Positions 1 through 43,063 of a stretch of DNA of 43,063 nt are shown piece by piece. Source of the DNA: Vicinamibacteria bacterium (GTDB lineage Bacteria; Acidobacteriota; Vicinamibacteria; Fen-336). The stretch spans positions 1-43,063 of the forward strand of contig JAICEW010000011.1 in assembly GCA_025923995.1 (NCBI GenBank), in the 5' to 3' direction. A program made the position numbers and the translations under genes. The notes below the pieces were generated by a model. The model was not told the origin of the DNA. It saw only the letters and a program-made list of their open reading frames with translations, and did not search any database. How positions within the stretch are numbered: the stretch's first letter is position 1; every line of letters begins with the position of its first letter.

Positions 1-1
1 C

Positions 2-745
2 ACCCGCCTGGTCGAGACGTTCCCCGAGCGCTTCGACAGGTACTTCGAGCCGTTCGTGGGCGGCGCCAGCGTGTTCCTGGCGCTGCAGCCCCGCCGCGCG
101 GTGCTGTGCGACCGCAACGCGTGGCTGGTCGACACCTACCTCGCGGTGCGCGACCAGCCGGGCGAGGTCGCGCGCGAGCTGCGCGCCCTGCGCAACACGC
201 GCCACGACTACCTGCGCATCCGCGCGCTCGACCCGCGGGCGCTGCCCCCCGCGCTGCGGGCCGCGCACCTCGTGTACCTCAACAAGACCTGCTTCCGCGG
301 GCTCTTCCGCGTCAACCGCGCGGGGCGCTTCAACGTCCCGTACGGCGCCTACGCGCGCCGCTACTTCGACCCCGGGAACCTCGAGCGCTTCGCCGAACGC
401 CTGGCGGGAGTCGACCTGCGGTGCGGCGACTTCGAGGAGGGGCTCGAGGGCATCACGGCGCGCGACTTCGCCTATCTCGACCCGCCGTACCACAAGCTCG
501 GGGGCTACTCGGACTTCAACCGCTACACGGACGCGCCCTTCGCCGAGGCCGACCACGAACGGCTGGCGGCCGCCTGCCGTGCGCTCGATCGCCGCGGCGT
601 GCGGTGGGCCGTGACCCAGAGCGAGACCGCGCTGGTGCGGGGGCTGTTCGCCGGCTTCCGGGTGAGACGGATCGCCGCTCGCCGCGAGATCAACCTGGCC
701 TCCGGCCGCCGCGACATCCTGGAGCTGCTGATCACGAACGGCTGA
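2..745 (+). CDS. D12-class (Dam-type) N6-adenine DNA methyltransferase, 5' end missing
   Basis: The frame is already open at base 2, so the start lies outside the window. About 247 residues are visible, and the usual family length is 260-290, so only a short N-terminus is missing. The SAM-binding motif FEPFVGGASVF is encoded near bases 47-79. The catalytic DPPY motif is at 479-490, followed by HKLGGYSDFN. This order (FxGG early, DPPY late) is that of the alpha-class D12 methyltransferases that methylate adenine N6, as Dam and DpnM do. No restriction endonuclease is visible in the window, but the upstream side cannot be seen. It could therefore be a solitary Dam-like enzyme or half of a restriction-modification pair. 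The gene ends 6 bp before the convergent ADOP permease gene. GTG at 56 is only an internal codon. Confidence 0.93.
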   Translation, partial: TRLVETFPERFDRYFEPFVGGASVFLALQPRRAVLCDRNAWLVDTYLAVRDQPGEVARELRALRNTRHDYLRIRALDPRALPPALRAAHLVYLNKTCFRGLFRVNRAGRFNVPYGAYARRYFDPGNLERFAERLAGVDLRCGDFEEGLEGITARDFAYLDPPYHKLGGYSDFNRYTDAPFAEADHERLAAACRALDRRGVRWAVTQSETALVRGLFAGFRVRRIAARREINLASGRRDILELLITNG

Positions 746-751
746 AGCGCC

Positions 752-3406
<2,655 letters not shown>

Positions 3407-3413
3407 GCGCGCC

Positions 3414-3725
3414 TCACGTGGTCTTCAGGATGCGCGTGACCGCCGCCGACACGCGCTCCCAGTCCTCCTGCTCACGCGCCAGCCGCTTCCGGCCCGCCGC
3501 GGTGATGCGGTAGACGCGCGCGCGGCGGTTGTTCTCGGACGTCGTCCACTCCGCGCCGATGAGGCCGTCCTTCTCCAGCCGCTGCAGCGCCGGGTAGAGC
3601 GAGCCCAGCGTCACCTTGAACACGCCGCGCGACATCTGCTCGATGCGCTGGCCGATGCCGTAGCCGTGCTCGCTGCGGAGCGCGAGCGTCTTGAGGATCA
3701 GCAGGTCGAGCTTCTCGGCCGCCAG
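3414..3725 (-). CDS. PadR-family transcriptional repressor, probable CTG start
   Basis: This is a winged-helix PadR protein of 103 residues if translation begins at CTG 3725-3723. The sequence runs AAEKLDLLILKTLALRSEHG, then the recognition region FKVTLGSLYPALQRLEKDGL, the beta wing with NNRRARVYRIT, and a short C-terminal dimerisation helix. The only in-frame ATG (3782-3780) overlaps the -35 box of a good promoter and would place the operator inside the gene. An AGGAGG ribosome site (3737-3732) ends exactly 6 nt before the CTG, and the resulting length fits small PadR proteins (100-112 aa). The start choice is inference, and automated callers would probably use 3782. The ADOP permease gene follows after 7 nt, so PadR probably represses both itself and that permease. 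Inducer unknown. Confidence 0.85.
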   Translation of the reverse strand: MAAEKLDLLILKTLALRSEHGYGIGQRIEQMSRGVFKVTLGSLYPALQRLEKDGLIGAEWTTSENNRRARVYRITAAGRKRLAREQEDWERVSAAVTRILKTT

Positions 3726-3733
3726 GGGCGCCC

Positions 3734-3753
3734 TCCTATCGATGTCGATAGGA
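3734..3753. promoter_or_regulatory. Putative PadR operator, 9-bp inverted repeat
   Basis: TCCTATCGA-TG-TCGATAGGA is a perfect inverted repeat with 9-bp arms and a 2-bp centre. It begins at the last base of the -10 box and runs over the predicted transcription start into the AGGAGG ribosome site. A repressor bound here would block both polymerase and ribosome entry. Symmetric AT-containing operators in their own promoters are usual for PadR proteins. Assignment to this PadR is inference from position. I found no second copy in the window. Confidence 0.65.
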
Positions 3754-3781
3754 ACATACGCCCGGGCCGGCCGCTTGTCCA
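3753..3781 (-). promoter_or_regulatory. sigma70-type promoter of the PadR-ADOP operon
   Basis: Read on the minus strand, TGGACA (3781-3776, five of six consensus -35 bases) is separated by exactly 17 bp from TATGTT (3758-3753, four of six -10 bases). The expected transcription start is about 3746, giving a leader of about 20 nt with an AGGAGG ribosome site. The position is consistent with the operator and the CTG start downstream. Confidence 0.65.
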
Positions 3782-3799
3782 TCCAGGCGGCTGGACGTG

Positions 3800-4465
3800 T
3801 CAGCGGTACGGCGCGCCGGACAGGCCGAGGAGCGCCGTCACATCCGCGGCCGCGAGCGGCTGCGGCTGGCCCAGCGCCCGCGCGAGCAGCGTCACGTGCG
3901 CCAGGTGCTCGAGCGTCTCCATGCGCCGGAGCGCGGCCTCCAGCGTCTCGCCCACCGTCACCGCGCCATGGTTGGCGAGCAGGACCGCGTTCGCTTCCGC
4001 GCAGGCGTCGGCGACGGCGTCGGCCAGGGCCGTGGTGGAGGGTGCCGCGTAGGGCACCAGCGGTACCGGGCCCAGCAGCAGCACCGACTCGGCCAGCAGC
4101 GGCTGGTCCAGCGGGACGTGGGCCACCGCGAACGCGGTGGCGAAGGGCGGATGCGCGTGGACCACCGCCCGGACGTCCGGACGCCGGCCATACACCGCGA
4201 CGTGCATGGAGATCTCGGACGTGACGCGAGGCCCGTGCGCCGGGCCGTGCCCGCTCTCGTCCGTGGCGATCACCAGCTCGGGCGTGAGCTCCCCCTTGCT
4301 CACGCCGCTGGCCGTCACCAGCAGGCCGTGGCTCGTGCGCACGGAGACGTTGCCCTCCGCCGCGGTGACGAGGCCCTTGTCGTGCAGCCGCCGGCCCACC
4401 GCGATGATCTCGGCGCGCCACGCGTCCAGCTGCGGCTCGATCCGGAACGGGATCGCGATCCTCAT
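3800..4465 (-). CDS. Class II aldolase/adducin-family protein (L-fuculose-/L-ribulose-phosphate aldolase type)
   Basis: This 221-residue protein covers the whole class II aldolase domain. Visible family landmarks are the phosphate-loop region EGNVSVR (37-43), TASGVSKGEL (51-60), TSEISMH with the catalytic-type Glu84, the zinc pair HAHPP (His103, His105) and the third zinc ligand in ANHGAV (His166). All metal ligands and the acid are kept, so it is probably active as a zinc-dependent aldolase or epimerase on a sugar phosphate. FucA-like cleavage of fuculose-1-phosphate is one possibility, but no kinase or isomerase partner is nearby, so the substrate cannot be named. A CAGGAG-type ribosome site precedes ATG 4465. 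The TonB-like gene upstream ends 18 nt away, so the two are probably co-transcribed. Confidence 0.9.
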   Translation of the reverse strand: MRIAIPFRIEPQLDAWRAEIIAVGRRLHDKGLVTAAEGNVSVRTSHGLLVTASGVSKGELTPELVIATDESGHGPAHGPRVTSEISMHVAVYGRRPDVRAVVHAHPPFATAFAVAHVPLDQPLLAESVLLLGPVPLVPYAAPSTTALADAVADACAEANAVLLANHGAVTVGETLEAALRRMETLEHLAHVTLLARALGQPQPLAAADVTALLGLSGAPYR

Positions 4466-4483
4466 GGCTCCTGCACCCTCCTG

Positions 4484-5311
4484 CTAGTACAGCGTGAACG
4501 TCACGGGGGCCAGGGCGACCGTCGCGACCGGCCGCCCGCCCTGCACGGCCGGCGCGAAGACCCACTGGCGTACGGCAGCGACCGCCGCCGCGTCGAGCAG
4601 AGGGACGGACCGCGTGACGCGCGCGCGGACGACACGGCCGCTGGCGTCGATCAGGATCTCGACGTGGACGACGCCCTCGACCTTCTTCACGAACGCGTCC
4701 TGCGGGTACTCGGGCCGGACCAATCGCAGCAGCCGCGGAGCGCGGTCCGGGTGGGCCACCGGCACCGGCATGTCGCCCGTGCCGCCGATGACGCCGCCCA
4801 GCACACCGCCGGGCACGCCCCCGACGACCCCGCCCACCTGTCCGCCTTCCATGCCCTCCGGCACGCCCTGTTCGCTGCCGGTCGGGCTGCCGCCCGCGTC
4901 CGAGATGGCCTCGGCGCTCGCGGGGGCCGGCTCGGGCCGGTCCTGCTCGAGCGGTGCGACGAAGGCCGGCGTCGGCCGAGCGACGACGGGCTCGGCCGGT
5001 CGCGCCGGCATGCGACGCGTGAGGCCCGGCCCCCTGGGCAACGGAGGTGGTGGAGGGGGCGGGGGATCGTAGACGAGCACGCGGATGGGGTCGCGTTCGA
5101 CGGGCGGGAGGGCGAGACGGGTCAGCGGAAGAAGGATCACCGCGGCCCCCGCGATCGCGTGTGCGACGAGCGAAAAGGTGGCGGCACGCCCCAGTCGACC
5201 GGGTCGCCGTTCACGCGACAGCGATCCGAAGAGGTCCGACACGGCAGGATCTGCGCCCGCGCCCGCGGCGGACGGCAACATGTGCGCGCCGCCCTCGCGG
5301 TCCGCGGCCAT
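4484..5311 (-). CDS. TonB-family energy-transducer-like protein, copy A
   Basis: This is a 275-residue protein if ATG 5311 is used; ATG 5281 is an equally plausible start. The order is a short cytoplasmic part with LSRERRPGRLGR, one membrane helix (about 44-66), a run of eight prolines near 83-90, a Pro/Ala spacer, a Gly/Val repeat (GGVVGGVPGGVLGGVIGG near 188-206 counted from 5311), and a TonB C-terminal domain with RPEYP, KVEGVVHVEILIDASG and AVRQWVFAPA. The family passes proton-motive energy from ExbB/ExbD to outer-membrane receptors, but no exbB, exbD or TonB receptor gene is visible. About 70 of the last 100 residues match the next gene upstream (5392-6150), so the pair arose by tandem duplication. 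In such genomes these proteins may serve purposes other than iron uptake. Confidence 0.85.
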   Translation of the reverse strand: MAADREGGAHMLPSAAGAGADPAVSDLFGSLSRERRPGRLGRAATFSLVAHAIAGAAVILLPLTRLALPPVERDPIRVLVYDPPPPPPPPLPRGPGLTRRMPARPAEPVVARPTPAFVAPLEQDRPEPAPASAEAISDAGGSPTGSEQGVPEGMEGGQVGGVVGGVPGGVLGGVIGGTGDMPVPVAHPDRAPRLLRLVRPEYPQDAFVKKVEGVVHVEILIDASGRVVRARVTRSVPLLDAAAVAAVRQWVFAPAVQGGRPVATVALAPVTFTLY

Positions 5312-5391
5312 GAGCCCCACGGATGCCGCGGAATGGGCTCGTCCCACTGGACCCCCGCCACGTCCGGTGCAAGGGGCCTGCCCGGTCGGGC

Positions 5392-6150
5392 CTAGTAGAT
5401 CTGGAACCTCACCGGCGCCAGCGCGAGGGTGGCCACGGGTCGTCCGTCCTTCGTGGCCGGCGCGAAGACCCACTGGCGCACCGCGTCCATGGCGGCGTCG
5501 TCGAGCAGTGGGACCGAACGGATCACCTTCATCCGGCGCACGCGCCCGCTCGCGTCGATGAGGATCTCCAGCTCCACGGTCCCTTCCACCTTCTGCGAGA
5601 AGGCCGGCGGCGGGTACACGGGCTGCACGCGGTGCAACAGGCGCGGGGGCCGGTCCGCGTTCGCGACGGGAAGCGGGAGGTCCCCGGTGCCACCGACGAT
5701 CCCGTCGGGCACGCCCCAGGGAACGCCGCCCACCAGGCCACCCTTCTTGCCGGCTTCGCTGCCTTCGTCGGTGCCGCCGTCGCTGCCGAGTGGGCTGCCG
5801 GTGGACGGCGCGAGATCCTCGGCGGGCGCGACCATCGTCTCGACCGCGACGGGCGCGACAAGGGTGTTCTCCAGCGGCGCGGTCACGGTAGGCGGGTCGG
5901 GTGGGCGGGTCCGCGTCGGCGGCGCAGATCCACCGTCGCCCTCAGGCAGCGGCAGCGCGCAGCCGGGCGCACCGACGATCGGGATGTGCCGCAGGTCCCT
6001 GGCCGGCGTCGGCAGCGGGCCGACACGGGTGAGGGACCAGGCCGCGAGCAGCGAGAGCCCCAGGCCGTGCGCGAGGAGCGAGACGGGCGCCGCGTAGGCC
6101 CGCCCCGGACGCGCGGGACGCAACGAGAGGCCGGCAAACATCTCGTCCAT
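5392..6150 (-). CDS. TonB-family energy-transducer-like protein, copy B
   Basis: This 252-residue paralogue of copy A starts MDEMFAGLSLRPARPG. One membrane helix lies at about 22-42, followed by a Pro/Thr-rich spacer, a Gly/Val repeat that is shorter than in copy A (KKGGLVGGVPWGVPDGIVGG), and a TonB C-terminal domain (QPVYPPPAF, KVEGTVELEILIDASG, AVRQWVFAPA). The poly-proline run of copy A is missing and replaced by PPTRTRPPDPPTVTAP. The ATG follows the pirin stop codon by 2 nt (TGA-TC-ATG) with only a weak ribosome site, so translation is probably coupled to pirin. Conservation between the copies is highest in the C-terminal domain and low in the spacers, which suggests separate partners with a common fold. 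Confidence 0.86.
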   Translation of the reverse strand: MDEMFAGLSLRPARPGRAYAAPVSLLAHGLGLSLLAAWSLTRVGPLPTPARDLRHIPIVGAPGCALPLPEGDGGSAPPTRTRPPDPPTVTAPLENTLVAPVAVETMVAPAEDLAPSTGSPLGSDGGTDEGSEAGKKGGLVGGVPWGVPDGIVGGTGDLPLPVANADRPPRLLHRVQPVYPPPAFSQKVEGTVELEILIDASGRVRRMKVIRSVPLLDDAAMDAVRQWVFAPATKDGRPVATLALAPVRFQIY

Positions 6151-6152
6151 GA

Positions 6153-7046
6153 TCAGCTCATCGGGTTCGCGGCCACCGGCCGCGCGCCCGCGAACTCGGG
6201 CGCGGGCAGACGCGCGCCCGCGTACCGGCGGACCTGGCCGAAGCGGCGTCCGTCCTGCCAGTCGTCGCGCGCGGCCTCGATCTCCTCCCTGGTCCGCGCC
6301 ACGAAGTTCCACCACATGAGGATGGGCTCGTCGAACGGCGCGCCGCCCAGGAGCAGCACGCGCGACGTCCCGGATCCGCCGCGCAGCACGACCTGGTCGC
6401 GCCCGGGCTCGAGGTAGTGGAGGTGGTCGACGGCCAGGCGCTCGCCGTCGCCTTCGCACGGCACGTCGAGCGGGACGAGCGCGTGCTCGAAATCGCGGCG
6501 CAAGGGCACCTCCGCGTCCACGCCGGCGGGCAGCCGCAGCTCGGCCCCGAGCAGCGGCGTGAACGTCCGCGCCTGCGCGGAGACGCCGGCCAGCTCGCCC
6601 AGCATCACCATCGCCTGCGCGGGGCCGATCTCGACCAGCGGCCGCTCGGCATGGTGGTCGAAGGCCGGCGGGTCGTTGCGATGCGCATCGGGGAGCGCCA
6701 CCCAGAGTTGGACACCGTGCAGCCGGCCCGAGTTCCGCACGGGCGTCTCCTCGGAGTGCGCGATGCCGCTGCCGGACGTCATGAGGTTGAGGGCGCCGGG
6801 CCGGGCCACGGCCTCGGAGTCCAGGCTGTCCTTGTGCACGGCCTCGCCCTGCAGCAGCCAGGTCACGGTCTGCAGTCCGCAGTGCGGATGGGGCGCGACG
6901 TCCATCGGCCGGCCCTCGCTGAAGCGGGCCGGCCCGAAGAGGTCCAGGAAGCACCACGCGCCCACCATCCGGCGCGGCCGCTGAGGGAGCAGGCGCCGCA
7001 CCTCGAGGCCGCCCAGGTCGGTCGCGCGGGGAGCGAGGACCTGCAT
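6153..7046 (-). CDS. Pirin-family protein (bicupin, metal-binding)
   Basis: This 297-residue protein has the pirin N-terminal cupin followed by the pirin C-terminal cupin. The iron ligands are all present: PHPHCGLQTVTWLL gives His53 and His55, and MTSGSGIAHSEE gives His97 and Glu99, matching human pirin His56/His58/His101/Glu103. A second landmark is LWVALPDAHRNDPP, and the C-terminal half contains GGAPFDEPILMWWNFV. Family members are quercetinase-like dioxygenases or redox-sensing regulators. In bacteria the role is mostly unassigned. It lies between an ADOP permease (stop 30 nt upstream) and a TonB-like gene (start 2 nt downstream), so it is part of the minus-strand transcription unit. I cannot name a substrate. 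Confidence 0.92.
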   Translation of the reverse strand: MQVLAPRATDLGGLEVRRLLPQRPRRMVGAWCFLDLFGPARFSEGRPMDVAPHPHCGLQTVTWLLQGEAVHKDSLDSEAVARPGALNLMTSGSGIAHSEETPVRNSGRLHGVQLWVALPDAHRNDPPAFDHHAERPLVEIGPAQAMVMLGELAGVSAQARTFTPLLGAELRLPAGVDAEVPLRRDFEHALVPLDVPCEGDGERLAVDHLHYLEPGRDQVVLRGGSGTSRVLLLGGAPFDEPILMWWNFVARTREEIEAARDDWQDGRRFGQVRRYAGARLPAPEFAGARPVAANPMS

Positions 7047-7076
7047 GGCCCCACTCTACCCCCGAAACGGAGCGGG

Positions 7077-9572
7077 TCAGTCGGCGCGCAGGGCCACGGA
7101 CGGGTCGACCGCGGTCGCGCGCCGCGCCGGCAGGAGCGCGGCCACCAGGCACGCCGCGAGCACCGCGCCCGCGGCGGCGCCGAACGTCGGCGGGTCGAAC
7201 GCCACCACCTCCACGAACACGCCGTCGAGGACGCGTCCCAGGCCCAGGCCGATCACGCCCCCCAGGGCTACGCCGGCCGCGGCGACGCGCAGTCCCTCGG
7301 CCAGGACCATGACCCGCACGCGGGCCGGCGTCGCCCCCAGCGCCATGCGCACGCCGATCTCGCGGGTGCGGCGCGAGACCGCGTAGGAGAGGGCCCCGTA
7401 GATCCCGACCAGCGCCACCAGCGTGGCCATGCCGCCCATGGCCGTGAAGAGGCCCGCCGTGAGCCGCACGCCCCAGTGCTCGAGCGAGCTCGCGAGGTGC
7501 GCGCCGAACGTCGTCAGGCGGAAGAGGGGCAGGCCCGGCGACACCTGGCCCAGCTCGCGGCGCACCGCGTCGCGCAGCGCGGCCACGTCGGCTCCGGGAG
7601 CGGGGCGCACGTGGAAGTGCACGTTGGCCCGGTAGCCCTGCGCGAGCGGCACGTACACGGCGCCGCCGGGCGACTGGCTGAAGAAGTCGTCGCGCACGAG
7701 CGGCACGACGCCGACCACCTCGAGGGGCCCGGACGCGGGCGCGCCCGAGTTCTCCGCGGCCAGCTCGATCGACCGGCCCAGCGGCTCGGCGCCGGGCCAG
7801 AGCTGTCGCGCCAGCACCTCGTCGATGACCGCGACCGGCGGGGCGCCTGCGCGCTGCGCCTCCAGGTCCGAGAAGGACCGGCCGCGCAGGACGCGCACCC
7901 CCATCGCGTCGAAGTACTGCGCGCCGACCGCGTTCCAGCGGGCCCGGAACAGGGGCGCGTCCGCCGCGTCGCCGGCCCGCCTCACCTCGCGTCCCAGCTG
8001 GATGGCGCCGAACGGAACCGTCACTCCCGCCGCGGCCGACTGCACGCCCGGCAGCACGCGCAGGCGCTCCTCGATGCGCACGTACGCGTCGAGGCCGCGC
8101 ACCTCGTCGTAGCCCGACAGCGACGCGTCCACCTCCGCCAGCACGGTGTCGTCCGCGCGCAGGCCCAGGTCGACCGCGGCGGCCTGTCGCGCCATGCGCA
8201 CGAAGAGGCCCGCCGCGATCAGCAGGCCCAGCGACAGGCCGACCTGGAGCGCCACCAGCGGGTGGCGCGGCCGGAACCGTCGGTGTCGCGGCGGCGCGTC
8301 CAGGGCCGACTGCAGCTTGATGTCGTCCATGACGTCCGCGCGCGAATGGCGCAGCGCGGGCCCCAGCGCGAACAGCAGCGTGGCCACCACCGAGAACGCC
8401 GCCGCGGCCGCGAGCAGCGTGGGCGGCGAGACCGCGTCCATGGCCAGCGCGATCGGCACGCGCGACGTGAGCGAGGCCATGAGCGCGTCCATGGCCAGGC
8501 CGCCGGCCACGATGCCCAGGGCGCCACCCGCGACCGCGAGCACCAGCCCTTCGATCAGCAGCTGCCGCACGATGCGCGAGCGTCGACCGCCCAGCGCCAG
8601 CCGGATGGCGAACTCGCGCCGGCGAGCCTGCCCGCGCGCCAGCAGCATCGACGCCAGGTTCAGGCACACGATCGTGAGCACGGCGCCCGTCATCCCCACC
8701 AGCACGAGCGACAGCGTGGAGAGCGCCTCCTCGTGGCTGGGGCTGGTGCCGGTGCCGATGCGCGGCAGCGGCGCCACCTGGAACTGCTGGCCCTCGTACT
8801 CGACCGGCAACGCGCGGCGCACCGCGTCGGCCGCGAGTGCCAAGGCGGGGCCGGCGGAGTCGACGGTGGCGCCGGGCCGCAGGCGGCCGACCAGGAACAG
8901 GTTGTAGGCGTCGGGGCGCGCGAGCGTCCGCGCCTGTCGCCCGTCGAAGTCGTTCGTGAGCGAGTCGAACAGGCCCAGGGGGAAGAACAGCTCGGGACCG
9001 AACACGGCCATCGTCCCCGTGAACCCCTCGGGCGCGATGCCCACGACCGTGAAGTCGCGCTCGTTGACGCGCAGCGTGCCGCCGAGCAGCCTGGGGTCGT
9101 AGCCGGACCGCTTCCACAGCGCGTGCGACGCGACCACGACCGGCGTGTCGCTGCCGGGTCGGTCCTCGTCGGCCGTGAACGAGCGCCCGCGCAGCGGCAC
9201 GCCCAGCACGTCGAAGTAGTTGGCGCTCACGACGGCGGCGAAGGTCCGCCGCGCGTCGCCGCCCTCGCGCACGCCCACCAGGGCCAGCTGGTGCGCCAGC
9301 ACGTCGATGAAGAGATCGCGCCGGCTCGCGATCTCCCTGAAGGCCGCGTGCGAGAAGACCCGGTAGGAATCGGGCGTATCGGCCTGGCGCGAGTAGAGCT
9401 GGACCAGCTCGTGCGGGGCCCGGAACGGCCGCCCGGCGAAGGCCATCAGGTGGCACAGGCTGAACATGGCCGCGTTGAGGCCGATGCCCAGCGCCAGGAC
9501 CAGGACGGCCGCGCCCGTGAAGCCGGGCGTCCGCGCCAGGTGCCGCAGCGAGATCTTCAGGTCGTTGAACAC
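7077..9572 (-). CDS. ADOP-type duplicated ABC permease, short form without N-terminal domain
   Basis: This is an 831-residue protein starting with GTG 9572 (VFNDLKISLRHLARTPGFTG). A GAGGGG ribosome site lies about 6 nt before it. It goes straight into the first MacB/FtsX unit with helix VLVLALGIGLNAAMFSLCHL, so the 75-residue N-terminal domain of its neighbour at 752-3406 is absent. Two periplasmic MacB-like domains alternate with FtsX membrane sections. RRREFAIRLALGGRRSRIVRQ marks the first half and RRTREIGVRMALGATPARV the second. There is no ATPase gene nearby. Lack of the N-terminal domain fits the absence of a PadR gene directly upstream. It is the first gene of a minus-strand run leading through pirin and the TonB pair, and probably acts in lipoprotein, peptide or drug movement. 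Substrate unknown. Confidence 0.92.
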   Translation of the reverse strand: MFNDLKISLRHLARTPGFTGAAVLVLALGIGLNAAMFSLCHLMAFAGRPFRAPHELVQLYSRQADTPDSYRVFSHAAFREIASRRDLFIDVLAHQLALVGVREGGDARRTFAAVVSANYFDVLGVPLRGRSFTADEDRPGSDTPVVVASHALWKRSGYDPRLLGGTLRVNERDFTVVGIAPEGFTGTMAVFGPELFFPLGLFDSLTNDFDGRQARTLARPDAYNLFLVGRLRPGATVDSAGPALALAADAVRRALPVEYEGQQFQVAPLPRIGTGTSPSHEEALSTLSLVLVGMTGAVLTIVCLNLASMLLARGQARRREFAIRLALGGRRSRIVRQLLIEGLVLAVAGGALGIVAGGLAMDALMASLTSRVPIALAMDAVSPPTLLAAAAAFSVVATLLFALGPALRHSRADVMDDIKLQSALDAPPRHRRFRPRHPLVALQVGLSLGLLIAAGLFVRMARQAAAVDLGLRADDTVLAEVDASLSGYDEVRGLDAYVRIEERLRVLPGVQSAAAGVTVPFGAIQLGREVRRAGDAADAPLFRARWNAVGAQYFDAMGVRVLRGRSFSDLEAQRAGAPPVAVIDEVLARQLWPGAEPLGRSIELAAENSGAPASGPLEVVGVVPLVRDDFFSQSPGGAVYVPLAQGYRANVHFHVRPAPGADVAALRDAVRRELGQVSPGLPLFRLTTFGAHLASSLEHWGVRLTAGLFTAMGGMATLVALVGIYGALSYAVSRRTREIGVRMALGATPARVRVMVLAEGLRVAAAGVALGGVIGLGLGRVLDGVFVEVVAFDPPTFGAAAGAVLAACLVAALLPARRATAVDPSVALRAD

Positions 9573-9623
9573 GGGACACCCCTCGCGCTCGGAAACGAGC
9601 CCTCGGCCGGCCGGGTTCGTTTT

Positions 9624-9770
9624 TCGCGGAGCTGGGGCGCGGACGCCATGCCCACCGCGCGCACGGTCGACGTCCACGTGGCCGGCCTGCGCCGGAAGCG
9701 GGAGCCCAACCCGCGCGTGCCGCGTTGCCTGCTGACGCTGCACGGCCTGGGCGACAAGTTCGTGGGCTGA
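9624..9770 (+). pseudogene. Remnant of an OmpR/PhoB-type response regulator (C-terminal winged helix only)
   Basis: The frame encodes SRSWGADAMPTARTVDVHVAGLRRK, then REPNPRVP, then LTLHGLGDKFVG and a stop. This is the last third of an OmpR-type DNA-binding domain, where WG-D-MPT-RTVDVH-LR-KLEPNP-PRY-TVHGLGYKF is the standard signature. The receiver domain and the first helices are missing. Upstream bases run straight into the start region of the opposite-strand permease gene. Key residues are changed: the KLEPNP Leu is Arg, the PRY Tyr is Cys and the GYKF Tyr is Asp. A 40-codon stub starting at ATG 9648 could be translated, but I read it as a decaying gene end left after a deletion. A histidine kinase gene is not seen nearby. 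Confidence 0.78.
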
Positions 9771-9827
9771 CCGGCCCGGGCGAGGTTCCTCGCCGGCGCG
9801 CCCTTCCGTTATCATGCGCGCAAGCCA

Positions 9828-10652
9828 ATGCTCGTGGATGTGGGGGAGGCGCCGCGGTCGCCCGTCGAGGCGATCGGCCGGCGCGTGGTGGCCTGGACGC
9901 GGTCGGTCGGCGACGCGGTCGGGTTCCTGGGATCGATCGTGCTGGCCCTGGTGCGCCGCCGCCCCGACGGCCGCTGGCGCCTGAGCCCCACCTTCGCCGC
10001 CACCCTGCAGGAAGCGGGGCCGGGCTCGCTGCCGCTCGTCGGTGCGCTCGCGTTCGTGATGGGCGGCGTGCTGCTGCTCGTCGCGAGCGACCAGCTCGAC
10101 AAGCTGGGCGCCTCGCTGCTCGCCCCCAACCTGGTCGCCATCGTGATCCTGCGCGAGATCGGCTCGCTCATGACCGGCTTCGCGCTGGCAGGCCGCCTCG
10201 CCTCCGCGCACGCGGCCGAGATCTCGTCCCATCTCAAGCTGGAGGCGCTGAGCGGCACGTCCTGGACCGCGACCAATGAGCTGGTCGATCGGCTGGTGGT
10301 GCCGCGGGTCCTGGCGCTCCTCGTGATGGCGCCGCTGCTCGTCCTCTATGCGAACGCGTTCGGCCTGCTGGGCAGCCTGGTCGCAGCCGTCGGTCTGCTG
10401 GACATGCCGCCGGGCGACTTCGTCGAGCGCACGCAGGCCGCGCTCAGCCTCAAGCCGGCGATCGCGGGGCTGGTGAAGGGCGCCACCTTCGGCTTCCTGG
10501 TCGCGCTGGCCGGCGGCTACCACGGCCTGCGCGGCGGCAGCTCGGGCCGCAGCGTGGGCAAGGCGGTCAAGAACGCCGTGGTGACGGCCGTGCTGGGCGT
10601 GGGCCTGGCCGACGCCGCGCTGACCGTCCTCTTCAAGTACGTCCGGCTCTGA
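9828..10652 (+). CDS. mlaE: MlaE/YrbE-family lipid-transport ABC permease
   Basis: This is a 274-residue membrane protein. Several hydrophobic segments are visible (about 67-84, 93-110, 155-180, 208-222 and 247-265). The family core EIGSLMTGFALAGRLASAHAAEI (about 111-133) corresponds to the conserved EQAR-type loop that contacts the ATPase. The known family forms the inner-membrane part of Mce/Mla lipid transporters, moving phospholipids or other hydrophobic molecules between the membranes. The gene starts a three-gene run with an MlaD protein (1 nt gap) and a PqiC-like lipoprotein. The ATPase gene mlaF, usual in such operons, is absent, so the ATPase must be supplied from elsewhere. A TATCAT box (9810-9815) lies 12 nt before the ATG, and no good ribosome site is visible. 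Confidence 0.88.
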   Translation: MLVDVGEAPRSPVEAIGRRVVAWTRSVGDAVGFLGSIVLALVRRRPDGRWRLSPTFAATLQEAGPGSLPLVGALAFVMGGVLLLVASDQLDKLGASLLAPNLVAIVILREIGSLMTGFALAGRLASAHAAEISSHLKLEALSGTSWTATNELVDRLVVPRVLALLVMAPLLVLYANAFGLLGSLVAAVGLLDMPPGDFVERTQAALSLKPAIAGLVKGATFGFLVALAGGYHGLRGGSSGRSVGKAVKNAVVTAVLGVGLADAALTVLFKYVRL

Positions 10653-10653
10653 C

Positions 10654-11676
10654 ATGATCGAGCCCGCTCCCGATCCTCCCCGCCCGCAGCCGGCCGCGAC
10701 CGGAACGCCGGGCGCCAGCGCGCGCCTGATCGGAGCCTTCGTCCTTGTCGCGGCGGCGATCGCGCTGGCGGGGGTGGCCGCGCTCAGCTCGGGCAACGTG
10801 TTCGGAACCAACCGCGTGTACGTGGTGTACTTCCCGAACGCGGTGGGCGGGCTCAAGGCCGGCGCGCCCGTCACCCTGCGCCAGGTGGCCGTGGGGCGCG
10901 TGCGCGACGTCGACCTCGTGTTCAGCGGGACGAACATCCAGGACTCCCGGATCATGGCCCTCCTCGAGATCCCCCGGGGGAGGATCAAGAACGTCGCGGG
11001 CTCCGCCGTCACCGCCGGCATGTCCGACGCGGAGCTGGCCCGCGTCCTGATCGAAGGAGGGCTGCGCGCCTCCGTCCGCTCCACCAGCCCGATCGCCGGG
11101 CAGCGGTCCGTGGACCTCGACTTCCACCCCGAGATCGCGCCCCGCTACGCGCGCTTCCCGTCGAAGTATCCGGAGATCCCGACCGCGCCCACCGGCTTCG
11201 AGCTGCTCAACGAGCGGATCGAGGCCACGCTGCAGAAGGTGTCGGACGTGCCGATCGACGAGGTGCTGGTGCAGATCCAGGTGACGCTGGGCAGCGTGCA
11301 GAAGCTGCTCGAGGCGGGCCACGTGGAGGCCGCGCTCACCAGCCTGCGCGCGACCCTCGACACCGCGAACAAGGCCCTCGCACGCAGCGACCAGACGCTG
11401 GGCACGGTGGACGCGATGGCCACCGACATGCGCGCGACGCTGGCCGGCGTCGACACCACCATGAAGAGCCTGCAGGGCTCTCTGACGCAGCTCGAGCGCA
11501 CGCTCACGACCGTGGACCGCAACGTCGAGCGCAGCGCGGAGGTGCAGCACTCGGCCGCGCTCGCGCTGGAGGAGAGCAACGAGCTGCTCAAGTCGCTCCG
11601 GGTGCTGGCCGACACCATCCAGCAGCACCCCGAGGCGCTCGTGCGCGGCAAGCCCGACCCGGAGCCGAAGAAATGA
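10654..11676 (+). CDS. MlaD/Mce-family substrate-binding protein with C-terminal coiled coil
   Basis: This 340-residue protein has a Pro-rich cytoplasmic N-terminus, one membrane anchor (about 26-46, LIGAFVLVAAAIALAGVAAL) and an Mce domain (about 55-160). In the Mce domain, VYFPNAVGGLKAGAPVTLRQVAVGRV is the first strand pair, and GLRASVRSTSPIAGQRSVDLDF follows. From about 180 to 325 it is Leu/Thr-rich helical with spaced hydrophobic residues (LLNERIEATLQKV, LRATLDTANKALARSDQTLG), a likely long coiled coil in the periplasm. Family members bridge the inner-membrane permease to the outer membrane. A long helical tail is seen in PqiB, LetB-like and mycobacterial Mce proteins. It starts 1 nt after mlaE and its stop overlaps the next gene's ATG by 4 nt (ATGA), so translation is coupled. 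Confidence 0.9.
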   Translation: MIEPAPDPPRPQPAATGTPGASARLIGAFVLVAAAIALAGVAALSSGNVFGTNRVYVVYFPNAVGGLKAGAPVTLRQVAVGRVRDVDLVFSGTNIQDSRIMALLEIPRGRIKNVAGSAVTAGMSDAELARVLIEGGLRASVRSTSPIAGQRSVDLDFHPEIAPRYARFPSKYPEIPTAPTGFELLNERIEATLQKVSDVPIDEVLVQIQVTLGSVQKLLEAGHVEAALTSLRATLDTANKALARSDQTLGTVDAMATDMRATLAGVDTTMKSLQGSLTQLERTLTTVDRNVERSAEVQHSAALALEESNELLKSLRVLADTIQQHPEALVRGKPDPEPKK

Positions 11677-12293
11677 CTCGAACGGCCACCCGGGCCACGG
11701 CCCTCCTCGCGGCGCTCACGCTCCCCGGCTGCTTCGGCAAGTCGAGGCACGCGCAGACGTACGTGCTGGACGCGGTCGCGACGCCCGGCGCGACCGGCAC
11801 GCCCGCGGCCGAGTCCGTGCTCGGCGTGCTCAAGGTGACCGTACCGGCCTGGCTGGACCGCCCGCAGATCACCGGCCGCGGCCTCAGCGGCCAGGTGGTG
11901 GCCGACGAGTACGCCCGCTGGGGAGAGCCGATCGCGAAGGGCATCCAGCGCGTGGTGGCCGAGAACCTGGCGGCACTGCTTCCGGAGCGCCGCCTGGTGA
12001 CGGCGCCCTTCGCGCCCAGCGTGCCCGTCGACCTGCGCCTGGAGCTGACCATCGACGAGGCGGCGCGCCAGACGGACGGCTCGGTGCGCGTGGCGGCCCG
12101 CTGGGCCGTCCTCGCGCCCGGCGGGGTGCCGCTCGCGCAGGGACGCTCCTCGCACAGCGCGCGCCCGGCCGCGCCTGGCGCGGCCGGCGTCGTCTCCGGC
12201 TCGAACGAGGCCCTGGCCGCGCTCAGCCGCGAGATCGCCGACGCGGTGCGCGCTTTGCCCGCTCCGCAACCCGCCGCCTCCTCCGTGCGCTAG
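11673..12293 (+). CDS. PqiC-like ABC-transport auxiliary lipoprotein
   Basis: This 206-residue protein begins with a lipoprotein signal (LLAALTLPGC, lipidated Cys20), then AQTYVLDAV, the strand-initial motif of the ABC-type transport auxiliary family (PqiC/DUF330). Further landmarks are VTVPAWLDRPQITGR (about 51-65), YARWGEPIAKGIQRVVAENLAALL, and a central beta region LRLELTIDEA. PqiC proteins are outer-membrane lipoproteins that dock the Mce tunnel, so the protein fits the preceding MlaE and MlaD genes, and its presence suggests a PqiB-like bridge rather than the MlaFEDB arrangement. The ATG overlaps the MlaD stop by 4 nt. The C-terminal 15 residues are Pro/Ala-rich and unlikely to be structured. 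Confidence 0.88.
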   Translation: MTRTATRATALLAALTLPGCFGKSRHAQTYVLDAVATPGATGTPAAESVLGVLKVTVPAWLDRPQITGRGLSGQVVADEYARWGEPIAKGIQRVVAENLAALLPERRLVTAPFAPSVPVDLRLELTIDEAARQTDGSVRVAARWAVLAPGGVPLAQGRSSHSARPAAPGAAGVVSGSNEALAALSREIADAVRALPAPQPAASSVR

Positions 12294-12318
12294 CATCGGC
12301 TCCTCTTCGGGAGGGGCC

Positions 12319-14664
12319 ATGAAGAAGACGCGCGCCGCCTGGCCGGTCGTCGTCCCGTTCGCCTGTGCCGCCGCCGTCCACGCGCAGCCCGCGCCGCAGC
12401 TGGGCAAGGCCCCGCTCGCGGAGGTGGTGGCTGCCATGACCGCGGAGGAGAAGGCCCGGCTGCTGGTCGGGATGGGCATGAAGCTCGACTTCGAGGGCGC
12501 GCCCCCGATCGACCCCGAGGACGCGAAGGTCCCGGAGAAGGTCCCGGGCGCGGCCGGGCGCACGCACGCGATCCCGCGGCTGGGCATCCCCTCCCTCACC
12601 TTGTCGGACGGGCCCGCGGGTGTGCGCATCGCGCCCAGGCGCCCGGGCGACGAGCGCTCGTACCACGCGACGGGCTTTCCCGTGGCGACGCTGCTGGCCT
12701 CGACCTGGGACACGAAGCTGCTGGAGGAGGTCGGAGCCGCGTTCGGCGCGGAGGCCGCCGAGTACGGCGTCGACGTGCTCCTGGCGCCGGCCCTCAACAT
12801 CCAGCGCAATCCCCTGGGCGGCCGGAACTTCGAGTACTACTCCGAGGACCCGCTGGTCTCGGGGAAGATGGCGGCCGCGTTCGTGCGCGGCGTGCAGGCC
12901 AAGGGCGTCGGCACCTCGCCCAAGCACTTCGCGGTGAACAACCAGGAGTTCAACCGCATGCAGTCGAACTCGGTCCTGGGCGAGCGCGCGCTGCGCGAGA
13001 TCTACCTGCGCGGGTTCGAGATCGCGGTCAAGGAGAGCGCGCCCTGGACGGTGATGTCCTCCTACAACCTGGTGAACGGCACGTACACGTCGCAGAGCCG
13101 GGATCTGCTGACGACGATCCTGCGCGAGGAGTGGGGGTACGGCGGCCTGGTGATGAGCGACTGGTTCTCCGGCAACGACGTGGTGGCGCAGGTGGCCGCG
13201 GGCAACGACCTCATCATGCCGGGCATGCCGCTCCAGACGAGCGCGCTCGCGGCGGCGGGCGGGACGACGAGCCGGCGCGACCTGGACCGCAGCGTGGAGC
13301 GGGCGCTCGCGCTCGTCGCGCAGTCGCCGACGTTCAAGGGACGCGCCTACTACGACCAGCCCGATCTCTGGGGCCACGCGCAGGTGGCCCGTCGCGCGGC
13401 GGCGGACGGCCTGGTGCTGCTCAAGAACGCGGGGAGCACGCTTCCGCTGGCGCCGGCCCGGCAGGTGGCGCTCTTCGGCAACGCCTCGTACCAGCTGTTC
13501 GCGGGGGGCACCGGCAGCGGCGACGTGAACAAGAAGCACGTGGTGTCCCTGCAGGAGGGGCTGGCTGCCGCGGGCTACGCGGTCGACCCGGGACTGAAGG
13601 ACGCGTACCTGAAGCACGTCGCCGAGCAGCGGGCGAAGAACCCGCAGCCGATGTGGTTCATGCCCCTGCCGCCCATCCCGGAGATGACCGTGGCCCCTGA
13701 CGTCCTCGCCGCCCAGGCGGCGCGGGCCCACCTCGCGGTCGTGACGCTGGGCCGCAGCTCCGGCGAGTTCGGCGACCGCAAGCTCGAGGACGACTTCGCC
13801 CTCACGGCGGTCGAGCGCGACCTGCTGAGGGACGTCGCGGCCGCCTTCCACGCGAAGGGCAAGAAGGTGGTGGTGGTGCTGAACGTGGGCGGCGTGGTCG
13901 AGGTCGCGAGCTGGCGGGACCAGGTCGACGCCATCCTGCTGGCCTGGCTGCCCGGACAGGAAGGCGGCCACGCCGTCGCCGACGTGCTGCGCGGGTCGGT
14001 CAGCCCCTCGGGCCGGCTGGCCACCACGTTCCCCGTACGGTACGAGGACGTCTCGTCCGCGAAGAACTTCCCGGGCCGGGAGCTGCCGGGAGCGAAGCCG
14101 CTCGTCGAGAACCCCTTCGCCGGCAAGCCGGCCGAGGTCGTCTACGAGGAAGGACTCTACGTCGGGTACCGCTATCACGACACGTTCGATGTCGCGCCCG
14201 CCTACGAGTTCGGCTACGGCCTCACGTACTCGGACTTCACGTTCGGCCCGCCGCGGCTGAGCGCGCCGAGCCTGGCGGAGGAGGTGAAGGTGTCGGTCGC
14301 GGTGACGAACGCCGGCCAGGTCCCCTGCCGCGCCGTGCCGCAGCTGTACGTCGGCGCTCCGGCGGGGAAGCTGGACCGCCCGCGGAGCGAGCTCAAGGCG
14401 TTCGCGAAGACGCGGCTGCTTCCGCCGGGCGAGACCGAAGAGGTCACGTTCACGCTGCGGCCGTCCGACCTCGCCGCCTTCGATCCCGCGCGCTCGTCCT
14501 GGGTGGTCGAGCCCGGCGCCTACGAGCTGCGCGTGGGCGCTTCGTCGCGCGACATCAAGGGCACCGCGCGCCTCGACGTGCCGAGCGAGCGGGTGGTCGC
14601 GAAGGCCCATCGCGCGCTGGCGCCGCAGGCGCCGATCCGGGAGCTGCGTCCCTCGAAGCGCTGA
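12319..14664 (+). CDS. Secreted glycoside hydrolase family 3 (beta-glucosidase-like)
   Basis: This 781-residue enzyme has a cleavable signal peptide (1-22, ending VHAQ). The GH3 N-terminal TIM barrel (about 35-340) includes LSDGPAGVR, GGRNFEYYSEDPLVSG and SPKHFAVNNQE. The nucleophile is Asp281 in GGLVMSDWF. The C-terminal alpha/beta sandwich (about 355-615) has GLVLLKNAGSTLPL and EFGDRKLEDDF. A fibronectin-III-like domain (about 650-775) includes YEFGYGLTYSDF and ends in EPGAYELRVGASSRDI. These parts give a retaining exo-acting beta-glucosidase or related activity in the periplasm or outside. The exact sugar cannot be told from sequence. It has a strong GGGAGGGG ribosome site. Glycogen phosphorylase follows after 41 nt, which suggests a carbohydrate-use theme but not necessarily one transcript. 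Confidence 0.93.
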   Translation: MKKTRAAWPVVVPFACAAAVHAQPAPQLGKAPLAEVVAAMTAEEKARLLVGMGMKLDFEGAPPIDPEDAKVPEKVPGAAGRTHAIPRLGIPSLTLSDGPAGVRIAPRRPGDERSYHATGFPVATLLASTWDTKLLEEVGAAFGAEAAEYGVDVLLAPALNIQRNPLGGRNFEYYSEDPLVSGKMAAAFVRGVQAKGVGTSPKHFAVNNQEFNRMQSNSVLGERALREIYLRGFEIAVKESAPWTVMSSYNLVNGTYTSQSRDLLTTILREEWGYGGLVMSDWFSGNDVVAQVAAGNDLIMPGMPLQTSALAAAGGTTSRRDLDRSVERALALVAQSPTFKGRAYYDQPDLWGHAQVARRAAADGLVLLKNAGSTLPLAPARQVALFGNASYQLFAGGTGSGDVNKKHVVSLQEGLAAAGYAVDPGLKDAYLKHVAEQRAKNPQPMWFMPLPPIPEMTVAPDVLAAQAARAHLAVVTLGRSSGEFGDRKLEDDFALTAVERDLLRDVAAAFHAKGKKVVVVLNVGGVVEVASWRDQVDAILLAWLPGQEGGHAVADVLRGSVSPSGRLATTFPVRYEDVSSAKNFPGRELPGAKPLVENPFAGKPAEVVYEEGLYVGYRYHDTFDVAPAYEFGYGLTYSDFTFGPPRLSAPSLAEEVKVSVAVTNAGQVPCRAVPQLYVGAPAGKLDRPRSELKAFAKTRLLPPGETEEVTFTLRPSDLAAFDPARSSWVVEPGAYELRVGASSRDIKGTARLDVPSERVVAKAHRALAPQAPIRELRPSKR

Positions 14665-14705
14665 CGTTTGCGGCCCCCCCGGGCGGCGGAGCTAACATCC
14701 GTGCC

Positions 14706-17177
<2,472 letters not shown>

Positions 17178-17194
17178 CCGGCCGTTCGCGGCAC

Positions 17195-17222
17195 TTGACA
17201 GGCGGCCGGTCCGGCCTATATT
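17195..17222 (+). promoter_or_regulatory. sigma70-type promoter of the ArsR-type regulator/SRPBCC operon
   Basis: A perfect TTGACA -35 box (17195-17200) is followed after 16 bp by TATATT (17217-17222). It stands in a sharply AT-richer pocket of this GC-rich window. Predicted transcription starts near 17229, giving a leader of about 29 nt before ATG 17258 with no recognisable ribosome site. Confidence 0.75.
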
Positions 17223-17232
17223 AAGCCTGTCG

Positions 17233-17242
17233 GTTAATTAAC
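17233..17242. promoter_or_regulatory. Putative ArsR-type operator palindrome
   Basis: GTTAATTAAC is a perfect 10-bp palindrome just after the predicted transcription start. A CGGTT element repeats at 17231 and 17247. The location between the -10 box and the regulator's ATG suggests autoregulation. Which protein binds is inference. Confidence 0.5.
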
Positions 17243-17257
17243 TCTACGGTTGAATAG

Positions 17258-17614
17258 ATGCCCCCCGATCCGCTGAGCACGACCTTCGCCGCGCTGGCCG
17301 ACCCCACCCGCCGGGCCATCCTGGCCCGCCTGGCCGCGGGGGAGTGCTCGGTGACCGAGCTGGCGAAGCCGTTCGACATGAGCCTGCCCGGCGTCTCCAA
17401 GCACCTGCGCGTGCTGGAGCGCGCGGGCCTCATCCGCCAGGGCCGCGAGGCCCAGTGGCGGCCCTGCCGCATCGAGGCGGGGCCGCTCAAGCAGGTGTCC
17501 GACTGGACCGAGAGCTACCGCCACATCTGGGAGAAGACCTTCGACCGGCTGGAGAGCTACCTGCAGGAACTCAAGGCGAAGGAGAAGAAAGATGCCCGCC
17601 ACCGTCGCCAATAA
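17258..17614 (+). CDS. ArsR/SmtB-family winged-helix regulator (SRPBCC-associated subgroup)
   Basis: This 118-residue regulator begins with STTFAALADPTRRAILARLA, the usual opening of the non-metal ArsR subgroup. The helix-turn-helix lies at about 30-59 (CSVTELAKPFDMSLPGVSKH and LRVLERAGLI), followed by the wing QGREAQWRPCRIEAGPL. Cysteine metal-site signatures such as ELCVCDL are absent, so metal sensing is unlikely. The gene is regularly paired with AHSA1-like SRPBCC genes. Here it overlaps the SRPBCC start by 23 nt, and an AAGGAGA ribosome site for the next gene is inside its 3' end. It is probably an autorepressor acting at the palindrome 17233-17242. Effector unknown. Confidence 0.92.
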   Translation: MPPDPLSTTFAALADPTRRAILARLAAGECSVTELAKPFDMSLPGVSKHLRVLERAGLIRQGREAQWRPCRIEAGPLKQVSDWTESYRHIWEKTFDRLESYLQELKAKEKKDARHRRQ

Positions 17615-18092
17615 GGACACGTTCAAGGTCACGACGCCATCGGATCGCGAGATCGTCCTGACGCGCCTGTTCGACGCGCCCCGGCGGCTCGTCTTCGAGG
17701 CCATGACCCGGCCCGAGCACGTCCGCAACTGGTGGGGCATCCTCGACGAGCGCTACTCGGTCCCGATCTGCGAGATCGACCTGCGTCCGGGCGGGAAGTG
17801 GCGGTTCGTCGGTCGTGGCCCGAAGGGCGACGTCGAGTTCTACGGCGTCTACCGCGAGATCGCGCCGCCGGAGCGGCTGGTGTTCACGGAGATCTACGCG
17901 CCGTTCCCCGACGCCGGGTCGGTGATCACGTCCGTCCTCACGGAAGAGGGCGGCAAGACGCGCCTGACCGCGACCTGCCTCTATCCCTCCCAGGAGGTGC
18001 GCGACATGGTGATCGGCAGCGGCATGGAGAAGGGCGCCGCGCTCAGCTACGACCGCCTCGACGACGTCGCCCAGGCGCTGGGCCGGCCGTGA
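17592..18092 (+). CDS. SRPBCC-family protein (AHSA1/Aha1-C-like domain)
   Basis: This 166-residue single-domain protein shows the usual order: EIVLTRLFDAPRRLVFEAMT, the RPEHVRNWWG tip of the first helix pair, EIDLRPGGKWRFV, DVEFYGVYREIAPPERLVFTE, SVLTEEGGKTRLT, and the long C-terminal helix SGMEKGAALSYDRLDDVAQAL. The START-like fold makes a cavity for hydrophobic ligands. The true role of bacterial AHSA1-like proteins paired with ArsR regulators is unknown. Translation is coupled to the regulator by a 23-nt overlap with a good AAGGAGA ribosome site at 17579-17585. The last residues overlap GTG 18089 of a small frame that repeats this protein's own C-terminal helix. Confidence 0.92.
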   Translation: MPATVANKDTFKVTTPSDREIVLTRLFDAPRRLVFEAMTRPEHVRNWWGILDERYSVPICEIDLRPGGKWRFVGRGPKGDVEFYGVYREIAPPERLVFTEIYAPFPDAGSVITSVLTEEGGKTRLTATCLYPSQEVRDMVIGSGMEKGAALSYDRLDDVAQALGRP

Positions 18093-18268
18093 AGTACGTC
18101 CTCCTGGTGCTGCGGTCGATCGTGCGCGGCCTCGCGCTGGCGGTGGGCACCGACGACGCGGCCGGGGGCGGTGCCGCTCCGCGCCAGCGGTGGAGCCGCA
18201 TGGAACGCGGCGTGGCCCTCTGCTACGACCGCCTCGAAGACGTGGCGCGCCAGCTGGCGCGCGGCTGA
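18089..18268 (+). pseudogene. Relic of a second SRPBCC gene (C-terminal helix retained)
   Basis: This 59-codon frame starts at GTG overlapping the previous stop (GTGA). Its last 22 residues, MERGVALCYDRLEDVARQLA plus RG, match the end of the preceding SRPBCC protein (MEKGAALSYDRLDDVAQALG plus RP) at 14 of 22 positions, including a 15-bp identical DNA stretch. The first 35 residues (KYVLLVLRSIVRGLALAVG, then Gly/Ala) do not resemble an SRPBCC domain and may be scrambled or belong to a different gene start; MKYVLLV-type openings occur in YCII-domain proteins. I read it as the 3' end of a collapsed tandem duplicate. It could still be translated as a short peptide. Confidence 0.6.
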
Positions 18269-18325
18269 CCGGCGTCCAGGCGGGGGCGGCCCATCGCCCC
18301 GCGCCTCCCGACCGGCGGTCACCGG

Positions 18326-19171
18326 TTAGACGATCACCGATCGCGCCCGCAGGAGCGCGCGGGCCAGGTCGTCACGCCCTTCGATCTCCAGCGCGGCCGC
18401 GGCGTCGGTCTCGGGCAACGCGTTGAACAGGAGCTTCCAGGCCGTCTCGTCGGTCATCCGCACGCGCGTCGCCGGCGAGGGCGGCTCGCCGCGGAAGAGC
18501 GTCCAGCGCGACCCGTCGCCGCACAACGCCCAGCGGCCGCCACTGGGACCGTCGACCCGGATGGCGATCTCCTGCCCCCGCTCCGCCGCCACGTCCCGGA
18601 ACGCGTGCGGCAGTCCCCGCACGGCGACGTCGATCACCGCCGCCAGATGGCGCGGATCGGTCAGCGAGGGCGCACCCACCGCCATGCGGATCTGCTGCTG
18701 GTGGTGCCACACCTCCGTGAACTCGCGCCCCAGGTCGAACCAGCCGGCCGATGCGTGCTCGCCGGCCCACGAAACGGGGAACAGCGCGGGCGCGTCGAAG
18801 GGAAGGGACTCGAACCAGTCGGCCGCCTCGCCGCTCGCGCGCTCGTAGAGGTCCGTGAGCACCCGCGGGCTGAGCCGCCTGGCCGACCGGACCCACACGG
18901 CGTTGAGGTCGTTGATGAAGCCGACGAAGTCGCGCTCCGAGGCGATCTCGGCCGGCGGTGGCGGCGGGGCCATGCCGTCCCGGTGGAACGAGAGCCGGCG
19001 CAGCGTCGTGTCGAGCAGGTGAGCGACCACGTCGCGCACGACCCAGCGGCCCGCGACCGTCGGGCGCTCCCAGGCCTCCGGCGGCAGCGCCTGCAGGAGC
19101 GCGACCAGGCCGTCGGTCACCGGGCGGAACAGCGCGCGCGTGTCGACGGGAACCGGCGGCTCGAGCGGCAT
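18326..19171 (-). CDS. DinB/MDMPI-like maleylpyruvate-isomerase-family protein (TIGR03083 type)
   Basis: This 281-residue protein has an N-terminal four-helix DinB/MDMPI bundle and a C-terminal alpha/beta domain of the SCP2-like type. Helix 2 carries GRWVVRDVVAHLLDT with candidate zinc ligand His51, and FTEVWHHQQQIR gives His156/His157, the usual second metal site; Glu150 is nearby. The C-terminal part (about 195-281) has IAIRVDGPSGGRWAL and TDETAWKLLFNAL. In actinobacteria related proteins use mycothiol; other bacteria carry the fold with unknown thiol partners. A TAAGAT box (19179-19184) ends 7 nt before the ATG with no ribosome site, so the transcript may be leaderless. It is convergent with the SRPBCC genes. 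Confidence 0.82.
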   Translation of the reverse strand: MPLEPPVPVDTRALFRPVTDGLVALLQALPPEAWERPTVAGRWVVRDVVAHLLDTTLRRLSFHRDGMAPPPPPAEIASERDFVGFINDLNAVWVRSARRLSPRVLTDLYERASGEAADWFESLPFDAPALFPVSWAGEHASAGWFDLGREFTEVWHHQQQIRMAVGAPSLTDPRHLAAVIDVAVRGLPHAFRDVAAERGQEIAIRVDGPSGGRWALCGDGSRWTLFRGEPPSPATRVRMTDETAWKLLFNALPETDAAAALEIEGRDDLARALLRARSVIV

Positions 19172-19203
19172 GGCCGCAATCTTATGTTGGCCGGCGCCCC
19201 GCC

Positions 19204-20124
19204 TCAGCGCTGCGTGCGATCCGGCCCCGGCGGCACGACCGCGGGATCGGCGACGGCCGTCCCCACGGACCGCACCTGGGCGTCCGTCCAGACCGACCGC
19301 TCGAAATCCCGATAGGCGACCGCCAGCTCGTCGCCGCGCAGCCGCACCGCCAGCACCTGGCGCGAGGAGTGCTTGGGCGAGCCGGGGCGGAACACGTCGT
19401 ACTCGCGCCAGCGGTAGTGGCCCGCATGATGGGCGTGGCCGTGGAAGATGGCGGCGACGCGGTGGCCCTGCAGCACGCGCGCGAGCTGCTCGCGCTCCTC
19501 GGCCGACTCCCACGAGTGGCTCCAGGGCCCGTCGATCCCGTAGTGGAAGAAGAGGACGAGGGGACGCCCGGGCCGCACGGTGCGCAGGTCCTCCTCGAGC
19601 CAATCGAGCCGCTCGGCGCTCGGGTACATGCCCAGACAGGCGACGTGCAGCTCGTCCCAGTCGAAGGAGTACGCGATACCGCCGTGCCGGCGCGTGATGT
19701 GCCGAAGGACAGGCGTGTCGCCCATGAAGTCGTGGTTTCCGAACGCCTCGAACACCGGGAAGCGCAGCAGCCCTTCCTTGCCGGTGCGGCCGTAGAAGCT
19801 CTCGAACTGGCGCCACTGCTCCTCGGTGCTGTAGTCGGTGAGGTCGCCCAGGATGAGCACGCCGCGGGGCGTGTCGACGCGGCCTCCGATCTCGGGCGGG
19901 TAGGCGAGGCCGGGCAGGCCGTTCAGCTCGTCGATGAGGCGCCGGTTCCTCTCCTCGATCCCGGGCACGCCGAAGTGCGTGTCACTGGCCACGAAGAACG
20001 TGACGGTCCGGGCTGCGGCGGGAGCCGCGGCCTCCGACGAGGGCGTGACGCAGGCGGGCAGGCCGGCCAGCGCGGCCCCAACGGCCAGGAGGCAGCGCAA
20101 TGAATGCAGGCTCATCGAGTTCAT
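19204..20124 (-). CDS. Exported calcineurin-like metallophosphoesterase, probable lipoprotein
   Basis: This 306-residue protein (297 or so if ATG 20115 is used) begins with a lipoprotein-like signal ending LPAC (Cys25). The metallophosphoesterase motifs are complete: SDTHFG (Asp48, His50), LILGDLTDY (Asp94), AFGNHDFMGD (Asn130, His131), LVLFFHYG (His194) and FHGHAHHAGH (His228, His230). Two metal ions would be held, and the enzyme should hydrolyse a phosphoester outside the cytoplasm. The natural substrate is not evident. A TTGACG (-35) and TACATG (-10) pair overlaps the first ATG, which favours the second ATG (20115) as a leaderless start. There is no obvious operon partner. Confidence 0.88.
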   Translation of the reverse strand: MNSMSLHSLRCLLAVGAALAGLPACVTPSSEAAAPAAARTVTFFVASDTHFGVPGIEERNRRLIDELNGLPGLAYPPEIGGRVDTPRGVLILGDLTDYSTEEQWRQFESFYGRTGKEGLLRFPVFEAFGNHDFMGDTPVLRHITRRHGGIAYSFDWDELHVACLGMYPSAERLDWLEEDLRTVRPGRPLVLFFHYGIDGPWSHSWESAEEREQLARVLQGHRVAAIFHGHAHHAGHYRWREYDVFRPGSPKHSSRQVLAVRLRGDELAVAYRDFERSVWTDAQVRSVGTAVADPAVVPPGPDRTQR

Positions 20125-20151
20125 GTACCGGCCGGCGGCCGTTCCCGTCAA
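20122..20151 (-). promoter_or_regulatory. Candidate promoter of the metallophosphoesterase gene
   Basis: On the minus strand, TTGACG (20151-20146) and TACATG (20127-20122) are separated by 18 bp. The -10 box overlaps the first possible ATG (20124) and ends 6 nt before the second (20115), so transcription would start at about the second ATG. The -10 match is weak (three of six). Confidence 0.4.
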
Positions 20152-20450
20152 GTGAAAGTGTGTGCGGTCCGAGCGACTGTCGTAGGACTCCGGGGAGCGC
20201 GACTCCGATGGTGCCAGAGGGGAGACGGGCGCCGGAGCACGCCCACCGGCGAGCGCAGCGACGAGCCCTCGACCGGCGGCGCCCGCCGCCAGCGCCGGAA
20301 GGCGCGTCACGCGGCCCTCGGCGATGCCCTTCAGGACTCCTGGCGGAACAGCATGCGGACCAACCCCTCGACATCCATTCCAGGGACCGCATCCGTTCGG
20401 CACAGGCCGCCGCCGCGATCATCGGCCGGCGCACGGGGCAATAGCGAACG
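20152..20450. other. Region of about 300 bp without an identifiable gene
   Basis: This stretch lies upstream of the phosphoesterase promoter and downstream of the VOC gene, both on the minus strand. Several frames stay open because of the high GC content, but none shows a domain, a good start or a ribosome site. A short minus-strand stretch ending MDVEGLVRMLFRQES then stop (near 20336-20381) reads like a protein end, but I cannot link it to a family. No repeats or strong hairpins were recognised. Confidence 0.5.
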
Positions 20451-20927
20451 TCAGCCCCGCCGCGCCTCCTCGATCGTGGCGACGTCGATCTTCCGCATCG
20501 GCATCATCGCCTCGAAGGCCCGCTTGGCCTCGGCGCCGCCGGCCGCCAGCGCATCGGTCAGCACCCGCGGCGTGATCTGCCAGGAGAGGCCCCAGCGGTC
20601 CCTGCACCAGCCGCACTGGCTCTCCTGCCCGCCGTTGCCGACGATCGCGTTCCAGTACCGGTCGGTCTCGGCCTGGTCGTCCGTCGCGACCTGGAACGAG
20701 AAGGCTTCGCTGTGCTTGAACTCCGGACCGCCGTTGAGGCCGAGACAGGGAACGCCGAGCACGGTGAAATCCACCGTCAGGACGTCGCCCTGCTTGCCGC
20801 CCGGGTAGTCGCTGGGCGCCCGGTGGACGGCGGTCACTTCGCTGTTCGGGAAGGTGGCGGCGTAGAAGCGCGCCGCCGCCTCCGCGTCCTTGTCGAACCA
20901 GAGACAGATGGTGTTCTTGGGCTTCAT
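20451..20927 (-). CDS. VOC-superfamily protein (PhnB-like, 3-demethylubiquinone methyltransferase-like fold)
   Basis: This 158-residue protein starts MKPKNTICLWFDKDAEAAARFY, the typical opening of PhnB-like VOC proteins. It continues with FPNSEVTAVHRAPSDYPGGK, LTVDFTVLGVPCLGLNGGPE, HSEAFSFQVATDDQAETDRYW, and the GGQESQCGWCRDRWGLSWQI signature. It ends with AFEAMMPMRKIDVATIEEA, the standard C-terminus. The vicinal-oxygen-chelate fold usually binds a metal. No enzymatic function is established for this subgroup in spite of its methyltransferase-derived name. AAGGAG lies 9 nt before ATG 20927 and supports that start over ATG 20951. The divergent O-methyltransferase begins 153 bp away. Confidence 0.9.
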   Translation of the reverse strand: MKPKNTICLWFDKDAEAAARFYAATFPNSEVTAVHRAPSDYPGGKQGDVLTVDFTVLGVPCLGLNGGPEFKHSEAFSFQVATDDQAETDRYWNAIVGNGGQESQCGWCRDRWGLSWQITPRVLTDALAAGGAEAKRAFEAMMPMRKIDVATIEEARRG

Positions 20928-21080
20928 GCTCGTGCGCTCCTTGTCCCCCATTGACGCAGTACGCGCCTCCACCCCAACAGGTTCGTCGCAGCCGGCGACC
21001 CGGGTCGACTGGATGGCAACATTTTTCCGCGGGCCGGCGCTCGGCCCCCTTGGCCGTACAGTGACAGAGGGAGCCGCGTC

Positions 21081-21707
21081 ATGATCCGGAACGTGCTGAT
21101 GGCCGGTTTCGTCCTCCTGGGCGCCGCCACGCTGCAGGCCCAGGAGCGGGCCGCCTCGCTCGATGCTTCCGTGCAGGCGTTCCTCGATCGCCATCGTGGC
21201 ACCTGGCGCGACTTCAACGTCCCCGAGTCCGACGGCAAGGTGCTGCACGACCTGATCGTGAAACGCCGGTTCACCCGCGCGCTGGAGATCGGCACCTCGA
21301 CCGGTCACTCCGGCGTGTGGATCGCGTGGGCGCTCGCGAGGACCGGCGGCACGCTGACCACCATCGAGATCGATCCCGAGCGGCATCGGACGGCCGTCGC
21401 GAACTTCAAGGAGGCCGGCCTGGACAGGTACATCGATGCACGGCTGGGCGATGCCCACACCATCGTGCCGGCTCTGAGCGGGCCGTTCGACTTCGTGTTC
21501 TCGGACGCGGACAAGGACTGGTACAAGAACTACCTGGTGGCCGCCTGGCCGAAGCTGACTTCAGGCGGGTGCTTCACCGCGCACAACGTCTCGGGCCGGA
21601 GCATGCTCGGCATCCGCGAGTTCCTCGACCACCTCGAGACGCTGGATGCCGAGACCCGGATCGACACGTCGAGTCCCGCGGGGATCTCGATCACCTGCAA
21701 ACGCTAG
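21081..21707 (+). CDS. O-methyltransferase family 3-like protein with signal peptide
   Basis: This 208-residue class I SAM methyltransferase carries motif I ALEIGTSTGHSGVWIAWAL (67-85), motif II TTIEIDPERH (94-103) and the metal/substrate region FDFVFSDADKDWYKNYL (136-152). The C-terminus GISITCKR replaces the usual GLTVSRK end of catechol-type enzymes. The order and motifs fit the O-methyltransferase 3 (COMT/CCoAOMT) family. The odd part is residues 1-21 (MIRNVLMAGFVLLGAATLQA), which look like a cleavable signal peptide, yet SAM is cytoplasmic. GAGGGAG precedes the ATG by 7 nt, so the start is secure. Either the leader is a membrane anchor or the protein has a different role outside the cytoplasm. 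Confidence 0.88.
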   Translation: MIRNVLMAGFVLLGAATLQAQERAASLDASVQAFLDRHRGTWRDFNVPESDGKVLHDLIVKRRFTRALEIGTSTGHSGVWIAWALARTGGTLTTIEIDPERHRTAVANFKEAGLDRYIDARLGDAHTIVPALSGPFDFVFSDADKDWYKNYLVAAWPKLTSGGCFTAHNVSGRSMLGIREFLDHLETLDAETRIDTSSPAGISITCKR

Positions 21708-21887
21708 AGGCCCCGGGCACGCTTCGTGCTTGGAAATGGAGTCGATAGCGGTCTTCGAGCCCTGCAGCACGTCCTGCAGCTCTTGATGCCGCTTCGCCCA
21801 TATCCCTTCTGAACCAGACGTCTCTCTCGCAGGCCGGAACCGTTCTGGCGCGCGGGCGGTCGACAACGACTCACTCGAGGTCCACCC

Positions 21888-24833
21888 ATGTGGCTCTACG
21901 CCCTCCGTGTCCCACTCGTCGTTGCCATTTGCGCGAGCGCTCTCACGGCGGCCGCCGCCACCTTGCCTCCCGGCTTCACCGAGACCCAGGTCGTCACCGG
22001 CCTGTCGAGCCCCACCGCCATGGCCTTCGCGCCCGACGGCCGGCTGTTCATCTGCCAGCAGGGCGGGAAGCTCCGTGTGGTGAAGGACGGTGTATTGCTC
22101 ACTGCGTCCTTCCTCACGGTGCCCGTGAACTCCAACGGCGAGCGCGGGCTGCTGGGGGTGACCTTCGACCCTGCGTTCGCGACCAACGGGTTCGTGTACG
22201 TGTACTACACGGCCACCACACCGGCGATCCACAACCGGGTGAGCCGGTTCACCGCGAGCGGTGACGTGGCGGTGGCCGGCAGCGAGCTGGTCCTGCTCGA
22301 GCTGGACAACCTGAGCAGCGCCAGCAACCACAACGGCGGCGCCATGCACTTCGGGTCCGACGGCAAGCTGTACGTCGCGGTGGGCGAGAACGCGACCCCC
22401 TCCAACGCGCAGACGCTCGCGAACCTGCTGGGCAAGATGCTGCGGATCAACAAGGACGGGACCATCCCCACGGACAATCCGTTCTTCGGCACCGCCACCG
22501 GCAAGAACCGGGCAATCTGGGCGCTGGGGCTGCGCAACCCGTTCACCTTCGCGGTCCAACCCGGCAGCGGCCGCATCCTCATCAACGACGTGGGCCAGAG
22601 CGATTTCGAGGAGATCAACGAAGGCATCGCGGGCGCGAACTACGGCTGGCCCCACTCCGAAGGCCCGACCACCAACCCCGCGCACCAGGGTCCGCTCTTC
22701 TGGTACGGGCGCGGCTCGAGCAACACCACCGGCTGCGCCATCACGGGCGGCACTTTCTACAATCCGACCACGGGTCAGTTCCCTCCGTCGTACACCGGCA
22801 GCTACTTCTTCGCGGACTACTGCAACGGCTGGATCCGCAGGCTCGATCCCGCGAGCGGCAACGCCGTCCTGTTCGCCACGGGCGTCGCCAGCCCGGTCGA
22901 CCTGCAGGTGGCCCCCGACGGCAGCTTCTGGTACCTCGCGCGCGGGACAGGCTCCGTCTGGCGGGTGGAGTACACGGACGACCAGTCGCCGCAGATCACG
23001 TCCCACCCCGTCGACGTGACGGCCTCGGTGGGACAGCCGGCCACCTTCAGCGTGACCGCCTCGGGGACGCCGCCGCTGTCGTTCCAGTGGCAGCGTGAGG
23101 GCGCCAACATCCCGGGCGCCACCTCGGCCAGCTACACCATCGCGTCCGCGACGCTGCCGGACAACGGCGCCACGTTCCGCGCGGTGGTGAGCAACACGTT
23201 CGGCAGCGACACCAGCAACAGCGCCACGCTGCTGGTGACCTCGAACAGCGCGCCCCACGCGACCATCACCACGCCGGCCAACGGGACGTTCTACACGGCG
23301 GGCCAGGTCGTGAGCTACGCGGGCACCGGCACCGACCCCGAGACCGGCGCCCTGCCCCCCTCCGCCTTCACCTGGCGGGTCGACTTCCATCATGACTCAC
23401 ACAACCACCCCTTCGTTCCCGCCACCACCGGCGCAGCGAGCGGTTCGTTCGTCATCCCGCAGACGGGGGAGACCTCGGCGAACGTCTTCTATCGCATCCA
23501 CCTGACGGTTCGTGACGCCGGCGGCCTGACGCACTCGACCTTCAGCGACCTGGTGCCACGGACGGCCACCGTCACGCTGGCCAGCAACCCCACCGGTCTG
23601 CAGCTCACCCTCGACGGCCAGCCCGTGACCACGCCCTTCTCCACCCTCGGCGTGGTCGGCGTCTTGCGCACGCTGGGCGCCCTCTCGCCGCAGACCTCGG
23701 GCGGTTCCCCGTACGCCTTCCAGGCCTGGTCGGACGGCGGCGCCCAGACGCATGAGATCGTGACGCCCAGTACCAGCACGACGTACACCGCGGCGTACGT
23801 GCCCAGCACGGGCACGCTCGGGATCGGCCTCCAGGGGTACTACTTCGACAACCCGGACTTCACGGGAGCCACCGTGACCCGTCTCGACGCGACCGTGAAC
23901 TTCGACTGGGCCACGGACCCGCCGGTCCCGGGCATCGGTCCCGAGACCTTCAGCGTGCGGTGGACGGGCCAGGTGCGAGCCAAGGTCTCCGGCATCACCA
24001 CCTTCTACACGACCAGCGACGACGGCGTGCGCCTGTACGTGAACAACACGCTCGTGATCGACAACTGGCCCGCTCACACCGCGACCGAGGACGTGGGGAG
24101 CATCGCGCTCACGGCCGGCCAGAAGTACGACATCCGCATGGAGGCCCGCGACGACGCCGGTGCGGCGGTGGCGATGCTGTCGTGGTCGGGCCCAGGCCTG
24201 GCCAAGGAGGTCGTGCCGGAGGCGCACCTCTACCCGTATGCACTGATGGTGGTCCGCACGCACACGCTCAACTCGAGTGACGCCGCGGTGCGGGATCGGC
24301 TGGCCGCGACCGGCTTCATTCCGGTCGCGCGCAGGGCCCAGGACGTCACCACCGCCGAGGCCGCCGGCAAGGCGCTCGTGTTCCTGTCGTCCACTCCTGA
24401 CGATCCGGTCATCAACACGAAGTTCCGCTCGACGGTGACGCCGGTCTTCAACAGCGAGCCAGGGGTGATGGACGACATGGGCATGACCGGCCCCTCCGCC
24501 ACGGACTTCGGGACGATGAAGGCGCAGACGCGGGTCGTGGTGGACTCCACTCACCCGCTGGCGGCCGGCCTCTCGGGAACAGTCACCGTCACGACCGCCT
24601 CCGTGACGTTCACCTGGGGCGTCCCCAACGCGAGCGCCGTGGTCGTGGCGCGCCCGCCATCGGCCGGCGGCCTCGCCTCGATCTTCGCGTACGAGAAGGG
24701 CGCCGCCATGCCTGGCCTGACCGCCCCCGGCCGTCGGGTCGGCTTCTTCCTGAACGAGAAGGTTGCGTCTCGCCTCACCCCAGAGGGCTGGTCGCTGTTC
24801 GACGCGGCCATCCGCTGGACGACGGGCCGCTAG
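21888..24833 (+). CDS. Secreted glucose/sorbosone dehydrogenase-like multidomain protein (Ig-like, PA14 and C-terminal ThuA-like region)
   Basis: This 981-residue protein has a signal peptide (1-24). Residues 26-365 form a six-bladed PQQ-type propeller of the glucose/sorbosone dehydrogenase family, with SSPTAMAFAPDGRLFICQQGG, NHNGGAMHFGSDGKLYVAVGE, WALGLRNPFTFAVQP and NYGWPHSEGP. An Ig-like domain (about 371-452, SFQWQREGANIPGAT) follows, then a PKD/Ig-like part (about 455-560, with FHHDSHNHPF). A beta section around 566-645 precedes a PA14 carbohydrate-binding-type domain (about 650-785, YTTSDDGVRLYVNN and DIRMEARDDAGAAVAMLSW). The end (about 786-981) resembles ThuA or DUF4350-type glutaminase-fold domains. 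The propeller probably oxidises sugars in the periplasm or outside with PQQ; the rest would bind polysaccharide. No pqq genes are visible. Confidence 0.88.
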   Translation: MWLYALRVPLVVAICASALTAAAATLPPGFTETQVVTGLSSPTAMAFAPDGRLFICQQGGKLRVVKDGVLLTASFLTVPVNSNGERGLLGVTFDPAFATNGFVYVYYTATTPAIHNRVSRFTASGDVAVAGSELVLLELDNLSSASNHNGGAMHFGSDGKLYVAVGENATPSNAQTLANLLGKMLRINKDGTIPTDNPFFGTATGKNRAIWALGLRNPFTFAVQPGSGRILINDVGQSDFEEINEGIAGANYGWPHSEGPTTNPAHQGPLFWYGRGSSNTTGCAITGGTFYNPTTGQFPPSYTGSYFFADYCNGWIRRLDPASGNAVLFATGVASPVDLQVAPDGSFWYLARGTGSVWRVEYTDDQSPQITSHPVDVTASVGQPATFSVTASGTPPLSFQWQREGANIPGATSASYTIASATLPDNGATFRAVVSNTFGSDTSNSATLLVTSNSAPHATITTPANGTFYTAGQVVSYAGTGTDPETGALPPSAFTWRVDFHHDSHNHPFVPATTGAASGSFVIPQTGETSANVFYRIHLTVRDAGGLTHSTFSDLVPRTATVTLASNPTGLQLTLDGQPVTTPFSTLGVVGVLRTLGALSPQTSGGSPYAFQAWSDGGAQTHEIVTPSTSTTYTAAYVPSTGTLGIGLQGYYFDNPDFTGATVTRLDATVNFDWATDPPVPGIGPETFSVRWTGQVRAKVSGITTFYTTSDDGVRLYVNNTLVIDNWPAHTATEDVGSIALTAGQKYDIRMEARDDAGAAVAMLSWSGPGLAKEVVPEAHLYPYALMVVRTHTLNSSDAAVRDRLAATGFIPVARRAQDVTTAEAAGKALVFLSSTPDDPVINTKFRSTVTPVFNSEPGVMDDMGMTGPSATDFGTMKAQTRVVVDSTHPLAAGLSGTVTVTTASVTFTWGVPNASAVVVARPPSAGGLASIFAYEKGAAMPGLTAPGRRVGFFLNEKVASRLTPEGWSLFDAAIRWTTGR

Positions 24834-24837
24834 CTCT

Positions 24838-24868
24838 AGCGAAGGAGTGGCTGGGACGCAGGGATTCG
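24838..24868. repeat. Duplicated tRNA-Gln 3' end, distal copy (31-bp direct repeat)
   Basis: These 31 bp are identical to 24943-24973 and begin 5 bp after the sugar dehydrogenase stop codon. They contain the CCA end, discriminator, acceptor 3' strand and part of the T arm of tRNA-Gln in minus orientation, plus 10 bp of flank. The match breaks off inside the T loop. The spacing between copies is 105 bp. A partial tRNA 3' end beside an intact tRNA is typical of a former integration or of slippage. Confidence 0.85.
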
Positions 24869-24942
24869 CGCCCGCGAGCGGATCGCCGAAGGCGAGCCGC
24901 GGCGTGCCCGTAGCCCTGCCGGACCAGACACGACCGAGCGTC

Positions 24943-24973
24943 AGCGAAGGAGTGGCTGGGACGCAGGGATTCG
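24943..24973. repeat. 31-bp direct repeat, proximal copy covering the tRNA-Gln 3' end
   Basis: This is the second perfect copy of the repeat at 24838-24868. Its last 21 bp lie inside the intact tRNA-Gln gene. Confidence 0.85.
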
Positions 24974-25026
24974 AACCCCGATAAGCAGAGTCAGAGTCTG
25001 CTGTCCTACCGTTGGACGACGTCCCA
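24953..25026 (-). tRNA. tRNA-Gln (anticodon CTG), CCA encoded
   Basis: Read from 25026 down, the gene folds into a full cloverleaf. The acceptor TGGGACG pairs perfectly with CGTCCCA. The D arm is GTCC-AACGGTA-GGAC. The anticodon arm is GCAGA-CTCTGAC-TCTGC with CTG at positions 34-36. The variable loop is TTAT, the T arm is CGGGG-TTCGAAT-CCCTG, the discriminator is G, and CCA is encoded at 24955-24953. The length is 74 nt with CCA. It reads glutamine codon CAG, the favoured one in this GC-rich DNA. Promoter boxes lie upstream at 25044-25072. Confidence 0.97.
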
Positions 25027-25043
25027 GCAGGGCTGGAACAAGC

Positions 25044-25072
25044 AGTCTAAACAACCCGGCCCGGGGGATCAA
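25044..25072 (-). promoter_or_regulatory. Promoter of the tRNA-Gln gene
   Basis: On the minus strand, TTGATC (25072-25067) and TAGACT (25049-25044) are exactly 17 bp apart. The tRNA 5' end lies 17 nt beyond the -10 box, as expected for a short tRNA leader. Confidence 0.65.
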
Positions 25073-25125
25073 GCCGGAGGGGCGCGCCCCAGGTTCCGTG
25101 GCATGATCGGTCCACCGGAGGCCAA

Positions 25126-25254
25126 GTGGGCGAACCCGATGACGACGCGCCCGTCCCCCTGTTCGGCACCTGGACGCGCATCTACGCCGCGGTGCTGCTG
25201 AACCTGCTGGTGATGATGGCGCTGCTGCTCGCCTTCTCCCGGTGGCCCTATTGA
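25126..25254 (+). CDS. 42-residue single-pass membrane protein, symporter-coupled
   Basis: A GTG start at 25126 with GGAGG (25117-25121) 4 nt before it opens a 42-codon frame. It encodes an acidic N-terminus (VGEPDDDAPVPLFGTW), then TRIYAAVLLNLLVMMALLLA, a single transmembrane helix, and the end FSRWPY. Its stop TGA (25252-25254) lies inside the start region of the sodium:solute symporter, giving a 13-nt overlap with GTG 25242 or a TTGA overlap with TTG 25251. The good ribosome site, strong amphipathic layout and coupling argue for a real gene. I believe similar tiny proteins precede symporters in other bacteria, as the DUF4212 small subunits do, but this one is much shorter. A symporter accessory subunit is the simplest guess. 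Confidence 0.75.
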   Translation: MGEPDDDAPVPLFGTWTRIYAAVLLNLLVMMALLLAFSRWPY

Positions 25255-26930
25255 CCGGCCTCGACTGGGCCGTCCTCATCGTCTACCTCGTCGCGATCGT
25301 CGGGTTCGGCATCTGGATCGGCCGGGACACCAAGCAGATCTCGGACTTCTTCCTGGCCGGGCGCGAGATGCGGTGGTGGGCGGCCGGCCTCTCGGTGATG
25401 GCCACCCAGATCAGCGCCATCACGTTCGTGGGCACCACCGGGCAGGCCTACACGACGGGCATGTCGTTCCTGGTCGTCTACTTCGGCCTGCCCATCGCGA
25501 TGGTGGTCCTGTGCCTGACGCTCGTGCCCTTCTTCTATCGGTCGGGCGTCTTCACCGCGTACGAGTACCTGGAGAAGCGCTTCGACTCGCGCACGCGCAC
25601 GCTCACCAGCCTCCTGTTCCTCTTCTCGCGCGGGCTCGCGATGGGCGTGACGCTCTACGCGCCTTCGCTGGTGCTGTCGGTGATCCTGGGCTGGAGCGAG
25701 ACCACCACGATCCTGGTGATGGGCGGCACCACCATCCTGTACGTCGTCCACGGCGGGAACAAGTCGGTCATCTGGACCGACGTCGTGCAGATGCTGATCA
25801 TCTGGATCGGCATCTTCATGTGCGCGGGCGTCGCGATCGCCAACCTGCCGGAGACCTTCTCCCTGCGCGACTCGCTGGCCGTCGCGCAGATCACGAACCA
25901 TCTCGAGATGATGGACGTGTCGGCCGACCCGGCGAAGCCCTACACGCTGTGGAGCGGCCTCATCGGCGGCGCCTTCCTGGCCATGGCCTACTTCGGCGCC
26001 GACCAGAGCCAGGTCCAGCGCTACCTCTCGGCGCGCAGCCTCCAGGAGAGCCGGCTGTCGCTGCTGTTCAGCGGGTTCCTCAAGGTGCCGATGCAGTTCC
26101 TGATCCTGCTCACGGGCGTGCTGGTGTTCGTCTTCTACCACTTCGAGCGGCCGCCCCTGCTGTGGAACGCGCAGGCGATGCACCGGCTGGAGCGCGAGGC
26201 GCCGGCCGACGCGGCGGCGATGAACACGGCTCTCGGGAGCGCCCATGCCGACCGGCAGGCGGCCGCGGCGGAGTACGCGCGCACGCGCAGCCCGCAGGCG
26301 CGCGAGGCGTACGTCGAGGCGCACGGGCGCCTGTCGTCGATCCACCAGCAGGCGGGCCGCCGCATCACCGAGCTGTCGGGAGCGAAGAGCTACAACGACA
26401 CGAACTACATCTTCCCGTCGTACGTGATCTCGATGCTGTCGGGCGGCCTGGCCGGGCTGGTGATGGCCGTCATCTTCGCCGCGGCCATGTCGACGCTGGC
26501 GGGCGAGTTCAACTCGGTCGCGACTGCGACCATGGTCGACTTCTACCAGCGCTTCGTCCGCAGCGACGCGAGCGCCTCGCACTACCTGTGGATGTCGCGC
26601 CTGTTCACCGCGCTGTGGGGCGGCTTCGCCTGCCTGGTCGCGCTGCGGGCGGGCCAGCTCGGCTCGGCCATCGAGGTGGTCAACCGCTTCGGGTCGTACT
26701 TCTACGGCTCGATCCTCGGCGTCTTCGGCCTGGCCATCCTCACGCCGCGCGCCTCCGCCCGCGGCGCGTTCTACGGCCTCATCGCCGGGATGGCGACGGT
26801 CTACCTCGTGTCCCGGTTCACGACGATCGCCTTCCTCTGGTACAACGTCGTCGGTGCCGTCACCGTGTTCGTGGTCGGCCTGGTGATCACGGCCGCCGCA
26901 CCGGGACCAGCGCGTCCCGCAGCCGCCTGA
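25242..26930 (+). CDS. Sodium:solute symporter (SSS/SLC5 family)
   Basis: This 562-residue membrane protein has the LeuT-like SSS fold. TM1 is DWAVLIVYLVAIVGFGIWIG, followed by DFFLAGREMRWWAAGLSVMATQISAITFVGTTG, where the unwound TM1 and Na+ site signature lie. A later SSS signature is GGLAGLVMAVIFAAAMSTLAGEFNS. About 12-13 helices can be counted. A hydrophilic, helical insert of about 90 residues (305-395) lies between the helix ending VLVFVFYHF and NYIFPSYVISML. Related acidobacterial and bacteroidete SSS proteins have similar inserts. The substrate (sugar, amino acid or organic acid) is not deducible. The start may be GTG 25242 or TTG 25251; in both cases it overlaps the 42-residue gene, indicating translational coupling. 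The tricorn gene follows after 56 nt. Confidence 0.92.
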   Translation: MALLTGLDWAVLIVYLVAIVGFGIWIGRDTKQISDFFLAGREMRWWAAGLSVMATQISAITFVGTTGQAYTTGMSFLVVYFGLPIAMVVLCLTLVPFFYRSGVFTAYEYLEKRFDSRTRTLTSLLFLFSRGLAMGVTLYAPSLVLSVILGWSETTTILVMGGTTILYVVHGGNKSVIWTDVVQMLIIWIGIFMCAGVAIANLPETFSLRDSLAVAQITNHLEMMDVSADPAKPYTLWSGLIGGAFLAMAYFGADQSQVQRYLSARSLQESRLSLLFSGFLKVPMQFLILLTGVLVFVFYHFERPPLLWNAQAMHRLEREAPADAAAMNTALGSAHADRQAAAAEYARTRSPQAREAYVEAHGRLSSIHQQAGRRITELSGAKSYNDTNYIFPSYVISMLSGGLAGLVMAVIFAAAMSTLAGEFNSVATATMVDFYQRFVRSDASASHYLWMSRLFTALWGGFACLVALRAGQLGSAIEVVNRFGSYFYGSILGVFGLAILTPRASARGAFYGLIAGMATVYLVSRFTTIAFLWYNVVGAVTVFVVGLVITAAAPGPARPAAA

Positions 26931-26986
26931 CGTCGCTCGACGCGGCCACGCCGCGTCTCTATGCTTGCGCGCTGGAGGATCCGCGA

Positions 26987-29900
26987 ATGGCCACGTTCAG
27001 CCGTTTGATCACGCTCGCGCTCTGGGCGACCGCTGTCGTGCGACCCGCTCCGCCGGCCCTGGCCGCGGACTCTCCCCTCTGGCTCCGCTACGCGGCCCTC
27101 TCGCCCGACGGGGAGACCATCCTGTTCTCCTACCAGGGCGACGTCTACGCGGTGCCCGCCGCGGGCGGAACGGCCACGCCGCGGACGCTGGGCGAGTCCT
27201 ACGAGTTCGCGCCGGTCTGGAGCCGTGACGGCAGGAGCATCGCGTTCGCCTCGGATCGCTACGGGAACTTCGACGTGTTCGTCATGCCCGCCGCCGGCGG
27301 CGACGCGACGCGCCTGACGTTCCATTCGGCCAACGAGATCCCCAGCGGCTTCACCGCGGGCGACCAGGCCGTGCTCTTCTCGGGCTACCGGCAGGCGCTG
27401 GCGACGGACGCGCAGTTCCCCGTGGGCCTGATGACCCAGTTGTACTCGGTGCCGGTGACGGGGGGGAGGGTGTCGCAGGTGCTCCCGACGCCCGCCCTGG
27501 AGGCGACGTTCGACGCTGCCGGCGGGCGGCTCCTCTACCACGACGTCAAGGGGTACGAGAGCGACTGGCGCAAGCACCACACCTCGTCGGTCACCCGCGA
27601 CGTCTGGGTCTACGACGTGGCCTCCGCAAAGTACCGCCAGCTGACGCAGTTCGCCGGCGAGGACCGCGACCCGGTGTGGGGCGCCGACGGCAACGACTTC
27701 TACTACCTGAGCGAGCAGGGCGGATCCTTCAACGTCTACAAGGGCTCGCTCGCGGGGACGTCGCAGCCGGTGGCGCTCACGCACTTCACGCGGAACCCGG
27801 TTCGCTTCCTGTCCCGATCCGCCACCGGCCGGCTCTGCTTCACCTACGACGCGGAGATCTACACCCTGGAGCCGGGGGCCGGAAGCGAGCCGAAGAAGGT
27901 GGCGATCCGCATCGCCGCCGACGGCCGCAGCACCCGCGACCGGATCGTGCCGGTCAACGAAGGCATGACCGAAGCGACGCTGGCCCCCAACGGGAAGGAG
28001 TTCGCCTTCGTGTTCCGGGGCGAGGTCTTCGTGAGCAGCCTGGACGGCGGCCTCACCAAGCGCATCACCAACACGCCCTGGCAGGAGCGCAGCGTGCGCT
28101 TCAGCCCCGACGGCCGCTCGCTCGTCTACGCCGCGGAAGTGGACAACAGCTGGAACGTCTACACGGCGGCCATCGCCCGGGAGGAGGAGCCCTACTTCTT
28201 CGCGTCCACCGTGCTCAAGCGCGACACCGTGATCGCGACCGGCGCCGAGGAGTTCCAGCCGGCCTTTTCACCGGACGGGAAGGAAGTCGCCTACCTCGAG
28301 AACCGGGTGGTGTTGAAGGTCGTGAACCTGGCCAGCAAGCAGACCCGGACCATCCTGACGGCGGACCGCAACTACTCCTACGCGGACGGCGACCAGTACT
28401 ACCAGTGGTCGCCGGACGGCAAGTGGTTCCTGGTCCAGTTCGGACTGCCCGAGCGCATCTTCACGCCCGAGGTCGGCCTGGTGTCCGCCGACGGCAAGGG
28501 CGAGCTGCGCAACCTGACCCACAGCGGCTACGACAACTACCAGCCCAAGTGGGTCCAGGACGGCAAGTGGATGATCTGGGGCAGCAACCGCGAGGGCACG
28601 CGCCAGCAGGGCGGCAGCGTGGTCAGCGGCGACGTCTACGCGATGTTCTTCTCCAAGGCGGCCTTCGACCGCTACAACCTCACCAAGGAGGAGTTCGCGC
28701 TGGTCAAGGAGAAGGAAGACAAGGAGAAGGAGAAGAAGGAGGGCAAGGAGGAGAAGAAAGACAAGGACAAGGAGGAGACGTCCGAGACAAAGAAGCCGGT
28801 CAAGGACATCGTCATCGACTGGGACGGCCTCGACGAGCGCAAGAGCCGGCTGACGATCCACACCTCCTCGGTCGGCGACTGGGTGCTGTCGAAGGACGGC
28901 GAGAAGCTCTACTACCTCACGAGCTTCGACAAGGGCAACGACCTGTGGGTGACCGAGCTGCGCACCAGGGAGACGAAGCTGTTCGCCAAGCTGGGCGCCA
29001 AGAACGCCTCGATGGAGATGGCCGAGGACGGCAAGTTCCTCTTCGTGCTGGCCGACGGCAAGGCCACGAAGGTCGTGACCGAGGACGCGAAGGTCGAGCC
29101 GCTGAAGGCGAGCGGCGAGATGCTGCTGCAGGGCGCGCGCGAAAGGGGCTACGTCTTCGAGCACGTCTGGCGGCAGTTCAAGCAGAAGTTCCTCTTCGTG
29201 GACCTGCAGGGCGTCGACTGGGACGGCTACCGCGCGACCTACGCCAGGTTCCTGCCCTTCATCAACAACAACTACGACTTCGCCGAGATGCTCAGCGAGA
29301 TGCTGGGCGAGATGAACGCCTCCCACACCGGCGCCTACTTCCGTGACGACCGGGCGGACGCGGACAAGACCGCCTCGCTGGGCCTGCTCTACGACTTCAA
29401 GCCGGTCGGCGACGGGGTGAGGGTGGCGGAGGTGGTCGCGGGCGGCCCCGTGGACAAGGCCGCGTCGAAGGTCAAGGCCGGCCACGTCATCGAGAAGATC
29501 GACGGCGTCCCCGTCACGGCCGACATGGACTTCTACCAGCTCCTCAACCGCAGGGCCGGGCAGCCGACGCTGCTCTCGCTGTACGACCCCGTGGCCCGGA
29601 CGCGCTGGGACGAGCGCGTCAAGCCCGTCCCGCCGGAGGGGGAGCGCGAGCTGCTGTACCGGCGCTGGGTCAAGCGCCGTCGTGAGGAGGTGGACAAGCT
29701 CTCAGGCGGCAAGATCGGATACGTCCACGTCCGGTCGATGGACGACGCCAGCATGCGCACCGTCTTCGAGGAGGCCCTGGGCCGGAACATCGCGAAGCAG
29801 GCGCTGATCGTGGACACGCGCTTCAACGGCGGCGGCAACATCCACGAGCAGCTGTCCGACTTCCTGAGCGGGAAGAAGTACTTCGACATCGTCCCCCACG

Positions 29901-30256
29901 GCCAGTACGTCGGGTCCGAGCCGTACGACAAGTGGGTCAAGCCGTCGATCGTGCTGGTGGGCGAGTCGAACTACTCGGACGCCCACCTCTTCCCGCTGGC
30001 CTACAAGCTCAAGGAGCTGGGCAAGACCCTCGGCATGCCGGTGCCGGGCACGGGGACCTTCGTCTGGTGGGAGAAGCAGATCGATCCCACGCTCGTCTTC
30101 GGCATCCCCATGGGTGGCTGGCGCATGCCGGACGGCCGCTTCGGCGAGAACAACCAGATGGAGCCCGACATCAAGGTCCGCAACGAGCCCGACGTCATGT
30201 CGGCAGGCCGGGATCAGCAGATCGAGGCGGCGGTAAAGGAGCTGCTGAAGCCCTAG
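26987..30256 (+). CDS. Tricorn protease homologue (S41 family), exported
   Basis: This 1089-residue protein has a signal peptide (about 1-26, ending PPALAAD). Residues 30-330 form a beta propeller of PD40/WD40-like blades (LSPDGETILFSYQGDVYAVP, WSRDGRSIAFASDRYGNFDVFV). A second propeller spans about 335-690 and is interrupted by a Lys/Glu run (about 567-605). The tricorn C1 domain follows with Ser779-His780 in MNASHTGAY. A PDZ domain lies at about 795-880 (VAGGPVDKAASKVKAGHVIEKIDG). The S41 catalytic core ends with nucleophile Ser997 in ESNYSDAH and ENNQMEPDIKV. All three expected catalytic parts are present. The enzyme trims peptides, here outside the cytoplasm. GGAGG precedes the start. The 3' end overlaps the symporter gene on the other strand by 62 nt. 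Confidence 0.93.
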   Translation: MATFSRLITLALWATAVVRPAPPALAADSPLWLRYAALSPDGETILFSYQGDVYAVPAAGGTATPRTLGESYEFAPVWSRDGRSIAFASDRYGNFDVFVMPAAGGDATRLTFHSANEIPSGFTAGDQAVLFSGYRQALATDAQFPVGLMTQLYSVPVTGGRVSQVLPTPALEATFDAAGGRLLYHDVKGYESDWRKHHTSSVTRDVWVYDVASAKYRQLTQFAGEDRDPVWGADGNDFYYLSEQGGSFNVYKGSLAGTSQPVALTHFTRNPVRFLSRSATGRLCFTYDAEIYTLEPGAGSEPKKVAIRIAADGRSTRDRIVPVNEGMTEATLAPNGKEFAFVFRGEVFVSSLDGGLTKRITNTPWQERSVRFSPDGRSLVYAAEVDNSWNVYTAAIAREEEPYFFASTVLKRDTVIATGAEEFQPAFSPDGKEVAYLENRVVLKVVNLASKQTRTILTADRNYSYADGDQYYQWSPDGKWFLVQFGLPERIFTPEVGLVSADGKGELRNLTHSGYDNYQPKWVQDGKWMIWGSNREGTRQQGGSVVSGDVYAMFFSKAAFDRYNLTKEEFALVKEKEDKEKEKKEGKEEKKDKDKEETSETKKPVKDIVIDWDGLDERKSRLTIHTSSVGDWVLSKDGEKLYYLTSFDKGNDLWVTELRTRETKLFAKLGAKNASMEMAEDGKFLFVLADGKATKVVTEDAKVEPLKASGEMLLQGARERGYVFEHVWRQFKQKFLFVDLQGVDWDGYRATYARFLPFINNNYDFAEMLSEMLGEMNASHTGAYFRDDRADADKTASLGLLYDFKPVGDGVRVAEVVAGGPVDKAASKVKAGHVIEKIDGVPVTADMDFYQLLNRRAGQPTLLSLYDPVARTRWDERVKPVPPEGERELLYRRWVKRRREEVDKLSGGKIGYVHVRSMDDASMRTVFEEALGRNIAKQALIVDTRFNGGGNIHEQLSDFLSGKKYFDIVPHGQYVGSEPYDKWVKPSIVLVGESNYSDAHLFPLAYKLKELGKTLGMPVPGTGTFVWWEKQIDPTLVFGIPMGGWRMPDGRFGENNQMEPDIKVRNEPDVMSAGRDQQIEAAVKELLKP

Positions 30257-31514
30257 CGCCCTGGTCGCGGTCCAGCAGGATCGCGACCAGCATGTCGCTC
30301 ATGACGTTCACGGCCGAGCGCGCGCGGCCGATGATCCAGTCGACCGGCAGCACCAGCGGAATGGCCGCCACCACCACCGCTTCCGGCAGTCCCACCGAGC
30401 CCAGGACCAGCGGCAGTACGATGAGGCCCGCCTCCGGAATGCCCGCGATGCCGATGCCGGCCATGAGCGACGCCAGCACCACCACCGCCTGCTGGCCCAG
30501 CGAGAGGTCGAACCCGCAGGCCTGCGCGATGAACAGCGCGGCCATCGCGTCGTAGAGCGTGATGCCGTCGTTGTTGAGGTTGGTCCCCACGCAGGCCGAC
30601 AGCCGGGCCGACTCCTCCGAGACGCCCATCTTCTGCGTCAGGCAGCGCAGCGTCACCGGCACCGTGGCCAGGCTGCTGTTGGTCGACAGGCCCATGAGGA
30701 TCGCGTCCGCGCCCCTCCCCACGTAGACCGCGGGCGGCTTGCGCCCCGCCAGCCAGGCCATGAGCGGGTAGTACACGAGCGCGTGCAGCGCCAGGCCGAG
30801 GAGGATGGCGCCCAGGAAGACGCCGAGCGCGGCGAACGCCTCCAGGCCCGCGCGGCCCACCACCTGCGCCACCACGCCGAACACGGCGAAGGGGATGGTC
30901 TGGACGATCCATCCCAGCATGACCACCAGCACGTCGTACGCGCCGGCCACGAAGCGCTCGACCGCGCCCAGCCCGGAGTCCTCGGGCCCGCCGTTCCGCC
31001 GCGCGCGTCGCAGCGCCGCGCCCACGAACAGGCTGAGCAGCACCACGCTCACCACGCTGTTCTTCGAGAACGGGTCCACCAGGCTCACCGGGACGTAACC
31101 GTCGACGTTCCTGAGCGGGTCGAGCGTGGCGCCGGGCGCGGCCGGCGCCCCTTCCGCGCTCGTGTGGCCCATGAGCTCCGTGAACTGCCCGCGCCAGGAC
31201 TCGCCCGGCCGCCACAGGTTCATGATCGTGAGCCCGATCGCCATGGCCACCGTCACGTTCATGAGGCAGATCAGGACCATGCGCAGCCCGCGCCGGGCCG
31301 AGATGTGCGTGCGCACGAACGCGTCCACGATCGCGAAGAAGATGAGCGGCACCGCCAGCGCCTTGAGCAGGCGGATCACCAGCAGCCCCAGCTCGCCCAG
31401 GTGCCGGTTGGTGAGGTGGAGGACGATGGGCCGCTCGCCGAACGCGACCCCCAGCAGCGCGCCCAGCGCGACGCCGATCAGGATGCGGACGTAGAGGGGG
31501 AAGGAACGCCGCAT
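30195..31514 (-). CDS. Dicarboxylate/amino acid:cation symporter (DAACS/SLC1 family)
   Basis: This 439-residue membrane transporter opens with RRSFPLYVRILIGVALGALLG. It has the hairpin region STNSSLATVPVT (the serine-rich HP1 tip), the TM7-type motif NNDGITLYDAMAALFIAQ (NMDGT in most relatives; the changed MDG-type motif may alter specificity), and HP2 GIGIAGIPEAGLIVLPLVLG. It would import glutamate, aspartate or C4-dicarboxylates with Na+ or H+. A periplasmic loop (about 105-155) with PGESWRGQFTELMGH is longer than in DctA. ATG 31514 is chosen because it aligns with the family start. Its stop lies within the tail of the convergent tricorn gene. The TIGR02265-like gene ends 16 nt upstream on the same strand, so the two are probably co-transcribed. 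Confidence 0.92.
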   Translation of the reverse strand: MRRSFPLYVRILIGVALGALLGVAFGERPIVLHLTNRHLGELGLLVIRLLKALAVPLIFFAIVDAFVRTHISARRGLRMVLICLMNVTVAMAIGLTIMNLWRPGESWRGQFTELMGHTSAEGAPAAPGATLDPLRNVDGYVPVSLVDPFSKNSVVSVVLLSLFVGAALRRARRNGGPEDSGLGAVERFVAGAYDVLVVMLGWIVQTIPFAVFGVVAQVVGRAGLEAFAALGVFLGAILLGLALHALVYYPLMAWLAGRKPPAVYVGRGADAILMGLSTNSSLATVPVTLRCLTQKMGVSEESARLSACVGTNLNNDGITLYDAMAALFIAQACGFDLSLGQQAVVVLASLMAGIGIAGIPEAGLIVLPLVLGSVGLPEAVVVAAIPLVLPVDWIIGRARSAVNVMSDMLVAILLDRDQGARASAAPLPPPRSADPGLPT

Positions 31515-31530
31515 CCCGTTCAGCGAGGGA

Positions 31531-32094
31531 CTAGTCCCACTCGCAAAGGTATTCGCAGTGCGCGTCGCCGCGGGCGCGGCACAGGGGATCGCTGACGCGC
31601 GCGCGCAGGCCGCCACAGACCTCGATGGCGGCCTGGTGCCAGCCCATGTTGCTGAGGCACTCGGCTCGCGACGTGCTCAGGCAGCCGAAGGTACGCAGGA
31701 CGGCGCTCTTGTCGCCCAGCCGCTCGTACTCGCGGTGGCCGGTGTCGTAGTACGCCTCGTGGATGGTGGCCGCGTGCTGGAGCAGTCCATGCGGGTCGTG
31801 CGCGTCCACGAAGGCGCGGTGGGTGGTGGCCAGGTTGTCGCGGGCGGACTGCTCGCCCAGCAGCCGGAAGATCTTCTCGCCGATGCCCATGTGCGCCGCG
31901 ATCGCGTCGTCCAGCCGCTCCTGGATCTCGAACGGGTACCACGAGCCCGGCAGGATGCGCGAGAGCTGTCGCTGGTCCTCCGCGGGCAGACGGGCCACGA
32001 CGCTCTGCGCGGCGGCTTCACCCATGTTGTCCCTGACGTACGCCATGCGGGAGCGCAGCACGACTCCCTTGATCGATCCGCGATGGCCCGCCAT
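31531..32094 (-). CDS. TIGR02265-like (DUF2378/V4R-like) protein of unknown function
   Basis: This 187-residue soluble protein begins SIKGVVLRSRMAYVRDNMGE, then RILPGSWYPFEIQERLDDAI, GIGEKIFRLLGEQSARDNL and YYDTGHREYERLGDKSAVLR. It closes with SDPLCRARGDAHCEYLCEWD. This layout fits the Myxococcus-type TIGR02265/DUF2378 group, related to heme-NO-binding and 4-vinyl-reductase (V4R) folds; the assignment is from pattern memory. Six cysteines (138, 146, 160, 172, 180, 184), three of them in the last 16 residues, could bind metal or form a redox site. The family in Myxococcus is highly paralogous and its role unknown. It lies directly upstream of the DAACS symporter with a 16-nt gap. Confidence 0.7.
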   Translation of the reverse strand: MAGHRGSIKGVVLRSRMAYVRDNMGEAAAQSVVARLPAEDQRQLSRILPGSWYPFEIQERLDDAIAAHMGIGEKIFRLLGEQSARDNLATTHRAFVDAHDPHGLLQHAATIHEAYYDTGHREYERLGDKSAVLRTFGCLSTSRAECLSNMGWHQAAIEVCGGLRARVSDPLCRARGDAHCEYLCEWD

Positions 32095-32107
32095 GCCCCT
32101 CCAGGCC

Positions 32108-32129
32108 GTCGGACGCGAGGGCGTCCGGC
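32108..32129. other. Intergenic hairpin between the M14 and TIGR02265-like genes
   Basis: CGGACGC-GAGG-GCGTCCG forms a perfect 7-bp stem with a 4-nt loop, extendable by a G-T pair and one further pair. It lies in the 68-nt gap after the M14 stop. No U-run follows on either strand, so it is not a standard intrinsic terminator; it may be an RNA-processing or attenuating hairpin, or chance. Confidence 0.35.
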
Positions 32130-32162
32130 TCGCACGCCGCCCGAAGGCTAGCACGAAGCGCT

Positions 32163-34715
32163 TTAGTCGCCCGCCGCGGTCGCGGCCGAGAGGTACAGCG
32201 CGTTGAGCAGCGGCACGTAGGTGGCCCAGCTCTGGGCGCGGTACTGCGGGCGGAAGCCGAACAGCACCACCTTGCCCCTGCCCAGCGAGACCTCGACCAG
32301 GGCCGCCTTGCCGTGGAGCCTCTCGCCGCCCAGCAGCCAGCCCGACAGCAGCGGGTCGCCGTGGGGGTAGCGCAGCACCACGCGCCCCGACTTCACGTCG
32401 AAGGCGGGGCTCGACTCGAACCAGATGGGCGTCGTGGCCGGCAGCCCGTGACCCAGGGCGCTGCCTCCCTCCACGCGCGTCTCCAGGATGGCGCCCGGGG
32501 AATAGAACTCGCCGGCGTCCCGCTCGGCCTCGTCGTCCTCGCCGCCGCCCGGCCCCGCCTCGGCCAGCGCGTCCTTCACCAGCAGGCCCAGCTCCGAGAT
32601 GACGAGCGCGGTCGCGGAGTCGAGCGCGACCAGCGTGCCGCCCTCCTGCACGAACGTCTTGAGCTGACGCATGCCCTCGACGCCGAGCCCGCCCACGAAT
32701 TCGGGCGGCAGCGTGCCCTGGGCGTGGCCCTCCTTCATCGCCTGGGCACCCTGGTCGGGCAGCACGATCGCGTCGAAGCTGGTCCGCAGGTCGCCGGCGC
32801 GGATGTCCGCATCGCGCAGCGTCATGTACTCGACGTCGGCCTGCTGCTCGAACACGAAGCGCGTCCAGCCCTCGTCCATCGACGGCACCCACGACTGGTA
32901 GAGACCGACGCGCGGCCGGTGGAGCACGAACGCGGGCGGGCTGGCGTCCACCGCCTCCGCCGACACGCCCAGCTCCTGCGCGAGGCGCTCCAGCGTCGGC
33001 CGTGCCGACCCCGGCGCCAGCAGCGTGCCGGCCTCGTAGCGGCGCCCGTCGTCGGTGAACGCGTCGCGCGACCAGCGCACGGGCACGCCCGCCTTGAGCA
33101 GGCGGGCGGTCGCGCGCAGCCCGGCGGTCTGGTGGTCGAAGGCGAGCGCCCGACCGCGCCCGGCGATGCGGCCGGGCGTCACCGCGGCATCGGTCACCGG
33201 CTCGGTCGCGGCCTCGAACGGCTGCGCGATGGGGACCGCCTCGACGCCCAGCAGCAGGGGCAGCGTGTGGGCGGTCACGTCGTAGGGCCGCTGCGGCTCC
33301 GCGCCGGGCACGGGCCGGATGTCGGGGTACTCCTGCCGCTCCAGCAGGGCCTTGGCGAAGGCGCTGCAGGGCTGGGCCATCGCCACGACGTACGAGCCGG
33401 CCGGGAAGCTGCGGCCGTCGGCCGTGAAGGCCTCGGCCGCGCGGCCGATCTCGACGCCGCCGGTGAGCAGGACCCGGCGCAGCTCGGCCGCGGCCAGGGG
33501 GTCCTGATGGCCCGGCGGCAGCACGAACGCGAACGGGTCCTTGCGGGCGGAGGCGCGGCGGTTGACCTCCAGGAACGTGGACAGCCAGTACGCGCGGTTC
33601 CGCGCGGCGTGGCCCAGGAGCGCGCGCGTGGCCGCGCCCTGGTAGTCCATGATGTCCCGCAGCCGCCAGGCCCCGCCCGGCCATGGCCAGGGGAAGTTCC
33701 ACGACGCCAGCTTGGGGTCGTAGCCGATGCCGCGCTGGAGCGTGTCGAAGGGCACGTCGATCGGCGTGGCCAGCTTGACGGAGGCCGTCTCCGAGAGGAT
33801 GCGCACGCCGCCGTGCGTGTGCGGGTAGGCGCGCGCGGGCGACCAGGCGTCGTAGATCGCGTTCACGACCACGCCCGGCTTGCCCTGGCTGGTGAGCGCG
33901 CCCGCCACGTGGGTGCCCATCGCGGACACGGCCGCGCGCAGCGCGGGATCGACGTTGGGCTCCCAGGGGTCGACGTAGGGCGGCAGGAACATGCGCGCCG
34001 AGCGCGCCCCCATCTGGTGCACGTCGTGCACGATCTGCGGGCGCCAGCGGTCGTAGACGTGCGCGACCGTGAGCTTGCTCTCGATCTGCGTGAACATGTA
34101 CCAGTCGCGGTTGTTGTCGTGCCCGGTGTACTTCTGGTACAGGAATGGCGGGTTCGCGCCCTCGAACAGCGTGCCCAGCGTCCTGCGGTACCACTCCGTC
34201 ACCTTCTGCGTGCCGTCCGGGTTGTGCGACGGCAGCATCACGATCACGGCCTGGTCCAGGATCTCCCTCGTCTCCGCATCGTCCGCGGTCGCGAGCCAGT
34301 CGGCCGTCTCGATCGCCGTCAACGGCCCTGCCACCTCGGTCGAGTGGATGCCGTGGTGCAGCGCCACGATCGTCTTCCCGCGGGCCACGATCGCCCGGGC
34401 CTCGTCCTCCGAGAGCCCGCGCGGGTCGGCCAGCCGCAGGTTGTCGCGGCGGATCTCGTCGAGGCGGGCCAGGTTGGCCTCGGAGGAGATCGTCACCACC
34501 AGGAACGGCAGCCCCTCGGTGGTGGGTCCCACGTCCTCGACCGTCACGCGCGGCGAGGCGGCGTCGAGGGCCTGGAAGTACACGACCATCTGCCGCCAGT
34601 CGGCCAGCGTGCGGTCGGCGCCAGGGACGAACCCGAGGACGCTCTCGGGCGTGGGAACCGCGGCCGCGGCGGAGGTCGCCCAGAGCAGGAGCAGGCACGA
34701 GACGGCGCGCGGCAT
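32163..34715 (-). CDS. Exported M14-family zinc carboxypeptidase-like protein, large form
   Basis: This 850-residue protein has a signal peptide (1-20, LLLLWATSAAAA). The M14 metallopeptidase domain (about 35-345) carries the zinc motif HGIHSTEVAG (His124, Glu127), SHNPDGTQ, GHDNNRDWYMFTQIES and the third-ligand region VHDVHQMGARSARMF (His230 or His233). ILSETASVKLA lies where the catalytic Glu is expected. The C-terminal half (about 420-850) is an extended alpha/beta region with TFVQEGGTLVALDSATALVI and GKVVLFGFRPQYRAQSW, like the GATase-type tail of M14 proteins in Acidobacteria and Bacteroidetes. It probably removes C-terminal residues from peptides in the periplasm or outside. GGAGG precedes ATG 34715. 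With tricorn and the symporters nearby, it suggests peptide scavenging. Confidence 0.88.
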   Translation of the reverse strand: MPRAVSCLLLLWATSAAAAVPTPESVLGFVPGADRTLADWRQMVVYFQALDAASPRVTVEDVGPTTEGLPFLVVTISSEANLARLDEIRRDNLRLADPRGLSEDEARAIVARGKTIVALHHGIHSTEVAGPLTAIETADWLATADDAETREILDQAVIVMLPSHNPDGTQKVTEWYRRTLGTLFEGANPPFLYQKYTGHDNNRDWYMFTQIESKLTVAHVYDRWRPQIVHDVHQMGARSARMFLPPYVDPWEPNVDPALRAAVSAMGTHVAGALTSQGKPGVVVNAIYDAWSPARAYPHTHGGVRILSETASVKLATPIDVPFDTLQRGIGYDPKLASWNFPWPWPGGAWRLRDIMDYQGAATRALLGHAARNRAYWLSTFLEVNRRASARKDPFAFVLPPGHQDPLAAAELRRVLLTGGVEIGRAAEAFTADGRSFPAGSYVVAMAQPCSAFAKALLERQEYPDIRPVPGAEPQRPYDVTAHTLPLLLGVEAVPIAQPFEAATEPVTDAAVTPGRIAGRGRALAFDHQTAGLRATARLLKAGVPVRWSRDAFTDDGRRYEAGTLLAPGSARPTLERLAQELGVSAEAVDASPPAFVLHRPRVGLYQSWVPSMDEGWTRFVFEQQADVEYMTLRDADIRAGDLRTSFDAIVLPDQGAQAMKEGHAQGTLPPEFVGGLGVEGMRQLKTFVQEGGTLVALDSATALVISELGLLVKDALAEAGPGGGEDDEAERDAGEFYSPGAILETRVEGGSALGHGLPATTPIWFESSPAFDVKSGRVVLRYPHGDPLLSGWLLGGERLHGKAALVEVSLGRGKVVLFGFRPQYRAQSWATYVPLLNALYLSAATAAGD

Positions 34716-34805
34716 GGAGGGACCTCCGCCCATCTTTGGAGTTGGCCGCGCCAGCACATCATGAAGCCCGCGCCGGCGCAAGACCGCCGGCCGCGAAAGG
34801 GGCGA

Positions 34806-35384
34806 CTATTGGAGCTTCTGGCAGGGCTCGCAGCGGCCGTCCTTCACGGGCGGCTCCCGGCCGTCGGCGGTCATGCACATCCGCCCGCCGGAGTCCCCGC
34901 AGAAGGCCCGCCCGCCGGTGACGCCGGGCTTGACCGGCGTCGCGGTGAAGGCGAAGGCGCGCAGGCTGCCGGGCGACGCCCTGGCCTTGGCGATGGCGGC
35001 GGCGTCGGCACCGGGGCCCGGATGGAACTTGCGGACGTACCCCAGGCGCGGCTCCAGCCACGGGTAGGTCGGGTCCAGGAAGGGCGCGCCGTCGGCCGCG
35101 AAGCCGGGGATGCAGGACGAGGGGTGGGTGAGGCAGCCGATCTCGCCGAAGAAGGAGCCGTTGGCAGAGGCGTACGTGCGCTGGCCCAGGAGCACGGTGC
35201 TCACGGTGAGGAGCACGTTGCGCTCGCGCTCCTTCATCTTCTCCGGGGTGATCGGGGTTTCGGCGGCCTCGGGCGTGACGGTCGGCGCGGCCGCCGCGGG
35301 TTGCAGCGTGGGCGGCGACTCCTGGACGGGGAAGGCCGCGAGCAGCGCGATCCCGGCCAGGGGTCCCCAGGAGATGATCGACAC
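34806..35384 (-). CDS. Exported pilin-like Cys-rich protein of unknown function
   Basis: This 192-residue protein starts at GTG 35384; a GGAGG lies about 10 nt upstream. Residues 1-22 form a hydrophobic leader, followed by a Pro/Ala-rich linker (23-46). Then KMKERERNVLLTVSTVLLGQRTYASANGSF reads like the long alpha helix and first loop of a pseudopilin. The last part, GGRAFCGDSGGRMCMTADGR, resembles the C-terminal disulfide region of type II or IV pilin-like proteins. Six cysteines (84, 91, 162, 170, 185, 188) suggest three disulfides, CxxC at 185-188 included. A prepilin-peptidase site is not evident, so it is not a standard pilin. The M14 gene starts 90 nt downstream on the same strand. Function unknown. 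Confidence 0.72.
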   Translation of the reverse strand: MSIISWGPLAGIALLAAFPVQESPPTLQPAAAAPTVTPEAAETPITPEKMKERERNVLLTVSTVLLGQRTYASANGSFFGEIGCLTHPSSCIPGFAADGAPFLDPTYPWLEPRLGYVRKFHPGPGADAAAIAKARASPGSLRAFAFTATPVKPGVTGGRAFCGDSGGRMCMTADGREPPVKDGRCEPCQKLQ

Positions 35385-35446
35385 CGCGCCACGTCCTCCG
35401 GAGGGAGCCCCGCTCGGGACGATACCACGCGCGTGCCGTCGAGACG

Positions 35447-36283
35447 CTAGGGACGTGCGTGCGCGAGGTACAACGTCTGGTCCGCGCCGGTGCGATTGCC
35501 CTTCCAGTCCGTGAAGGGGTGGTCGGTGGTCAGCGTGACGGTGCGGCTCACGTCCACGTCCCGGAAGCCCGCGGCCTGCAGCATTCCGGACAGGCAGGCC
35601 CGGTTCGGGCGCCACCAGTTGAGCGTGTCCCGCTCGCTGTTGATGAGCTCCATGGTCGGCGTCTCGGACTCGTCTCCGGCCGTCACGAGCGCGTTCGTGA
35701 CCAGCAGGCCGCGACACACCGAGCGCGCGGCCATGAGGGCGCCGATCGGATCCCGGACGTGCATCAGCAGCGAGCCCATGAACACGAGGTCGAACCGCTG
35801 CCCCCCGAACAGCCGCGGCGAGACGTCGTAGACGCGGGCGTTCAGGAAGCGCGCCTTGAGGCCCAGCAGGTCCTTCATGATCCAGAAGCCGGCGCTCACC
35901 GGGCTGTACCAGACGCGCTTGCCCTCCTCGTCGAATCGGTCGGCGGAATCCTCGGGCAGCTCGCCACGCTCGTAGCGACCCCGGACGTCGAAGTCGACGT
36001 AGCGCCTGGAGTCGACCGTCGTCACCTCCGCGCCCTGCTGCTCGAAGTACGTCGCGAACCACCCCGATCCGGTGCCGATGTCGAGGACCGACATGCCGGC
36101 CATCGGCTCCGGGAAGCCGTAGTCCGCCACGTCGCGGCCGACGTCGTACTCGCCGCGCCGCGCGAAGCCGTTCGTGAAGTAGAAGCTGTGGTACCAGAAG
36201 TCGTGCTCCGCGCACCGGCGCTCGAACTCCTGGGCCGAGCAGGAGCCGGTGAACCGCAGTCGATGCGTCTGGCGGCCTTCCAT
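35447..36283 (-). CDS. SAM-dependent methyltransferase, CmoB/DUF1698-like
   Basis: This 278-residue protein carries the SAM motif GMSVLDIGTGSGWFATYF (63-80), VTTVDSRR and the acidic loop FDLVFMGSLLMHVRDP. The N-terminal HDFWYHSFYFTNGF resembles the WYHS entry of CmoB and other DUF1698 proteins, and NWWRPNRACLSGMLQAAGF matches the C-terminal helix of that group. True CmoB transfers carboxymethyl groups to tRNA uridine-34 and needs CmoA, which is not seen here. It could instead act on a small molecule. TACAAT (36293-36298) ends 9 nt before the ATG and there is no ribosome site, so the mRNA may be leaderless. It is divergent from lhr; the ATGs are 94 bp apart. Confidence 0.85.
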   Translation of the reverse strand: MEGRQTHRLRFTGSCSAQEFERRCAEHDFWYHSFYFTNGFARRGEYDVGRDVADYGFPEPMAGMSVLDIGTGSGWFATYFEQQGAEVTTVDSRRYVDFDVRGRYERGELPEDSADRFDEEGKRVWYSPVSAGFWIMKDLLGLKARFLNARVYDVSPRLFGGQRFDLVFMGSLLMHVRDPIGALMAARSVCRGLLVTNALVTAGDESETPTMELINSERDTLNWWRPNRACLSGMLQAAGFRDVDVSRTVTLTTDHPFTDWKGNRTGADQTLYLAHARP

Positions 36284-36377
36284 GGCTGGCGGATTGTAGC
36301 GGGCTCCCGCCCGGGCCGGCACCGAAGTGGCGGAGGGACGGACGCGCCGGTGCCGGAGGTCGCGATAGGCTGGAAGC

Positions 36378-39300
36378 ATGTCGCGCCCGCCGGCCCACCG
36401 CTTCCACCCCGCCGTCGCCGAGTGGTTCGCCGAGACGTTCCCGGGCCCCACCCGCGCGCAGGAGCTGGGCTGGCCCGAGATCCAGGCCGGCCGCTCCACG
36501 CTGGTCTTCGCCCCCACCGGCTCGGGCAAGACGCTGGCCGCCTTCCTGGCCGCGATCGACCGGCTGATGTTCGCGCCCGTGCCCGCGGAGGACGCGCGGA
36601 CGCGCATCGTGTACGTGTCGCCCCTGCGCGCGCTGGCAGTGGACATCGAGCGGAACCTGCAGGCGCCGCTCCGCGGGATCGCGCGCACGGCCGGTCGCCG
36701 CGGCGACGCCGTGCACCTGCCCACGGTGGCGATCCGCACCGGCGACACGCCGGCGGCCGACCGCGCGCGCATGCTGCGCCATCCGCCGGACATCCTGATC
36801 ACGACGCCCGAGTCGCTGTTCCTCCTGCTCACCTCGCGCTCGCGCGCCACGCTGGCGCCGGTCGAGACCGTGATCGTGGACGAGATCCATGCGCTCGTGC
36901 CCACCAAGCGCGGCGCGCACCTGGCCCTCTCGCTCGAGCGGCTGCAGGCGATCACGGGCCGGCCCCTCCAGCGCATCGGCCTGTCGGCCACCCAGCGTCC
37001 ACTGGAAACGGTCGCGCGGTTCCTGGGCGGCGGCGAGGGTCTCAAGACCTGGAAGCCGCGGCCGGTGTCGATCGTGGACGCCGGCTCGCGCAAGGCGTTC
37101 GACCTCAGGGTCGAGGTGCCGGTCGAGGACATGGCCAGGCTGGGCGACGCCGACGAGATCCCGGAGGGCGACGCCTCGCGCTCGCCCCGCCGGTCCATCT
37201 GGCCCGCCATGCACCCGCGGCTGCTGGAGCTGATCCGCGCGCACCGCTCGACGCTCGTGTTCGTCAACAGCCGCCGGCTGGCGGAGCGGCTGGCGGGCGC
37301 GCTCAACGAGCTGGCGGGGGAGGAGCTGGCTCGCGCTCACCACGGGTCGATCGCGCGCGAGCAGCGCATCCAGATCGAGGACGCGCTCAAGGCCGGCCGC
37401 CTGCCCTGCATGGTCGCGACCTCGTCGCTCGAGCTGGGCATCGACATGGGCGCGATCGACCTGGTGGTGCAGGTCGAGACGCCGCCCTCGGTCGCGAGCG
37501 GCATCCAGCGCATCGGGCGCGCGGGACACCAGGCGGGCGCCGTCTCGCGCGGGATCGTGTTCCCCAAGTACCGCGGCGACCTGCTCTCGACCGCCGCCAT
37601 CACGCGCGCCATGCAGGACGGCGCGGTCGAGGCCACGCGCATCCCGCAGAACCCGCTCGACGTGCTGGCGCAGCAGCTGGTCGCGATCTCGGCCGCGGGC
37701 GAGTCGTCGGTGGACGACCTCTATCGGCTCGTCCACCGCGCCGCGTCGTTCGCGCGCCTGCCGCGCGCCCAGTTCGAGGGCGTGCTCGACATGCTCTCGG
37801 GCCGCTATCCCTCGGACGAGTTCGCGGAGCTGCGGCCGCGCCTCGTCTGGGACCGGCTGCGCGGGACCGTGCGCGGCCGCGAGGGCGCGCTGAAGCTCGC
37901 GGTCGTGAACGCGGGCACCATCCCCGACCGCGGGCTCTTCGGCGTGTTCCTGGCCGACGACGGCACGCGCGCGGCGGGCAAGCGCGAGGCCGGCCGGCGC
38001 GTGGGCGAGCTGGACGAGGAGATGGTGTTCGAGAGCCGCGAGGGCGAGGTGTTCGTGCTGGGCGCGTCCTCCTGGCGCATCGTCGAGATCACCCGCGACC
38101 GCGTGCTGGTCGAGCCGGCGCCCGGCGAGCCCGGCCGCATGCCCTTCTGGAAAGGGGACCGCGCCGCGCGTCCGGTGGAGATGGGCGCTCTGGTGGGGAA
38201 GCTGACGCGCGAGCTGCTGGCCAGCAAGCCCGATGCGGCCCAGCGGCGGCTGGTCGCGGACCACGCGCTCACGGACGTCGCGGCCGAGAACCTGGTCGCG
38301 TACCTGCACGACCAGAAGCAGGCGGGCGCCGTCCCCGACGACCGCACGCTCGTACTGGAGCGCACGCGCGACGAGATGGGGGACTGGCGGCTCTGCCTGC
38401 TCTCGCCCTGGGGCGGCCGCGTGCACGCGCCGTGGGCGCTGTCGCTGGAGGCCCGCTTGCGCAAGCGCGGCGAGGCGGAGGTGGAGACGGTCTGGACCGA
38501 CGACGGCATCGTGATCCGCCTGCCCGATCGCGAGGTCCCGCCGGACGCGGCCGCGCTGCTGCCCGATCCCGACGAGATCGAGGACCTGGTGGTGGGCGAG
38601 CTGGGCGGCACCGCGCTCTTCGCGTCGCACTTCCGTGAGGCGGCGGGACGCGCACTGCTGCTGCCGCGCCGCCGTCCCGGCCTGCGCTCCCCGCTGTGGA
38701 TGCAGAGGAAGCGCGCGCACGACCTGCTCGCGGTCGCGTCGCGCTACGGCTCGTTCCCCATCATCCTGGAAACGTACCGCGAGGTCCTGCAGGACGTGTT
38801 CGACCTGCCCGGCTTCGTGGACCTCGCGCGCAGGGTGCAGCGCCGCGAGCTGCGGCTGGTCACCGTGGACACCGCCGCGCCTTCGCCCTTCGCGGCGTCG
38901 CTGCTGTTCGGCTACGTCGCGAACTTCCTCTACGAAGGCGACGCGCCGCTGGCGGAGCGCCGGGCCCAGGCCCTCTCGGTCGACCAGGCGCAGCTGCGCG
39001 AGCTGCTGGGCGAGGCGGAGCTGCGCGAGCTGCTCGACCCGGAGGCGCTCGTCGAGCTGGAGGCTGCCCGCCAGGCCCTGCAGCCGGCGCAGCGGCTCAA
39101 GTCCTCCGACCGGCTGCACGACCTGCTCCTGCGCATCGGCGACCTGAGCCTGTCCGAGATCGAGCAGCGGACGGACGAGACCGCGGGCTACACGCGCGAG
39201 ACCGGGGCCCGCGCCCTCGCGGACGCGCTGCTGCAGGAGCGCCGCGCCCTGCGCGTGGGCATCGCGGGCGAGCCACGCCTGATCGCGGTGGAGGACGCGG

Positions 39301-40994
39301 GCCGCTACCGCGACGCGCTGGGCATCGTGCCGCCCCTGGGCGTGCCCGACGCGTTCCTGCAGCGGGCACCCGACGCGCTCGCGCAGCTCGTCGCGCGCTA
39401 CGCGCGCGGCCACGGTCCCTTCACCGCCGCGGACGTCGCGCGTCGGCTGGGCACCGGCGAGTCGCCGGTCGAGGACGCGCTGGGGCGCCTGGCCGAGCAG
39501 GGACGAGTGCTGGAGGGCGAGTTCCGTCCGGGCGGGCACGGGCGCGAGTGGGTCGACCCGGACGTGCTGGCGACACTGCGCCGGCGCTCGCTCGCGCGGC
39601 TGCGCAAGCAGGTGGAGCCGGCCGCGCCCGCGGCCCTCGCGCGCCTGCTGCTCGACTGGCAGGGCGTTGCGACCGGCCGCGCCCACGTCCGCCGCGGGCC
39701 CGACGCGCTGCTGGACGTGGTCGAGCAGCTGCAGGGCGCGTCGTTCCCCGCGTCCGTGCTGGAGCGCGACATCCTGCCCGCGCGCCTGCCCGAGTACCGG
39801 CCGCAGGACCTGGACCTGCTGACGAGCGCGGGCGAGGTGATCTGGGTCGGCGTCGCGCCACTGGGCGACCGCGACGGGCGCCTGAGCCTGTACCTGGCCG
39901 ACAGCCTGCACCTTCTGTACACGTCGCCTTCGACCCGTCCGCGGAGCGGACCGTCGTCCATGAGCGAGGAGGGGCTGCGCCCCGACGAGCGGAAGTCGCC
40001 GCCGCGCGAGGAAGTACACCAGCGGCTGCGCGAGCACCTCGAGCGGCACGGGGCCAGCTTCTTCGCGGAGCTGCTCGAGGCCAGCGGCGGCGGGCTGGCG
40101 CAGGCCGCGCTGGAGGCGCTGTGGGACCTGGTGTGGGCGGGCGAGGTCACGAACGACGCGCCGGAGGCGCTGCGCGCGTTCCTGCGTCCCGCGTCGTCGT
40201 CGTCGCGTCGCCGGCTGGGCGCGTTCCGTTCGCGCCGCGTGGCGCCGCCCGCGGGCGCGGGGCGCTGGAGCCTGGTCGCGCGCGCGCGCACCGGCAAGGC
40301 GCCCAGCGCGACCGAGCGCGCGAAGGCCCTGAGCGAGCAGCTGCTGGCGCGGCACGGCGTCCTCACGCGCCAGGCCGCGCTGGCCGAGAACGTGCCCGGC
40401 GGGTTCGCCACGCTCTACCCGGTCCTGCGCGGCCTGGAGGAGGCCGGCCGCATCCGGCGCGGCTACTTCGTGGCCGGCCTGGGCGGCTCGCAGTTCGCGC
40501 TGCCCGGCGCGCTCGAGCGGCTGCGCACGCTGCGCGATGGCTCGCCCGACGATCCCGCCTCCGCCGTGATCGCGTCGACCGATCCCGGGAACCCCTACGG
40601 CGCCGCGCTCGCGTGGCCGAAGGAAGGCGGGGGGCGCGCCATGCGCGCGGCGGGCACGCACGTCGCGCTCGTGGACGGCGAGCTGGCCGCGTACCTGGGC
40701 AAGGGCGAGCGCGAGATCACGCCCTACCTTCCGGAGGACGAGCCGCAGCGGACCGCTCGCGCCCGCGCTCTCGCGCGCGCGCTGGCGGTCTGGTCGGCGC
40801 GCAGCGACCGGCGCGCGCTGGGGTGGAGCCTGGTGGCGGGCGAGCCCATCGCGCGCAGCGTGCTGGCGCCGTTCCTGCTCGAGGCCGGCTTCGTGCCCTC
40901 GGGACCGGGGCTGCGCCTGCCCAGCCAGCCGGAGGGCCCGCCGCCGGAGGCGGAAGGCGAGGCCATCGCCTCCCAGAGCGAGCCGATCGACTGA
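36378..40994 (+). CDS. lhr: Lhr-type large DEAD/DEAH helicase
   Basis: This 1538-residue protein has the full bacterial Lhr size. Motif I is APTGSGKT (Lys51) and motif II is DEIH (168-171). Motif III lies in GLSATQRP, LVFVNSRRLAERLAGAL is motif IV-like, TSSLELGIDMGAIDLVVQ is motif V and QRIGRAGHQ is motif VI. After the two RecA domains and the winged helix (to about 450) comes the Lhr domain 4. A long C-terminal region of about 650 residues has several helix-turn-helix-like units (AADVARRLGTGESPVEDALGRLAEQGRV; LLARHGVLTRQAALAENVPGGF). The known enzyme is a 3'-to-5' ATP-dependent helicase for RNA:DNA and DNA duplexes, induced by DNA damage in actinobacteria. The stop codon shares a base with the next ATG (TGATG), and that gene is a Nei-type glycosylase, the same pairing known from mycobacteria. 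Confidence 0.96.
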   Translation: MSRPPAHRFHPAVAEWFAETFPGPTRAQELGWPEIQAGRSTLVFAPTGSGKTLAAFLAAIDRLMFAPVPAEDARTRIVYVSPLRALAVDIERNLQAPLRGIARTAGRRGDAVHLPTVAIRTGDTPAADRARMLRHPPDILITTPESLFLLLTSRSRATLAPVETVIVDEIHALVPTKRGAHLALSLERLQAITGRPLQRIGLSATQRPLETVARFLGGGEGLKTWKPRPVSIVDAGSRKAFDLRVEVPVEDMARLGDADEIPEGDASRSPRRSIWPAMHPRLLELIRAHRSTLVFVNSRRLAERLAGALNELAGEELARAHHGSIAREQRIQIEDALKAGRLPCMVATSSLELGIDMGAIDLVVQVETPPSVASGIQRIGRAGHQAGAVSRGIVFPKYRGDLLSTAAITRAMQDGAVEATRIPQNPLDVLAQQLVAISAAGESSVDDLYRLVHRAASFARLPRAQFEGVLDMLSGRYPSDEFAELRPRLVWDRLRGTVRGREGALKLAVVNAGTIPDRGLFGVFLADDGTRAAGKREAGRRVGELDEEMVFESREGEVFVLGASSWRIVEITRDRVLVEPAPGEPGRMPFWKGDRAARPVEMGALVGKLTRELLASKPDAAQRRLVADHALTDVAAENLVAYLHDQKQAGAVPDDRTLVLERTRDEMGDWRLCLLSPWGGRVHAPWALSLEARLRKRGEAEVETVWTDDGIVIRLPDREVPPDAAALLPDPDEIEDLVVGELGGTALFASHFREAAGRALLLPRRRPGLRSPLWMQRKRAHDLLAVASRYGSFPIILETYREVLQDVFDLPGFVDLARRVQRRELRLVTVDTAAPSPFAASLLFGYVANFLYEGDAPLAERRAQALSVDQAQLRELLGEAELRELLDPEALVELEAARQALQPAQRLKSSDRLHDLLLRIGDLSLSEIEQRTDETAGYTRETGARALADALLQERRALRVGIAGEPRLIAVEDAGRYRDALGIVPPLGVPDAFLQRAPDALAQLVARYARGHGPFTAADVARRLGTGESPVEDALGRLAEQGRVLEGEFRPGGHGREWVDPDVLATLRRRSLARLRKQVEPAAPAALARLLLDWQGVATGRAHVRRGPDALLDVVEQLQGASFPASVLERDILPARLPEYRPQDLDLLTSAGEVIWVGVAPLGDRDGRLSLYLADSLHLLYTSPSTRPRSGPSSMSEEGLRPDERKSPPREEVHQRLREHLERHGASFFAELLEASGGGLAQAALEALWDLVWAGEVTNDAPEALRAFLRPASSSSRRRLGAFRSRRVAPPAGAGRWSLVARARTGKAPSATERAKALSEQLLARHGVLTRQAALAENVPGGFATLYPVLRGLEEAGRIRRGYFVAGLGGSQFALPGALERLRTLRDGSPDDPASAVIASTDPGNPYGAALAWPKEGGGRAMRAAGTHVALVDGELAAYLGKGEREITPYLPEDEPQRTARARALARALAVWSARSDRRALGWSLVAGEPIARSVLAPFLLEAGFVPSGPGLRLPSQPEGPPPEAEGEAIASQSEPID

Positions 40995-41791
40995 TGCCCG
41001 AGGGCGACACCATCCTCCGCGCCGCGCGCACGCTGCACCAGGCGCTCGCGGGCCGCACCGTCACGCGCTTCACCTCGACCCTTCCGCAGGTCGCGGGCGG
41101 CGCGCGCCACCACCGCATCGAGGGGCGCCAGGTCGCGGCGGTGCAGGCGCGCGGCAAGCACCTCATCGTGCGCTTCTCGGGCGGGCCCGCGCTGCACACG
41201 CACATGCGGATGAGCGGGAGCTGGCACCTGTACCGCGTGGGGTCGCGCTGGCGACAGAGCGAATCGCTGGCCCGCGCGGTGATCGAGACGGGCGACCGCG
41301 TGGCCGTCTGCTTCGCGGCGCCGGTCGTGGAGTGGCTGACGCCGGGCCAGGAGGCGGCGCACGAGCCGCTGCGGAGCCTGGGCCCCGACGTGCTGGCGGA
41401 GTCGTTCGACGCGGCCGCCGCGCGCGCCAACCTGCGCGCGGCGCCGGACCGCGAGATCGGCGAGGCGCTGCTCGACCAGCGCTCCCTCAGCGGCATCGGG
41501 AACGTCTACAAGTCGGAGACGCTCTTCCTGTGCGGCGTGTCGCCCTTCGAGCGGGTGGGATCCCTGGACGACCACGCGCTCGACGGCATCGTCGCGACCG
41601 CGAGGCGTTTGATGCGCGCGAACGTGGCGACGCCCGAGCGGCGCACACGCGCGACACTCGGCCCGCAGCGTCGCTGGGTCTATCGCCGCGCCGGCCAGCC
41701 GTGCCTGCGCTGCGGCGCGCTCATTCGGATGAAGCGCCAGGGCGAGGCAGCGCGCTCCAGCTACTGGTGCCCGCGCTGCCAGGCCGGGTGA
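40994..41791 (+). CDS. Fpg/Nei-family DNA glycosylase (Nei2-like)
   Basis: This 265-residue protein starts MPEGDTILRAARTLHQALAG. The N-terminal Pro2 is the catalytic nucleophile and Glu3 the proton donor of the Fpg/Nei group. A conserved Lys in ARGKHLIVRF (Lys55 region), the H2TH domain with DQRSLSGIGNVYKSETLF (about 163-180), and a C-terminal zinc finger of CxxC-x18-CxxC type (237, 240, 259, 262) follow. All catalytic parts are present. The enzyme removes oxidised bases and cuts the strand by beta/delta elimination. The MPEGDT start fits Nei/Nei2 (oxidised pyrimidines) better than Fpg (MPELPE). It overlaps lhr by one base, so translation is coupled. It ends 1 nt before the convergent hydrolase stop. 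Confidence 0.95.
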   Translation: MPEGDTILRAARTLHQALAGRTVTRFTSTLPQVAGGARHHRIEGRQVAAVQARGKHLIVRFSGGPALHTHMRMSGSWHLYRVGSRWRQSESLARAVIETGDRVAVCFAAPVVEWLTPGQEAAHEPLRSLGPDVLAESFDAAAARANLRAAPDREIGEALLDQRSLSGIGNVYKSETLFLCGVSPFERVGSLDDHALDGIVATARRLMRANVATPERRTRATLGPQRRWVYRRAGQPCLRCGALIRMKRQGEAARSSYWCPRCQAG

Positions 41792-41792
41792 G

Positions 41793-42848
41793 TCAGCGCG
41801 CCGGCTCGGACGCGGCCACCTGCGCGACCATCCCCAGCGGCTCGCCCTTGCCGGCGGGCGGCGTGGCCACGACGTAGAGCATCTCGCCCGCGAAGGGCGC
41901 GCGGATCTCCGCCAGCGTCGCGCCGAACGGGTCGCGCAGCGTGCCGATGAGCGCGCCGGCCTGGACCATCTGCGTCTTCTCGACCGCCGGGTACCACACG
42001 CCCTCCGCGGGCGCGCGCAGGACCTCGCTCTTGTCGTACCACGTGACCTTGTCCACCCGCGCCGACGGCGCGTCCGCCTGGATGCCGAGGTGGCGCACGA
42101 CGCTGAGCGCGCCCGCCTCCTGCGCCGCGACCGACGCCTCGTCGGTCAGGCTCATGCCGCCCGACTCCACCGTGATGGCCGGCTTGCCGCGGGTGAGCGC
42201 GGTGTTGGTGGTGTAGACGGACTTGGCCGCGTCCTTGGGCATGTCGCGGCCGACCACGATGTGGCCCAGCCCGAACGCGAACGACATCTCCCGGCTCTGG
42301 GCGTCGACCGACTGGTTCCCGGTCAGGTCCCAGTACGAGTACGGCCGCAGCGACTCGTTGCCGTCGCCGCAGTGCATGTCGATCACGTGCGTGGCCTGGT
42401 CGATGACCGACTTCGTGATCGCATACGCGATGCGCTCGCTCACGCTGCCGTCCGCCTTGCCCGGGTACACGCGGTTCTGGTTGAGCCCGTCGGGCCCGTA
42501 GTAGACGCGCCGCCCGTAGAAGCCGGGCGGGTTCGCCATGTGGACCAGGATCACGGATCCCGTCATGCGCGCGGGATCGAGCCGCTTCAGGACGCGCGGG
42601 AGCGCGATCACCGACGTGTACTCGACGCCGTGCGTGCCCGCGACGAGCGCCAGCACCGGGCCGGGCCTGGTTCCGTGCACCACGCTCACGGGGATGCGCA
42701 CGGCGGGGTCGGCCGCGGCGGGCACGTCGAGCCAGCCCGACGCCTTCATGCCCCGCGCGGCGGCGGCGGACCCCACCGTGAGCGTGTCCTGCGCGGACGC
42801 GGGCAGGACGATCGCGAGAGTGAGGGCCCAGAGACAGAGGGAGCGCAT
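41793..42848 (-). CDS. Exported succinylglutamate desuccinylase/aspartoacylase-like zinc hydrolase
   Basis: This 351-residue protein has a signal peptide (1-20, LPASAQD). The M14-like AstE/AspA fold shows VAGTHGVEYTS (zinc His73, Glu76), NPPGFYGRR, GLNQNRVYPG (substrate-type Asn125-Arg126), DMHCGDGN (His159, third ligand) and ITVESGGMS for the catalytic Glu. The last 100 residues form a beta domain (VWYPAVEKTQMVQAGALIG and DPFGATLAEIRAPFAGEM) typical of the bacterial desuccinylase-like group. It should release an acyl group or an N-terminal residue from a small amide outside the cytoplasm; substrate unknown. AAGGAGG (42862-42856) lies 7 nt before the ATG. The fabH stop is 19 nt upstream, so the pair is probably one transcript. 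Confidence 0.9.
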   Translation of the reverse strand: MRSLCLWALTLAIVLPASAQDTLTVGSAAAARGMKASGWLDVPAAADPAVRIPVSVVHGTRPGPVLALVAGTHGVEYTSVIALPRVLKRLDPARMTGSVILVHMANPPGFYGRRVYYGPDGLNQNRVYPGKADGSVSERIAYAITKSVIDQATHVIDMHCGDGNESLRPYSYWDLTGNQSVDAQSREMSFAFGLGHIVVGRDMPKDAAKSVYTTNTALTRGKPAITVESGGMSLTDEASVAAQEAGALSVVRHLGIQADAPSARVDKVTWYDKSEVLRAPAEGVWYPAVEKTQMVQAGALIGTLRDPFGATLAEIRAPFAGEMLYVVATPPAGKGEPLGMVAQVAASEPAR

Positions 42849-42867
42849 CGTACGTCCTCCTTGTTCG

Positions 42868-43063
42868 TCAGGCGCGGAGAAGCGTCGCGCCCCAGTTCAT
42901 GCCGGCGCCGAACGCGATCATCAGCACCAGGTCGTTCGGCTTCACGCGCCCGTCGCGCACCACCTCGTCCCACAGCAGCGGGATGGTCCCCGCGGTGGTG
43001 TTGCCGTAGCGCTCGATGTTGTGGTGCACCTTCTCGTCGGGCACGCCCAGCGCCTTCTGGCAG
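42868..43063 (-). CDS. fabH: 3-oxoacyl-ACP synthase III (FabH), C-terminal part only
   Basis: About 65 codons are visible; the rest lies beyond the window edge. The sequence reads CQKALGVPDEKVHHNIERYG, then NTTAGTIPLLWDEVV, PNDLVLMIAFGAGMNWGATL and LRA with a TGA at 42870-42868. HHNIERYGNTTA contains the catalytic Asn of the Cys-His-Asn triad (NIERYGNT), and the FGAG-WGA end is the FabH terminus. The enzyme joins acetyl- or acyl-CoA to malonyl-ACP, starting fatty-acid synthesis. The Cys and His lie outside the window. A paralogue from another thiolase-like pathway cannot be fully excluded. Confidence 0.9.
   Translation of the reverse strand, partial: CQKALGVPDEKVHHNIERYGNTTAGTIPLLWDEVVRDGRVKPNDLVLMIAFGAGMNWGATLLRA

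Follow-up and report, generated by a model that had tools for sequence, protein, structure and literature searches.

A conserved single-helix membrane microprotein paired with one clade of sodium:solute symporters, and its probable role as their accessory subunit

The window, by which we mean the whole stretch of 43,063 nucleotides analysed here, holds a frame of only 42 codons immediately ahead of a gene for a sodium:solute symporter (SSS). Is this frame a gene and, if so, does its product belong to the transporter that follows? The features on which the question turns are these:

25117 to 25121, forward strand: Shine-Dalgarno-like GGAGG, read directly, 4 nt (CCAA) ahead of the GTG of the small frame
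25126 to 25254, forward strand: small gene for a 42-residue single-pass membrane protein, a proposed symporter accessory subunit, called on conservation and purifying selection
25180 to 25236, forward strand: likely transmembrane helix, residues 19–37 of the small protein, read from the sequence, with helices modelled in the related pairs L084 and L017
25251 to 25254, forward strand: TTGA overlap between the TTG start of the symporter and the TGA stop of the small gene, its position matching the overlaps of relatives
25251 to 26930, forward strand: sodium:solute symporter (SSS/SLC5-like; PF00474, TIGR00813), 559 residues from TTG 25251 (562 from GTG 25242)
26157 to 26399, forward strand: symporter insert after the eighth transmembrane helix, about residues 306–386 in the numbering from GTG, unaligned against vSGLT

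The small frame runs from GTG 25126 through 42 codons to a TGA stop at 25252–25254, and its product is MGEPDDDAPVPLFGTWTRIYAAVLLNLLVMMALLLAFSRWPY. Rereading the sequence gave the GGAGG, the GTG, the acidic N-terminus and the one hydrophobic helix just as the preliminary description had them. That description also placed the small-gene stop inside the symporter start; the overlap is borne out, but the symporter start itself had to be moved to TTG 25251, which is probably the right one because the start codon of the relatives aligns there. Such an overlap would couple translation of the small gene to that of the symporter. A lone short open frame in the 72% G+C DNA of this window carries little weight, and it is conservation that makes the case.

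We searched for the symporter in 60 genomes, the window's own among them, and extracted the loci; a search of named genomes with the symporter alignment added 80 loci, the best 80 of 585 matches, most of which also carry the small frame. All 14 order-level orthologs (L006–L019) are preceded by the pattern VP.FG[TS]W..IY and a hydrophobic stretch; most class-level orthologs have in the same place a diverged version that reads roughly R..Y..V, hydrophobic stretch, F...F. A profile hidden Markov model (HMM) of 71 seeds was run over the ortholog loci. In 130 out of 139 it placed the small frame on the coding strand, no more than 172 nt ahead of the symporter, and the 11 paralogous SSS loci gave 0 such matches; the seeds were drawn from the same 139 loci, among which L075, L095 and L107 repeat genomes already counted. 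Some of the 130 matches are weak when taken standalone (L038 at E 0.62, L102 at E 0.2, L026 and L143 at about 0.07). The frame is visible by eye in three further loci (L119, L135 and L150), and at six of the 139 (L033, L058, L062, L091, L099 and L144) neither the HMM nor the eye found an adjacent one. The clean test is a held-out HMM, trained on the window's class only (L005–L063) and applied to 77 other loci without the three repeats: it recovered 40, 59, 66 and 68 of them at E 1e-6, 1e-3, 0.01 and 0.1, respectively, matched none of the 11 paralogs and, at E ≤ 0.1, nothing else among the 18,806 frames that these loci contain. This recovery and the absence of off-target matches rule out a chance frame. 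Of the 130 frames that the HMM detected, 56 have a stop that overlaps the symporter start (ATGA in 46, GTGA in 7 and TTGA in 3, the window included), and the small proteins are about 28–60 residues long across the family, with starts that are partly guessed. The preliminary description had proposed looking for a conserved short frame upstream of homologous SSS genes, and such a frame was present in 66 of the 77 held-out loci at E ≤ 0.01 and in none of the 11 paralogs.

Constraint on the small protein was estimated as pooled, uncorrected pN/pS over the last 34 codons. In close relatives it was 0.025/0.609 for three Pedobacter and 0.132/0.609 for two Pontibacter, and by genus it was 0.082/0.247 in g12 (7 loci), 0.040/0.436 in g27 (2 loci), 0.207/0.502 in g11 (3 loci) and 0.182/0.485 in g7 (2 loci). 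The 15 loci from the order of the window (0.296/0.456) and the three of genus g6 (0.202/0.262) showed weaker constraint. Purifying selection is thus strong in close comparisons and less so in some wider ones; the comparison of synonymous and non-synonymous change that had been suggested came out clearly within closely related groups such as Pedobacter, but much less so in the order to which the window belongs. Across 160 aligned members, in window numbering, Tyr20 is kept in 151, Val23 in 131, Trp16 in 119 and Phe37 in 117. On these comparisons the 42-residue frame is a real gene, for what is predicted to be a conserved single-helix membrane protein; it is conserved in its own right and tied to this symporter, and neither of the two outcomes named beforehand as speaking against it, a missing conserved frame or frameshifts across relatives, was encountered.

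The tie to the symporter was then followed genome by genome. The small protein was found in 56 of the 56 genomes with a symporter ortholog and in 0 of the 4 without (E ≤ 0.01), these four (G003, G023, G048 and G058) having weaker SSS matches only; the window's own genome holds a single match at that threshold (HMM search). Of 149 Acidobacteriota genomes, a set that overlaps the 60, 47 have the symporter at E ≤ 1e-80. A small-protein match at E ≤ 1e-4 was obtained in 44 of these 47 and in 0 of the 102 genomes without symporter. Adjacent matches in G035 (5e-4) and G174 (0.006) bring the count to 46 out of 47, and G255 is the one symporter genome of this set in which no small-protein match convinces. 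Among 99 Bacteroidota genomes, 37 have the symporter at E ≤ 1e-60 and all 37 have the small frame: 25 by matches at E ≤ 1e-4, 9 more by adjacent matches at E ≤ 0.1 and 3 by eye (G080, G149 and G156). The small gene adjoins the symporter in 34 of these 37 and lies about 15 kb away in 3. The 62 Bacteroidota without symporter gave one match below 1e-4, in G095, which lies ahead of a truncated symporter; 16 more of them gave matches between 0.004 and 0.1, many within long frames, which we take for noise. The G095 locus (L196; G095:C19:30000-34000) has an intact small frame and a symporter N-terminus followed by a break into a C-terminal remnant, and this symporter is a truncated or misassembled copy. 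The small protein therefore co-occurs with one SSS clade, as an accessory subunit should, G255 and G095 being the exceptions; related genomes within these sets are not independent.

We consider it probable, from sequence comparison, that the small protein, a genuine single-pass membrane protein, serves as an accessory subunit to a single orthologous clade of SLC5-like SSS transporters. The alternative that survives best, which we nevertheless regard as unlikely, is a separate regulator of the symporter, acting on its turnover or inhibiting it like MgtR, MgtS or MgtU, and not a standing subunit. Proteins of this size are documented in such roles: PMC10710835 describes AcrZ, MgtS, MgtU and MntS, of 28–49 residues, as acting on transporters, as regulators or stabilisers, though these transporters are of other classes than the symporter here. 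Genomic evidence of the present kind cannot separate a regulator from a subunit, but the constant pairing and the 4-nt overlap suggest production matched to that of the symporter, and a regulator would more often be expected to have its own control or to be lost.

The same overlap, together with the position of the small frame ahead of the symporter, would also suit a cis-acting leader, an inert peptide whose translation only opens the symporter start. This is very improbable given the residue conservation across phyla and the low pN/pS in close relatives, and a leader-only role is rejected mainly because unlinked copies, found in four genomes, cannot act in cis. G049 has one small-gene match, 150 kb from its symporter (L033); G067 (L144) and G068 (L091) have one match each with no symporter within 1.5 kb; and in G280 symporter and small gene are on separate contigs, the start codon of the small gene being ambiguous there. 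In addition, some 15 kb separate the small gene from a symporter encoded on the same strand in G094, G106 and G122. In the last of these (L195; G122:C12:202500-220500) about 14.6 kb with other genes intervene, which by eye look transporter-like, kinase-like, outer-membrane receptor-like and like a sigma/anti-sigma pair. The extra co-orthologs L058 and L062 of G045 and L099 of G066 have no adjacent small frame, and each of these two genomes holds a small-gene copy beside another co-ortholog (L032 and L121, respectively). The unlinked and the distant copies argue for a small protein that acts in trans.

That the partner is an SSS (SLC5) protein is supported by profile scores above cut-off, 181.7 bits for PF00474 (cut-off 22.8) and 275.3 bits for TIGR00813 (cut-off 184), and by the SSS fold modelled for the ortholog L084. 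Pairs in which the small-gene stop is in frame with the symporter were read through as one tethered chain, and two of these, L084 and L017, were modelled with AlphaFold2 on an alignment of 63 rows (31 tethered, 32 symporter alone). The L084 model, which has the longer tether, reached a mean pLDDT of 91.5 and a pTM of 0.90, with the linker at 35–48 below 50 and a small helix at 6–33 (pLDDT by ten-residue block 65, 91 and 88); the L017 model, nearer the window, reached 86.9 and 0.86, with a helix at 19–40 (blocks 73, 77 and 63). The tether may bias both models. The nearest solved folds to the L084 model were SiaT (Z 41.7; 465 residues, 2.2 Å), SMCT1 (38.2), NIS (38.0) and SGLT2 (36.2), a list dominated by the symporter part of the chain and not by the small helix. 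Mean-field direct coupling analysis (DCA) of 160 pairs (effective number 124) gave inter-protein couplings spread across the entire symporter, and conservation in the small protein showed no significant helical periodicity (p 0.21; by ranks 0.18).

In DUR3 and some other SSS proteins there is an additional helix at the N-terminus, and the small gene, directly upstream of the symporter, could be imagined as that first helix detached, a split piece and no added subunit, but four DUR3 rows align to the L084 model only from residue 37–39, past the small helix at 6–33, and no fused form was met among the loci read (a reading that was not systematic), so that we give this origin scarcely any credence.

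An insert of roughly 70–80 residues is present in the symporter clade, in place of which seven paralogs (L064–L069 and L071) have only a short loop, as judged by eye; in the L084 model the insert region contains helices at 357–365, 369–398 and 402–434. The insert may be a marker of the clade that also has the small partner. According to record titles of the best 80 of 585 matches, the clade spans Acidobacteriota, Gemmatimonadota, Bacteroidota, Ignavibacteriota and others, and genomes of Pedobacter, Pontibacter, Chitinophaga and Psychroflexus are among the same 80. A plasmid collection contained no close ortholog of the Pedobacter symporter, one record covering at least 80% of the query at 25% identity.

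Family catalogues were searched for the small protein. The protein of the window fell into no family in Pfam or NCBIfam scans, and 126 members of the family gave only scattered weak matches. The NCBIfam scan of these members returned 22 families at E ≤ 1, and for Pfam 25 of the 51 families at E ≤ 1 are listed, by member count and then by E, down to E 0.1; the best matches, with one member each, were PF06823 (3.8e-4) and TIGR03732 (9.6e-4). A close likeness by description is NF045580, 'symporter small accessory protein', an NCBIfam model of 33 positions that responds to a probe sequence with one hydrophobic helix. It is not among the 22 NCBIfam families, however, and differs in its distribution: none of 60 Acidobacteriota genomes has it, and among 14 control genomes 1 does, that of Methanosarcina acetivorans.

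Several known small partners of transporters were also compared. DUF4212, DUF3311 and DUF997 (YhdT) are small membrane proteins encoded beside SSS genes, longer than the present one and forming separate families, and none of them was among the Pfam matches listed (25 of 51 families, 126 members). PMC9100948 describes a DUF3311 gene that adjoins the mctP symporter gene, both down together in the same regulon, and presents MctS as a histidine kinase and not as a small symporter subunit. The methionine/alanine importers have MetS (NF033493/NF033494), likewise a very short partner (30-position model) of a sodium symporter; its partner is, by the model name, an NSS transporter, whereas the partner here is an SSS protein (PF00474), and no MetS match was found among the 126 members at E ≤ 1. 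In animals, MAP17 is a protein with one transmembrane helix and a cytosolic tail, longer than the small protein described here. It too is a small partner of SLC5 transporters (SGLT1/SGLT2), and its Pfam model was not among the matches listed (25 of 51 families, 126 members). According to PMC10203128, MAP17 (PDZK1IP1) is a small subunit of SGLT2 with a structural role that binds TM13, raises surface expression and stays largely unchanged through the transport cycle, and its role is debated between activation and surface delivery. Full-text searches of an open-access library brought up no paper that we recognised as dealing with the present pair of small protein and symporter. The preliminary description had held that a tiny coupled subunit would be a new kind of SSS accessory, and in that form the idea is not supported, tiny symporter partners being already known (NF045580 and, for NSS, MetS); what is new is the family, with no covering Pfam or NCBIfam model among the matches listed, and not the kind.

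The surroundings of the pair were also inspected. Ten neighbour proteins of related loci, the window's own neighbours being left out, were scanned and give no common substrate: four have a PIG-L domain (L109, L147, L076 and L118), and the other six are fucosidase-like, TIM-barrel, PhzF-like, glyoxalase-like, BNR-repeat and one without match. In those four loci the PIG-L-domain protein, of 835–925 residues, lies directly upstream of the pair, and frames of similar size (814–888 residues) occupy that position in nine others among the 16 loci listed. In 12 of 124 small genes (e.g. L031, L090, L098, L112 and L126) the chosen start is preceded by a TANNNT hexamer whose end is exactly 6 nt away, and the other distances between 0 and 49 nt account for 0 to 5 small genes each; a subset of the messages may be leaderless and begin at the small gene. 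Upstream in the window, a repeat of about 31 nt was noticed by eye at 24838–24868 and 24943–24973, 105 nt apart, and overlaps one further feature:

24953 to 25026, reverse strand: tRNA-Gln gene, its 3' end lying in the 31-nt repeat

The arrangement resembles what a partial duplication of the tRNA, or an old attachment site, would leave.

Taken as an accessory subunit, the small protein would be made just before the symporter and coupled to it. Its charges make a weak case for an N-in, C-out topology, because Lys/Arg are commoner just before the helix (frequencies 0.31, 0.49 and 0.51 at positions 14, 17 and 18) than after it (0.49 and 0.16 at positions 39 and 42); Asp/Glu are located further N-terminal than the Lys/Arg before the helix (160 aligned members). 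The symporter N-terminus is outside in this superfamily (PutP, SGLT-type proteins), so that a C-out small protein would have its end on the same side. On insertion the helix would then leave its acidic N-terminus in the cytoplasm and bring its C-terminus to the outside, beside the symporter N-terminus, an orientation probably opposite to that of MAP17. Packed against the transporter, it would aid folding, stability or activity, as MAP17 does with SGLT2, and by this analogy a structural role of that sort is the likeliest one.

A transporter clade spread over several phyla thus appears to have a component that is unnamed in the family databases searched. Should attempts to express these symporters or to solve their structures fail, the absence of the partner is an obvious suspect, and Pedobacter, Pontibacter, Chitinophaga and Psychroflexus offer bacterial systems for studying what an SLC5-type transporter gains from a subunit of one helix. 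The case is also a clean example of a tiny gene validated through genome-wide co-occurrence and unlinked copies. More tentatively, and at a little under an even chance, we propose that transporters of this clade consist of two components, one of them a near-obligate micro-subunit of about 40 residues that works in trans, a bacterial counterpart of MAP17, and that helper helices are general in SLC5-type transporters. If the two-component reading is true, the clade has so far been misread as a single-protein transporter.
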